Shown in pieces: positions 1-64,000 of a stretch of DNA of 64,000 nucleotides (its first letter is position 1; every line of letters starts with the position of its first letter). The notes under the pieces were generated by a model. The model did no database searches, was not told where the DNA came from, and saw nothing but the letters and a program-made list of their open reading frames with translations. Origin of the DNA: Sipunculus nudus (lineage: Eukaryota > Annelida > Sipuncula > Golfingiida > Sipunculidae); contig CM049308.1 of assembly GCA_026874595.1 (NCBI GenBank), forward strand, positions 75,749,124-75,813,123, given 5' to 3'. The translations under genes and the position numbers were made by a program.

Positions 1-2722
1 GCAACTTTGTTCCTTTGAGAATTTAGGGAAAAACCTCAAATTTCCATTAAAAAACCTATTATCACATTTCAGGACTGCCTAATATCAAAACCACTTATCT
101 GTTTTTCTAAATATTTACCATAAGAATTCTCCTATATATTTTCTTTATACATGCCAGAAATTAAAACTGTTAAGTGTAATTTCTATAAGTTATGGGCTTG
201 AGCATATTGGACTTTGTAAAAAATCAGGAAAAAAAATTGCTCACTTAACATGTAATTCTTTTAAGCTAGGACTTTCTTTCCAAGTGTATACCTTTGTTTA
301 ATTAAGATTTAATTGTAGACTCAAAATTAGATCTGAACTTTGTAAATTGTTTAAGTTGTTAGCATAAAAATAAAATCAGTACCTTAAATTTTGCCCAACT
401 TTGAACATGGCAGGTTTTTCTTCCTTTGAGTACTGTTGATTTAATTTTCACAGCATGTAAACATACATATTTAAATTTAAATTCGAAATTTGAAAATAAA
501 AGCTTGAAAATTAGGCTTGTTATTGATTTTTTTCTTGAGGCTCTGCTGTAGTCACTTGCTTTGTCCAGATGCAGGCAATTCACTCCTGGTCACTGGAAGT
601 CAGCTATGATTAGTTACAGTCATTGAGGGAGATCCCCTGCTGTGACAGGTGTGCAGTTATTCTCCTATCACTCCCCCCCCCCCCTCCATGCCAACCCTCC
701 CCACCAAGGGTTATGCAGTAATTATAATTGTTTGCACTGTATTTCCTAAATTGTAATGCTGTTTCCATTCCAGTATACAAAACTTTCCTTGAAAAGTAAT
801 TCAAGGAGTAATCCAGAAGATGCCAATGTTGTGTTAAGGTAGCATTTTTAAATAAATCAATTTTCTTTTAAAAGATTTTAACAAATTAAAATATAATTAA
901 ACCCAACAGTATGCATAAATTTATAAAATATGAAGCAAATTATGGATTTATGAAGGCACAATTAAAAATCGTGAAATCTGAATCAAGTATTATTTACAGT
1001 TATTAATTTTTTTCCAAATTTAAAAAATATATTTTTGTGTTAAAAAATAAATATATCTTTGTATGCATGATGTGGTGTTATCTGATTGAGATTTATGATG
1101 ATGCAGTTAAGAATAATGAATCAACTTTTATATTCAGATATATATATATATATTATATTGGAAATGAATAGAAATATAAACTTAAAATAAAAAAACTGCT
1201 GTGATAATAAATTGAGGATCTTATACAAGCATTTGTTCATTTTTCTGCCTCAGCAGAATTGGAGATCAGGCTCTTTGTTTGCCATGTATGTTTATGCAGA
1301 AAGTGTTGTTAATCCAACAATCTCCCCCCCCCCCCCCCCCCCCCCCACTGCCATTGATTCCTTTGCACCTGTGCACTGGGACATTAGTTTTTATTGCAAA
1401 TGTGTAAAATTTATTTAATTTAAAAAATAATTTGAGTATAAAAAATTAAGATCTGATTGAAACATATTCTTTCCTCGGGAGAATGGAACATAAGGTTGTT
1501 ATCAGCTCTTTCTGTCCATCATATCCCGTTATCATTGAATATATATTAAATATAAAATTTTTCCTATAAGCACTGTTGAAATAACTTTAATATGCTGTAT
1601 GTGTATGGATTAAAGCTATTAAAGTATAAAATTTGAAAGCAACTTATGTATTTAGTTGTATAATATTATATGCTAAACTTTAATTGGATGGTTCAAATTC
1701 CCCCCCCCCCCCCCCAACACACACCACCACCAAGTCCTTGCATCTATGGACTGGGAACATTAGTTATATTTCAACTGTAAACATTTCATAACATTAAAAA
1801 ATACATATATTTAATAATATATATTATAAAAAAAATAGGTCCAACTGAACAAATTTGTAAACTACTGACCAGTCAACAATTTATCAAAAAGCCAACCAAT
1901 AATCAAGGTAATAATATACATCTTATGGTCACAAACTGCTCACATGCTTCAATTTTAAAATAAGAAAATGCATGGTGTGGTCACAAAATATTATTTGCAA
2001 CAATGTCTTACTCATCAATACAAACCCAATCATGTCAAACAGCCATGGCCTATATTACCTTTTCCTCTTAGATTCTATCTCCATTTGATATTATTTTAGA
2101 TTTTACCTTCAAGGTCATCTTAACCTGAACATGGTGACCCATGGGTCTCTTGTTGAAAGCTGCTTTAATTATTTCAAATTTTGTAACTTATGTGTTGTTT
2201 ATAAACCCTGTGTATTCTAGGTCTTGTTTGTATAGAGTTGACAATAATCAGAATATCTTTTCTCCACAAATGATTCACTACTAACGAAAGTCTGCCACCC
2301 ACTGGCTATTTTCCTGCAACACCATGCAACTAGAATCACAAACTATCATTGATTATGATCCAATATGAATCACTGGTGGGCAGGACTTGCAACTCCACTT
2401 GCAACAGATGAACTCAAGGTTTTTGGTATGTCAGAAAACTTGTGATTCACTAACGATCCTTTGCGACTGTTGCATGCATCTGCAATTGCTTGCAGTGGTA
2501 TGTGCAACTGAATATCATCCCATTGGTTGCGGGAGTTTTGGTCAGGTGACTTAACCTACCTGTATAGATACCATCTTATCAAGTTTATCATCTCAAAAAT
2601 AAACATTGCAGGAAACTCTGTGATCTCAAGTCACAAGCAGTCACAGCAAAATTGCCAGTAGGAAGCAGACTGAACTTCAACATCACTTATGTAATGATTG
2701 GTTTTTTTTTATCTGCTTACAG
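1..2722. other. Upstream intron or flank without a recognisable exon
   Basis: No exon fits the propeller portion of Rod that must precede exon 1. The first 600 bases resemble 5395-5900 and 6000-6500, so they belong to the same dispersed repeat. A stretch near 2135-2155 (GTGACCCATGGGTCTCTTG) resembles that family's terminal motif. Poly-C runs lie at about 673-684, 1324-1346 and 1700-1715. The rest is AT-rich and unassigned. Confidence 0.6.
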
Positions 2723-2867
2723 AGGACAACAGCTGAGGCTGGTGGTGATGACAGCATCACATGGTCTTGAGGGAGCCCTACAGATCTACTCCCTGCCAGC
2801 CAGAGACATACTGTACACCTTACAGCTCAGCTCATTCACCTTCCTTGGAGCCTGTCCTGTCTCTCAG
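2723..2867 (+). CDS. KNTC1: KNTC1 exon 1 of window
   Basis: The acceptor follows a long T tract (...TGCTTACAG) and the donor is CAG|GTGAGC. The first base completes a codon from an exon left of the window, then come 48 codons. Contains LRLVVMTAS and IYSLPARDILYTLQLSS, the end of the beta-propeller region of Rod. Confidence 0.9.
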
Positions 2868-5800
2868 GTGAGCCATGTCTTTGTGAAAGTGAAGTCCTGT
2901 CTGTCCTATCTATCATCTGTAACTCATGTGGCAGCAAGTTGCATTATAGTTAATACCAGTTTGCTTTAATCCCTCGTGTTTAAAGCAAAATATATAAACA
3001 CATGAAAATATAATGTAGACATGTTAAAATGGTGAAAGGGTTATGTCATGACCGATTAATCCCCCCCCCCCCACACACACACATAAATACACATAAGATT
3101 ACAGTTTTTCACACATTCAAGAATAAACTGCAGGTGCTGCTATCTGTCAATAATTTATGTTGTTAACCTATTAGTGCTGACCTCTGCCAGCTGATCTTGA
3201 TACTTTAAACTATCAGACCAAATATTCCAGGGATAACTATGTCAGGGGGATAAGTAAATATTAAGTGAATGAAAGCTTATGGAAAGTGGTCTCATACTTA
3301 ACTGAAATGTTGCAGTGTTACACAGAACACCAAGAAAACTGTCTAAGAGTAACAAAACTCCTTTTTCCTCACTTTGAGAAGAAAAGATGCTGTCTCAAAG
3401 GAAAAAAAAAATTCCTGCAATTTTATACTATTCATCAGTGGTCTTTGAATTTGCTTTGCTGCAAATTAATAAAATATTGAACAAAAGGGAAGTTTGCATA
3501 ACAGTTTGTTTGTTTATCATTCACTTACAGGAGGCTATCTACATTGTTGAAGGTGTAGATGAAGAAGGAGGCCCAGTGAGGTAGAAATATGAACATTCAA
3601 GATTTTGTTACATTATATCACTTAAGCAGAGACAGTCATATCAAATTTGGTGTTTTTTAAGATAGTAATAATGGTAAAATCTTTATCAAAATGCCTCTGA
3701 AATCGTAAAATAGTTTCTTTTCAGTATTATGATAAAGATAACATGTTATTTAGTCTCGATTGAGAAGAAGCTGTGCTAATGTTTCAGAAATATTTCCTGA
3801 TAATCAGGCTATTTTTTGTGTCTTTGGCACACAAAAAAATGCGATCTAAGCAGATTTGGACTTATGTGTTGTTATGTTTGTTCTGGTTGTATTACATCTG
3901 TGATGTGGTTTACTGTCTGTTCCAGCTCAAGTCAGACAGGTGTTTACTCTCTTCGGATCAGGTGTTTGACAGAAGCCCAACCAGAAACAAGGTTAGTTAA
4001 TACTACCGGCCTCCCTTGTCTAGGGGTTGAGCACAGGACTCAAGGCCGGGAGATCATTAGTTTGAATCTCAGCAAAGGCAGAGAGATTTTCCACAGTCAC
4101 CCCCCACCCAGGAAGAGTGCACTGCAGGCTAAATGGGAGATTGTGCTCAACAGTTACTCACAAATGAGTGCCTATTTCGGGGGTTCCTTGGTGTTATGAC
4201 CCAGCAATGGGGATGACACACACCCAAGACTCACAAGGAAATGGTACACCGAACCTGGTTGATGCCAGGATTATTGCAGGTTAGCCCGTCACATAGTCCG
4301 AAACCAGAATGGAATTCTGCAAATGTACATAGTACTTAGTTAAGCAAGCATTAAAAAATGGAGGAAGTAACCTCTACCCGAAATATCTTTTAAAAAAATT
4401 TAATACTAGAGAACTTTCTTAATGTAGACCAGTATGGTCAGTTGGCAGCTCAGTGTTTATGATTGAAGTAATCAGGGCCCAGTCCAGGTCTTATAGTAAT
4501 TAAGTCTGCTGCCCATCTGTCACAGTTTCCCTGCTTTATCTCAAAGGCTGTTTGTGATTTTTGTTAACATTAGTACCTGAATGTGGATTTGTACTGTTAA
4601 AAATTAAGACATCTGGAAAAAGCATAGCCGAGACATACATTTTTAAATTCTGATTAAATATTATCTCAAGAGCTGTTCAAGCAGTTGCATTAAAATATTT
4701 AATGAAGATTGCTACTCATGAGACATGAATTCACAGTCACTTTTCTTTTGTCCAATAATCCAGCGGTCATGTCATTCCATTTGCATCTGTTACCTCAAGA
4801 AACTGGGCATATTGGGGGCCTTTATATAGGTTTCTCCACAATCAGAAGTCACCAACATATACAAAGAACAAAATGGCCCATTGAAAGCTTAATATTTGTT
4901 TTTGTCTCTACAGAATCAGAAGAAAATTTCATGTACAGCTTTTGAAACTCCTATGTTCTGCATATCTTTTTCAGTCCTCCATAGACATTGAAAGTAATTG
5001 ATACTTAAGAAACAAGCTTTAAACATGCCTGATGCTGTCAGAGTGAACTTTAACAATGTAAATTGTGAAAAAAAGAACCTTTATAACCACACCAAATTGT
5101 GCCTGCAGGGAACAAAAACTTTAAATATTCATCAGTCATGTTCGACTTTCATCTTATTTCCAATTCTAAATAGGTGGTGATATAGCAAAACAAATGTTTG
5201 GTGCGGCCTGTCATATTTTAGCTCAGCTGACTATAAGTCATCTGAGCTATAGTCGTGGTCCATTGTCCGTCGTCCGTCCGTCTGTCCGTCTGTAGATGTG
5301 GCAAGTTTTGAAACAATAAGACCTAGGAATCCAAAATTCGGCATAATGTTAGATGTCCCCAATATCTCCTACCAAGCCAAAAACTGGGTCTTTGTGACTT
5401 TGTTCCTTTGAGAAATTAAGGAAAAACCTCAATTTTTTATTAAAAACCTATTTTCACATTTCAGGACAGCCTAACTACGAAACCACTCACCTGTTTTTCC
5501 TCATATTTACCATAAATATTCCTCTATATAGTTCCTATGTACATGCCAGAAATTAGGTCTGTATTATATGATTTAAAAAAAGTTATGGGCTCAAACATAA
5601 TGCATTTTGTAAAAAAATCAGGAAAGATATTTGATCACTTAACACAAAACATTTTAAAGCTATGGACTTTTTTCCAGTTATATATCTTTTATTAATCAAA
5701 ATTAAATTGTATACCCAAAATTAGATCAAAATCTGTTAAATTTTTAAAAATATTAGCAAAAATAAAAAATTGGTACCTTAAATTTTGCCTGAATTTGACC

Positions 5801-8800
5801 ATGGCACGTTTTTTTCTTATAAGTACATTTGATTTAATTTTCACAGCCAGTTTACATATGGATTTAATCTGATGAATTTTGAATTTGAAAGCATAAGCTT
5901 AAAAAATAGTCTAGCTATTGAAGTTTTTTAGAAGACTTAATGTATTTGTATTTTCTAGCATCATGACCCTACTTTTGTTTACCTGGTAATCCAAAAATTG
6001 GCATAATGTTAGATGTAATTGTAAATATTCATATTCTTCCATACATTTCCTATGTACATACCAAATTTTAGGTCAGTATTGCATAATTTGTTGAAGTTAT
6101 AGACCCAAACATAATGCACTTTGTAAAAAATCAGGATATATATTTACTCACTTAACATAAGAATGGCTGAGACTTTTTATAAGGAATATAACATCATTTA
6201 ATCAAGATTCAATTGTATACGGAAAATTAGATATGAAATTTGCATTTTTTTTTAAGTTATTAGCATAAATATAAAATCAGTACCTTAAATTTTGCCCAAC
6301 TTTGGCCACGGCACAATTTTTTCCTGTAAGTACTGTGGATGTTATTTTCACAGCATGTACACATAAGGATTAAATCTGTTAAAATCTTAAATATGAAAAA
6401 TAAAAGCTGCAAAATTAGGCTAGTTATTGAATTTGTTTGGAGGCTCTTGTTGTATTCCCTTACATTGTCAAGCAGTCCACTGAGGTCACTGTAGGTCATT
6501 CAATGCAACTCTCTATGCTCCCCAGGCTGTTATGTAATCCCATCACTCCGGCAAGCCCTATCTCTTGTTGAGCTTGATCAGGCTGCCAGCATAAATACCA
6601 CAGGGAGCTTTTCTCTCTCCCCCCACCCCATTCTGTTGACAGACCTGTACTCTAAACTAGATGAATCCTATAATTTATCATTTTTTCAGCGATGAACAGT
6701 AACAAGAGAGACCCCTCACTGAACCCACCGCTTCGATACACAGGACTAATATACAAGACAAAGCTGACAATTTTAATGTTAAAAAATTCTTTTTGTTGAG
6801 ACTTGGACAATTTTGATTTTTTTTTAAAGAAAAAAATGTTCAGGAATTTAATCCTAATATTCATATATGATAAAATATTAGGACCTATTGAAAGTGCTAA
6901 CTGACAAGATTTAAGAAGATATATTTCGTTCATATCTCTTAAAGTTGGTGGGGCCTAGTTATCTCGTTTTTAAAATTAGAAATATTGGTCAAACTTTGTG
7001 GGATTAATTTTTAACTCAAATGGCCATATATTTAACTTTTAAAATATTAATTAATTACTTCACACATTATTTGTTTATGAAATGGAACTTTTATATTACA
7101 CTTACCGTAAGCCCATTTTTTCCCTTGGTGCATCACTAAATTGTTTCAGGCCAAAGGTTTCATTTATTACACAGTCCATATGCTTTAGCTCATGTCCATT
7201 ATTCTATAATTTACAAATTCATTTAAGCTGGGCCATTTTCTCTTAGCTTTTCAAATGGTAATATACATGGAAAAACCATAAGAAACAAAAATATTTTGCA
7301 GTTACTAATATTTTCCAAAATTCAGCTGAGTGACGTGACCCATAGGTCCCTTGTTTGTTATGTTGTCGTTATTCTTGTTTTATTTGCAGTGATGTGACAA
7401 TTCAATACCAATAGCAGTGAAAATTAAATTAAACTGAATTATGGTTTTCTTTATACACAGACTATCAAGGTTACTTCACAAAAAGAAATTTTCAGCAGCT
7501 GAGAGATTTGCAGAGCAGTTCAACCTGGATGTTCAGGTACAGTTATGGATCTTTCTATCTGTCAGGACAGAAACAGTTTAAATGAATGCAGACAGACCAC
7601 ATCAACATTGATGCAAACTGGTTTCTCATGTACATACTTAGTTGAGCTAAAAATGAACGTGGTGAACTCCAATATAAAAGTAATTCATTGCTCATTCCAT
7701 GAAATATTGAAGCAAGCAAAAACTTTGCCTTTACATTTTGGTCTGGTTTTACTGTAAAATTTAAATCAAATTTACCTTTCATCTACAGACATCTCTGAAA
7801 AAAAAGAAATTTTCTCTTAGATTAAGCCATGGCGATGCGGCATCTGTCTGTCTGGCGCCCAGCCCAATGACAATTTACAGAGAATCATTATTTCTTGACC
7901 TAGTTTAATTTTGTTTGTTTTTTCTGGTATTAAGGTGTGTTCTTTTAAACTTCTAAATAAAATTTCTAAATTCATTATTTATGCAAATTTATGCCAACTT
8001 TTTCAAAATAAAAAAAAATGCTTCTTTATTTCTTGACCGATTTTGAGTCTTTGTTTTGGGCTGATTGGGTTTGGGCCACCTAAACTTTTACACAGTTTTG
8101 AACCTGCATGTAGAGCTACCTGAGATGCCAAATTTTTTGGATTAAAAAAATCATAACATAAACTGAATGATAGTTGCATAATTGTATGTTAGAGGGGTGC
8201 TGGGTTAGCACTGTCATTGACGTGATGGTCTGTATTTGATATATATGTTACAGCTTGTATACAAGGTGAAGGCCACGTACCTGCTGGATCTGCTGTCACC
8301 CTGGAACTGTGACAGCCTGTCAGCTGAGGACATCCAGCTAGCATGTGAAGAATTCCATGAGTGTATGAAGAACACACAGGTGGGATTTACTCATTTTTTT
8401 AATATAATAAAAAAAATACCTATATGTGAAGAGAAATATTTTTTGAAGGGACATGATTAGGAGCAATATTATGCCTTTTCTTTCACACTTTTAGTTAAGT
8501 TTTGCTTTATACAAAATTATCCAAACAAAAACATCCAAGAACGCAGTCTCAGTACCTCCCCTTCAGCTGCTTAACTCCTTGGTATGGTTCTGTGTGTGAG
8601 TAAACACGGTCCATGTGTCTCTGTTTACTTTAACAAGCCTGTGTGACCAGAATTCTGATTTTGCGCATATGCAACATGTCCCAATTAAGAAGTAGTCTTA
8701 ATATGAGCATGCACGGTTGTGAAACACTTGTTGATAGCCTGAAAAGAAAATGGAAAACACAGGTGGCATTCATGCTATGTTTATGTTGTCACCAGTGATC

Positions 8801-11800
8801 ACGCCTCGTCCCCTGTTTTAACACTCGTCTACAGGATAAGCCAACAGTTTCAGTACAATATTTTGGCAGATACCATTTTATTTTAAAGAGAATACGCTAT
8901 AATAATTTACCAGGCTGTGTATGTTAACCATGATAGCTTCCTTAAACTATATGTATATGAGATTTAGTTTAACCCTGTACTGTTCAAATTACAATTTAGA
9001 TGTCACATTTCTGATAGTTTTTTCCCCCATTTCAACCCATTTTTTTTTAAAAAAAGGTTGTTACTGACAAGACAATAATTATATTTATTTTGTGTTTTAT
9101 GGGATATATTATTTATGTCATTTTATTTAGGATGTAGAATTTGTGGTGACTCAGTGTGTAGCAGCTGCAATGCCAACGCTTCCAGCAACAGTGTCTGTAC
9201 TGTCACTTGCATCAGAAAAGGTGAGCTTAAAAAGACGCTATGATGACACAACAGTACAGGGTCCCCATGACTGTCAGAACTCATGGATATTCGGGTAGAG
9301 TCATGTTGTGGGCTCTTTTGTAGAGTTTCTCTAGCTTTTTGGACATATCAGGTATAGCCAATATATATCTTGTATTTAGTGGGTTTCTATGGGCCTGTGA
9401 TCACCTAGTCAGGTAGTCCTCCAGTAAACATCTAAAGATTTGTTGTTAATTTTCAGGCTGAAATAGATCCTATATCTTTCAGTTTTGATGTGACAGCCAT
9501 ATTTTCATAAAATTATGTTGGTCAGAGGTGACAGCAAGCTGTCTGCCTGCACCATACAAATTCATGTAAAGATTCATGTGATTAAATAGCAACCACCTGC
9601 AACAGATTTATTGCAGTTTCAGGCTGTCAAGTAGACCTACAACAGGTGGAGGAATAAATTAGTTTACTGTATGTTTTTTATTTAACACATTTATTAATGT
9701 TAAGTGATCATTTTATAATTCACGTATTGGCATGTTCTGTGGGACAAAAGTAGTTAACTTTCCTTCAACAGGGGCTCCCACTATCACCAAGGGTAGGGAC
9801 TGTGATGGCGCCATGATGACTTACCAAAAATCTGTTGGATTTTTATTAAACTCATTATGAATATTAACCAATACAGTATCTCACCTGAATTACATTCTCA
9901 GCAAAGTTCACACATATTTAATGAGGTCAGAGGCTCAGAGGTCACAAGATTGATGGCCGTATTATGCACCATTTGCAGGGCTCTCGTTATTTATTTCAGA
10001 CCATTTGATAAGAGAATTATGTTTCTTTCAGTTATCTGATGCAACCACAAAGGCAACCTCTCAACAGATGCAGGACCTCAAAACAACTGTAAGTCATAGG
10101 AAGTCATTAGTTTACTTTCAGTCTAGTATTTGCTTATCCCTGCAAGCACACATATACAAGTACACAACTATAAAAGAGGTTTCTAATATAAAACCTTTGA
10201 CAGTTAGGACTCAGCTGATAGAATTATATCATCTTATTAGAAGAAAAAGTGTATCAGATTAATTAAAGATATCTATCAGAAAAAAAGATTAAAAGTAGAA
10301 GATAAAATTGTCACTGAGGAAATTAAAAAAAGTATGTACATACTTTATGTTCATAAAAAATCATACTTCTTGTCTTATATCAGGTATCCAAGACCCTACA
10401 TAGACTGGGGACATACCAAGTTGCATTTGGAGCAGAGCAGTACAGGTAGGATTAAGATTTGTCCCTCTGATGGATTAGTTGTCATAGTGTTTAAGGAGTC
10501 TTGCATGTGTATATTCTTGCTGTGCACTTTGGAGTTTGTAGTTGAGATTATTTTGGTGAATATTTGGGTGATTGCCAAATAATTAACTTAAATATTTTGC
10601 ATATTTCAAAAAGTATTTGTCCTAAGTCTTTATAAGGTCATGAAAAATAATTAAATTTTGATCCTGTGGCATGTGTATAAAACCTTAAGTAACATATGAA
10701 TAATATGATTGCAACTGATATCCCCAAAGAAAATTCCGTTCCACTGACTTAAAGCTTTCTACAAACCCAGATAAGTTTCAATAATTTTTACACGATGAGA
10801 TGTCAGAGATTTTTCCAATGGCTCAGCTTTTATCATGGTTCTGTATTGTTATTAGCCCCATTAAAAAAATTGAAATCCAGAAAGCTTTGTACTTGCATAT
10901 TGTTCTTTCCATGTGATTATCTTCATCTTTATTTAAAAAAAAAATATTGCCACCTACTGGCCATTGGACTATCTATAAAGTGCAGCACTTTATCATTACA
11001 GGGCGAGTCAGTGGGAGTACCTGAGTCATACAGACATGCTGCATCAGTTCCTGAAGTGGCTGACAGCCGGGGAGCTCCATGTCGCCTTTACAATCTGGAG
11101 AAGACATCAGGTAATCCTTTTAATACCAGTAGGTCAAACAAGATTGTTTATATTATTTTTATCATTTGAACATAACTTTGAATCACAGGACAAATTTGTA
11201 TGTTTTAAATAAAAAGCATTATCTTCAAATTTCTTTTTTTTACTGGATAAACAATAGATCACAGAGAGGGGAAAATGCCTAGAGAAAGATTGTTGAAAAA
11301 AAAGAACTTTTCACACTATTTGAATATGCATATTGTTGAAATCTAATAAATGTTTATTTAAGTCAAAAACTCCCTGATAAAACACAAAATTGATTAAGCC
11401 ACTGTCCTGGTTCCTGTTGGATTTTGGATTCACAAATTTTGAATGTATGAGGTGTTTTTGGGTCAGCTGCTGTAAAAATACATGTTGATATCGATGATGT
11501 TTTCTTTATTTAATTATCAATTAACTCCATCTAAAAAATTATGCAAAAAGCTTCCCAGTTGGCACTGGACGTTGATTCAACGTTGTTTTAATGTTAAAAT
11601 AATGATTTCCACGTTGAATCAAAGTTGATCAAGGTTGAATCAATGTCCATTGTCCGCTGGGTTGTTCAATATGAACAGGGGTTATTGTTAGATATGCCTA
11701 CATTTTTGTCTCTATTGAAAATAATATAAATATTGTCACTGTAGGTTACAACTGTTGTTTGATGGTTTTCAAATGCTGTTATACATCAATTTATTACCAC

Positions 11801-14800
11801 AGACAAACATATTAAATTTTTATCATTGTTTGGTCTTATTTCTCTACCATTATTGATTGGTATTCATTGTTAAAAATCAATATCTGTAAACATAAACAGA
11901 ATAGTCACGGTTGTGTTTGCTTTTTTTGTAGAGTGAATTTGAGGAGAGGTTTAACCATGATTTACTGGAGGACATTTTGACATGTATTCCTGAAGAGTCC
12001 CCATCAGCACACATCAAACCATGGCTAACAGAGGACCTAATTCCTTATGTTACTCTTGTCTACCCGGAAGGACTGGTATGGTCACATGATCTTAATTTGC
12101 ATATTCATTTTCCAGGGCCAGACACTGATTGTCACAGAGTTCTTAGTGTAAAATTACTTTCCATTGAATGTATATTGATTAGTATGACAGTAATTGGAAA
12201 GGATATCAAGAGAATGTTAGTAAAATAGTAAATTTATTATATGTAAAAAGGGTAAGTCTTTAATGTCAGTTTGAGACACCAGTTACATGTATCAGACACA
12301 AGTGACACCAGACATGTGGGAAAACAATTGTTCTTTAATTTCAAAGGATTAGTTGGACCATCTGCCTGCCCGGTTGAGAAGGCAACTATAGGTTTCCACC
12401 TGCCCAAAAGCCTAAGTCACCTGCCATGGGCAGTTCAGCAATGAGTAATGTTGATCCCTGCACCAGAGCATTCCAGGAGCTGTAACACTTCTGACCTGAG
12501 ATGTAAATAACTGAATTTAGCAAAGAAGGGGGGCCGTGTTATACACAGGTACAAGTTTTTCAGCATCCTCAGAGCCGCCAAGGTTAATTTACAGCAATCA
12601 GCATTATGACATTGGTCGAACCGGACGGCGTGAATATCGGTGATCATGTCCGTATGGTGGTAATGTACACTCTATAAAGAACGTTACAGTGCCTTGTTTT
12701 TGTTTAAATTTATCGTTTATACATCAGATTTACATGCGCAAATAGTTAAATAATTGATAAGAAAAGGTTTGCCCTTGCCGCATTGACACAGGAATTTTAA
12801 TGGAATCATATATGAAAGCCCTTCTGACAGTACAGCCAGTGATTTCCCGCGATCGCAGACGGATTCATGGAACTTACAGACCGAAACGGAATTTCCGAAT
12901 CCTGAAAATATATAAGTTTTAAAGTATATTTTGCCAAAAATATCTTGGCAATTCACTTTATACAGGTACGCAGTGATATAATTGTCGATGCCGCTATCAG
13001 CTTGCGATATAATGTAATATAGCATGTAATATGTAGCACGTAATATGCATATTAATACAAGGATGATTTTTCATATGGTACCGTATTTACCGCGTAAAAT
13101 GTTCACGAGTCCAGTGAATGCGGACGCGGTCAGCTGGCTTGCACACTGATATACACAGAGACTCGCACATGGCACTTCGATTACAAGACAACCAGTAGCG
13201 CGTTATAATTATAAATATACAGCAGCCTTTCCTCAGGTGGTGTGGAATTCAATGTTTGTCAAGCCTGTATTATTGGATTACGTCAAGAAATGAATTTATT
13301 TTAATGGGTCAACAAAGTTCAAGAAAGGGACCGAGTTTCCGCGGGATATAAATATATGACGAATTTCCTCACAATTTTTGTAAAACAAAACCCCGGATTT
13401 GGTGCATATATCCTCTTGGGAAATGATCTATTAAATAGGAACCGAATGGAAACCCTGGTTTCATCTGTAGCATTGAACTTGCACACAGTTAAATGTCGTA
13501 AAATAACGTAGTTCGCAAAAGTCCTACTGGGTCATTACCTAATTACGTTTTTCCTTTCTCACTGGTACAGCGGAATAAATTCGAACCTGACCGACATCGT
13601 TTATGCAAACGTGATATATTTTGTGGGAAAATCTGGTGAATGTGACATGGTTGTGGACAGGCCAGGAAAATGTAATTTTCTATAGTTTAAGATTAACACA
13701 GAATAATAAATGAGGAAGCCTAGTTAAGTAGAGCATCATGGAAGCCTTGGTTTTGTGCGCTGTCACTTGTCTACCTTAACCCACTTGTGGATGTGGACGC
13801 TGATATGCCGTGGGTGTTTGGGGTGATCTCCCTCAAATTATGCAGAAGACTGACATTTCTTTGAAATAAATTTATCTTTTTTAAAGAGGAAGGTGTCAAT
13901 GCCCTGTAATGCACATTCTCTTTGCATGTTAATTCTTAGTGGGTGGCATCTCCTGGATAATATTTTATTACCCAAATTTGGGCCCTAAAATTGACCCTCT
14001 GATGTCTCTCATGCTATTAATGTGAATTGTTGTATAATACACATTCTTTGATATGTTTAATTAATTCCGTTTTGGTCTGCTCCAAACCTTTCTATATTAC
14101 TTTCCTGTTTTCACTTGTAGCATCATGAAAAAATATGCTTCTGACCATTTTAAGAATAAAAAATTATAAAATCTCATTTCAATCATCAGTGTTAAAGTGA
14201 TAATTATGCTGACAAAGTGATCCTCAGTAGCTGGCAGCTCCAACTTGAGATGCTGAAAAATAATTTGAACCAAAATTTGAGGCTCAACATGAGGGGGGGG
14301 GTCGTCTTATACACGCATAAATACGGTATATCATAGAAAATGTGTATGCTCAAGGAGTAAGAGATTGAATGAAATGGTTATTTATAACAAGTTTTGGTAG
14401 TAAATAATTATTAAATTTTTCCTATCATCCACTGTCTTTTTAAAATTCTCTTCGCAAGTTGTTAGTCCATGATGAAAGTTTTATTTTTATTCTTTTATAA
14501 TGGTTTCATTGTGCATGTTATACGAGAGCATGATTAAATGTATTCATTAGCAGTTAGTTTATCTTAGAAATATCTATGTGAAATGCAAATATATTTATCT
14601 AGAAATCTAGATTTATACTCTCTATATCTTATTATTTGTCAGGCTGACATAGCAGTATGGCTGGATCAGAGAGCAAGGAACATGGAGCTGACAGAGAGGG
14701 TATGTATAACAGTGAAGCACTAACTTTATCACTGCTTATTATTATACGCCTGTCTATGAGAGGATTGATAATGGTATACCCAAGGTTGGTCTGCCTGTCC

Positions 14801-17800
14801 ATCCATTAAATTTTAGTGTCACCCCGATAACTTACCTGGGCTTCTGATGGATATTCACAAAACTCGCCATAACATCTTGCCAATAGATTATCTCTCCTGA
14901 GTTTTGATTTTAGGCACAATCCACACATGTTTGATGATGTAAGAAGTCACAAGGCTTCTTTGTGGTGTTTCTCACTGTCGCTGCGACAACTTACCAGGAA
15001 TATAATGGATTTTGATGAAGCTCAATAGAAATATTAACCAATACAGTTTCTCACCTGAATTAAATTCTCAGCTAAATTCATGTATACTTAATGAGACTGG
15101 AGGTCATAAGACTGGCGTATTATTAACGTTTGCAGTGCTCTTGTTTGTTTTCTCTATGGCTCTTGAGCAATCCCTAAGTGGAAGATTGCAATTTAGCAAT
15201 AATTTTCTAAATTTGGTACATTAAACCTGGTTATCTGGACTATCTTCTCATGTGTACTAAAAGATGGCAAAGGAACTGAATTTAGCACTGATGTGTCCAT
15301 GTAAATTTCAGACATTAACACCCACACATGCAGTTCTTATGATATCCACATATGATAATCAGTTTATATGGAAGCTTTATCTGAATATTTTGCTTATATT
15401 GATACTTCTGGTAAATAATTTGAGCTTTTATAATTGCTAATTCATGTTTTCTCAAATTGCTTTTATCAATCTTCACTTGGCCAAGCATCACTTTTATATT
15501 TCCATTACTGAGTGGCTCTTCTATCACAATTCACATTCTGTTGCAGTATTATTAACTATATGTCAGATAAAATAAGTTACCTGTTTGTCAGATGTAATGG
15601 TCTTGAGGACTAAAGATTGTTCAGAATTATTTTGTGTGAGCATTATTAGATAATTTTCTTGCAGACAACTGTATTTATCCTCTGTACTGGCTTATTAGTT
15701 CTTTAGGGGCTTTTGTTTGGTTTCACCTTGAAAGTCTTATATTGCATTTGCAGGAGGGATGGCCCCAGAATGCCCTGGATATGTGTAACCTGCTCAAAAT
15801 GAGTTACTACGCAGCTTCAGAATCAACTGCTGGAGACATGAAGCTCACTATACCTAAACAGTTTACAACCCAGGTCAGTCCGTGATCATTAACGCCAGTG
15901 GTAGATATCGATTCTAAAATCTTATTTGATTAATGAAAGATAGAAAATGACTGTTAATTGATTATTAATTGATTATTTTATGTACCATCTATATATTACA
16001 GTGAAATATGCTGTATAGAACTATAACTAAAATATTGACCAAGCATATTTAGTCTGACTTGTACATTAGCTGGAAAGTCACGTAAATGGCATTAATATAT
16101 ACATTTATTTGTTGTACAAGGTTAAGTTTTAATGTTGTTCACTGTTTTGTGCCCTGTCTTTCTTCTGTCTCTGATAGAATAAGAATATTTTATCAGGATT
16201 ATATGACTGGATGTGCATACATAATCATTTGTGATTGATATGCAAAAAAGCATCAAATTTAATGGGTAAGGAAATAAAATGACCAATCAGTGATATTATC
16301 AATCAGTTTGCACTGCACTGATAAACACCATAGAGAGAGGTAACTAAAACTATGCAGGTGTCATTTGTATTTATAAAAGAAGGTCATTTAAAGCAAGTCT
16401 CATATGCTGTAAATTCTCTTTGATTTTCTGAATATGTACACTGGTATGTTATGATTTTATACAATTCACCAGGACAAGATTTTGGTAGCTGCTCCTCCAT
16501 TGTAATTTATTTGATTTCTGCAGTATTATTGCTAATCACATTGTGTGATTCCTTCATAAAGTAAAATGTTACACCATAATTTTTCTTCTTTTATAAAATG
16601 TCATTATACAAATGGCCTGATGAGTGTCTCCTTAATGAACCCTCACCTGTTTATTTACAGGTATGCAGCCTGTCTGTAGGATATTCAGAAATGATTCACA
16701 AGGTGAGTACATTATTATCATAACTGGTAACCTGGTCAAGGACTGTAGTAAAAAAAGCAACAATGAATTTAGTAGGATGCCTAGTTTTATTTCTTTAATA
16801 ATGGAACGTTTTGGTACAGAAACTGTGGTAATTTGTCTTAGTGCATAAATTACAAGACTTTAAGAGACTTTTAAGAGACTGCAGTCTGCGTCTTGATCTA
16901 AGCCAGACAGTATAATCACTGAGCAAGCTTTTACTTTCATCCATTTTTTTCATCATATCCAGAATTTTTTTTCATTAATAACATTTAAGTCCTCTTAATT
17001 AAAACCAATTACTTTGCTGCTATTTTGCTTATCCGTTCAATTATTTATTTGTCCTTAATGGTCAGATTTCCCCATCAGCATATTAAAGCATTAGATATCA
17101 CACTCTGGACCATCGAAGAATAGAATAAACAAAATATGATGAAGTATTACAACTAAGTTCAAAGTGGTGGCTAGTTTTCATTAGATTTACACTATCCCAA
17201 AGCAGATTTCAGTGGTAAGCGCTTCAGTGATTACTCGTAAGTATTTAGACTGTAAACTTCAATGTAGATCATAAAGAGTATTTTCAATACACTGTGCCAA
17301 AAACATACATAATTGTTTATGGGGTTTGAATCTCCTGGATATCATAGATATCATACCAGGTAATGTCCATGAAAGTTAAAAGACCTGATAAAAATTTGAT
17401 GAATTTTTTATGACAATCCAGCCATCTTGGCTGCAGTAACTGTAACATATCAAGTACTCTTTCATCTTATGTTCACTTATGCAAATTATTTGGTGCTGTT
17501 ACTAGATTATTTATTATTCATGCCTTTAGAATTGACTATATAATAATTACCTTTGTGATAAAATATAATAATCCTTGTGATAAAAGTAATTTCTGCATTT
17601 TAATCACATTTTAGAAAGAAAAGCCAGAGGTAAATAAATCATGCGTGACTAGTATTTTTGTGTTTGTGCAGTTGCAACTTTTCCTTTGGTTTCCATATTT
17701 TCCATCTTTCAAGTTTATGATTCCAGTTAATTTTTTATTTGATTTAATGTTTCATTGATATATCATGCCTGTGATTGGGGTAGTATTTCCTGGCTTTATA

Positions 17801-20800
17801 ATTTCCTGTGATAAACAGAACAAGTTTGAGCATTTTTCTCAAGATAAAGAAATGTTTTTTTTCTTTTGCTGTGATTCTAATCTGTTTGGAAAATGTATAT
17901 AAATTCTTTATGTTCAGGAAGAAGATGCAGAAGAAGCACAGCCAAGCAGCCCTCTGGCAAAGCTGCAGCACCTGGCAAGCCAGCTCAGAGACCTGGTGGG
18001 ACTGCACACCAAGTATAACTGTAAGCTGTCCCTGGCTCAGTACTGTCAGGTAAGTCAGACCCACAGGTTACATGTTCTTAACAACTGTCAATCATTTCTG
18101 ATCCTTTTTGTTGCAGGCCTGAAAAGTCTTTATAATTAATTCATATTTGTTAATTGGTGTCTCAGTAACCTTTATTATTATCAAGTTGGCACTGTCATAA
18201 AACTATAGTTTGTTTGCCAGAAAATGTTTACATCATGACATAGCAGTTAATGGTTAGAAAGCCAAAAAATAAATACATCTGGTTGTCTGAAAGTTCAGAA
18301 ATGTTTCATTTCACTCATCATATCAGCATAAACTTTTATCATCAAGTAAAATAACCATAGTATTAATCATCATAATGGAATGAATTTTAGTCAGTAGATT
18401 TCTTTATGATATTACAGAAGACCAAGTGTTGCTGATGAACCATATGCAGGACTTACATAGTTGGACTTTTTGAATTTTTGCAGGAGACCATGCAGTCCCT
18501 GATATACCATATGCTGGACCTTGTAGTATATATTCCATTGTTTGATACATTTTGGTAATTTTCAAGGAGACAGCAGAGTAACTGATATACTGTATATTTG
18601 ACCATGTAGTAATTATTCCATTGTTTGTACATTTGGTTACTTTTCTAGGAGACGACAGTCACTGATATACTGTATGTTGGACCATGTAGTATTTATTCCC
18701 ATTGTTTGTACATTTGGTTACTTTTCTAGGAGACGACAGAGTCGCTGATATACTGTATGTTGGACCATGTAGTATTTCTTCCATTGTTTGATACATTTGG
18801 TTACTTTTATAGGAGACGACAGAGTCACTGATATACTGTATGTTGGACCATGGAGTACTTATTCCATTGTTTGTACATTTGGTTACTTTCCTAGGAGACA
18901 ACAGAGTCACTGATGTACCGTATGCTGGACCGTGTGGTGGCTAACGAGTTGATCCCCAGTACGTTACAAAACCTCATCAAACCATACATGAAGGAACATC
19001 TCATGGATGAAGACCGCATGCTGTGGCAGTACATCTGTGTATGTATATTTTAAAAGCATGTTAAGGTGGATTGGTCATTAAAATTTCTAACACAACTTCT
19101 CTTTCCTCAAAATTTGATTTTGAAAGGTATCTCTTGAGTTTTAATCAAAGATTTGTCTTAAGGCCTTATTTAAAGGTTAAAGGAACACATTGAATATAAA
19201 ATTCATCCAAAAGGAAATGTATTTGCCAATTTTGTTTCAGTGATATTTGTACAATTTATCCAGCATATCTTTTCAGTTTGTGTTTCGATGACTCTAAGAA
19301 TCCTAGGAAAATGATGGATTCTTTGCTAAAATCTGCTATAATAAAGTACATTACCAGCTGAGTGATACAAGGAAAGGCTAACTGTGCATCAATACCATCC
19401 AGAATATCTGTAGTTAAGCTTGAAGATACCACATTTATGTTGTTAACCAATGTTTTAGGTATAATACCATACAGCAGTTTTGCTGTAATGTAGATGGTAT
19501 ACATAAAATAATTGATTAATAATTGATCATCAGTCATTTTTCATCTTTCAATCATCAAAGTGATTTTTCAACTAATTCCTACCATTTTATATCATTACAT
19601 ATATGTGTATATAACATGTGCGTTCTTGAACTGTGCCACACCTAGACCTGTGAACATACCTGGCTTGTGGACCTTGTACTTTGTAGGACTTGGTAAATAG
19701 AGAAGGAAGGGTGAGATCATACCTGGGAGAGGCTCCGTGGGAGGTCAAGTCTATAGCAGTCATCCACTGTATCAAAGACCCAGAGGTGTGATGTCATATT
19801 CTGATGAAATGTCATGTTTTTTATTATCTTTGCTAAAATATCATATTGTGATAATTAGTGTTTATGCAGAATCATATGATAAGAACTGCTGAAATTTATA
19901 CTTGAATGGTTACAAAGTAGATAAATTTAGTCAAAATGACAGAGTGAACAATTTCGCATTTTTTCAAAATGAGACTTTTAAACAGTTCAGTTCATACCTA
20001 GCATCATCTCAATCATTACAAATTAGTTAAGTATTTTTTATTCAAGTGCCCACTTGTTTTGAATTATTTACTGATAAGTTAAAATCCTTAAATAATAATG
20101 ATAATTTACTGATAATCTGTCAAGCATCTGTCACTGAGATAACAGTTCTCTGTGTTTCTGAGTCATTAATGTTACACTTTATACATGTCTTAATCCTCTT
20201 CTTTATTTATTAACATTTATAATAAGTTCATTGTAATGTTCCTTACTCTGATTCTTGCAGTATCAGTGTAAGAGTATACTGGAGGTGACGAAGAAAGCGC
20301 ACGTCCCCTGGAGCCAGGGAGTACAGGAACTGGTAGACTACGGGCTCACACTGCCCAGTAACAGGTCAGTGCAGATACAATAAAACCTAACCTAATGACC
20401 ACCTTGGTTTAGGGACTACCTAAAAATAACAACCACTTGTTTATGGTCCTGATTCTTCTTGGTTCTTTTTATCAGACCTTGCATAGAGGACCATCTCCTC
20501 ATACTGTAAATATCATGTTTTATTACGTAAACATAATTGTGAGCTGTTTCAGTATTAATGAGAATTTTCTCTGTTAAAGTTTATACGCCAGAGTAAGCCA
20601 ACTGAAAATTTTCCCTTATTGGGCCTATAATTGCCCATCCCGCCTTGTTCCCGTGTATGTAGGTCACACTTCCATTTCCTGTAATCACATTTTCTTCTGG
20701 CGTCAGCCATGATGGATGTGTGATCACGCTCTGCACGATTCGTCTACTGTTTTGGTTTGTACAGTCGGGTTTGCCAACTGAACTGTAAGTTGTGTTTCTT

Positions 20801-23800
20801 TTTCCCTTCCCGCCATGGAGAACCCCACTTATTGTGTTTCTTGTGGTTCCTTAATCCCTGCTTGGGATTCTCACCCCACTTGTTTCACCTGCCGTTCGAA
20901 CAATGACTCCTGCCGGGGCCCGGCGGATCCATGTTTCTACTGTCAGACATGGTCTTCCGACAAGTGGGTATTGTTTCACGATTGGTCTCATTCCCCAGTA
21001 GTTGGGGGTTCTCCTTCCACGCCTCCTTTATCTGGTCCTGTGGTTGCCTCCCGGGGGGGGGGGGGGGGGGGGTGAACACGGCCGTGTTACGTTCACCATC
21101 AGTTACCACCGGTACCATTACCTCCCCGGTAGTTTCGACGGCCAAGTCCTTACTTTCCCATTCCCGTAAGCGGAGGTCTTCCCCGGTTCCCGCAGCTCCC
21201 CGTGCCGAAGGACCGTCCGCTTATTCCATCTTGCATAAATTATCTAGATTTTGCTCGTCCCTGATGTCGGATCTAGACGATTCGTCTAGACCCCAGTCCG
21301 TTCATCCGGCGGCCTAACTCTGTTCCCCCGGTGCTTTCCCCCAGATCGTTATCTTCACCCCCGGCCCCTGGCCGGCTTCCTTCCTTATCCCCTTGGCCGT
21401 CTGGGGCGGTCCCTGCTGACTGCGGCTCCAGTTCCTGTGTCTTCCTGGGTGGTTCCTGCTGCTGACCGGCCCTCGGCTTCTTTTTTTCAGCCTCTGGTCG
21501 TTCAGGCTCCACGGGTTTCCCTGGATCCCCCTCCTGGGGTTCTCCAGCGTCCCTGTCCTCTCACACTGCTGATCCCACCCTGGCACAAGATCAGTGGTCG
21601 GAGATTGCGTTGCAACACCAGGCTTGGCGTACGCGCAAATCTGAGCTACTGGACCTTGTTGCTACCTCCACTCAGGATCACCGGTTCTTATTTATTTATC
21701 CATTCCGCCCTTCAATCGCCTTCCTCCACACCCGCCGTGTGTATGAAGTTTACTTGTTGAAAATTGTATTTTGTTGCGCCGCTCGGCTTGCCTTCAATCT
21801 TTAAAACACTTGAAACCGGAACTTACACAAGCAGAGTTGACGGAGCTTTACTCTCAACCTTTCACTGGCTCCCTTCTGTTTGGCGGCCATCTGCGACCTC
21901 TTTTTGACAGCAGGCAGATTCGTTCCTTTCTCACGTTGCGCCCTGTCAACTCTCGGACAGTGGCTTCTCTGCACAGCACTCTCAACCGGGCCGCCACTTT
22001 TATCCCGTTCGGTCGGCTATACCTCCGTCCGGTGCAGTCTCTCCTGCGCCGTCACAGCCTTATACGTTTAACCTCGCTTCGTCCTACGGTCCTCCCGTTT
22101 CAGCTCACGTGGAGGTCCCTTCATCCCTGGCTGGACCTTCCCTTTATCCTGCAGGGAGTTCCTTTTTCTCAGGAAATCGATTGCACAGTGTATACCGACG
22201 CGTCTCTCCTTGGTTGGGATGCCAATATGGCCGATCTTCGCGCCACGGGGGTCTGGTCCCCGTCGGAACGTCTCCTGCATATCAATGTCCTGGAACTTCG
22301 AGCAGTCCGTCGCGCGATCTCCCGCTGGTCCCCCCGCTTGCTCGGCCGTCACATTCTCGTCCGGACCGACAACACCACGGTCGTGGCATATATCAACAGG
22401 CAGTGCGGTACTCGGTCTCCCTCACTGATGCAGGAGACCTACCTCTTGTTCGATCTGTGCATCTCTCTCCGGGCCTCGATTCATGCGTCTCATCTTCTAG
22501 GCGTGTCGAACATTCTTGCCGACGCCCTTTCCTGTTGCCCTGCGTCTCTTCCTCCGCCGGCGATCCTTCCGCTTCCGGTCGTTCGGAGTCTTTTCACTCG
22601 TCTGGGGAGTCCAGAATTCGATCTGTTCGATTTTCCATCCCCCCCCCCCCCCCATTCTCGAGCCTACCACGACGCGTCTACGTCACCCTAGCGACAGTCT
22701 CCCCAACACCCTGCCGTCCCTGTGGTCTCACCTGTTTCTCTTCGCATTTCCGGTTCCTCATCTCATCCGCCGTATCCTTCTCCGCTTGTCCCGTCGGAAC
22801 AGACAGCTCTCCTCCTCATCCTCCCGTTTCATCCTGCGGCCCCCTGGTTTCCTCTGTGCGATCACTTCTCTCCCGACCACGGCTTCTTCTACCGCTCAGG
22901 ATCGATCTCCCATAGTTCCTGCGAGCGCATCACCCATTTCGATCGTGCCCTCTGTGTGCATGCGTACTCTCATCGGACGCCTCAAGGATCGGGAATTTCA
23001 AGTCCGGCTGCTCTCCTTGCCTCGGCTCCCCGTCGCCTTCTACGGACCGCATCTATGACTCCCGGTGGCGTCTCTTCACCGGTTGGGCGTCTACCCGCGG
23101 AACCTCTCCTTTAGCTCCGTCCCTTGCGGCGGTTTTGGATTTTTTCGTGTTTTTACTGCAGGATAAACATTTATCCTATCAGTCTCTGCTTGGCTATCGT
23201 GCCACCCTGCTGTCTGTGCTCCGTCCGCTAGGTCACGATCGTGTCCTTCATCATCCGTTAGTGACGGATTTAACAAGGGGGTTCTCGCGTCTCGTCCTCG
23301 CTATGTTGCGCCTTCCTGGCGCCTGGACGTTGTCTTACGTCACCTCTGAGAACCCCCTTATGAGCCCCTGCGTTCGACCCATCTTCTACATTTGTCTTGG
23401 AAAACGGTTTTCCTCCTAGCTCTTGCGTCTGCCAGTCGCCGCTCTGAGCTTCATGCCCTAGTGGCTGATTCGAAATTCACACAAATTGCGGCCGACAGTT
23501 CGTCGGCCACCCTACATTTTCCTCCGGATTTTTATAGAAAGAACCAAAATTTTGATGATCCTCTGTCAGCTTGGCATGTTCCGGCCCTCCCTAACGGTCA
23601 GTACCGTTACGGGGCTACAAATTGCCCGGTTCATGCCTTACGTTACTATCTTAAAGCTACTCATTCTTTACCGGGGGGGGGGGGGGGGGGGTGCAAGAAG
23701 TTGTTTATTTCAACGAAAGTCACCACTTCAAACAAAGAAATTAGCCCTGTCACCATTAGTGCATGGCTAAAAGCTACTATTGTCGCCGCCTATGAGTCGG

Positions 23801-26800
23801 CTTCTCCATCAACTTTAGAGCAGCTTCACATCAAGGCTCATGACATTCAAGCTCTTTCTACATGGTTGGGCCATTTCTCGGGGATTTCCCCAAATCAACT
23901 GGTCAAGAAAGGCTATTAGAAGTCACCTTCTACCTTCACCCACTTTTATCTCAAGGCTGTAGGGTTACAAGCTTTGGTCCTTTATTCCTTGGGCCCTGTG
24001 ATTGCGGCGGGTGAGGTCCTCCAGTTTTCCAGGCCATCATCGCCTTCTACGTCTGTTCCGACAGCGACGTCTTCTTCTGCTCCATCCCAGCACTGATGTT
24101 CTCATCATTCTGTCGTTCCAGGTAGGTGTCCCCTCCCCAAGGTTTATCTCTTTTATTCTCATTAATACAGAAACAGCTCACAATTATGTTTACGTAATAA
24201 AACCCTCCATTCCCTCCCTGTGAATGGTGGTTTTGTTAGTAAACTGTTGTGAGCTTTTCTGTATTACAAACAACGCTCCCTCCCAGTCCACTTCCTTCCG
24301 CCTTCGAAAAATGTGATTACAGGAAACGGAAGTGTGACCTAGATACACGGGAACGAGGCGGGATGGGCGATAATAGGCCCAATAAGGGAAAATTTTCGGT
24401 TGGCTTACTCTGGCGTTTAAACTTTAACAGAGAAAATTCTCATTCATACAGAAAAGCTCACAACAGTTTACTAACAAAACCACCATTCACAGGGAGTGAA
24501 TGGGGCAGTTTCGTAAAAATCAACAAATATGAAAGAAAAGAGCATGATTGATAGATAGATTAACACAATTGTATGTTTTTTCATACTTCATATTTAGAAG
24601 TTGATTTTCATGTATAAATAAAAGGTATAATATCCTATTTATAAATTTAGCATTGACTTGATCCGTCTGATTTTGATTGACAGGACATCAGAGATCAAAC
24701 ATCATGTACAGCTAATGGAGCTGAAGAAAGTACTGCTGGAGTACAACTTACCAGACTACAATGTGGCCATGCAGCAAAACGCTGAGGTTGGGAACAAACA
24801 GTCATTTCAAGAATTACTGTAAACATCTCATGGATTAAAAGTTTTAATTAAAACACCCTCAAGTTAAATCTTGGTTTTTGTACTAAAGGAGAAGGAATAA
24901 AAGAAAAAGGGACAGGATAAATTTATATTTTTCATAAATCTCATCTCATTTTAAATAATGTCTGACCTACACTAATCTGAGAATATAAGAGAAAATGCAT
25001 GATTATTATTGTCAGGTGTGCCACCAAAGGCTATGGCCTTCTGGTAACCAAAGCAAGTCAAACTCACTCCACAGACAACAGTCACAGCTAGGACTGCATG
25101 ATCTTAATGTTATTAAGATAGTTATAGATCTTGTTCTTATTTAACCTGTATGTAACTGATTCTGACTTCAGACACTGATGCGGTACATCTTAAAGGCTGA
25201 CAGAGAGACGGCACTACAGGATGCCCTGGAGGTGGTCAAGGCCTACAGTCATCTTGATGACATCATGGCTTACATGTTCAGAATCAGGCTCCTCATAGCT
25301 GGAAACAGGGTAGGATGCACCAAAGGTCTTCTTAAAATGGGTCCCCATATTTTCTCATCAATTATTTTTTTTTCACCAAGGAGGACTTGGCTTTGAATTC
25401 TTTTACATGAAGCAGATGAACTTTCATATAAAGTAAAACCTCATAGTCTCAAGCTCAACCAAATAGAAAAACCTACTTGATTGGAAGTTTCATGCTCAAA
25501 GTTCAAAGTTAAATTATTACTATATAAACCCATTTGTGTCAAACCTTGGATTAGTCCCTTCATCATCTACACAACAAGGTTGTACTGTAATATGTTTTGA
25601 TTTTTTTTATAAATATTGTCAGCTTGATATAATGCTCATGCCACTGAAATTATACAAATGTTATCACTTAGTTTTGGTATCACTTCTCTGTCATTATGTG
25701 CAGATGTGTACAACAAGTGCCCCAACCCTCCACCCCTCATGGAAGCAGTTAATTTATCAGAAGAATACATTAACTGACTTATTGATTTCAGCTTAGGGAG
25801 TGCATGGACCCGATCAGAAGTTTACCTAGTGACAATTATAAAAAAACAGACTGTTGTTGTTTGTTGATTTCAGCTTGGAGAGTGCATGGACTTGATCAGA
25901 AGTTTATCCAATGACAATTATAAATCAAACTGGTGTTGTTTGTTGATTTCAGCTTGGAGAGTGCATGGACTTGATCAGAAGTTTATCCAATGACAATTAT
26001 AAATCAACTTGTTGTTGTTTGTTGATTTCAGCTTGGAGGATTCGTGGACCTGATCAGAAGTTTACCTAATGACAATTATAAATCAGACTTTTTGTTTGTT
26101 GATTTCAACTTCGAGAGTGCATGGACCTGATCAAAATTTTACCTAATGACAGTAATAAATCAGACTTGTTGTTGTTTGTCGATTTCAGCTTGGAGAGAGC
26201 ATGGACTTGATCAGAAGTTTACCTGAAGACAAGGCTTATGCTTGTATAACCAGAGTGGTCACCATGGCCTTGGTGCTGCTTAATGACCCTGTGTGTATAA
26301 AAGAAAAGGTAGGTGGACTATCCTGTGTGATCCTTTAAATAAAAGCTGATTTGATTAACAATATTTTACAGATACATAATACTAGTTTCATGAGATATAA
26401 GTAAGTTTTTTTTTTCAGTTCCGCATTCTCTTTTTTTTTTTTTTTGCCTCAAGAGGAAACTCTTGTCAGATAATATCAGATAGCTGATATTAAATTTCAT
26501 ACACTTATTTAGGCCATGCAAAACAAACAAACCTTGACTGTCTCTGTAATTCTGATCCTTTTTCACACTGCAAATTTAATTCTTGTATCAGAGAAGACTT
26601 TTTTTTTATTTTATAACAGGAGAATAAAGTGATGAAGATCCTGACCACCAGGGCAGCAGTTGAGGCACTGAGATATTTACTGACTACAGACATAGGTAAA
26701 ATATAATGTCTTAATGCCAGCTATAGACTCTCTTACTTACTAACCTACCCTTTGTGTGCATTCTCTTGGTTGGCAACGTAAATGTAGTTAACTGTTCATA

Positions 26801-29800
26801 CAGATGCACCACTTCTCCTTAATACATTTGCCACAGAATCAGTAATGTTCAGCATGGAGGGCTTTGAACATACTGTGTAATATACTGGTACTAAGGCATG
26901 GTCAGTTCTTGGGTCATATCTTGGTATCACTGCTTCAGGCTGTGTAATATGCAGATGAACAAAGGCAGGTGTATCTAATGGAGGATACTGTGTCAAGTTA
27001 TATTTGAATCTGGCAACATGGGAAATTCTTTTAAAGTTATGCATCTGTGCATAATTTTATCTTAACACCGAAATTTGATTGAATTGATTTGACTTCTTCT
27101 TTATACGCCCGTCTTATGACAGGAGTATTATGGTATACCCACTGTCCGTCCATCCGTAAACTTTTAGTGTCGCAGTGATAACTTACAAGAGCTTTGATGG
27201 ATTTTTGCGAAACTCATCATAAGTACTTTCCAACAGATTTTCTTGCCCAAGTTTGATTATGGGTGACGTTCACGCATATCAAATAAGGTCATGGGTCACT
27301 CAGCTACTTTGTGGTGTTGCTGCCATACATATTGAAGAATATGAAGGATTATAATAAAACTCATCAGAAATGTTAATCAGTAAAATATCTTGCCTATGTT
27401 CAAATTCCAGCCAAATCCATGCATATTTAATGAGGTCAGAGGTCACCACACTTTAGAGGCAGCTTGGTGACATACCAAAATTGCTATGGATTTTCATGAA
27501 ACTCATTTTACGTATTAACCAATAGACTTTCTAACCTGATTTACATTCTCATCACAATTCACACATATTTAATGAGGTCAGAGGTCACCTCACTTTGGAG
27601 GTACCTTGGTGACTTACAAAAATCCTATGGATTTACATGAAAATCATTATACATATATATCAATAGTTTCTCACCAGAATTACATTCTCTTCAAAATTCA
27701 TGCATATTTAATGAGGTCAGAGGTCACCAGATACAAAACTGGCGAATTATGTACATTTGCAATGTTCTTGTTTATATATTGCTCTGTGACTTTTTTCTAT
27801 TTATCACTGTGAATGACTTGAATTTATTACCAAGTTATGTTGGTTCATAAGAATATACTGTTTTAAAAAATATAGATCCACTGGAGATGGAGGAGCATAA
27901 GATGATGCTGAATAACCTGAAGAATATCCTAGCCCTGCAGGTAAGCTGGAGATAAATTTATCTACACACTGCAGGAGTCAAAACTGCATTTATCTGAAAA
28001 TGAAAACTTATAACATAAATAATGACCGTATATCTGAAATTTTCACAACTGTCAAGCTGTTGGTATAAAATTAATATTTACTGATTGGAAATAACAAATA
28101 ATAGTATTTACTCCCCGCCCTGACTAATTAGTGCATTGGCAGATGGGTAAGTTGCATGTGGGGTTAACACTTCATCTGCCCTTTTGACAGGAGCAAACCC
28201 CCTTCTATTCATCAAACTTGCTGTGTATGATCTAATCCACTCCTGTGAGTGATTACTGGTGATATTACTAACTTATTGAAATATATAAAAAAGTTAATAA
28301 AAAATACGACTACTTCATAATTTAAAATATTACTTCTTGTATGGACACATGGCTCATTTCTTTGAAAAGTAGGTTGAGAGCATGTTACCTCTCAAATATG
28401 AGCAATTTTGCATTATGGAAAAATTCCCCTTTGTGCCACTGACGTAATTAGGAGGATTCACTCTATACTTACTGTTTTATTCATCAGAAAATTTATTAAA
28501 TGTGTCTGAAATATGTCAAAAATTATCATTTGGCTGCTGGTTGAAGGTTGGCTATCAAAGAAACTACATAATTTGAATGTTGTATTCAGACATTCTAAGT
28601 ATTACCTCCAAGAGCATGTCATTGCCCATGGATTTTTCAGAATGTCACTTTATATATATTACTTCTTACAGGTTGACTTTGGAGAATTCATTACTTATAA
28701 CAACTACATGAAAGAGACACACAGGAGACAAGCAGTGACCCGCTTCATTGAGAAGTACCTGTCAGGAGACATACCCACCCCAGATCAAGCTGTGAGTATT
28801 CAGCAGTGTTAAGATTAATAAATTAAATAACAGGAATACTTTACTCAAGATGAAACTGAGACCAGATTATTATGGTTTGAGATCAGCAGGATCATAAATT
28901 CACAGAATCTGACATCAGCTCTGATGTGAAGATGAGCTTGATTAGACCTTGATATCTAAACACGCATCCATTCAAGTCAATATATATGTATTTTATATTC
29001 ATTATGAATACATGTCTAGTTTGTAATATACACAGTTTTAATTGTTTGAAGATGAAATCTGTTTTGCGTTTTGTTCTTAGTGAAAAGCTCGCTCTTCATG
29101 AAGTGTGAGCAAAAACATTTTAATTGTTATAAAAAGGATATGTTTGGTTGGTTTGCTCATGTAAGAGCTAGCTGAAAGGTAGTGCCATCTGTGATGCTCA
29201 TTGGAACTGATCTGTTTCTTAGAAATATGATGCACAACCTGATGGATTTTCCAGGGAAGATTGATATCGCTTATTTAAATAATTCCTGCTATTCATCTAT
29301 TGGAAATTTCCAGTTTATACATTGTTGGTGACTGTTGGACATGGTTAGCTTTCATCCTACCAACCTCAGTTCAACACTTAACTAAAAATATGCATCCTCA
29401 AGCATGCCTTGTGGGTGGTCCTTAATTAATGTGTGATGCTCCCCAAAACATGTTTGCATTTCATATTCAGCCCATACTCCCAGGTTTATTTGTACAGAAG
29501 TTTTCTCAGCCCATGTTTGCATTAACATGTTCAGCCCATATTCCCAGGTTCATTCATGCATAAATGACTGTACATTTGTGCATATTCCTAGAAGTCCTGC
29601 CTGGACCCAGATCATGAGGTGGATCCACTCCAAAATCAAATAGTTTTTTTCCTTTTCCCCCTTCCGAAAGTGACCTGTAAATGTCATGATATTCCATCCA
29701 GGATTGTGTGAGATATGTTGTGAACACACACACACACACAAACGCACACATGAATGGGAATGAACGCCTACCCTCCTGGCGGTGGCAGTTAATAAGTAAC

Positions 29801-32800
29801 TGTATAATAATTTGTAATCTTGTCATTTGTAACATTAACAGATGGTGAACCCGGAGAGAAAACAGAAAGACCCTGAGCCTGCAGGTACTGCCTGGGTATC
29901 AAGGTATGTTTCAGCTGACAATCTGTAACGCTGATTAGGTCACACACAAAAAGATGCATGGTTCTGCTGACCCTGGGACCAAAATAGATAGAGTAGGTTT
30001 TGCAAATTTGTTAATTTCCTAATCTGTAAATTTGCTTATCAAGTCAAAATACGTGAAATTTGCAGAAAGGATACAAGAATGTGTGATATATTTTGAAATG
30101 GTGTATATTCAAACAATGTACAGTAATGTAATCACATGTAATGAGATCTTTAGAGAGACCATAGGCAAAGCAACTAGTGACTACATTAATACTGATTCAC
30201 AAAGCCTTTACTTTTGCTTCTTTGAGAATGTTATACATGAAAGAGAACTGCTGCTGTTTGTTTGTATACGTGAACACTCTACTGGTATGTTAACTTTCAG
30301 GTTTGGTAGATTGATGGGGTTCTCACGAGATGAGGTGCTGGGACAGCTGGCTGTGAAGACTGTAGAAGTTGGTGAAGTGGACAAAGCAGTCCAGCTCTGC
30401 AAGTAAGTGAACCATGTATTATGTCTTTCCTTACTATAAATAAAAGTATAATTTAACATAAATTATAACTATTTCAAGTTTTGGGCTAGCTTTCAGGCAT
30501 TGCTGTTTTCAAAAGGTTTTTATTCTGCTTCAGAAAATTTTATATATTGTCAGTACATCTGCTTAATATGAACATGTTGGTATGCACATGGAAAGCTTGC
30601 TATGGTAAAAGACATTCATACGTTTAGGTAGTACACTATTGTTACAGGAAATGAAGAAGCTACCTGGTAAATGCATGGAGATGATTGGTTATAAATTGTT
30701 CTTTTATGTACTCACTGGTGAATATTTTCCCTCCTTTTACAATGGACATATTCAGGTACAGTTTTATTCTCATATTCATATACTTTACACAGTTTTACAG
30801 TATTAGGATGTGATAGATGAAACGTGGATGATGATATGATACCAGCTTAAAAATGATACTAATACTAGTAATAGCAATATCTGTTGGATGGTAGTTCAGT
30901 TAATTACACAGTCTATTTGATAGGATCATCAAACATTTTAAAGAGTAATAACTTAATAACTTTGTTATATACAGACAGCTGTATGAGCTGACACCACTAC
31001 AGTCAACAGGCCAAGTCCTCTACCAGGTGGCGCTCCACATCAGCAGTCTGGTGGCTCAAGGCAAAGCTCCCACTGACAGAACAGACCTGCCGAGCCTGGT
31101 GCACGAGCTGGCCAGTCAGGCAGCGACCCTGTGTCACCCAGGTCTGTGACAGTTATATATTTATGCACTCTGGTTGGCTTTATATTCACAAGGGTTTCAA
31201 GTTTGCAATATTTCGCGAAAGGGAAATAGTGCAACATGAAGCCTTCATGAATAAGACTACCTACCCATCAACACAGGCGAATAGTCATTTGTACTGGACC
31301 CTCATCGGCTTCCCATGTATGATATGTTAACCTTGCATAAAGCATATAAGGTGAAAGGCAAAAGGTGGATCGATTATATTTTAACATATCTTTTATGCAT
31401 TTACCCTATGTTAATGAAAGATTGATATTATTATGTAATAGATGTTCCATAACATCTGACAATAATAAATGCCCTGTCCTTGTTCCACTCATGATGAAAG
31501 AGCTCGTATTTATATACTCTGTATTGGTTTCGGGATGGTTAGATCGCAAAAATTGAACCCTCGCAATATACTGAACAGTAGAAAATCATGAAATTTCAAC
31601 CACACTTATTTGAAACTAACCACAGTATACTGTAGCTCCTCATATAATTTTTCTGAAACTATTTAGATTATCAAATGCAGTAAAGTTAGAGAAAATGCTC
31701 ATACTGGCAATCGTTTAAAACTTTTATCTGTTTTATTTTCAAACTTTATGCAAAATCTGATTAAATTTAGGATGGCAGCACTGAGATTCCTAAATATTTC
31801 TAACACTTGCTGGTGATAAATTATCTAACTATACAGCTTCTGTTGCAATTTGATTGTTTGTTTCCAAATTAAGATAAAGGAAAATATTTCCTCTGTATAT
31901 ATTAAATCAAAGAACCTGGTATTCTCACTCATGAATTAAACTGTGGGTTTAAATAAATCATCAGATAAATAGGGGTTTCAGTATTAAAAAAAATATTCAT
32001 GTCTGGAAATGATGTTTACAAACTCTTGTGAAATGTTAAAATGAAAATTTAATTTGGATCACAGGTTGGCAGTGCTTAGAGATAGAATATTTTCTATCAT
32101 CTGCTTAAACATGGTTCATTTCTTATTCTTGATTTTCTTTTTTTGACAGACCTGCTACAGAACTGTGTAGAGCTTGGTAAATGCACTGGCCTGCTCCAGG
32201 CTGTCACCAGAGAATGTGAGAGCGGTGACTATGGTGTTTCTGTTCAGGTCAGTTGAACTTACTGTTGATATGATGTTAAATCAAAAGTATATATAGATAC
32301 CAAGGAGCACAACTTTACTTGTTTGGTTTTCCAGCCATTTCTTCGTTTCCTATTAGATACAGTGAAACCTGTGTAATAAGACCACTGGTGGTCGTATAAG
32401 GAAGGTCAGTTATAGCGAATGTGAATGTTTTCAGTTCACTAAACAGTGGTCTTAATAGACAGGTGTCCCTGTCAGACAGGTGGTCTTTAAGACAGGTTCC
32501 AGTGCCCTTAAAGGTACTTTGAAATTATATGACAAGAGAAATTTATATCAAAAATGATAAACATACATGATGTCACAGTGATTTGGTTTCTTTTCAGCAT
32601 GATACTGTCAGCCCACACCAGCAGCGGACATTTTAATGAAAACCTGTTGATGTACCTATTTCCCCAATAAATGACATTGGCAATTCTGTCAAAGCTATTT
32701 TATATTGAAAAAAAAAGCTCTTTGCTTTCATAAATAGGGAAAGTCCTCCTACAAGGTACCTGAGATTTTTCTGGTTTATAACATACTGAGGGCAAGAACA

Positions 32801-35800
32801 GTCCTAAAGCAGACTTCTTTCTCCCACCGTGATTGATTTTTATACAATTTTCTGTGATTTACTAACCTATTATAAGCTATAATTTTACTGTTATTGACAC
32901 TTGGCTACAAACAAGCAATGCATGTAAGGTATTTGTGCTGACCATTATTCAATTACATTCCTCATGGTATGACTTTTCTCCGCCAGAGGGCCATTCACAG
33001 CCAGGATGTTGATACTTGGCGCAGTGAACATGAGCAGTGGTTGACGGAGAGAGTGTATCGTGAGGATGGCCTGGTGATGGAGTCAGATGCTGTGCTGCCA
33101 TTGGCTAATAAATATACCCTGGCAAAGACACAGTCTACAGGTAACTGTTTGTAGAAATAAAACCTGAAATAAAAGCCCTCATCCCCCAAGGAATATCATA
33201 TAAGCTAGCCTAGTCCAGAACTGGATGCTGAAGGCCCATGGGGTCTGTCAGATTCCAGTTCTGGACTGGTGCTGTTCTGGCTGTCTGTTACTAATAAAAC
33301 TATCATGAAAGAGGCTTCCCTGACTTGCAGGCAGCAGTGTATGTCTGGTTATGCTTTCATAGTGTGATGTTCAGCTGATTCATTTGCATTATTTTAAAGC
33401 CTAAGTAAATCATTTTTAGGCCTAAAACCCATTGCAATATTTCTATTATAAAAAAAAAAATTAAAACAAAATGGTTTTAATGTTTTTTGTATCAAAATCA
33501 TCATGATACTTTTATTTTCCAACAATTAAAAGGATTTTCCATGATTTAATTTTTGCAAAAATTTGCTTTTACTTAAATGAAAATAAGATATACAGTATTT
33601 GACTGTAGGATCCCTTATATATATGTACTTGTGTGTGATAACTGATAAATAAACAGCATGAAAATTGAAAGAAAATTTCACATAACTGATCACAAGTATG
33701 ACCACGGCATGTGTGTAAGCTTTTTATTTTCAGGTGTTATCATTTTAATTGAAATGCAGTTAATTTATATATAATTATCACAGACTTATGCTTTATTGTT
33801 TCAGCAGCCAGGTATAACCAGTTGAGCCTTGAGAAGGATCAGAAGCCAAACATAAAACAAGCCACATTATCAATGTGTCACCATCTCCATCAAGACAACC
33901 ACCTCCTCCTGACAATACAGTACGCTATAGACTTCGTGAATTCAGAGATATCCCAGAGGGCTCTGCAGGGGGTCCTGTCAGAAGAGAAACAAGTGAGGGA
34001 ACAAAAATACTATCAGGGCTCCCCCTGAATACTGTATTTCCTATACAGCCAATCTGCCGCTCTTTCATTAACATGTTGAAATATGAGCTCTGGTGTTTGA
34101 AATACATGCACGCCATCTGCTGGTTTAGTTTACCCATGCGACCGTTAATTATTTTTACATTCCGAATGTTCTGTCAAATAAAGCAACTTATATGCCTGTG
34201 AATTATGAACCATATTTCACTAAAATATTACCAAGTGATCTCTGAATTCCGAATGATAAGTGGGATTGGAAAAGAAAACTAAACAATTTGTGACTGTCAT
34301 TTGACTTGACAGACACTTATAAAGCCCATTTCAGATGTGATACAAAAGTTTGCCATGGCAAACAGATTAATATTGTTTTGAATGCAAAGCAGAAACCTGT
34401 GAAGTTTTATTTCTCCCAGTACTGTCAATGCTAAAAGAGGAATTCTGACACTGTTTTTTTGCATATTCACATGAGCCCGACCCAGTGCTTCAGCTGTCTG
34501 TTTATTCAGGTGTGCCAGCTGGGGCTATATGACGTCAGGCCACCTGGATACCAACAATTCGAAACCACAGTCTTGGTTGATCACCTACAAAAATGTGATA
34601 CAAAATGTTGCTGGACAACCTAAGTGTCTTAAAATCTCACATCCTCTTTATTTGTTTGTGCCTTATCCTTCTCTATGGTTTTAATTATGCAGACAGCAAA
34701 ACAAACAAGTTTCTTATGTTTTTATAAAGCACAAAGTGCATCTCAAATTCATATTAATCGGCTATCTGCAATATTCCTGTACAGTTGATCCAGAAAAAGT
34801 CATCTGACAAGTAACGCAATATTTTGTTTCATTCAGGGCCTACAGATGTCTGGTTTTTCATGGGTCAGTCAGTGTACAGCTACTTTCATGCTTACATCAG
34901 TGGGCTTTAAAGTAAGGGGTCAGCTGAAAACAATCCAATGGTGTTACTCTTGTTCTAAGGCAAGATAGCACATCGATCACCAGCTGAGTAAACAAAGAGG
35001 GCATCGTGGACAAGCTAGGATTCCCTATACAGTAGAACGCCTCCTAACGGCCACGCCTCAATAACGGTCAATACGTCTATAACGGTCAGATTTTCCGGTC
35101 CCGAATTTTCGACCATTATATTTCATAATCATTTTGTTGTCTATTACGGTCACTCCTCTATTCCGTATTACGGCCAGGTCTCTCGGTCCCGCAGGCCGGG
35201 AAACGACTCAATTACGGTCAGGGGCAGTGACTCCGTGACATGGGCTCAACAAATCGAGCGGCCACTTCTGACCTCAATATCATTACACAAGTGTCCGCTC
35301 TCACATATTCTTGTCTGTCAATGAGTGCCTGGATAAAGGTAACCACTCGACCGTGACTGAGTTGTTTGAAACGTAGCCAGCGTTGTACTACCCCATTCAG
35401 CCTCATTAGTATGCACAATTGTATGTTCCAACCTGCGTGTATGTCTGGATATCAGTTGTGCCAGCCTGATCTCAATCATAGTGTTTGTCATTTAATTAAC
35501 GAATGACAACCAGCGGGTCCCAAAGATTATGTCATCAGAAAAAAACGTTAGGCAAACTGTGCATCTTTAAACTTTCTTTAATATCCTTGTGAACACGTAC
35601 ATCAAACAAAAACAGTGCAGCAAACATCGCAAATTTACTCATACATGAATAATTATGAATGCAAAATAAATATTGTTACATGTATAAAATGTTACGCATA
35701 CTCTGTCCCAATCACCAAGAATAGACATGAACGTGCTCTCAAAGAAAAGGAAGATCTGATTAGGAAGATTGACGGGAAAAGCAGCCGACAGCTAGCAGAA

Positions 35801-38800
35801 ATTTTTTTTTTTTATTGATAACAGTAGTTATACTAATACTGCGTATAAACGTTTATTTTGTTGAACGTGAAAAAGATTTGAACTTGGTTTCGTGTTACAT
35901 TTTAACCCCCCTATCCTGGTCAAGTCCTGTATAACAGCCACTCCTGTATTAAGGCCACTTTCTTCCAGTCCCGATGGTGACCGTAATACAGGAGTTCTAC
36001 TGTATTTTCAGGCTTTCAGACCATAATCTCCTTTATTTTCCTTTTTTATTTCAACGCACAATCATGTTTACTTTATATTTGTTTTTACTGAATAATTACT
36101 GTTATGTAAACTTATTATTATTTAAGACATGCACTTCTGTCCATGTAAGGGATGCAGGCATACAAGAACAGCCATCTAAACCAATTAAACAGACTTTACA
36201 TATTTGGTATTGCTTTAAGTTTATTGCAATGTATATTGTATCTCAATAGGCTCACTTATACCTATCCCTATTATTTAAAATATATTTGTATATTGCGCCA
36301 CATTTAAAAGGCTGAAAGCTTCATTTTTGTATGGTTTGCAAAAGTAGGCGCGTTAGTTAATGTATACAGTATAGAATCACTTTCATTTATATTTGGTATA
36401 ATTGAAAGATGTACATGTCTTCTTCATATTTCAGGAAACATCTGAGCAGAAATTTGTTGAATCACTTTCTCCAATGTTAAAGAAAGTGACCATCCAGGAC
36501 CAGATATTTGATTTACTAGTTAAGGTAGGTCTCACTCTGGACATTTACACTGTTACACCAACTAAAACAGTTAATGTAACATTGTGTTATGGATATTTCT
36601 ATTTTGTACTAGATATCAAAAGGCCTGCTGTCTAGTGTGATGATTTACAACTCTGTTATACTTATAATGTACAAGTCTAAAAAAAAATACCCAAAGAATG
36701 TGTGTAAAAATGTTTATTTTTTCCTCATATACAGTCGGACCCCGTTAATCCGGCACCATCGGGGATTAGGAATTATGCCGGATTACGCAGTTTGCCGGAT
36801 TATGTATCAGGGACACCCACAGCTAAAAACACAAACCCAGGGAAGAGCAATATTTGCCGTATCTTGGATTATAATTAAAAATGAATTATATTATGCATAA
36901 AGTAAAAATTGAGTGATAATAAAAGTCAATAAAACACTTCAAACAATGTGCAAAGAAACTTTACTCAAAAGTTCCAGCAGAATGTATCGATACAAAAAAT
37001 AATGCAGGAAGGAATTACAGAATCATCACCTATATAAATTGTCCATATACATTTTTACACAGTGTGACTAGTTTTCACCAGGGTTAATGACTGAGTTACT
37101 TTGTACTGAAGTATCTGTCCAATGTGCACTGCTTGTTGTCACAGAGAGCGGCTGAATTGAGTCTAGACAGCATGTCTCGCAGTAGCAGCAAATCCCTCTC
37201 GCCGAAATCCTGGGGCTTCGTCTCCGCGTATCTGACCATATCCCGCAGTCCCTGTCTGGCGATCTTAGCAGTTGGCGGCTGCTGTTCGTCCGGACTCGCG
37301 TCACACTCGTCCTCGCTATCATCATCGTCTTTCCTCCCGACCAACACAATATCCAAAATGTCCACGTCACTAAGCATATCTCCTGTAGGAACACCGGAAT
37401 CAACCACGAGATATTCATCCGCAGTCAGCGTGTTTTCGATTGGTAGCTGAGCGACAAATCGGGCAAGCTCGGCAGTATCCGGCAGTGACGCAGAAGGGGG
37501 CGGGGCTGTCTCATCGCTGTTTGGGAGAATGCCTGTATGCTTGAAACAGTTGGCGATAGTCTGCTCGCTGACCTCGTTCCAAGCCTGTCTTATGAAGTAG
37601 ATTGCATCTTTCACAGACGTTTTCTCTATTGCCCCATGGTCCTCAACTTGTGCAATCCAGTCCTTTGCCTGTATCTTTCTGTAGTGACATATGAAGGCTT
37701 GAATAACCCCCACGTCCAGTGGCTGTATCTTTGACGTGGTATTAGGCGGCAGATAAACCAGTCGAACATATTCCCAGTGCTGGTCTTTGTGAGAAGTGTG
37801 GTTGTTGACCAACAGCACGATTTTTCTTCCTTGAAGCTTCATCTTCCTGTTTATCTGGCTGACGTATTCTTCAAACATAGTGCTGACCATCCACGCTTTC
37901 TTGTTATTCTTGTACGTAACGATGGGCGCGGGGTCGAATCCTTTAAAGCAGCGAGGTTTAGCGGATTTTCCGATCACGATTGGTTTTAGTTTCTCAGATC
38001 CGTCCGCATTTGCAGCAAGACCAACTGTCAGCTGATCCTTGCACTTCTTAGTTCCCTTGACTGGTGCTGTAGCAAGTGTTCTGTCAGGGCCTAGGCGGAA
38101 GAATAATCCAGTTTCGTCAAAATTGAAAATGTTGCAAAGACTGTATCCCACAAGTGCTGCTTGAACGTCACTTCGACCCTTTGATTCGACTTGTTGGTCT
38201 ACGCTCCCTGATTCACCATGCATGACGTGCTGTTTGATGCCACCTCGTGCTTCATCCTATCTATCCATCCATTCGAGTATTGGAAGTCAGTGATCCCCAG
38301 TTGCTGTCCTAGCTCTTTTGCTTTTTCACGGAGAATGTCAGTGGAAACGATCGCTCTGTGGGCCACAATGTCTTTCAACCATAGTGTCAATGCCTCTTCC
38401 AGCTGTGGATGCTTGCCCATTTTCATCCTTTTCACTGTGTCTGTGCTTTCATCCATTTTCAGCCACTTGTCTTTGTTTGACAGTATGTCTGACACAGTCT
38501 GTAACCAATGTCAATCTTGTGTTCAGTAGCAACCCATCCCACGATGTCTCTCTGTGTCGCCTTTGGGTGTTTTTCTTTGTAGAGGCAGATGTCTCTCTTC
38601 AGAGAAACATTGATTTCACAGCACTTTCATTTCGGCATAGCTAGCGTATGTCAATGACGATAATAAATACTCTTTAATCACTGCAGTATTTATAGGCAAA
38701 AAAATCTTTAATTATTCACTCTTTTTAGTTTGTTTGTTCTGTGAAGTCACTTTAAACATAACCGCGGGTCTGTTTGCTCTGCACGCATGACCGCCAGTGA

Positions 38801-41800
38801 GCCGTATGATGTTCACCGGCCGGGAAGTCACAGCTAATTAATTATCAGTTTACACCAAAACCGCGGGTCTGTTTGCTCTGCCGGGCGTGCGACTTATGCA
38901 TGACCGGCAGTGAGCGGTTTGATGTTCACCAGCGGGGAAGTCACTGAGGCGTGCCGGATTACGTAGATGATGTTTATCATAAATAGGGATGTTGGTTCTC
39001 AGTAATTGTGCCGGAGCTGGATTACACAAAAAGCCGGATTACGACCTAAAAATATAATGTGGGAAATCCGTTCTCAAGAAATGTGCCGGTTTACGCCGAA
39101 TGCCGGATGTATTACCTAAATTGTACATATTCTGAAAACTGATATTGTGCTCTACATTATGGGAAATTTAGGTTTTTCCAAAACGTGGTAATTTTAGGTA
39201 GATTTCTAAATAGTTTTATCAATTTCATGTACATTTTATTTCAGCAAAAAGAAATTTATTCCAGCAAAATGGTTTATGTAAAAGAACACCTCTGGACATC
39301 TTTTGTATATTTGGGTGCTATATTTGAACAATATGATTTAATGGGATAAAAAAGTTTGAAATATATATTAATGAAGTTATTTTTTAATTTTCATCCATAA
39401 AAGGCTTCTATTATTAAATTTAGTCAATAAATAAAAAAAATCCTTTTAAGAGCATATGTATACAACTTCATATATTGTAAATGGTATGTTTTTAACTCTT
39501 TGTGGCATAGAAATTTGGATTTAAAAGTAAAGTATATCAATAAATAATGAAATAAGTAAAACTTAATTGAAATAAACCAGTTTCTAGTACTGGCAGTCAT
39601 TAGAAATAGCTGTTGGGTGAAACGTTTTTAGTGATTTTTTTCCCAGGTTTGATGGTTGAATATTAATAAAATATTGATAAAAATGAGATTTTTATTGGTG
39701 CTATGAAATTTACATCTACTCATAAATGACAATACAGCCAACAGAAAGTACCTTTATAGGCTCTTCTTTCCCATGAATAAGATTAAAAATAAACTAAACA
39801 TTGTTTCTTCAAGTTTATGTAGACAGTACATATTTATTTATTATATTTCTGTCAAACTCATCCATGATTGTATTGGTTCATTTGCATTTATGGATATACT
39901 GATTAACTGCCACTCGTAGCAAAATATGGAACAGCAAATACTGATGGAAATGAGAGTCCATGGCTTCTTGCTTATTACAGTTTAGTGATGTGACAATGTT
40001 TTACTGATCATGTTAATCTGTTTCAGGTGATCAGTCAGAAGCGGGTGGATTATCAGCTTGCTCTCGGACTGCTGACTACTGTCTCCCAGAACACTGCTGG
40101 GAAGTGGTTACGAGTTCTCACCACAAAGGCTGGAAATAATTACAAACGAGTCATGGTGTGTGCAATGTGCCAGTTTAGTGTTGAGAGAAAAGTAGAATTA
40201 GATCAATCAGAAGAAGCAGTTTCCTAAGAAAAATATCGTTAAAAAATTCATCACACATGATTCTGTGATATAAATTGCTCCATTCAGGCAAAAAAAATTG
40301 TCTCTGACAGTTGTGAGGAAAATTCATGCATCACCTTTATGATGTCAGTCATATCACAGTGATAACTGTTGCAGGACCCAATTTGCTTATTAGGACAAAT
40401 CAACTTGATGTCATTTTAAAGTAAATATTATTTAGGTTTCATAATTCACTCTCTGCTTGTCTCTGGTTACATTGCTTACCCACGTCCAGCCTACCTGTAA
40501 GTTGCTAAGTAGGAGCCTAAACGGACAACAATATCTCTAGACATCTCTTGTTAAATTTTGCAGATTTTGCCTTTGTCATTCAGTCATTCATAATTTATTA
40601 AGATTCAAATTTAATGTAAGTTATTCTAATTTTGATAAAAATAAGATAATAAAGATATGATTAGTCAATTTTTACAAGTAGATGAGGACTAGTTTAAGGC
40701 AGAAAATTCATCACTTCCTAATTTTTTTTTATCACAGAGTCTTGGCAAGGTAGGAAAAGCATTGGCAGAGCTTTATGAGGACACAGAAACACTAAAACTG
40801 GCTGAAGTTGTACAACAGGATGCAGACTGGGGACACAGACTGGCTAAATTAAAGGTTTTTATGATAATTATTATGTATGTTCACATGATTTGGTGTATGT
40901 ATACTTTGGTCTTTAGTTGTTATTTCTGTGTTAAGTCACATGGTTTCCAGAACTGTTGAAATATTAATCATAAATTTCAGTCAACCCAAAAGTTGTGAAA
41001 TTTTAACAGAAATATGATAAAATAATTAAATTTGATTTTCTCAAGTGTCAAAGTGATATTATAGTAGTTGTAATAAGCATGATGAAACAAAACATACACA
41101 ACATATCATCTATCAGGCCTTTTCTTTGGAAGGTTTCCTAGGTTACACATGTTTCATGCACCACTCTGGCTTGTTGATAGGTGCAAGTGTCTACAGATTT
41201 AAGCTGTAAGAATTCAGTATACATGTATATAATAAATCTATGTTAGAACATTTTTGAAAGGTCATCAAACTTATAACATTTGTTTATAAACCATTTGAAC
41301 TTTTATCACCTGTTCTAGATTTTGTTGATTTTTAATTAAACTTGTTTTTATTTTCTGTTAACACACTTTATTGACCTTTGTTACTTGCAGATCAGTTTTA
41401 TGCATGCGTTCCGTGCTCCAAGTTTGAAGAAGAAGGACCTGGTCCCAGAGCTGGTGAGCTGTCCTGGGATGACGGCAGAGGTCCTGATGGACTACTGCAG
41501 GTCTGTATTGTCAGCCAGAGGCTGCTGGCTGTCATTCTAGCTTACTTTTCAATAGTGATGGGCTGATGATCGATGATCAGTCGGTTTATGCAAACTGATT
41601 TGATCATGGATCTTGCAGTTGAGTAATCAATTACAAAATTTTACGCTTTGTGATGAGGAAATGTATACTCTCATTAAAGTCTCTGGAAAACTCACAAAGT
41701 CTCTAGAAAAAACTGTGTTTACTAATAATTTAATAATTAGGACCCTTCCAAAATACACACACACATAGGATATAGAATTATCAATATATTAGCAATTATG

Positions 41801-44800
41801 GACGCCTATATATCAGTTGAGATGATGTAAAGGTCTGTATATGGTAAGAAATTCCATACTCCTGCACAACATTAATTCTGATTATTGGTCGGTAGAGGTC
41901 AACCAATTTTTACTGTTGTTAAATCATGATATTACAACTGATTCCCAACACATCTTTCCTATGAGAAGATCATAACAGCCTATCACTGCTCACATCAATC
42001 CTGTGATTGGTTTCAATATACAGTGAAACCTGTCTAAAGCGGACAGTCAAGGGACTTGATCATTTTGTCCTTAATAGTAAGGTGTCCTTAATAGGCTGGT
42101 CGAACTTGGTTGATTATAAAAAAGGGATTATAAAAAAAAAGACAACCAACAGCTGCAAGAACGTGTTTATTGTATTATATCAGATTTTATGTATATGTAC
42201 AACATATTCATGCACACATCATGCATTCAGTAGTCATATACAAACTGATTATAAATTATCCTGGATCAGCTGTCCCAATGCTATAATCTCAAAGATCATG
42301 ACTACATTGATAATGTGAAGACTGTAATGGCTACAAACCTTGGAACATTCGTTTCAAAAAGTATGTAGCTTGGCCTTGAATAAACTTTCTTTGATGATGG
42401 TTGTTTGGTTTTCTTTGATGTTGAAGGCACCCGAGATTAAATGAACCTCGAGGAGCTTGTGCAAAATGGCACAGTACAAGCAACTACGAAGCGAGCATGT
42501 TTGACACTGAGCAGATCAATTTGAGAAATATTAAGCATAACTAATTAATTACTATCAAACAGGCTGCTACAACAAAGTGGCTAAGTTTACAGTTAGATAT
42601 TGTCTGGGTAATCGGCAGCCATTTAATCAATTTAATGACCCCGCAGTCGAGCGAATAATATGCAACTTCGCAATGTGTGAATGATCACCTATAAAATAAA
42701 ATGACACAATGTTTACAACTTCACCCTTGCTGTGTTTATCTTATGAGCACATCACACCGTGACATGAGCATGTACACGCATTCAGGTTACAACTGGGGAT
42801 TGCATAATCCTTTGTGTTCAGTCCCGGGAACAACGACAGTACTGGTGGACTATGATGTTGCCCAGGGCGAGTGATCAGTGTCCCCCGGAGATGGCATATC
42901 GTGTCCATATTTGTCAGGTTCATTTACTCTCAGAATGTTGGTTTGAGTTGAAATCTGCTGTCCGTTGTCCGCAGTAGTGAGGTGTCTGCCTTATAGAGGT
43001 TCCGCTTTTACTCTCTTTTCCGCTATAGCCAGTTGTCCACCTAAGTGAGGTGTCCATTAGACCAGTTTTCACTGTACCTGTCTAGACCTTAGTGTTGACT
43101 TGGGTCTTGAAGTGCGGTCTCGAGTCTTGAAGCAGTCTTGAGTTAGGAAACTCAAGACAATTTAAGTATCACAGTTTGATTCAAGACTGCTTTGATCTTT
43201 ACTGTAAATAACAATAAATACATTGGTGATGCCGAAAATTAATAGGGAGCACTTATGTCAGAATGTCATTATGTTACACTGAAAAGTTAAAAACACTTTG
43301 AGGATTATGTTTGCTTAAAACAAATGTTTTTCTTTCAAAATTTAGCTTTTACAATCAGCCATTTTCAAAATTCTGACTGGTACTTTGGTGACCATAACAG
43401 TTGAATGTTTATAAAGATTGTTCTGAAAACAGTCTCGAATATTGAAAGCTGACTTGACCCAAGACCCCATCTTTAAGACCAGTCTTGAGCTTAATACATG
43501 TCTAGACGTATATTGAAACCCACCCCTGAAACTTGCCCAATATTAGCACTAACAGTGTATATATAGTATCTTGTTTAGGTTTATACTTTTATCCTTATGA
43601 ACGCAATAAATGCAAATTTTAGCATAAGAAGAGTAATTATTTCACAACAGAGAAACAAAAAACATTTTTACATTTAAATTAACAAAGACTGCTACAGAAA
43701 GAAATCCTAAAGCTACTTAAACATTTTTGCACACTTTCATATTTCATTGAACATCGTTTTATCTTGCAGTACTTACAAACTGCCACTAGATGGAGTGCTG
43801 CTGCAGTACTTAGACTGCCTGTTTCAACCTCCTCAGCCAGGTGTGGAGCCTATGCCAGAAAAAGAAGTGCTGTCACAAGCTGATACATCAATTAGGAAGA
43901 TCACTGATAAAGCAGGGCTGTATAAGAAGCTAGAGTCAATTTTTAAAGAGGTAAATCGTCTTCTGCTTAAAAAAGTCTTACAGGGCATGAGTAAAAATGT
44001 TCAGTAAGCAACATAATAGAAAACTAGAAATTTGCATTCAGAGAATGAAGGCCTCTGCAAAGGCAGCTCATTACCCCCATATGGCATTGTAAGAAATGCA
44101 GCATTTTTCCTTTAAAAAATTCCTGGATCCAGGTAGTGATCCGGATCACCCCCCTAATTTAATAAATTGTTCCTTGTATATTTGTTAGGTATCCTACAAA
44201 ATCTGTTTATTTCATTTTTACTAATGTTGCTAACAAACCAGCGCCAGCAAAAACATAACTCCCGCCCCTTGGCAGAAGTAATTATGTGCAGTTCCATGCA
44301 TAGATTCATTCATACAATGATGACTCCACAAGCCCTATTTAATGCACTTGAGTGATACAATACAAATTTACCAGTTATTTCTAGATGTGTATGGCTGGAT
44401 GATTTTTATGCTGCTTGTGAACATGTGACTAAGTCACAAAGAAAAAAATAGAAATGGAAAAGCATAAGTCTCTGAGCTGAAAATTTCCTGAACTTTTTTA
44501 ATCTCATAGGATAAGATTCAGAATGTATAAATTGACCTCAGAAATTGTTAAAAATCATAGCATAACATTTTTGCCAGCTATATGAATGGCCTGTCAAAAT
44601 CATATCTTTTTTATTTAATACCTTCTATACCCTTTTATTTCTTAAAAATGTTGTGAAATTGAAATAATTTGTTAAGTTGTTAGTCATTCCAGAAATTTGG
44701 ATTCTTGTCAGAAGTCATGATAAGGTCATGAATTTAATTGTCTGGCTGTCTGAACATCTTCATCAGTTTTCTAATATCATTCTAATATCAATATTGTTTT

Positions 44801-47800
44801 AAGATACTTTCACCCTCCTTGAATGTATAAATCCAGTGCTGAAGCATATCAAGAAATTTTTATGATAGATGTAATGAAATATTAAGGTTATACCTGTAAT
44901 TAAAAGTATTAATTTTGTGTATTTTTAAAACCTTGGACAAATTACAAATTAATTGAACATGTCTTTTCTGTTTTTTTTTTAGCTTGATCCTTACAATTAT
45001 GCCAAAGCTGAGTTTCTTTTACAACACATGCATTCTTTGGAACCGAGCTCAAAATCAGAAAAGGTAAGTGATGCAGCAGCTTTCAGAAATTATAGAAATA
45101 ATAGAAAGACAAATTGCACCTGATAAAATTATTATAAAAACTTAGCTTTCAGAAAAAAAATCAAAGAATAGTAGCATTGAGAAAGGCCAGAGAGTACCAA
45201 TGGCATGATCCACTCCTAACATAAAATATCTAGATACGCCTTTGTTCTTGTTTTTACCCAGGATCATGAATTTTTACCTCAGCACAAATTAAATTCACTG
45301 TCAGTAACAGAGATAAAGCAAAAAGGTTATTTTCAGTCTATTCAGATTTATATATATAAATTTATTTATAGATCTTAATATTTGCTGAAATGGATATTGA
45401 TATCACAGTGTAAGGGGTCAAAATTGAACATGCCAGGGTTAATATTTCAGTAATCTTTTATGTTGTCACAAGTCTGAAGGACAAGTTTTGACCTTATACT
45501 TTGTAAAGCAGTTTCTGTTTGAATGAGTTAGAAACATGGTCTTTCCATCCTACAGGGACTACATTTGCTTAAGTACCTTGAATCTTACAAGAGAATGGTT
45601 CCTCCATGTGAACTAGACGTGAGTTATACTGGAAACCCTAATGATACTCAGGTAAGATATTAGCAAGCACCAAATATGTGTAATACGGGCTTCTGTGGCT
45701 CAGGGGTAGAGCGCAGGACTCAAAGCAGGGTTTGAATCTCAGCCGAGGCATTGAGTCTTTTCATGGTCAGCCCCAACCCAGGGTGAGAGCTCTGCAGGCT
45801 TAATGGGATGGCTGTGCCCCATAGCCATGTATCACCCACATACAAATGAGTCTTTGAGGGGTTCCTCGGTGTTGTGACCCAGCAATGGGGTTGATTAAAC
45901 ACCCAGGACCTGCAGGTGTGTTAGACACTTGGCCTGGGTGACACCAGGATGTAAAATTTTTTTAAATTATAGGAAGCAAGTGCTACCGCCCTGTCAAGTA
46001 GTCCCAAACCGAAATGGAAACTCTACAGATGTACATACTTAGGTTAAGAATTAGATAAATCAGCATTTAAAAAAATGGAGGCAGTTACCTCCACCCAAAA
46101 AAAAAGCAAGGAATTCATTGATTTTTGTCCATGGTCCAATTAAGTCCATTGTATTGCAAATCTCTATACATTTTTATGTGCTTATATCAGTGTCTATTCT
46201 TTGAATATATCAGTGAAATATCTGACAGTTCTTCAGTTGATAAAAACTCTAACCTAGTGTCTGTCATACATGGTTTATAAATCCTTCAAAATCCATATAA
46301 AAAGTTCGGAAATTGAAACAGTAAAATTTCTGTACTAAAAAGGCTGGACATTTTTAGAACAATTTTAAAATGCCATTAAATCTGTTTGTCTAGCAGGTTC
46401 AAAAATCTTTTACAGTGGTCTTGTTTTATGATAGAATTAGAAAATACAAGTAAATTACATATGCAATCACTGTGAAAACATAATCATAGCCACATGATGA
46501 CATAGTTTTAACATGTACATTGAATTTTGAAATTTGTTTAAAAGTCATGAAAGACTCATTAAATATATATAATCTACAAGAAGTGTATTAATCTTGTTTA
46601 TCAATATTCTTACAGATAGTCCTTGAAGCAGCATCAGAATTATCTAAGATTAGGATACCTCTCCATCCACTGTTACTAGGGGATCCCTGGAAGATAATCA
46701 GTAAGTTTCATACCTGGTCAAAAGTGTTCATGTTGCAGCTACAGTGAATGCTGATTTTCATTCGAACAATTGCATGTACAGTAGAGTGTCAAGCATTCAA
46801 ACATCATTTAAGTCTTTACATATGCTGACATATGATGGAAAATTTTTTTCTCAGTGCTAAGAATGATTCACATATCATACCTGTTATTTAACTTGAGTTT
46901 GTGACCAAGTATTTTTCCTAGTGCATTTTAACCACTACAAACAGAGACTTAAACCTATGTACCTTCATGCATAAACTGTGCTTTGTGGGTTTTATTGGTT
47001 TAAAGTATATATTGATTTCTGTTATTGTGTTTCAGCCAATGAAGTAATTCCATCTAATGTAGAGCTATGGCTAAAAGTGGCATCATTATTAAAGGTAAGT
47101 GGCTCTTTTTCCAGCTTTGCGGTTGTGTATGTTCCAGTTTATGCTGTTTGAGAAGTTTTTAGCAAACCTGTGAGCTTATGCGATGGGACGGCGTCGTCCG
47201 TCAGCCATCCAGTCCGCTGTCCAGGGCTGGCTGTCCGCCGTCCATGGCTGTAAGTCAGAAACCGTCAGAGCTAGCAGCTCCAAATTACATGTAAGAATTA
47301 GTCATATGTGAAACTTGGTGCCCTAGAGCTTATTATTGGGTATCTGCATTAATTTAGATTTTATAGAAAAAAAGCTTAAAAACCTTTGAAAATCTTCTTC
47401 TCCGAAACTGTTCAGCCAAATTGTCCAATATTTCACAAAAATGTTCCCTGGAACAATCGCTCTCAAGTTTGTTCAAATGGTTCCAGTTCGGTGATTTTTG
47501 GCCAAGTTACAGGAGGTTGAACTTAGTCATCTGTCCAAAAAAGCACATTTAAATTAAATTCTCAGCTATCATCACCAAATTTTATGTCAATGTTTGTCAT
47601 ATAAGTCATATCAGAAATTGAGGTATTGGTAGGGTCACCTACATTGATCTTTTTTTTTACAAGCGAAAATGTAATTTTAGACTCTTCTAGCTCATACACT
47701 GTTTTATGTTTAGTTAACTGTTAAGCTAATATTTTTTTCCAAAATACAGCTGAGTGATGTGTCCCATGGGTCCCTTGTTTTAGATTTTATAGGGAAGAAG

Positions 47801-50800
47801 CTAAAAAATATTAAAAAATTTTCTTCTCCGAAATCATGCTGCCAAATTGTCCATTCATCTATCCAAACAATCCACCCTGGCAAAAAAGAACATATCCAAA
47901 ATATCCTGACTGATACATCCTAGTTTTAAAATGTCTTAGTCTGAAACTTGCAGGTCCGAAACGTCCATTTTGCTGAAATCATAATGACTAAGGTAGATAT
48001 GCAGGACATAAGAGGATCAATATTAGATTTTAAAAATAAACCACCATTCATACTCCCAAACATTGCACAGGTTCACATTAGGCCTGTAGGCCTTGTTTAT
48101 AATAATAGATGGTAATTACAGACCACTTGTTCATGTAATATTGTACAGGGTTGGCACAGCCTGTAAATCCTGTAACATTTAAGAAATGAAAAATTATTTC
48201 TTTTAAAAAAGTCATGGATATTTTTTGATTGATAGAAAATCTTCCGTCAATTTTCTCTTTTAATTGCAAGGTCAAAAATAAATTGCACATGCATCAGTTA
48301 TTGCCTAGAGTTATATTCTATCTTTGTATCATTGCATTAAAGACGCATAAAATTTTGATTTTAACAAGTGAACAAACCCAGTTATAGTGAAACCAATTGA
48401 TATATTGTATCATATCCTGGTAAGAGCCAGATCCCTGGCAGCACAGGCATCTGCTTTTATCTTCATTCTTTATTTATTTTGAGAATTTAAAGGGAACCCA
48501 TCCTTTATACTTGTACCATTATAACTAACCAACATATATCTGTTTCAATAACAGACAAAAGAATATATATAACTTTGTAATGATATATTTAACATTGCTT
48601 TGGTAGGCTAGAAAAAGAAAACCATAACCCTGAGGGGATTTTACAAAGGCCCACTTTACTTTTGTGTAACATATAAACATATACTGGCGCATAAACCTCA
48701 CAGCTCTGTGCTATGATTTCGTCTGCTTCAGGCGGACCTTAATCTGGTGTACATGGCCACCATTAAGAACATGGTGGAGGCCCACATGCAGCAGAACCCG
48801 AGCTCGTCAGCATCACAGGACAAGGCTAAGTGTCGCTGGGGCAAGGACAGCGTAGATGAAGCCATGTTTGAAGAGCTCCTGTCACTGCTGCTGAAGATCA
48901 CCAACAGCGAGATGGCCATCAGCTGTGGGACTTGGGTCGTCAAGACTCTCCCCATGGGTCAGTGAATAATTAATAACTGGTGTTATAACTCATGTTCATT
49001 GATTGAAAGATAAAAAAAAAACAACCGATGATTCAATTTTTATTGATTATTTTATTTACCAGGGTACCATCTATATTACCATGAACTATGTCGTATAGAA
49101 TTACACTTAAAACATTGACTGAGTAAATTCACTCTTGCTTGTACTCACACTTTAATAGTGTTCACTGTTTTGTACCCTGTCTTACTTATATCTTTGACAG
49201 AATAAGATAATTTTATCGGGAAACTATGACTTTCTTGGATGTGTATACATAATTGTTTGTGAACAATTATGCAAAAATGCAGTTGATTTATGGATAATAA
49301 ATGATCAAATTACAATCATCGATGTAATTGATTAATTGGCACTCCACCAGTGTTTACACAGTTGAATGGTTTAGTTTAGATAAACAGTACTGGTCTTTGA
49401 CTGTGAAGTTACAGATCACCTCCGACAGTCAGAGATCTGTGAGTCCTGGCTGAAGCTCAGTCCTCTTGACATGTGTGTCTGTAGGAGATAGAGCATCAGA
49501 GACACTAACCCTCCTGTTCTTGAGAGCCCTGAGCTTAAGATGTTAGCTTTCCATAGTCTATTTACATTATATTTATATTTATATTTATTAGTCCCATGCC
49601 ATAAGGAAGGAGGACAACTAAAACGGTCCGCGTCTGTCTGTTCGTCCGTCCCAATACTGATGCCACACTTTCCTAGTTAAAACTTAAACAAAATGCGGGG
49701 GACTATTTATGCCTCCAGGCCCTTGTTAATTTGGATTTAAGTTGAATTTTCACTTGAAAAGAAATTCACATTTTACTATAAAAAGCAAACCTGTCAAAAA
49801 TAAATCTCAAACATGTAAGGAAAAGAGTATTAATGTGTGTCAAACCATCCACCTTGCAAACTTGTGATACTTAAAAACAAGTCTGGGAAGGATATCTGCA
49901 ATGATCTGACTTTTTCACCAGACTTTGGTGGTACAATGATGACATACTAGAAATCTGATGGATTTTCATGAAAATCATTATTAATATTAACCAATAGTGT
50001 TACTCACATGATTTGCATTCTTTGCAAAATTCATATGTATTTAATGAGGGTCAGAGGTCACACATTGGGCATATTATGCACTCTGCATATTGGTTATGTG
50101 AGATTGATTATTGGTTTTCATTTCATTGTGTGCTTGAAGGTGCTGAGAAGGTGATGGCCCTGAAGACTGTTGTCAGTTTAACCAAGAAATGGGTGGAAAC
50201 CTTGCCAGCTCAGGTAAATGAAGACTGTGATGGACATGCATAATGTATAATATCCAGCCTCACGTAATGTTTGTAAGTTGTATGGGAAAGCCTTAATTAT
50301 GGATATTGGGCTTACATGAAGTTATTGAACACAAGAACATACATATTGATATTATTATGCTGTGTTTGCATAATATCTCCTAGTAATGGTTCATTTCAGC
50401 AAGTTTTTTTTGCTTTTAAAATACATCTTTATATTTGCTCCTGCTAGCTTAACAATTACAGTGGAACCTGTAAAAGGGATCACCTGTCTAATAAGACCAC
50501 CTGTGAATAAAAACCACTTTTGGCCAGTCCCACAGGTGGTCTTATTATACAGGTTTCACTGTACTATGCATTGCATTCTCTATTTGGTGGGACCTGACCT
50601 TTGTAATGTTGTATGTGTTACAGTCTCAGCAGATTCAGAAAGCCCAAGCAGCCCTGGATCAGTTCTCGTTTTTTTACCGCCGCTTGCTGACAGAGCAGGT
50701 ATTGTTCCTGTACGGTCTGGGCAGCCCTGACCTGGTCAGCTTGTCCAAGACCCCGGCTGCCCTTAGTTTGAAGATGTTTGAACATGGCAGCATAATCAGA

Positions 50801-53800
50801 CGAACACAGGGCAAGTCTCTGATGGACAACCTCCCAGGTATAGATTATTTTTGTGTAGAAATCTCTCAATCCGAACACATCTCCATTTATAACTCTTGAT
50901 CCATCCTATGAAAGTTTATAACCTCATTAATACAGACACCTTCTTAATATGTTTAAGACCAATGTCTTGCCATTCCAATTAAATTTTGAGGCTTCAGTAG
51001 TTCTGTAATGTACATTTTTCCATTCCTCTTTAATTTATACCTGCATGTACATTAGAGTTTGATGATATTTATCTTTGGTATATCACGTTTACAACTGGCA
51101 ATATTTGATTTGAGATAACACAGGGACAAGGTACATATTGAAGTGATTCCATGTCTGTAGCTTTTGTAAATATTCATATTTTGCTCCATCTGATCAGTTA
51201 AAAGTCGTGGAAAAGCAAGGCACATTAGAAATTATTAAATCTGGTGGAATTCTCCATATCAAGGTTTTAAAGCAGGATCAGTGTTTATGCCTGCACATCT
51301 TTTTCTCAGCACAGGTAAAGAATTGATGTGTTTTAATTTGTAAGGTGAGCTGCACATAAAGTCCAGCATATATGGAGGGTTTTACTGTAGGAGTGCTAGC
51401 CAGGTTAGTTATGCATTACTTTTCTTACACATGGCAGATATTCATGGAGCTGTCAAGGAGATTGCTGACATAAACTCGCTGAACCTGTCAAAGATCCTGG
51501 TAGCACTGGTGGAGAAATGGTTGCCTTCCACAGCATTAAAACAGCAAGAAGCAGGAGATGTGGTGGGTACAGGGGTTGCTACTCCTTATTTGTAGTCATT
51601 ATCTTCTGAAATTGCTATAGGTGTCATTAAATACTCAAATACAGATGAGCTGAAAATCCCTGACTTTGTGTATTATCCAAAAACATAAATCTCAATGTGC
51701 AGGTTATAAATGCACTTCATTCTAAATATATGTAGAAATGGCTATCATAATGTATAGATTTGTTAAATGGAGCTCAATGTATTTATTTCTTGATTATACC
51801 ACTGAAAATAATGTCATGTGTAGTACATTTCCAATTTTACCTTCAGGCACCCACCAACAAGATCTTAACATCTACTTGTATTAGCATACTTCAATCTTTA
51901 AGATGTGATAGTGAAATTATTGTTAAATATACTTTGCAACAGAAACCAGGAACATTGTGCATACATGGCTTCATTTTAAGGGTAAGACAGCTCTTACTGT
52001 ATCTGGTTCTTCATCTGAAGATGAAGAGTTCATGTCCTTAGGGTTTTCTACTCTTATGGCAGGTATATGTACTATATTCATCAGAAGCGTACATCTCCAA
52101 AAGTTTATGTTTAGTGTATGTGCACATGCCGTATTTGTGAAATTTGTTTACCATACCTGTCATGTGATTGACAGACATTGAATGCAGAGACTGACTTTGA
52201 AGTGACCTTGAGGATGTGTGAGAACATGGAGGAGGAGGAAGATAACCTAAAGAGGCAAGTGACTTTTACCTTACAAATCACTTTCAATTATTTCTGCAGT
52301 AGTTTTTGCTATAAAAAACAGTGTTGATTCATCAACCAACCAAAGCTTCATATGTGTTGCTTTTTCTAAATTGTTAATTGTTAAACAGCAGTGTATCTGA
52401 CCCCCAAACCTTTGATTCAGCTTTCAGATCAACTCACATTTTACCACTCGTGCTACTAATAAATTTGTTTACATTTGTTATGACATAATCATTTTATTTT
52501 GCCTGTATCAAAGGTTTGTAAAAGTTTAATAGCTATTAGTTCTTGCTAAGATAAGTATGACATTTTAAGTGTGGTCCAAAAGAGATCACCATGGCATATT
52601 TGCAAATGTTGGTAAAATTTTTTTTTAAAGACTTGAATGTTTGCTTTTTTCAAATTTAACATTAAATTTTAAATATTCAGTATGAAGTCTGCATTTATTC
52701 ATGATTATAATATTTTGTATTTTTGCCCATGACAGGGTTGTGTACATCTTGCAGCAAGGCACCATGGAACACAATGCTTCTGTACTGTTCAACTTTGTTA
52801 ACAAGGTAATTAACAGACTTGCAGTGATAAAATACATGTCAGCAGTTTTCATTAAGAGTTCTCACACATGGAAATATTGGAAAGTCCTTTGAGTTTGCTT
52901 CTGTTCTAGAATAATCAATAATTCGATAGAAACTCTTAGAACTGGTTCTTTGTGCTGCATAGCTGTCAGTTCTTGTACACAAATTGAATAAACTAACTTG
53001 AAGAGTTCGAGCAGAAATGATGACTTCATTAATTTTTAACATACTAGGCCAAAAAAAAATTAAAGGTTTCTCAAAAATTATGGTTCTCAGGCACCGCCCG
53101 CATCAATTTTAAACCCCCGCATCAAAAATTTTTATTTTGATTTTCAATAAAAACTTTCCAATTTTGAGCTGCTGCCGCTCCTCCATTTCTTTCAAGAAGA
53201 TAAAACCATACAATTTTCTTTGTTTTGTAGTGCTTTTACTTATTTAGCAAAATAAAACTGTAATTTTCATGCTTTTCCCTTATCATTTAACATTTTTATC
53301 GAAACATACCAAAAAATTTAAAATAAAAAAAGCGCCCGCCCACATTGATTACTGAAGAAAAAAAGTGCCTGAGAACCATACCTTTTTTTTAATTTTGGCC
53401 CTATAATTTGAATTTCATACTAATTTTTTGCTTGCTCGTGTACTTATCCCTCTTTGATTATATTACTTAAAATTAAAAATGGAAACTTTTAAACTCTTTT
53501 ATCACCCAACTTCTTTCTACAGGATAGTTCAAAGTTTACGCCACTCTGTCGTGTGCGTGCTCTACGCTGTCTATTTTCGGTTGTGGACCATGCTACTATA
53601 GAGAAGTACTGTAGACAGACCATTGAAGATATCAGGTATGTTAGTTTTTTGCTCTGCTGACCTTCAGTCAGGCTGGGCTGTAGCAATGGACCATTCTGTC
53701 ATAAATTCTTGTCCTACAGATTACTGGTCCGTAGCAAGGGGGATTTGATGCTTAAATTTTTGTATGAAATAGAGCGTAGTTTCTCTGAAAACCATTTATC

Positions 53801-56800
53801 TGAAATATTGTTAATCAAAAATTTAAAATTAATAAACAAAATTTTGACCATTCATCTAAAATCCGATCAGCAAAAAAACCCTTTAAAAAAATTAGTATAT
53901 ATGTGCAGAGATTATTTAACAGCTACACATTATGTCAATTAATTAGTGCACCTGACGACAGGTGCGTGCGAAACAATGCCCGGCTGGTCTGATTTGTCCT
54001 CAGTTTTCTTTAATGAAGCAGTTGTGGGCTGAATGATCAACAAAAAAGAAACAGAATATTCCTAACTGTTGAATAACAGAAATAATAATATTTTTAATAA
54101 AAAGAAATAAAATATTTTTTTTTTAGTTTTTTTTTATTGCATTCTTTTGTAATTGTATTGCCAGACATAGTCTGGAGATACTATGGTTTAGGCACGGTTG
54201 AGCCGCCGCCGCAGAGATTTCTTTTGGACACAATAACTCAAAAAATATTTCAAGGATCTTTTTCAAACTTGACACATTTATAGATATAGGTGAGAGGACG
54301 AATGCTATTTAAAATGGGGTCATGACCTCAACTAGGAGAGTGACCTTGACCTTGAATAGATCCATTTTTGGGGAAAATCACACAAATTCTTAAATATCTC
54401 AAGAAATCTTTCATGGATTTATCCAAAAATCAAGTTGGACAAAGATCTTGGATAGTGATGTCATGTACCGGAAACTGGTGGTGCCACCTAGTATCCTTTT
54501 CTTGTTTTTGTGCCGTATAATACCCCCATCATTGCCACTTGACAGTACTTTAAGCATCACAAGTCAAAAACTGATTGACAGATTTCTTTAATATTATGCA
54601 TGTACATAGGTATGGGTTATGGGATGATGTATATTAAAATTGGGGTCAGGACCTTTCCTTTGAGAGTGGCTTTGACCTTGAATATTACCATATATGGTGA
54701 AAATCACATAAAATCATGAATATCTTAAAAAGGGATGCATGGATTGGTCCAAAAATCAAGTTGACGGAAGATCTTGGATAGTTTTGTCTTTTGCAGAAGA
54801 TAGGTGGTGCCACCTGTTGTCCTTTTCTTGTTTTTTGCGCCTTTGAATACCCCATCATTGCCACTTGACAGTATATACTGTGAGCATTATAAGTCAAACA
54901 GTAATGGACAGATTTCTTTCATGTTATGCATGTATATAGATATGGTTTATGGAATGAGGTATATTTAATTTTAAATTTAATTTTAAAATTTAATTTAATT
55001 TAAATCATTTTTTTTTTTAATTTAATTTTTTTTTCAAATGTTGGATATTTTGGAATGCAGTTTATTGATTTGGGGTCATGACCGTGACTATGAGAGTGAC
55101 CTTGACCTTGAATATTCCCATATTTGGTGAAAAACATAAAATCATGAATATCTTAAAAAGGGCCACTTGACAGCACTGTGAGCATTATAAGTCAAAAACA
55201 AATGGACAGATTTCTTTTATATTATGCATATACATAGATTTGGATTATGGGATGAGATATATTTAAATTTGGGTCCTGACCTTGCATATGAGAGTGGACT
55301 TGACTTAAAATATCGCCATATATGGTAAAAATCACCAACAATCATGAAAATCTCCAGTGAACCTGGGGGATTGCTTCAGCTAGTGGTCTGCACATGGTGT
55401 TGCATCATGTTTTGCCCAAACATCAGCAGTTCTGGGCCATTTTTAGATTCTATAAATAGATATGATGGTCAGTGATAAATGAATTAGTGCACTGGGTGTA
55501 CCACAGAGTCACAACTGGATCATTTTCCTTTGAGAGTGGTCTTGACCTTTGGACGAAGACTATTTAAAATGGCTCATGAATGTTGCCTATATGGGACTTG
55601 ACAGTATTGTCAGCATTATAAAATAAAAATTAAAAAGTTGTTGGATAGTGTTGTCATGTGCTGGAAACTAATTGGCAGATATCTTTCATATTATGCATAT
55701 AGATAGATATGGGTAATGTGATGAGTCATTTGCTGGGAACTGCATGGTGGCACCCCCTACTCTATTTTCTTGTTTTTCCACAATTTATGCTATTGATAAG
55801 GAACAAATGACAATTTTTATGACAATATAACAATTTATTACAAAGAACAAAATATGATGTGAAACAAAATATAACAGATATTATTATTTCATTCTCATTA
55901 TCTTATCTCTCCATCTCTCTGAAATCCTGTCTATCCATCTCTTTCTCTTTCTTTCTGCTTTACTCTATATTATTCTCAAACAAGTTACTCCAAACATACA
56001 TATACAGCTCAATACATCATTAAATATATACTTCTATTTATACATAACCTTTTACATAACAATTGCCTTCACTTTAAATATTCCTATATTTTGTACAAAT
56101 GTTTCTCACATTCATTGCTAAAATAAAAATACATCACATTATATCAACAAAATACCACAAAACCTCATTTGTCTGGCGATACTATGGCACCAGTGGTGCC
56201 AAGAAATGTCTAGTTACATTTTCTATATTTAAAACTGTTTACTAAACTATTTGCATACTTTTGAGTTCTCCCACACCATCTAGGTTACTGTGTAATTTAT
56301 GTTATTATGACAGCTATGAATCTGGTATGCTACCCACTAATTCTGATTTGTCCAGGGTCATTCAGCAATAAATGTAATGTAATTTACATATTTTAATGTA
56401 ATTATCATAAATATTGATTAAATTGGTACGCAAAAGTAACATAAAAATAATTGTCAACAGCATGTCAGTATCTGATAATATCTTGGACTCTGTTGCAGAT
56501 TGACATTCATGATGAATCACAGTGCAATCTTATGCAAAATCATTTATCCAAAGATTGTTTTTCTGAGAGGCTGGTCCATCAGGCTGTTCAGATAAATGAC
56601 TTTCTACTGTTATATCCTCAAGAAAGGTATCATTTTCTGTCATATTCTAATTTTCAAGAAGTTATATTACTTCTGATACTGTATAGCTATATTGTGTATA
56701 GTGCCAATTCGGCCCTCTGACAGACCAGCATGTAAGGGTCAGAGTGCCTTAACACCTTGCAACAAGGGTCATGTTTTAAGGCTCTGTATGAGGATGCAAA

Positions 56801-59800
56801 AGTTTCTGTCATTTTTGACAGCACCTCATGGCCTACAAGTATGCTGTCACTTGACATATACTAGACCAATTGTTAGCTTTTTAAGTACATATTTTAACAA
56901 TGTGTTCTAACAATTCTACCATGTGTGAGAAAAATTCTGTTTTAACTCCGCATTTGGTAAATCCCTCTGCATGTTTGTTGAATTTATCACTGCATACTGG
57001 AGAACTGGACAGTATTCTCACTGGCACATTAGGTACTGGACATAATCCAACTTGTTGCCATAGAGACAGATTTTCTGTTTAGTTTGTGAGTGCACATGTA
57101 TTCTTTTGTTGTATTCATTACTTGTAGCCTAATGTTAAGATTATCAGCTTTTTACCACAATATCAGTGCAACGTTATGAAGAGCCGTTGCAGTACATTCT
57201 CCCACATGGTTTGTATCATGACTCATGTTAGGCTAATTAGCTCAATATAAATGCCTACTAAGTCACATATTTACAGCTATATTGTTTATACTAGACAGAA
57301 CATGCAGACAGAGCTGTACCTCCACGAGCTGAGCCGCCTCCACATCACCCACACACATAACAAGTTCAAGCAGTGTAACAAAGAGGGACTGGCCAAGAGT
57401 ATCTTCAGGAGCCACAGCAGGGAAAAGATGGTAACTTGTCGGTTAACAATTTACACCATTTGTTTCTTGGGATTGGGGAAATAAATGGTCTACCATTTAC
57501 CATATGATTTAGATAATTTACATTAATTTCTGGGAAAATTATAAAATCCCTGTAAGTCCTTTAAAATTATCATATTAATATACTGGAATGTCATGGATAT
57601 GTTGTGGATCTTCTGACTTGCTAGGCATTCCTCAAACACTGATACTTGTATAAGTGCTTATACTTCTAGCCCATTGCAAGGCTAGTGGAGCAATTCTTAG
57701 AAATTTCGCTTTAAAAATTATCCGTGACCAAAAAAGAGTCCTTACAGCAGGTGGTCAGTGTTCCTTGAGGTTGACCACACCAGGGCCCACTGTACTTAAA
57801 AATTAAAAGGCAGTCTCTCTACTTACCCATTTCCATTAATAACCATTTTATGACATTTAACACTGTACCAGCAGAATACAGTTCTGCTGGTGGTAAAGAA
57901 ATAATATATTATGTATAATAATGTGTATAATAAGATGTATATATTTAAAATTACTTTTAAAAATATAATATATAATAAAATATATATATAACTACTATAT
58001 GTATAAAAATATGTTTTTTGGATTATATTTAAAAAAAAAAGGTTGATTGTTACATCCAGTGTCATTGTTATTTATTATTTGTGACTCAACTCACAATGAT
58101 TTTATCAAAAAGTTTTGTTTCTGTTGTAGGCACTGAGCCTGGTCTGTGGGCTCTGTCTTGACTATGGGATATATGACCCCCAACTGTGGAATACTGTGTT
58201 GAAACAAATGAACCATCTCAAAATGGTAGGTCACCAGCTGTTTGGGCTCACATTGTTAGCTCTTGTCTTCCTCTCCATTGTCATAACTAATGCTTTATTT
58301 CTGGTGACCAGACACAATGTGTAAGATAGGACTGAAAGCACTGACACAAATCTTAGCAGTTTTCCCAGATTATGGGCTGTCTGGGATATGCCACTGGATA
58401 ACATGAACCAATCATCTTTATATATCTTAAGCATATCCTTGTTGATTTGAACAATTCTTTACCCTGTAAAAAGTTACTGAAATGGGAGATCACTCGACCA
58501 AGTCATTTGTATGTAATATTACCAAGATGTCTTGGTCCAAATAATGACATATCTCTAACATTAGGATACCTATAATCTCCGCCAGCTATCTCTGTCTTTT
58601 GTATCTGAATTGTCACTTTTGTCAGGAGAGAATGCATCTTTTTATGTTATGCAGACAATTCTTTCTTTCTGTAACATACATGGAGTTTGGCAAACCTGAA
58701 CCCATGTTCAGAGACGTGTTCCTTCCTTTTATACTTTCTCTCTTGCTCAGTTAGGATTTAAACATTTACCACTTATTGTTTCAAAAAGTCTGTATTTACA
58801 TTCATTTAACAATTATGTTTGTCTGTTGAACTTAATTCTTGATTTTATCCCAGTAACACCTGGCTAACATTGTGGAGATATGGATATGTTAATTATCAGT
58901 GATGAAGGACTCGAGTCCGGACAGGAGTCCACTTCTTATTGACTCTGACTCAGAATTGACCTATCCATGAACTCTATGTGACCTTAATCGCATATTCATT
59001 CAATGAATAAACATAAGCATGGGACTAAGAGCAAACAATCAGGTGGGTCAATCATCTGACACAATCAAAATTTTGCATAATTTGATAGAGCTCTGTCAAA
59101 CAGAACACGTGTATTCTGTAAATACTACCAGTACCCATGTCGTCATGTTTTCTGGGATATTTTATTATAAGAAGGAGACAGTATAAAAGTTTCTAGGCTA
59201 TAGGTTGCGGGAGCCATTCCTCTGACTACCGAGTGAATAATAATGTCTTACCTGGCACATAATTCGTATGGGACAAATAATCCAATATATATTGCAACAC
59301 AGTTCATATATGACTGCGATATAGTAAACAATGGTCAGGTGATACCAGTTGATGACGTCAGTCAGTACGATGTCATGCGCCATCGCCCTTTGTGACGTCA
59401 TTATTATTGTTATAATCAGCTCTCGCTACCATGGACATGGAAGTCCATATGTGTAGGAGTGTTTTTGGGACTCATTATAATAATAAGTTAAAAGGGCGGA
59501 GCATTTGGGCTGTTGTGGATAGGTCAATTGGACTTGGTTCTTGAACTGGAACTTGTACTCGGACTCATGGATTAAGGCTCCAAAATTCAGACCGAGTCAT
59601 CTAGAGTCCTTTAGACTCTGTCACATAGTAGAAAGTAATTTAGATACATTTGAAGTTTGTTTAATAAGAAAATTTTATTGGACACAGACTCAGACTTGGG
59701 ACTCAGGTTTCAGATTACTCAGACTCAAAGAAGGTGGACTTATACTTGAACCTCAAGGACTCTGATTTGGACTAGTAGTTGTACTTGAGTACCTTGGACT

Positions 59801-60561
59801 TGGACTTGTATTTGAGTAACTTGGACTTGTACTCAAGTACCTTGAACTTGGATTTGACTAGGATGGACTCAACTACATCAAGGGTAATTATATTAACTTT
59901 CTGTTCCTGAACAGGTAATTTAGTGATAGTTATGTTGTTGTTATGACTGTTGCAGCATGAGTGTCTACAGGTGGTGCTGGTGAGACTGGCTGGTATCCCC
60001 CAGCTCTGGCACCTGGAGTGTCTGCAGCAGGTGTGGACAGCAGTGCTTATGAAGCCTCTTGCTGAAGGTCAGTTTCAGATCAGGAAATGTTAGCTGACTC
60101 ACAGAAAAATCAGACATGGCGATCACCATGATCCATCCTACCAAAACTTTTTGATCCCTATATGAAAATCTATAAAAACAGCATGGAAACCCTATAAATT
60201 TTATTTATCTCAATGTTTTTATCCAATATTTCATCATGAATTCTTTTATTTACCTTGTCATCTTGTTTATCTTTTTTTTTAGGAAATTTTTCAGTTTGTG
60301 CTGTTTTGCTAGATCATAGTTATAGTATTTATTGTTTGAATTAGCATAATGTACATGTAACAATATATTGTAAAACGTCATTTTGTATTAATAAACAATG
60401 CATGTCCAGACAAGCTTTTCTGGGACTGTTCTTTCCCTTTTAAACAGCACTTCCAAGTGTTTTGTAATTTTAAGAAATGTGTTAAATATCCTTTCAGCTG
60501 TAGCACCACTGACTGAAGAACAAGAGTTTGCCTGCCTTCGCTCCATCATACTTCTGCATAG
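2723..60561 (+). CDS. KNTC1: KNTC1/Rod (kinetochore-associated protein 1), partial, 50 exons
   Basis: Rod is the scaffold subunit of the RZZ complex. RZZ builds the kinetochore fibrous corona and recruits Spindly-dynein and Mad1 for the spindle checkpoint (established family knowledge). Fifty exons, 5,307 nt, join with consistent phases into about 1,768 codons without a stop. Family landmarks in order include IYSLPARDILYTL (exon 1), LRIRCLTEAQPETR-LSRLLHKKKF (3-4), LVYKVKATYLLDLL (5), LVGLHTKYNCKLSLAQ (15), LDRVVANELIPSTL (16), LVHELASQAATLC (27), DADWGHRLAKLK (33), KYLESYKRMVPPCELD (37), IHGAVKEIADINSLNL (43), RVRALRCLFSVVDHATIE (46) and LCLDYGIYDPQLWN (48). All fit the recalled vertebrate protein in order. 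Exon 1 starts near the end of the N-terminal beta-propeller; the rest is alpha-solenoid, and exons from about 38 on fall in the Rod_C region. Start codon, 5' exons and 3' end lie outside the window. Introns not described separately show only AT-rich sequence or short repeat fragments. Confidence 0.95.
3531..3580 (+). CDS. KNTC1: KNTC1 exon 2
   Basis: Encodes EAIYIVEGVDEEGGPV. Acceptor TTACAG, donor AG|GTAGAA, ends in phase 2. It corresponds to the human segment containing IYLLEGV. Confidence 0.85.
3926..3991 (+). CDS. KNTC1: KNTC1 exon 3
   Basis: Encodes SSQTGVYSLRIRCLTEAQPET plus a split Arg codon. Acceptor GTTCCAG, donor AAG|GTTAGT. RCLTEA.PE is strongly conserved in Rod. A SINE begins only about 14 bases after its end. 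Confidence 0.9.
4005..4397 (+). mobile_element. tRNA-derived SINE, copy 1
   Basis: The head resembles a tRNA gene: an A-box-like stretch (GTCTAGGGGTTGAGC) and a degenerate B box (GTTTGAATCTC). The body shares the central block GACCCAGCAATGGGG and the tail TGGAGG..GTAACCTCTACC with the copy at 45686-46106. Bivalve genomes are known to carry several tRNA-SINE superfamilies; the exact family is not assigned. It is not a functional tRNA gene. Confidence 0.75.
5215..7355. repeat. Composite dispersed repeat (GTCCGTCC family)
   Basis: Starts with AGCTCAGCTGACTATAAG and a GTCCGTCCGTCTGTCCG tract, and ends with CAGCTGAGTGACGTGACCC and CCCTTGTTT. Two internal blocks (about 5395-5900 and 6000-6500) are diverged copies of each other and of 1-600. 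The end motif recurs at 47748-47780. The layout matches repeats commonly seen in mollusc genomes; no coding capacity remains. Confidence 0.6.
7461..7536 (+). CDS. KNTC1: KNTC1 exon 4
   Basis: Encodes LSRLLHKKKFSAAERFAEQF then NLDVQ, a highly conserved start of the Rod alpha-solenoid. Acceptor ATACACAG, donor CAG|GTACAG. The first base completes the Arg split with exon 3. Confidence 0.95.
8254..8379 (+). CDS. KNTC1: KNTC1 exon 5
   Basis: 42 codons starting LVYKVKATYLLDLLSPWN. Acceptor TTACAG, donor CAG|GTGGGA, phase 0 at both ends. It continues the conserved DV.LVYKVK motif of Rod. Confidence 0.95.
9131..9220 (+). CDS. KNTC1: KNTC1 exon 6
   Basis: 30 codons starting DVEFVVTQCVAAAMPTLPAT. Acceptor TTATTTAG, donor AAG|GTGAGC. 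It matches the Rod segment DDEFVV..CL. Confidence 0.9.
9780..10000. repeat. Dispersed repeat containing AATGAGGTCAGAGG
   Basis: Shares sentences of sequence with 14745-15160, 27103-27775 and 49905-50095, for example ATTTAATGAGGTCAGAGG and AATATTAACCAATA. No coding potential seen. Confidence 0.6.
10032..10088 (+). CDS. KNTC1: KNTC1 exon 7
   Basis: Encodes LSDATTKATSQQMQDLKTT (19 codons, phase 0). Acceptor TTTCAG, donor ACT|GTAAGT. Poorly conserved; supported by splice sites and frame. Confidence 0.8.
10384..10445 (+). CDS. KNTC1: KNTC1 exon 8
   Basis: Encodes VSKTLHRLGTYQVAFGAEQY plus a split codon. Acceptor ATATCAG, donor CAG|GTAGGA. It matches the Rod stretch L.TFYGAFG.E. Confidence 0.85.
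11002..11110 (+). CDS. KNTC1: KNTC1 exon 9
   Basis: Encodes ASQWEYLSHTDMLHQFLKWL and then TAGELHVAFTIWRRHQ. Acceptor ATTACAG, donor CAG|GTAATC. It matches the Rod segment SSWIEFL...GNLV.AQYLWLRH. Confidence 0.92.
11554..11661. mobile_element. Short MITE with GTTGATTCAACG palindrome
   Basis: About 108 bases bounded by CCCAGTTGGCACTGGAC and the inverted GTCCATTGTCCGCTGGG. The core repeats CGTTGATTCAACGTTG-like words on both strands. Similar ends and cores are widespread in animal genomes. No coding capacity. Confidence 0.7.
11932..12075 (+). CDS. KNTC1: KNTC1 exon 10
   Basis: 48 codons beginning SEFEERFNHDLLEDIL and ending LIPYVTLVYPEGL. Acceptor TTTTTGTAG, donor CTG|GTATGG. It aligns with the Rod region ANFESRF...VIPFVRR.VPEG. 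Confidence 0.95.
13079..14330. mobile_element. Possible non-autonomous DNA transposon
   Basis: TACCGTATTTACCGCG at the left faces CGCATAAATACGGTA at the right, an inverted repeat of about 11 bases. The interior is richer in CpG than flanking intron, which suggests a fairly recent insert. A motif like its right end (GGGGGGCCGTGTTATACAC) also occurs near 12528, so the true boundary may lie further left. The superfamily is not assigned. Confidence 0.4.
14643..14699 (+). CDS. KNTC1: KNTC1 exon 11
   Basis: Encodes ADIAVWLDQRARNMELTER, 19 codons. Acceptor TTGTCAG, donor AGG|GTATGT. It matches Rod LAKWLEQAARNLELTD. Confidence 0.95.
14745..15160. repeat. Dispersed repeat, TATACGCCTGTC family
   Basis: Begins TATACGCCTGTCTATGAGAG and shares blocks with 27103-27775, including GGTATACCCA, TTTTAGTGTC and ATATTAACCAATA. 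Non-coding. Confidence 0.65.
15754..15873 (+). CDS. KNTC1: KNTC1 exon 12
   Basis: 40 codons starting EGWPQNALDMCNLLKMSYY and ending KQFTTQ. Acceptor TTTGCAG, donor CAG|GTCAGT. It corresponds to Rod WPENGLQLAEIF; the second half is lineage-specific. Confidence 0.9.
16661..16702 (+). CDS. KNTC1: KNTC1 exon 13
   Basis: A 42-nt exon encoding VCSLSVGYSEMIHK. Acceptor ATTTACAG, donor AAG|GTGAGT, phase 0. It falls in the poorly conserved stretch before the NLRELI.LH motif. Confidence 0.75.
17615..17629 (+). CDS. KNTC1: KNTC1 exon 14, candidate 15-nt microexon
   Basis: Encodes KEKPE. It is flanked by CACATTTTAG and GAG|GTAAAT, both good splice sites, and keeps phase 0 on both sides. The protein reads in frame with or without it, so it may be optional or alternatively spliced. 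Its short length leaves real doubt. Confidence 0.5.
17918..18049 (+). CDS. KNTC1: KNTC1 exon 15
   Basis: 44 codons; acidic start EEDAEEAQPSS, then LASQLRDLVGLHTKYNCKLS. Acceptor TGTTCAG, donor CAG|GTAAGT. It strongly matches Rod NNLRELITLHRKYNCKLAL. Confidence 0.95.
18418..18894 (+). repeat. Tandem array of decoy 3' splice sites upstream of exon 16
   Basis: Six diverged copies of an about 82-bp unit start at 18418, 18484, 18567, 18649, 18730 and 18813; the real exon at 18895 is the seventh. Each unit holds a pyrimidine-rich intron end with AG, or a near match (one reads TTCAAG), then about 40-45 nt copied from the exon (GAGACGACAGAGTCACTGAT and on). The spacing is not a multiple of three. 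Reading from the 18813 copy into the exon meets a stop. Confidence 0.9.
18895..19038 (+). CDS. KNTC1: KNTC1 exon 16
   Basis: 48 codons: ETTESLMYRMLDRVVANELI, then PSTLQNLIKPYMKEH and onward. Acceptor TTTCCTAG, donor TGT|GTATGT. It matches Rod ENTTTIVFRMFDKVLAPELIP. Chosen over the six upstream copies because only this one continues into conserved coding sequence in frame. Confidence 0.95.
19687..19785 (+). CDS. KNTC1: KNTC1 exon 17
   Basis: 33 codons: DLVNREGRVRSYLGEAPWEV and then KSIAVIHCIKDPE. Acceptor CTTTGTAG, donor GAG|GTGTGA. It matches Rod AWEAKAMAVIACL.D. Confidence 0.93.
20261..20364 (+). CDS. KNTC1: KNTC1 exon 18
   Basis: Encodes YQCKSILEVTKKAHVPWSQG and then VQELVDYGL. Acceptor CTTGCAG, donor CAG|GTCAGT, ends in phase 2. 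It matches Rod VLKIMYAAVVPWSAAVEQLV. Confidence 0.92.
20556..20693 (+). repeat. DIRS left inverted terminal repeat
   Basis: Begins AATGAGAATTTTCTCTGTTA and ends GTAATCACATTTT. It is complementary to 24307-24444 with only scattered mismatches. Confidence 0.9.
20815..21317 (+). pseudogene. DIRS gag-like ORF, frame broken at poly-G
   Basis: Starts MENPTYCVSCGSL. The pattern C-x2-C...H-x2-C-x2-C followed by DPCFYCQTW is typical of DIRS ORF1. The frame runs into a run of 20 G at 21053-21072. A different frame after the run continues with a serine/arginine-rich stretch (SHSRKRRSS) to 21317, so length change of the G run has probably broken it. A start at 20815 is the first ATG in frame. Proline-rich remnants follow to about 21750. 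Confidence 0.65.
21771..22691 (+). pseudogene. DIRS reverse transcriptase thumb and RNase H domain
   Basis: The frame carries an RT thumb-like segment (ATFIPFGRLYLRPVQ), then an RNase H domain with its four acidic positions visible: VYTDASLLGWDA, NVLELRAV, VRTDNTTVVAYINRQ and SNILADALS. This is the DIRS/Ngaro type of RNase H. The polymerase palm with its catalytic Asp pair should precede the thumb but is missing. The true reading start is unknown; the ATG at 21771 is only the first in this frame. A C15 run at 22639-22653 lies near its end. Confidence 0.8.
22910..24096 (+). pseudogene. DIRS tyrosine recombinase, disabled
   Basis: An N-terminal SAM-like part (LDFFVFLLQDKHLSYQSLLG, about 23130-23280) and the catalytic part (LALASASRRSELHALV, near 23410-23470) lie in different frames, so there is a frameshift around 23330-23390. 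The first catalytic Arg is present. The later His-x-x-Arg motif reads HDIQ (codon 23848-23850), so the second Arg is lost. A TAG at 23917-23919 stops the frame before the segment STFTHFYLKAV that should hold the nucleophilic Tyr. A G19 run lies at 23673-23691. Confidence 0.8.
24155..24264 (+). repeat. DIRS internal complementary region
   Basis: Two abutting arms. 24155-24203 is complementary to the left end 20517-20565 with one mismatch. 24214-24264 is perfectly complementary to the right end 24446-24496. Family models use such a region to template joining of the two ends through a circular intermediate. Confidence 0.92.
24307..24444 (-). repeat. DIRS right inverted terminal repeat
   Basis: Complement of 20556-20693. 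Element-specific end sequence continues to about 24500. Confidence 0.9.
24684..24786 (+). CDS. KNTC1: KNTC1 exon 19
   Basis: Encodes TSEIKHHVQLMELKKVLLEY and then NLPDYNVAMQQNAE. Acceptor TTGACAG, donor GAG|GTTGGG. It matches Rod VKLLQESYKLMEMKKLLRGY. It lies 184 bases after the DIRS element. Confidence 0.92.
25172..25309 (+). CDS. KNTC1: KNTC1 exon 20
   Basis: 46 codons: TLMRYILKADRETALQDALE and then VVKAYSHLDDIMAYMFRIRL. Acceptor CTTCAG, donor AGG|GTAGGA. It matches Rod VVRYILKQD.PSSLEDALKV. Confidence 0.93.
25792..26188 (+). repeat. Tandem array of decoy 3' splice sites upstream of exon 21
   Basis: Five copies start at 25792, 25874, 25953, 26032 and 26109; the real exon at 26189 is the sixth. 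Unit spacing is 77-82 bases. Each unit carries TTGTTGATTTCAG followed by about 40 nt copied from the exon (CTTGGAGAGTGCATGGACTT and on). The fifth copy has AG changed to AA. Reading through from an upstream copy gives a stop. Confidence 0.92.
26189..26308 (+). CDS. KNTC1: KNTC1 exon 21
   Basis: 40 codons: LGESMDLIRSLPEDKAYACI, then TRVVTMALVLLNDPVCIKEK. Acceptor CGATTTCAG, donor AAG|GTAGGT. It matches Rod EDCLLLLKSLPPAEAEKTAER. Chosen as the true copy because only it continues past the repeated portion. Confidence 0.93.
26620..26695 (+). CDS. KNTC1: KNTC1 exon 22
   Basis: Encodes ENKVMKILTTRAAVEALRYL and then LTTDI, ending in phase 1. Acceptor ATAACAG, donor ATAG|GTAAAA. It fits the Rod stretch before VDILKILCDI. 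Confidence 0.88.
27103..27775. repeat. Dispersed repeat with internal 140-bp tandem units and DR1 motifs
   Basis: Begins TATACGCCCGTCTTATGACA. The block from about 27424 repeats with spacing of about 138-142 bases. Three units carry the perfect direct repeat AGGTCAGAGGTCA at 27433, 27575 and 27714. Confidence 0.7.
27876..27940 (+). CDS. KNTC1: KNTC1 exon 23
   Basis: Encodes DPLEMEEHKMMLNNLKNILA and then LQ. Acceptor AATATAG, donor CAG|GTAAGC. Frame-consistent with exons 22 and 24. Confidence 0.87.
28672..28791 (+). CDS. KNTC1: KNTC1 exon 24
   Basis: 40 codons: VDFGEFITYNNYMKETHRRQ, then AVTRFIEKYLSGDIP and on. Acceptor CTTACAG, donor GCT|GTGAGT. It corresponds to Rod NFEVFLSFEDY. Confidence 0.92.
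29842..29903 (+). CDS. KNTC1: KNTC1 exon 25
   Basis: Encodes MVNPERKQKDPEPAGTAWVS plus a split codon; a charged linker also present at this place in vertebrate Rod. Acceptor TTAACAG, donor AAG|GTATGT. Confidence 0.82.
30301..30402 (+). CDS. KNTC1: KNTC1 exon 26
   Basis: Encodes FGRLMGFSRDEVLGQLAVKT and then VEVGEVDKAVQLC. Acceptor CTTTCAG, donor AA|GTAAGT. It matches the Rod repeat-like LALQMSKQELEAELTLRAL. Confidence 0.92.
30975..31141 (+). CDS. KNTC1: KNTC1 exon 27
   Basis: 55 codons including QLYELTPLQSTGQVLYQVAL and LPSLVHELASQAATLCHP. It strongly matches Rod LPSMIHDLASQAATICSPD. Acceptor ATACAG, donor G|GTCTGT. Confidence 0.95.
32150..32247 (+). CDS. KNTC1: KNTC1 exon 28
   Basis: Encodes LLQNCVELGKCTGLLQAVTR and then ECESGDYGVSVQ. 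Acceptor TTGACAG, donor CAG|GTCAGT. It matches Rod FLLDALELCKHTLMAVELSR. Confidence 0.94.
32360..32504. mobile_element. TA-flanked MITE, CAGTGAAACCTG family, copy 1
   Basis: Starts TA-CAGTGAAACCTGTGTAATA and ends with ACAGGTTCCAGTG, an imperfect inverted repeat. Shares ends and the phrase AATAAGACCAC with 50459-50561. The right end is diverged and no right-side TA is seen. Confidence 0.7.
32987..33140 (+). CDS. KNTC1: KNTC1 exon 29
   Basis: Includes RAIHSQDVDTWRSEHEQWLT and EDGLVMESDAVLPLANKYTL. Acceptor CCGCCAG, donor ACAG|GTAACT. It matches Rod DPYEEWSY..FFSEDGIVLESQMVLP. Confidence 0.95.
33212..33267. repeat. Perfect 14-bp inverted repeat
   Basis: AGTCCAGAACTGGA at 33212-33225 pairs with TCCAGTTCTGGACT at 33254-33267 around a 28-base loop. 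It lies in the intron 72 bases after exon 29. Could be a stem-loop or a MITE remnant. Confidence 0.8.
33805..33992 (+). CDS. KNTC1: KNTC1 exon 30
   Basis: 62 codons including ARYNQLSLEKDQKPNI and LLTIQYAIDFVNSEISQRAL. The acceptor is a tandem NAGNAG (TTTCAGCAG), so the exon could also start at 33808, dropping one codon without changing phase. Donor CAA|GTGAGG. It aligns with Rod WELALRFVVGSFGTCLQHSV. Confidence 0.92.
35030..36002 (+). mobile_element. TA-flanked pogo/Tigger-like element, deleted
   Basis: 973 bases from CAGTAGAACGCCTCCT to AGGAGTTCTACTG, flanked by TA on both sides. Phrases such as ACGGTCA recur near both ends. The only transposase-like remnant is on the plus strand near 35735-35808, ALKEKEDLIRKIDGKSSRQL, which resembles the N-terminal psq-type helix-turn-helix of CENP-B/Tigger proteins. 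It runs into a poly-T tract. No DDE domain is visible. Confidence 0.75.
35735..35808 (+). pseudogene. Tigger-like transposase N-terminal HTH remnant
   Basis: LKEKEDLIRKIDGKSSRQLA is the usual start of the CENP-B/pogo DNA-binding domain. The frame ends in a T run within 10 residues. Everything downstream is lost. Confidence 0.6.
36435..36524 (+). CDS. KNTC1: KNTC1 exon 31
   Basis: 30 codons: ETSEQKFVESLSPMLKKVTI, then QDQIFDLLVK. Acceptor ATTTCAG, donor AAG|GTAGGT. It fits Rod KEKAVIFIRENATTLLHKV. Confidence 0.88.
36732..39115 (-). mobile_element. pogo/Tigger DNA transposon with decayed transposase
   Basis: The left end, after TA, reads CAGTCGGACCCCGTTAATCC. The right end near 39102 keeps only GCCGGAT before decaying. 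GCCGGATTACG-like words repeat near both ends (36780-36805, 38955-39110). A transposase pseudogene lies inside on the minus strand. The element sits in the intron between exons 31 and 32, antisense to KNTC1. Confidence 0.88.
37096..38638 (-). pseudogene. Tigger-type DDE transposase pseudogene
   Basis: Order from the N end: psq-type HTH (NVSLKRDICLYKEKHPKATQ), CENP-B/Tc5-type HTH (EEALTLWLKDIVAHRA), then a DDE domain with FNFDETGLFF and QPLDVGVIQAF. Lesions seen: a TGA at codon 4; a frameshift near 38490; another near 38240 between the HTH and the DDE part; and the second catalytic Asp is Asn (LLVNNHTSH, codon 37804-37806). The C end QCTLDRYF fits a PCNA-binding PIP box, a feature known for pogo transposase. 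The C-terminal frame of 375 codons is otherwise open, so decay is moderate. Confidence 0.9.
40027..40155 (+). CDS. KNTC1: KNTC1 exon 32
   Basis: 43 codons: VISQKRVDYQLALGLLTTVS and then QNTAGKWLRVLTTKAGNNYK. Acceptor GTTTCAG, donor ATG|GTGTGT. It matches Rod CRLVDLDLALGYCTLLP. Confidence 0.95.
40738..40854 (+). CDS. KNTC1: KNTC1 exon 33
   Basis: 39 codons: SLGKVGKALAELYEDTETLK, then DADWGHRLAKLK. Acceptor ATCACAG, donor AAG|GTTTTT (weak). It matches Rod GSELASLYQE and DAQWGIRLGKLG. Confidence 0.95.
41391..41500 (+). CDS. KNTC1: KNTC1 exon 34
   Basis: 36 codons: ISFMHAFRAPSLKKKDLVPE and then LVSCPGMTAEVLMDYC. Acceptor CTTGCAG, donor CAG|GTCTGT. It matches Rod ISFQPVFRQHFLTKKDLI. Confidence 0.94.
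42021..43074. mobile_element. TA-flanked element, CAGTGAAACCTG family, long copy
   Basis: 1,054 bases from CAGTGAAACCTGTCTAAAG to CTAATGGACACC-type inverted end (ACCAGTTTTCACTG), with TA at both edges. Phrases such as TGTCC(T/G)TAATAG recur near both ends. No transposase ORF is recognisable, so it is non-autonomous; the ends fit a pogo/Tigger or other TA-targeting family. Confidence 0.75.
43081..43507. repeat. GTCTTGAGTC-rich repeat bounded by TCTAGAC
   Basis: TCTAGACC at the left and TCTAGACG at the right enclose reiterated (A)GTCTTGA and GACTTGGGTC words in both orientations. Starts right after the preceding element. A related word pattern fills 58895-59880. Confidence 0.5.
43770..43950 (+). 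CDS. KNTC1: KNTC1 exon 35
   Basis: 60 codons: TYKLPLDGVLLQYLDCLFQP, then KEVLSQADTSIRKITDKAGL. Acceptor CTTGCAG, donor GAG|GTAAAT. It matches Rod CSTFQLDCDAVLQLFIETLL. Confidence 0.93.
44983..45063 (+). CDS. KNTC1: KNTC1 exon 36
   Basis: 27 codons: LDPYNYAKAEFLLQHMHSLE then PSSKSEK. Acceptor is a T10 tract plus AG, donor AAG|GTAAGT. It matches Rod HKLDPYDYEMIEVVLKVI. Confidence 0.95.
45556..45651 (+). CDS. KNTC1: KNTC1 exon 37
   Basis: 32 codons: GLHLLKYLESYKRMVPPCEL, then DVSYTGNPNDTQ. Acceptor CCTACAG, donor CAG|GTAAGA. It matches Rod LSILKHLKSYRRISPPVDLE. Confidence 0.95.
45686..46106 (+). mobile_element. tRNA-derived SINE, copy 2
   Basis: The head has an A box (TGGCTCAGGGGTAGAGCG) and a B box (GGGTTTGAATCTCAGCC) in tRNA spacing. 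The body shares TTCCT(T/C)GGTGTT.TGACCCAGC and the end GTTACCTCCACCC plus A run with copy 1. The A-rich tail and better boxes suggest a younger copy than 4005-4397. Confidence 0.82.
46616..46700 (+). CDS. KNTC1: KNTC1 exon 38
   Basis: 28 codons: IVLEAASELSKIRIPLHPLL then LGDPWKII. Acceptor CTTACAG, donor CA|GTAAGT. It matches Rod RLPFHLIFFGTAQNFWKIL. Confidence 0.93.
47036..47094 (+). CDS. KNTC1: KNTC1 exon 39
   Basis: Encodes NEVIPSNVELWLKVASLLK after a split Thr codon. Acceptor GTTTCAG, donor AAG|GTAAGT. It fits Rod ELSEESFPTLLLISKLMK. Confidence 0.9.
47160..47785. repeat. Dispersed repeat, GTCCGTC family
   Basis: Starts near GGGACGGCGTCGTCCGTC, includes GTCCGCCGTCC, and ends ACAGCTGAGTGATGTGTCCC then CCCTTGTTT, the same end motif as 7320-7355. 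Non-coding. Confidence 0.6.
48732..48957 (+). CDS. KNTC1: KNTC1 exon 40
   Basis: The longest exon here, 75 codons: ADLNLVYMATIKNMVEAHMQ, a SSSASQDKAKCRWGKD linker, then LLSLLLKITNSEMAISCGTW. Acceptor GCTTCAG, donor ATGG|GTCAGT. It matches Rod LDTLYVSTAKHVFEKKL and ESCLLSIVNPEWAVAIA. GC content is well above flanking intron. Confidence 0.95.
49905..50095. repeat. Dispersed repeat with AATGAGGGTCAGAGGTCA
   Basis: Shares ATATTAACCAATA, TTTGCATTCT and the GGTCAGAGGTCA block with 9780-10000 and 27103-27775. Ends just before exon 41. Confidence 0.6.
50140..50213 (+). CDS. KNTC1: KNTC1 exon 41
   Basis: Encodes AEKVMALKTVVSLTKKWVET then LPAQ after a split Gly codon. Acceptor CTTGAAG with a weak pyrimidine tract, donor CAG|GTAAAT. 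It matches Rod FKISALKFCLYLAERWLQNI. Confidence 0.9.
50459..50561. mobile_element. TA-flanked MITE, CAGTGAAACCTG family, short copy
   Basis: 103 bases from CAGTGGAACCTGTAAAAGG to ACAGGTTTCACTG, flanked by TA on both sides. Nearly palindromic throughout: TAATAAGACCACCTGTG faces CACAGGTGGTCTTATTA. It ends 62 bases before exon 42. Confidence 0.88.
50624..50837 (+). CDS. KNTC1: KNTC1 exon 42
   Basis: 71 codons: SQQIQKAQAALDQFSFFYRR, LLTEQVLFLYGLGSPDLVSL and FEHGSIIRRTQGKSLMDNLP. Acceptor TGTTACAG, donor CAG|GTATAG. It matches Rod EKREKAEALLKKLHIQYRRS and LYEHPSINQRIQ. Confidence 0.95.
51438..51562 (+). CDS. KNTC1: KNTC1 exon 43
   Basis: Encodes DIHGAVKEIADINSLNLSKI then LVALVEKWLPSTALKQQ. Acceptor CATGGCAG, donor GTG|GTGGGT. 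It strongly matches Rod DIHAAAKEIAEVNEINLEKV..MLLEKWL. Confidence 0.96.
52175..52254 (+). CDS. KNTC1: KNTC1 exon 44, ends at a GC donor
   Basis: Encodes TLNAETDFEVTLRMCENMEE then EEDNLK plus a split Arg codon. Acceptor ATTGACAG. The donor reads AGAG|GCAAGT, the typical GC-AG form. Using the nearby GT at 52259 would shift frame and give a stop in the next exon. It matches Rod ELQEDEALRRVQYLL. Confidence 0.92.
52736..52805 (+). CDS. KNTC1: KNTC1 exon 45
   Basis: Encodes VVYILQQGTMEHNASVLFNF then VNK. Acceptor CATGACAG, donor AAG|GTAATT. It matches Rod VQYLLLSRPIDYSSRMLFVF. Confidence 0.94.
53044..53403. mobile_element. TIR element (GGTTCTCAGGCAC ends), unfilled copy
   Basis: About 360 bases. 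TATGGTTCTCAGGCACCGCC at the left faces AGTGCCTGAGAACCATACC at the right; GGCCAAAA-type outer ends are also inverted. Over its whole length it is the reverse complement of the halves of 60843-62820. Non-coding. It ends 119 bases before exon 46. Confidence 0.85.
53523..53635 (+). CDS. KNTC1: KNTC1 exon 46
   Basis: 37 codons: DSSKFTPLCRVRALRCLFSV then VDHATIEKYCRQTIEDI. Acceptor CTTTCTACAG, donor CAG|GTATGT. It matches Rod LTFAHRTRALQCLFYLADKETIE. Confidence 0.95.
54163..56205. repeat. Degenerate multi-unit repeat filling the intron before exon 47
   Basis: Blocks of about 300-350 bases recur with divergence: ACAGATTTCTTT.ATATTATGCA near 54580, 54908 and 55208 (a looser match near 55675), and TGACCTTGAATAT with ATCATGAATATCTTAAAAAG. 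The edges GGAGATACTATGG (54175) and GGCGATACTATGGCACC (56176) are similar in direct orientation. The left CAGACATAGTCTG is a small palindrome. An AT-only stretch lies at 54960-55030. No ORF of note. Confidence 0.6.
57277..57430 (+). CDS. KNTC1: KNTC1 exon 47
   Basis: 51 codons: YIVYTRQNMQTELYLHELSR, then LHITHTHNKFKQCNKEGLAK and SIFRSHSREKM. Acceptor TTTACAG, donor ATG|GTAACT. It joins in phase to exon 46 and matches Rod SYLRCITFLASFETLNIPIT and GMIKGLWKNHSHE. Confidence 0.94.
58130..58225 (+). CDS. KNTC1: KNTC1 exon 48
   Basis: 32 codons: ALSLVCGLCLDYGIYDPQLW then NTVLKQMNHLKM. Acceptor CTGTTGTAG, donor ATG|GTAGGT. It strongly matches Rod LVTELCLEYKIYDLQLWNGLL. Confidence 0.96.
58895..59880. 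repeat. GGACTC/TTGGACTTG-rich repeat
   Basis: GACTCGAGTCCGGACAGGAG at the left and a dense run of (C)TTGGACTTG(T)ACT and GAGTACCTTGG words at 59720-59875. Words occur in both orientations at the two ends. Non-coding; similar in style to 43081-43507. Confidence 0.5.
59956..60067 (+). CDS. KNTC1: KNTC1 exon 49
   Basis: 37 codons: HECLQVVLVRLAGIPQLWHL then ECLQQVWTAVLMKPLAE. Acceptor GTTGCAG, donor AAG|GTCAGT. It matches Rod LRKVLKAISSIHSLWQVPYFSKAWQRV. Confidence 0.95.
60498..60561 (+). CDS. KNTC1: KNTC1 exon 50, last seen
   Basis: Encodes VAPLTEEQEFACLRSIILLH after a split Ala codon, ending in phase 2. Acceptor CTTTCAG, donor AG|GTAAGT. It matches Rod ASCPLSPDQLSDCSESLIAVL. The next exon, expected to read like CPV..DLDL, is not found before 64000. 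Confidence 0.94.
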
Positions 60562-60842
60562 GTAAGTAATCAGTTATGTTCCAACAGGATCAAATGTGTT
60601 ATTAATTTGATAACAGGTATTTGAAATCAGATTCTTTCATATACAATTAAGTAATTTTCCTGATAATTTTACTGGTAAGTTTTTAATAGAACCTCATTAT
60701 TTTAATTAACCACATCTGTTTATGTAACATACCAGGTTTTCTTTTTATTGACATCTGAATGTCATGAGGATGTGCCAGAATAGGGTTCTCATGCCCTGAA
60801 AAGGTCATGAATTTTTAATTATTAAAAATTCACAACTAAATA

Positions 60843-62820
60843 ATAAAGGTATGGTTCTCAGGCACTTTTTTTTTCAGAAATCAATGCGGGCAGGCGTTTT
60901 TTTTTTTATTTTTATTTTTTTGGTATGTTTCGATAAAAATGTCAAATGAATAGGGAAAAGCATTAAAATAATAGATTTATTTTGCTAAACAAGTAACAAC
61001 AAAACAAAGGAAATTGTGTGATGTGATTTTTCCTTCTTGAAAGAAATGTCTGAGCGGCTGCAGCTTGAAATCGGTGAGTGTCTATTGAAAATCAAAACTA
61101 GACGACCAGAGGTCAAGCGCTTGCCGGAAGTTGAAATGACAGACAGATGGACAGACAGAACATATTGTGGGTTTTCTATTATTTGAATGACCCTCAGCGT
61201 TTGCTGAGAAGTTGTGGCCTGTAAAATGACATATCAGATAAAACAATGAGGAAGCAGACAAAGCTGACCACAAAAGACTAACAGACAGACATACTGACAC
61301 ATCTGTGATAACAGATTACCAGACAAAAGTGCCAAAGGTTAAGAAGAGCAAAATTAGCCAGAGTTTATGTAGATAAGGTTTATAATTTTGGAGATATGGC
61401 CAAACATGATATGTTGGGGGAGGTGAAGGTGCAGCGCCCCCTAGTGGCTATATCCGGAAAATGAAAAATCTGTTTTGAGATTTTAGTGTAACACATAAGA
61501 TGTATCAGTTTTAAAAGGATTCCTGAAAAAACTGTGGCCTGTAGAATGCTACATATGAGACGCAAGAACCAGCAAGTAGGCGGATTTGAGGACAACTGAC
61601 AAACAGACAGACACACTGACAAAGTGACACAAGATTGAGACCAGATGACATTACTAGGTCATGGAGAAGACTCAGGGAAAGAAAATAAACCATAGTTTCT
61701 GTAATTGAGGCTTTGGGTTTTAGAGATATGGTCAATATAATGATATGTGTGTGAGGGTCATGTGCAGCGCCACCTAGCGGCCCTATCCGGAAAATGAAAA
61801 AAAAAATTTGAGATATTTCTGTAAAATATAATATGCAACAGTTTTCAAATTCTTCTTTAAAAACTGTGGCCTGTAGAATGCTATATGCCAGATGCAAGAA
61901 TCAGCAAGCAGCCAAATTTGAGGACAACTGACAAACAGACGGACACACTGACAAAGTGACACAAGATTGAGACCAGATGACATTATCAGTTTATGGCGAA
62001 GACTCAGAGGGAAAAATAAGCTATAGTTTATGTAATTGAGGCTTTGGGTTTTAGAGATATGGCCAATGTAATGATATATGTGTGAGGGTCGTATGCAGCG
62101 CCCCCTAGCAGCCATATTCAAAAAATAAAAAAAAAATTTCGAGATACTAATGTAGGACTTATGTCAGTTTCAAAATGATTCCTGCAATAATGTGGCCTTT
62201 GGCGCAAGATGAATGAAATCTCGAAATATCTCTATTCACGAGATATTTTACGAGATACTGCAAGACTTGTAATAAAATCTTGTAGTACTAGTTGAATGCT
62301 ACCTGATGCAAAAAACTAGATCACTCTAGCTTTAAAACTGACAAAGTTAGAAAAATAAGACCCCTTATTTTCGAATATCATGACCTTTCCCCCAAAATCT
62401 GTAACCATGGTTACGGCAAATTTAAGTCAGCTACACACCAGATGACAGGCCTTGGAATGACGATTAAAATGAGCTATTGTTGAAGTAGATACGACTAATA
62501 GTCACAAAGATATGAAGAAAAAACCGTTTTGAGAAGTTTTGATGACCTAGACCTTGACCTTTGACCTATTTTGACCAAAAACAATAGGGCACCTAGAAAT
62601 TTAATTCTCCATCATCTCTGAAAGTTTCAAGGTGATTGTGGCAAAATTGTGGCCAGGAGAGTGCAGACAAACAAACAGACAGACAAACAGACATACGCAA
62701 CTGACCAATATGCATGCCAAAATCTTTGATTCCGGCAAGCAATAAAAATTTTGATGCAGGGGTTTAAAATTGATGTGGGCGGTGCCTGAGAACCATACCT
62801 TTATTTTTTTTTTGGCCTTA
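60843..62820. mobile_element. TIR element (GGTTCTCAGGCAC ends) carrying a nested insert
   Basis: Outer halves (60843-61100 and 62743-62820) together match the full element at 53044-53403 in reverse orientation, ending GTGCCTGAGAACCATACC. They are split by a 1,642-base insert at a TA. Confidence 0.85.
61101..62742. mobile_element. Nested transposon inserted at TA, with 330-bp tandem units
   Basis: Flanked by TA on both sides (61099-61100, 62743-62744); the paralogous element at 53044-53403 shows the unoccupied TA. Near the ends CGCTTGCCGGAA faces TTCCGGCAAGC, and both sides carry ACAGACAGAC tracts. The interior holds about three tandem units of about 320-332 bases starting at 61208, 61527 and 61859, each opening GTGGCCTGTA. 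The minus-strand open frames here (SVCLSVC motif) are translations of the repeat and show no known domain. Confidence 0.82.
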
Positions 62821-64000
62821 GAATTTTTAAAATTTAGTACAGGACTTTCAAGGAACTGGAGGATTTTGTCGTAATTAGTGAGTTGTCTTGATTAGAGGAG
62901 TTATGTCAATTCATTATTTATCAATACTTGTATTTAAATTAATTGTCCATTTAATTTGAAGTTTATAAATTATATTTAAGGTGTATTCTTAAAATATTAA
63001 ATATAAATATATAAATATATATATATATATATTGTGAAAAATTAAGAACGTAGATAAGAATCTTGAGCTCTCGTCGTTGTGATCATGAAGCATAGAATGT
63101 ATGACTCTCCGATAGTTCACTTTATAAGGGCTCCATATAAATATGAACCTTCCTTTTAAGTGTGGTGTGTGTTGACAGTCCTTTAGCAAATGCTGCTACC
63201 CGGGATAGAAAGTTTGAACTGCGAAAATCAGCAGCCTTGAAGCTGAACAACAATGGTACAAATAACGTTTGTGAGTTAATTAATTACTCATGTGAAAAAC
63301 ACCTCACCACACATTCACTGCAACAAAGTGCAAACTGTTGCTAACTAATTAATGCTAACCGTGCATCACAAAGCATGAACGGTAATCTTTGGTGGTGGTC
63401 TTGTTGAATTAAAAACAGTATTAGACCCTACATTTATTTTTATTTGGTTGACTGGCCAATCATAATTAAGTAATAATTGTGAAGTCTACACACAATTGAC
63501 GTGACGGCATGGATGAGTTGGCTCGGCCAACCTTGGATACGGTTGCTGGGTTGGACATTAAACCAAGAAAGCGTGCTGTTTATACATGTGGAACTGGCAC
63601 TTTAGCTGTATATCGCACCAGATTTCAAACAGTATTAATTTTACCAAGAACGCACCCTTAGGTTTAAAGTGTACATATGAAGGCTACAGAGATGTTTAAA
63701 ATATAAAATTTAAAAGTGTGATGAATTTGCGCCTGTTTCAGAGAATGAATCAGCTGACCCCTAGCATCAGCCATGACACCTGAGCGGTTGGTTAAAATTG
63801 ACAACTTGTTCAAGTCTAGCAGAACAAATTTGAAAAACAAAGTAACAGTTATTAAAATATTTGTTTATGATTTAGGGTGCAGGCTCAACAAAAAAATTAA
63901 AGATGACAACGTAAAAAGTGTTGCTTCCATACAGGTAAAAGCGACCCATGCTGTCATGGGATGGAAATGAGAAATAACTCATTTTTATAAACATTAAAGG
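62821..64000. other. Remaining intron without a recognisable exon
   Basis: AT-rich, with an (AT)n stretch at 62999-63032. An open frame at 63162-63344 has plausible splice signals around 63178-63256 but its product does not resemble Rod. Another at 63773-63970 is likewise unrecognised. The final KNTC1 exons must lie beyond the window. Confidence 0.55.

Follow-up and report, generated by a model that had tools for sequence, protein, structure and literature searches.

A row of decoy splice acceptors in the KNTC1 orthologue of Sipunculus nudus: probably an exon-edge minisatellite, and one of many such arrays in the genome

The choice among near-identical splice sites that compete with each other has so far been studied mainly with built constructs; duplicated splice sites were also used in earlier cis-competition assays. 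Among the closest described systems, a new intron in the potato RdRp gene is reported to have arisen from one duplication that spanned an intron-exon boundary (PMC4974935). For recent human paralogues in segmental duplications, minisatellite expansion at exon-intron boundaries has been described together with 27 intron modifications, the variable repeats having units of 30 bp on average that are repeated 4 times (PMC2812944). In designed libraries of human tandem splice sites the first of equal donors wins, while equal acceptors are reported to show no order preference (PMC6783452). In the short introns of Drosophila, spurious 3' splice signals are reported to be removed by purifying selection (PMC10946897).

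Here we analysed a window of 64,000 nucleotides from Sipunculus nudus (assembly GCA_026874595.1, contig CM049308.1, positions 75,749,124 to 75,813,123 of the forward strand), in which a tandem array at positions 18418-18940 consists of units of about 82 bp, each made of an intron end and an exon start (Table 1). A preliminary description had recognized seven boundary-spanning units in a row, and this is borne out both by TRF (18494-18935, period 83, 5.4 copies, score 647; with looser settings 18453-18938) and by seven acceptors in register, spaced 66, 83, 82, 81, 83 and 82 nt along the row. The unit takes in ~36 nt from the end of intron 15 and ~45 nt from the start of exon 16, numbered as in that description, whose list of junctions did not contain the leftmost acceptor at 18418. 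The copy at this acceptor is the most diverged one (its exon part is 68% identical to the real exon); its alignment score of 27 nevertheless compares with a maximum of 21 in 2000 shuffles, and in sequence resampled from a first-order Markov model none of 234 points was spanned by a local duplication with a score of at least 14.

The last copy had been taken to be the working exon, and matches to human KNTC1 (PDB 7qpg chain R) on both sides of the junction agree with this: in phmmer searches exon 17918-18049 matches residues 932-966 (E 0.0011) and exon 18895-19038 matches residues 969-1015 (E 4e-7). Because these stretches of the human protein nearly adjoin, the join of 18049 to 18895 is nearly seamless and hence represents the productive junction. 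Judged by these matches, we are dealing with an orthologue of KNTC1 (Rod, kinetochore-associated protein 1), in which all six copies that precede 18895 are decoys. A 15-kb read-through compared with PDB for all KNTC1 exons gave only four weak stretches. Within the KNTC1 span, the window also contains on the minus strand (37099-38256) an open frame of 386 amino acids with a DDE_1 transposase domain (Pfam E 9.7e-40). A GC-rich region with long open frames on the plus strand (about 20400-24300) looks like a retroelement and includes a weak RNase H-like match of reverse transcriptases at 21747-22688 (plus strand; E 8.9e-5, below the curated cut-off). Tandem repeats of about two copies were found by TRF at 54309-54965 and 61386-62154, with units of 326 and 332 bp.

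Table 1. Positions of the two KNTC1 arrays in the window and edge-crossing arrays at other loci (unit length x copy number)
Feature	Position or locus	Strand	Details
Upstream exon (exon 15) of KNTC1	17918..18049	+	donor CAG|GTAAGT after 18049, 13.3 bits, 98th percentile
Decoy 1, probably the oldest copy	18418..18462	+	acceptor ATTACAG before 18418, 8.3 bits
Decoy 2, strongest acceptor in row	18484..18528	+	TTTTTGCAG, 12.5 bits, 83rd percentile; exon part 78% identical to real exon
Decoy 3, weakest acceptor	18567..18611	+	TTTTCAAG, 5.0 bits; repeat family
Decoy 4	18649..18693	+	TTTTCTAG, 7.9 bits; exon part 98% identical to decoys 5 and 6
Decoy 5	18730..18774	+	TTTTCTAG, 7.9 bits
Decoy 6	18813..18857	+	TTTTATAG, 8.1 bits
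Working exon (exon 16)	18895..19038	+	144 nt, phase 0; first ~45 nt are repeat; acceptor 5.7 bits, 6th percentile
Second edge-crossing array	25782..26232	+	79 bp x 5.7 (TRF)
Second-array acceptors	before 25792, 25874, 25953, 26032, 26109 (AG lost), 26189 (real)	+	
Working exon behind second array	26189..26308	+	
Kinesin acceptor-edge arrays	L037, L041, L044, L056		61 bp x 8.6; 60 x 5.1; 72 x 9; 31 x 23; by reading
CCT acceptor-edge array	L083		31 x 5.8; by reading
USP acceptor-edge arrays	L212, L221		41 x 2; 107 x 4.3 (half-units of ~53 bp); by reading
Kinesin donor-edge arrays	L064, L009, L029, L046		52 x 14.7; 38 x 2.7; 30 x 6.6; 86 x 6; by reading
USP donor-edge array	L217		47 x 11.9; by reading
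Donor rows	L064:813-1560, L217:229-793, L029:3194-3401, L046:122-634		exon-end copies after real donor

The array has head-to-tail units in the range of roughly 10-100 bp and in several copies, as is typical of minisatellites (83 bp x 5.4, and 79 bp x 5.7 for a second array in the gene, see below), and with a unit made of intron end and exon start it is at the same time a duplication across an intron-exon boundary. A search of the genome (1.43 Gb in 153 contigs, of which C1 to C17 each exceed 60 Mb) gave a single match at E up to 0.001, the array itself, in a search that skips very common words. The array is thus no dispersed element, and in the absence of further copies at this threshold a transposable element was rejected. 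Duplication of a tandem, mutually exclusive exon was likewise rejected, since only ~45 of 144 nt are copied and the donor of the exon has no copy. Tandem repeats are a classic cause of assembly error, and an artefact was considered for this reason; however, the copies differ from each other at many sites, the contig is a 97.9-Mb piece in an assembly of 153 contigs, and similar arrays exist on several other contigs, so that an assembly artefact is extremely improbable.

Acceptor scores come from a weight matrix for which 112 kinesin-exon acceptors of this genome were used. Five of the six decoys outscore the working acceptor at 18895, and strength alone can thus not account for its use. Most copies had been claimed to keep a usable acceptor, and AG is indeed kept in all six decoys; use of any of them was rightly predicted to be unproductive, for reading on toward the end of exon 16 leads from each of the six to a premature stop. 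In a scan for branch-point patterns the real site has CTTAT at -34 and decoy 18484 has CTTAC at -29; the other copies have weaker patterns or none. A strong acceptor-like site (13.5 bits, 89th percentile) is located outside the array at 18117, 67 nt past the donor of exon 15.

The decoys could be thought to be cassette microexons or introns in the making, in which a decoy acceptor would pair with a donor within the copied exon part. They do duplicate an intron-exon boundary, like the described potato case (PMC4974935), and the exon part of the decoys up to CAT|GTAGTA is an open frame of 39 nt. Yet donors inside the row are weak, the best being TTG|GTAATT at 18554 with 5.0 bits (8th percentile), followed by ACT|GTATGT with 3.8 bits (2nd percentile), and lacking a strong donor the decoys do not resemble small exons. 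In addition, introns between decoys would be only ~40 nt long, and two arginine codons, of which one is conserved with human, are no longer present in the young decoys. We consider this explanation very unlikely.

Sequence comparison among the copies provides indications of how the array grew. The exon parts of decoys 4 to 6 are 96-98% identical among themselves and, by this measure, these decoys are the youngest copies, while the first two, which are more diverged, are probably older. The real exon part is only 82-84% identical to decoys 4 to 6, compared with 91-97% for the 36 nt of intron that precede it. Over 45 nt, the changes that separate decoy 18730 from the real exon are five silent ones, two at CpG (CGT to TGT and CGT to CAT) and one of ATG to ATA, in agreement with the view of the preliminary description that differences are mainly silent or at CpG. 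It is presumably purifying selection that kept the real exon edge apart. The two CpG arginine codons were lost in common by the young decoys, which indicates that the amplified unit had already decayed. Amplification of a decayed unit, together with the occurrence of the same layout at unrelated genes (see below), favours a neutral over a regulatory origin of the array; the preliminary description had considered both neutrality and a slowing or regulation of exon 16 splicing.

The only other array in the window with at least five copies and a unit above 35 bp is located at 25782-26232. Its unit likewise joins an intron end to ~38 nt from the start of an exon, and the last unit is the real one. 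AG is kept in four of five decoys, three decoys outscore the real site, and each of the four decoys with AG would, if used, give a stop in all three frames. The exon behind this array (26189-26308) had no match in a PDB search when used alone; joined with the neighbouring exon it matches residues 1118-1194 of 7qpg_R (E 5.6e-5). Four designed pentatricopeptide repeat proteins reached a higher total score in the search with the joined exons, with no single stretch passing. There is thus good but not strong reason to assign this exon to KNTC1.

To extend the analysis to other genes, we used a sample of 196 exons picked regardless of repeats, which together with their flanks amount to 273 kb and derive from matches to the kinesin motor (117 of 126), chaperonin CCT (49 of 63) and USP (30 of 30). 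Nine kinesin matches were not fetched, and 14 chaperonin matches were dropped as bacterial-looking or intronless. Nine full-length intronless GroEL matches of equal score are located on contigs C61, C62, C66, C72, C73, C75, C89 (two places) and C99; the GroEL of C61 is at most 70% identical to the best 80 GTDB loci, which come from mixed phyla, and the small contigs that bear GroEL are probably bacterial contigs in the assembly. Reading of the sampled sequences revealed the same architecture, as far as sequence can tell, at acceptor as well as donor sides of other exons (Table 1). The presumed edges of the arrays that were read were placed by the kinesin, CCT and USP consensus and not by transcripts. 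Arrays at L017 and L050, which end at or before the probable acceptor, were rejected as edge-crossing, as was L204 after reading.

From each locus to the next, the arrays that were read vary in unit length and sequence. The most extended row of acceptors (L056:875-1583; 31-bp unit, 23 copies) has a higher-order period of 369 bp with 95% matches; 22 decoy acceptors keep AG, and 19 of them are within 3 bits of the real site and none above it. Among seven acceptor arrays, 20 of 56 decoys with AG outscore their own real site (decoy 18418 not included, one doubtful site of L044 included). Donor decoys are less intact than acceptor decoys: GT is kept in 16 of 25 decoys of four arrays (in neither of the two at L009), and at L217 GC is found at the donor position of 6 of 11 decoys. 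These observations suggest that exon edges have been copied into introns at many exons, and that the KNTC1 array is, by its layout, one of many such arrays in the genome, those on the donor side included.

Are exon edges preferred sites of such arrays? Of 39 non-redundant arrays with scores of 120 or more and units of 25 bp or more, 10 cross an edge among the 360 annotated, a count for which six edges were set, and L017 left out, by eye. The number expected was 2.47 if a unit-sized seed is placed at random in its stretch (P 9e-5) and 3.18 if whole arrays are placed at random and may extend up to 60 nt into an exon (P 8.5e-4). With automatic edges throughout, 7 of 39 arrays cross compared with 2.43 expected (P 0.0086), this count including L017 and L204, both of which were read as non-crossing; with arrays allowed 120 nt into the exon it is 9 of 39 (P 0.0004). 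By family, the counts were 6 of 26 for kinesin (P 0.004), 1 of 5 for CCT (P 0.30) and 3 of 8 for USP (P 0.010), and with automatic edges 5 of 26, 1 of 5 and 1 of 8 (P 0.39 for USP); the CCT sample alone is thus not significant, and USP is so only with edges set by eye. The edges of L029 and L046, which belong to exons or exon parts outside the profile matches, were left out of these statistics. All ten crossing arrays end 12 to 49 nt inside the exon, and with 10 of 360 sampled edges in arrays the 95% interval is 1.3-5.0%. The enrichment rests on few arrays and in part on edges set by eye.

An ordinary minisatellite-rich genome, in which arrays arise anywhere and some cross edges by chance, would share the neutral origin with the explanation we prefer and would deny both the edge preference and any special splice choice. 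Minisatellites are indeed dense across the genome in general, 29 of the 39 sampled arrays cross no annotated edge, and the fully automatic count deviates from expectation only at the P value given above. Moreover, there was no point-wise excess: 7 of 223 kinesin edges are located in a spanning local repeat compared with 61 of 891 intron control points, so that part of the pattern reflects the high general density; a point-wise enrichment of edges in repeats was rejected on these numbers and the array-based test was kept. Against chance crossing stand the 10 of 39 arrays at an edge, where 2.5 to 3.2 would be expected, and the narrow range within the exon in which they end. If arrays seeded at an edge grow into the intron only, the edge would be covered by one unit per array and an intron point by many, and the point-wise null result and the array-based excess would agree. 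Chance crossing in a repeat-rich genome is rather unlikely in our view, though to be taken seriously. We would also put forward only tentatively, and regard as doubtful in its full form, the broader proposal that exon edges are preferred birthplaces of minisatellites, that some percent of them carry decoy rows, and that the real site prevails by position through exon definition against equal or stronger decoys.

Might the rows be regulators? Acceptors of the KNTC1 row could have been selected to bind U2AF or other factors, to slow splicing of exon 16 and to divert transcripts to decay, and the complete retention of AG and the stops behind all six decoys would agree with this. Across seven acceptor arrays, the decoy AG is the best kept of 35 dinucleotide columns (53 of 55; P 0.006), in a test that is biased by windows centred on AG; recentred at every offset, the excess has a P of 0.019 (8 acceptor arrays). 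For the donor GT there was no excess (P 0.65) in four arrays, L217 not being scored. A slight over-retention of the decoy AG is not predicted for a purely neutral row, and selection on it is suggestive only. However, the excess is weak and AG contains no CpG, the same layout is found in functionally unrelated genes, and there is no unit length or sequence common to the loci. A regulatory row is thus improbable.

The KNTC1 array is a real feature and in itself most likely neutral. We think it likely that a tandem duplication across a splice site seeded it and that it represents an exon-edge minisatellite, not an evolved regulator; no regulatory role would be needed to explain it. Slippage or unequal exchange would have led to a first tandem duplication across the exon edge, after which selection would retain only the copy joined to the exon and the remaining copies would decay; later amplification of a decayed unit would then have generated the array within the intron. 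The working copy might be picked mainly by its position, being joined to the full exon and nearest to its own donor, and not by acceptor strength, and occasional use of a decoy would give rise to a stop-bearing transcript; such transcripts would probably be degraded, and the cost would be low enough to be tolerated. Choice by position is an assumption, given that equal human acceptors show no positional preference. Rows on the donor side, in which the first copy is the real one, would fit the rule that the first donor wins. Rows on the acceptor side, in which the last copy is real, do not follow from this rule, which gives no order for acceptors; they would call for exon definition, for a better branch point or for tolerated waste.

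If the frequency of such arrays in the sample is representative, a single genome would offer many natural experiments in which a real site known from the protein is accompanied by 1 to 22 decoys, and the use of decoys could be measured as a function of their number, strength and distance. The arrays would also show how introns grow at exon ends. Should the positional reading be true, the acceptor side would display a rule by which the copy nearest the donor is used, unlike the prediction from human data. Annotators should be warned that the protein-family match extended into the decoys at L217 and L221.

Single related cases are already in print, and recurrence across one genome is the new aspect and the main interest of the arrays described here; by title and abstract, we found no literature account of a genome with recurring arrays of this type, in a search whose scope excluded bioRxiv and most subscription papers. 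As described for the potato RdRp gene, the duplication gave rise to a new intron that is spliced and takes its donor from the exon copy, whereas the KNTC1 row has six extra copies and no good internal donor (PMC4974935). Minisatellites at exon-intron boundaries are common to the human paralogues and to KNTC1; the human account compares paralogues and discusses the formation of novel introns, whereas here a conserved gene is affected, an intact edge ends the row of decoys, and several unrelated genes are involved (PMC2812944). NAGNAG and other tandem acceptors likewise have several AGs competing at one intron end, although NAGNAG sites are described as spaced by 3 nt and giving in-frame isoforms, while the units described here are at least 31 bp long and in KNTC1 all decoys are unproductive (PMC3250501). 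With respect to splice choice, the designed human libraries are comparable in that, as in these arrays, similar splice sites compete in one transcript; there, two designed sites are reported, whereas here the arrays are natural and comprise up to 22 similar acceptors, and it is the last acceptor or the first donor that the encoded protein calls for (PMC6783452).
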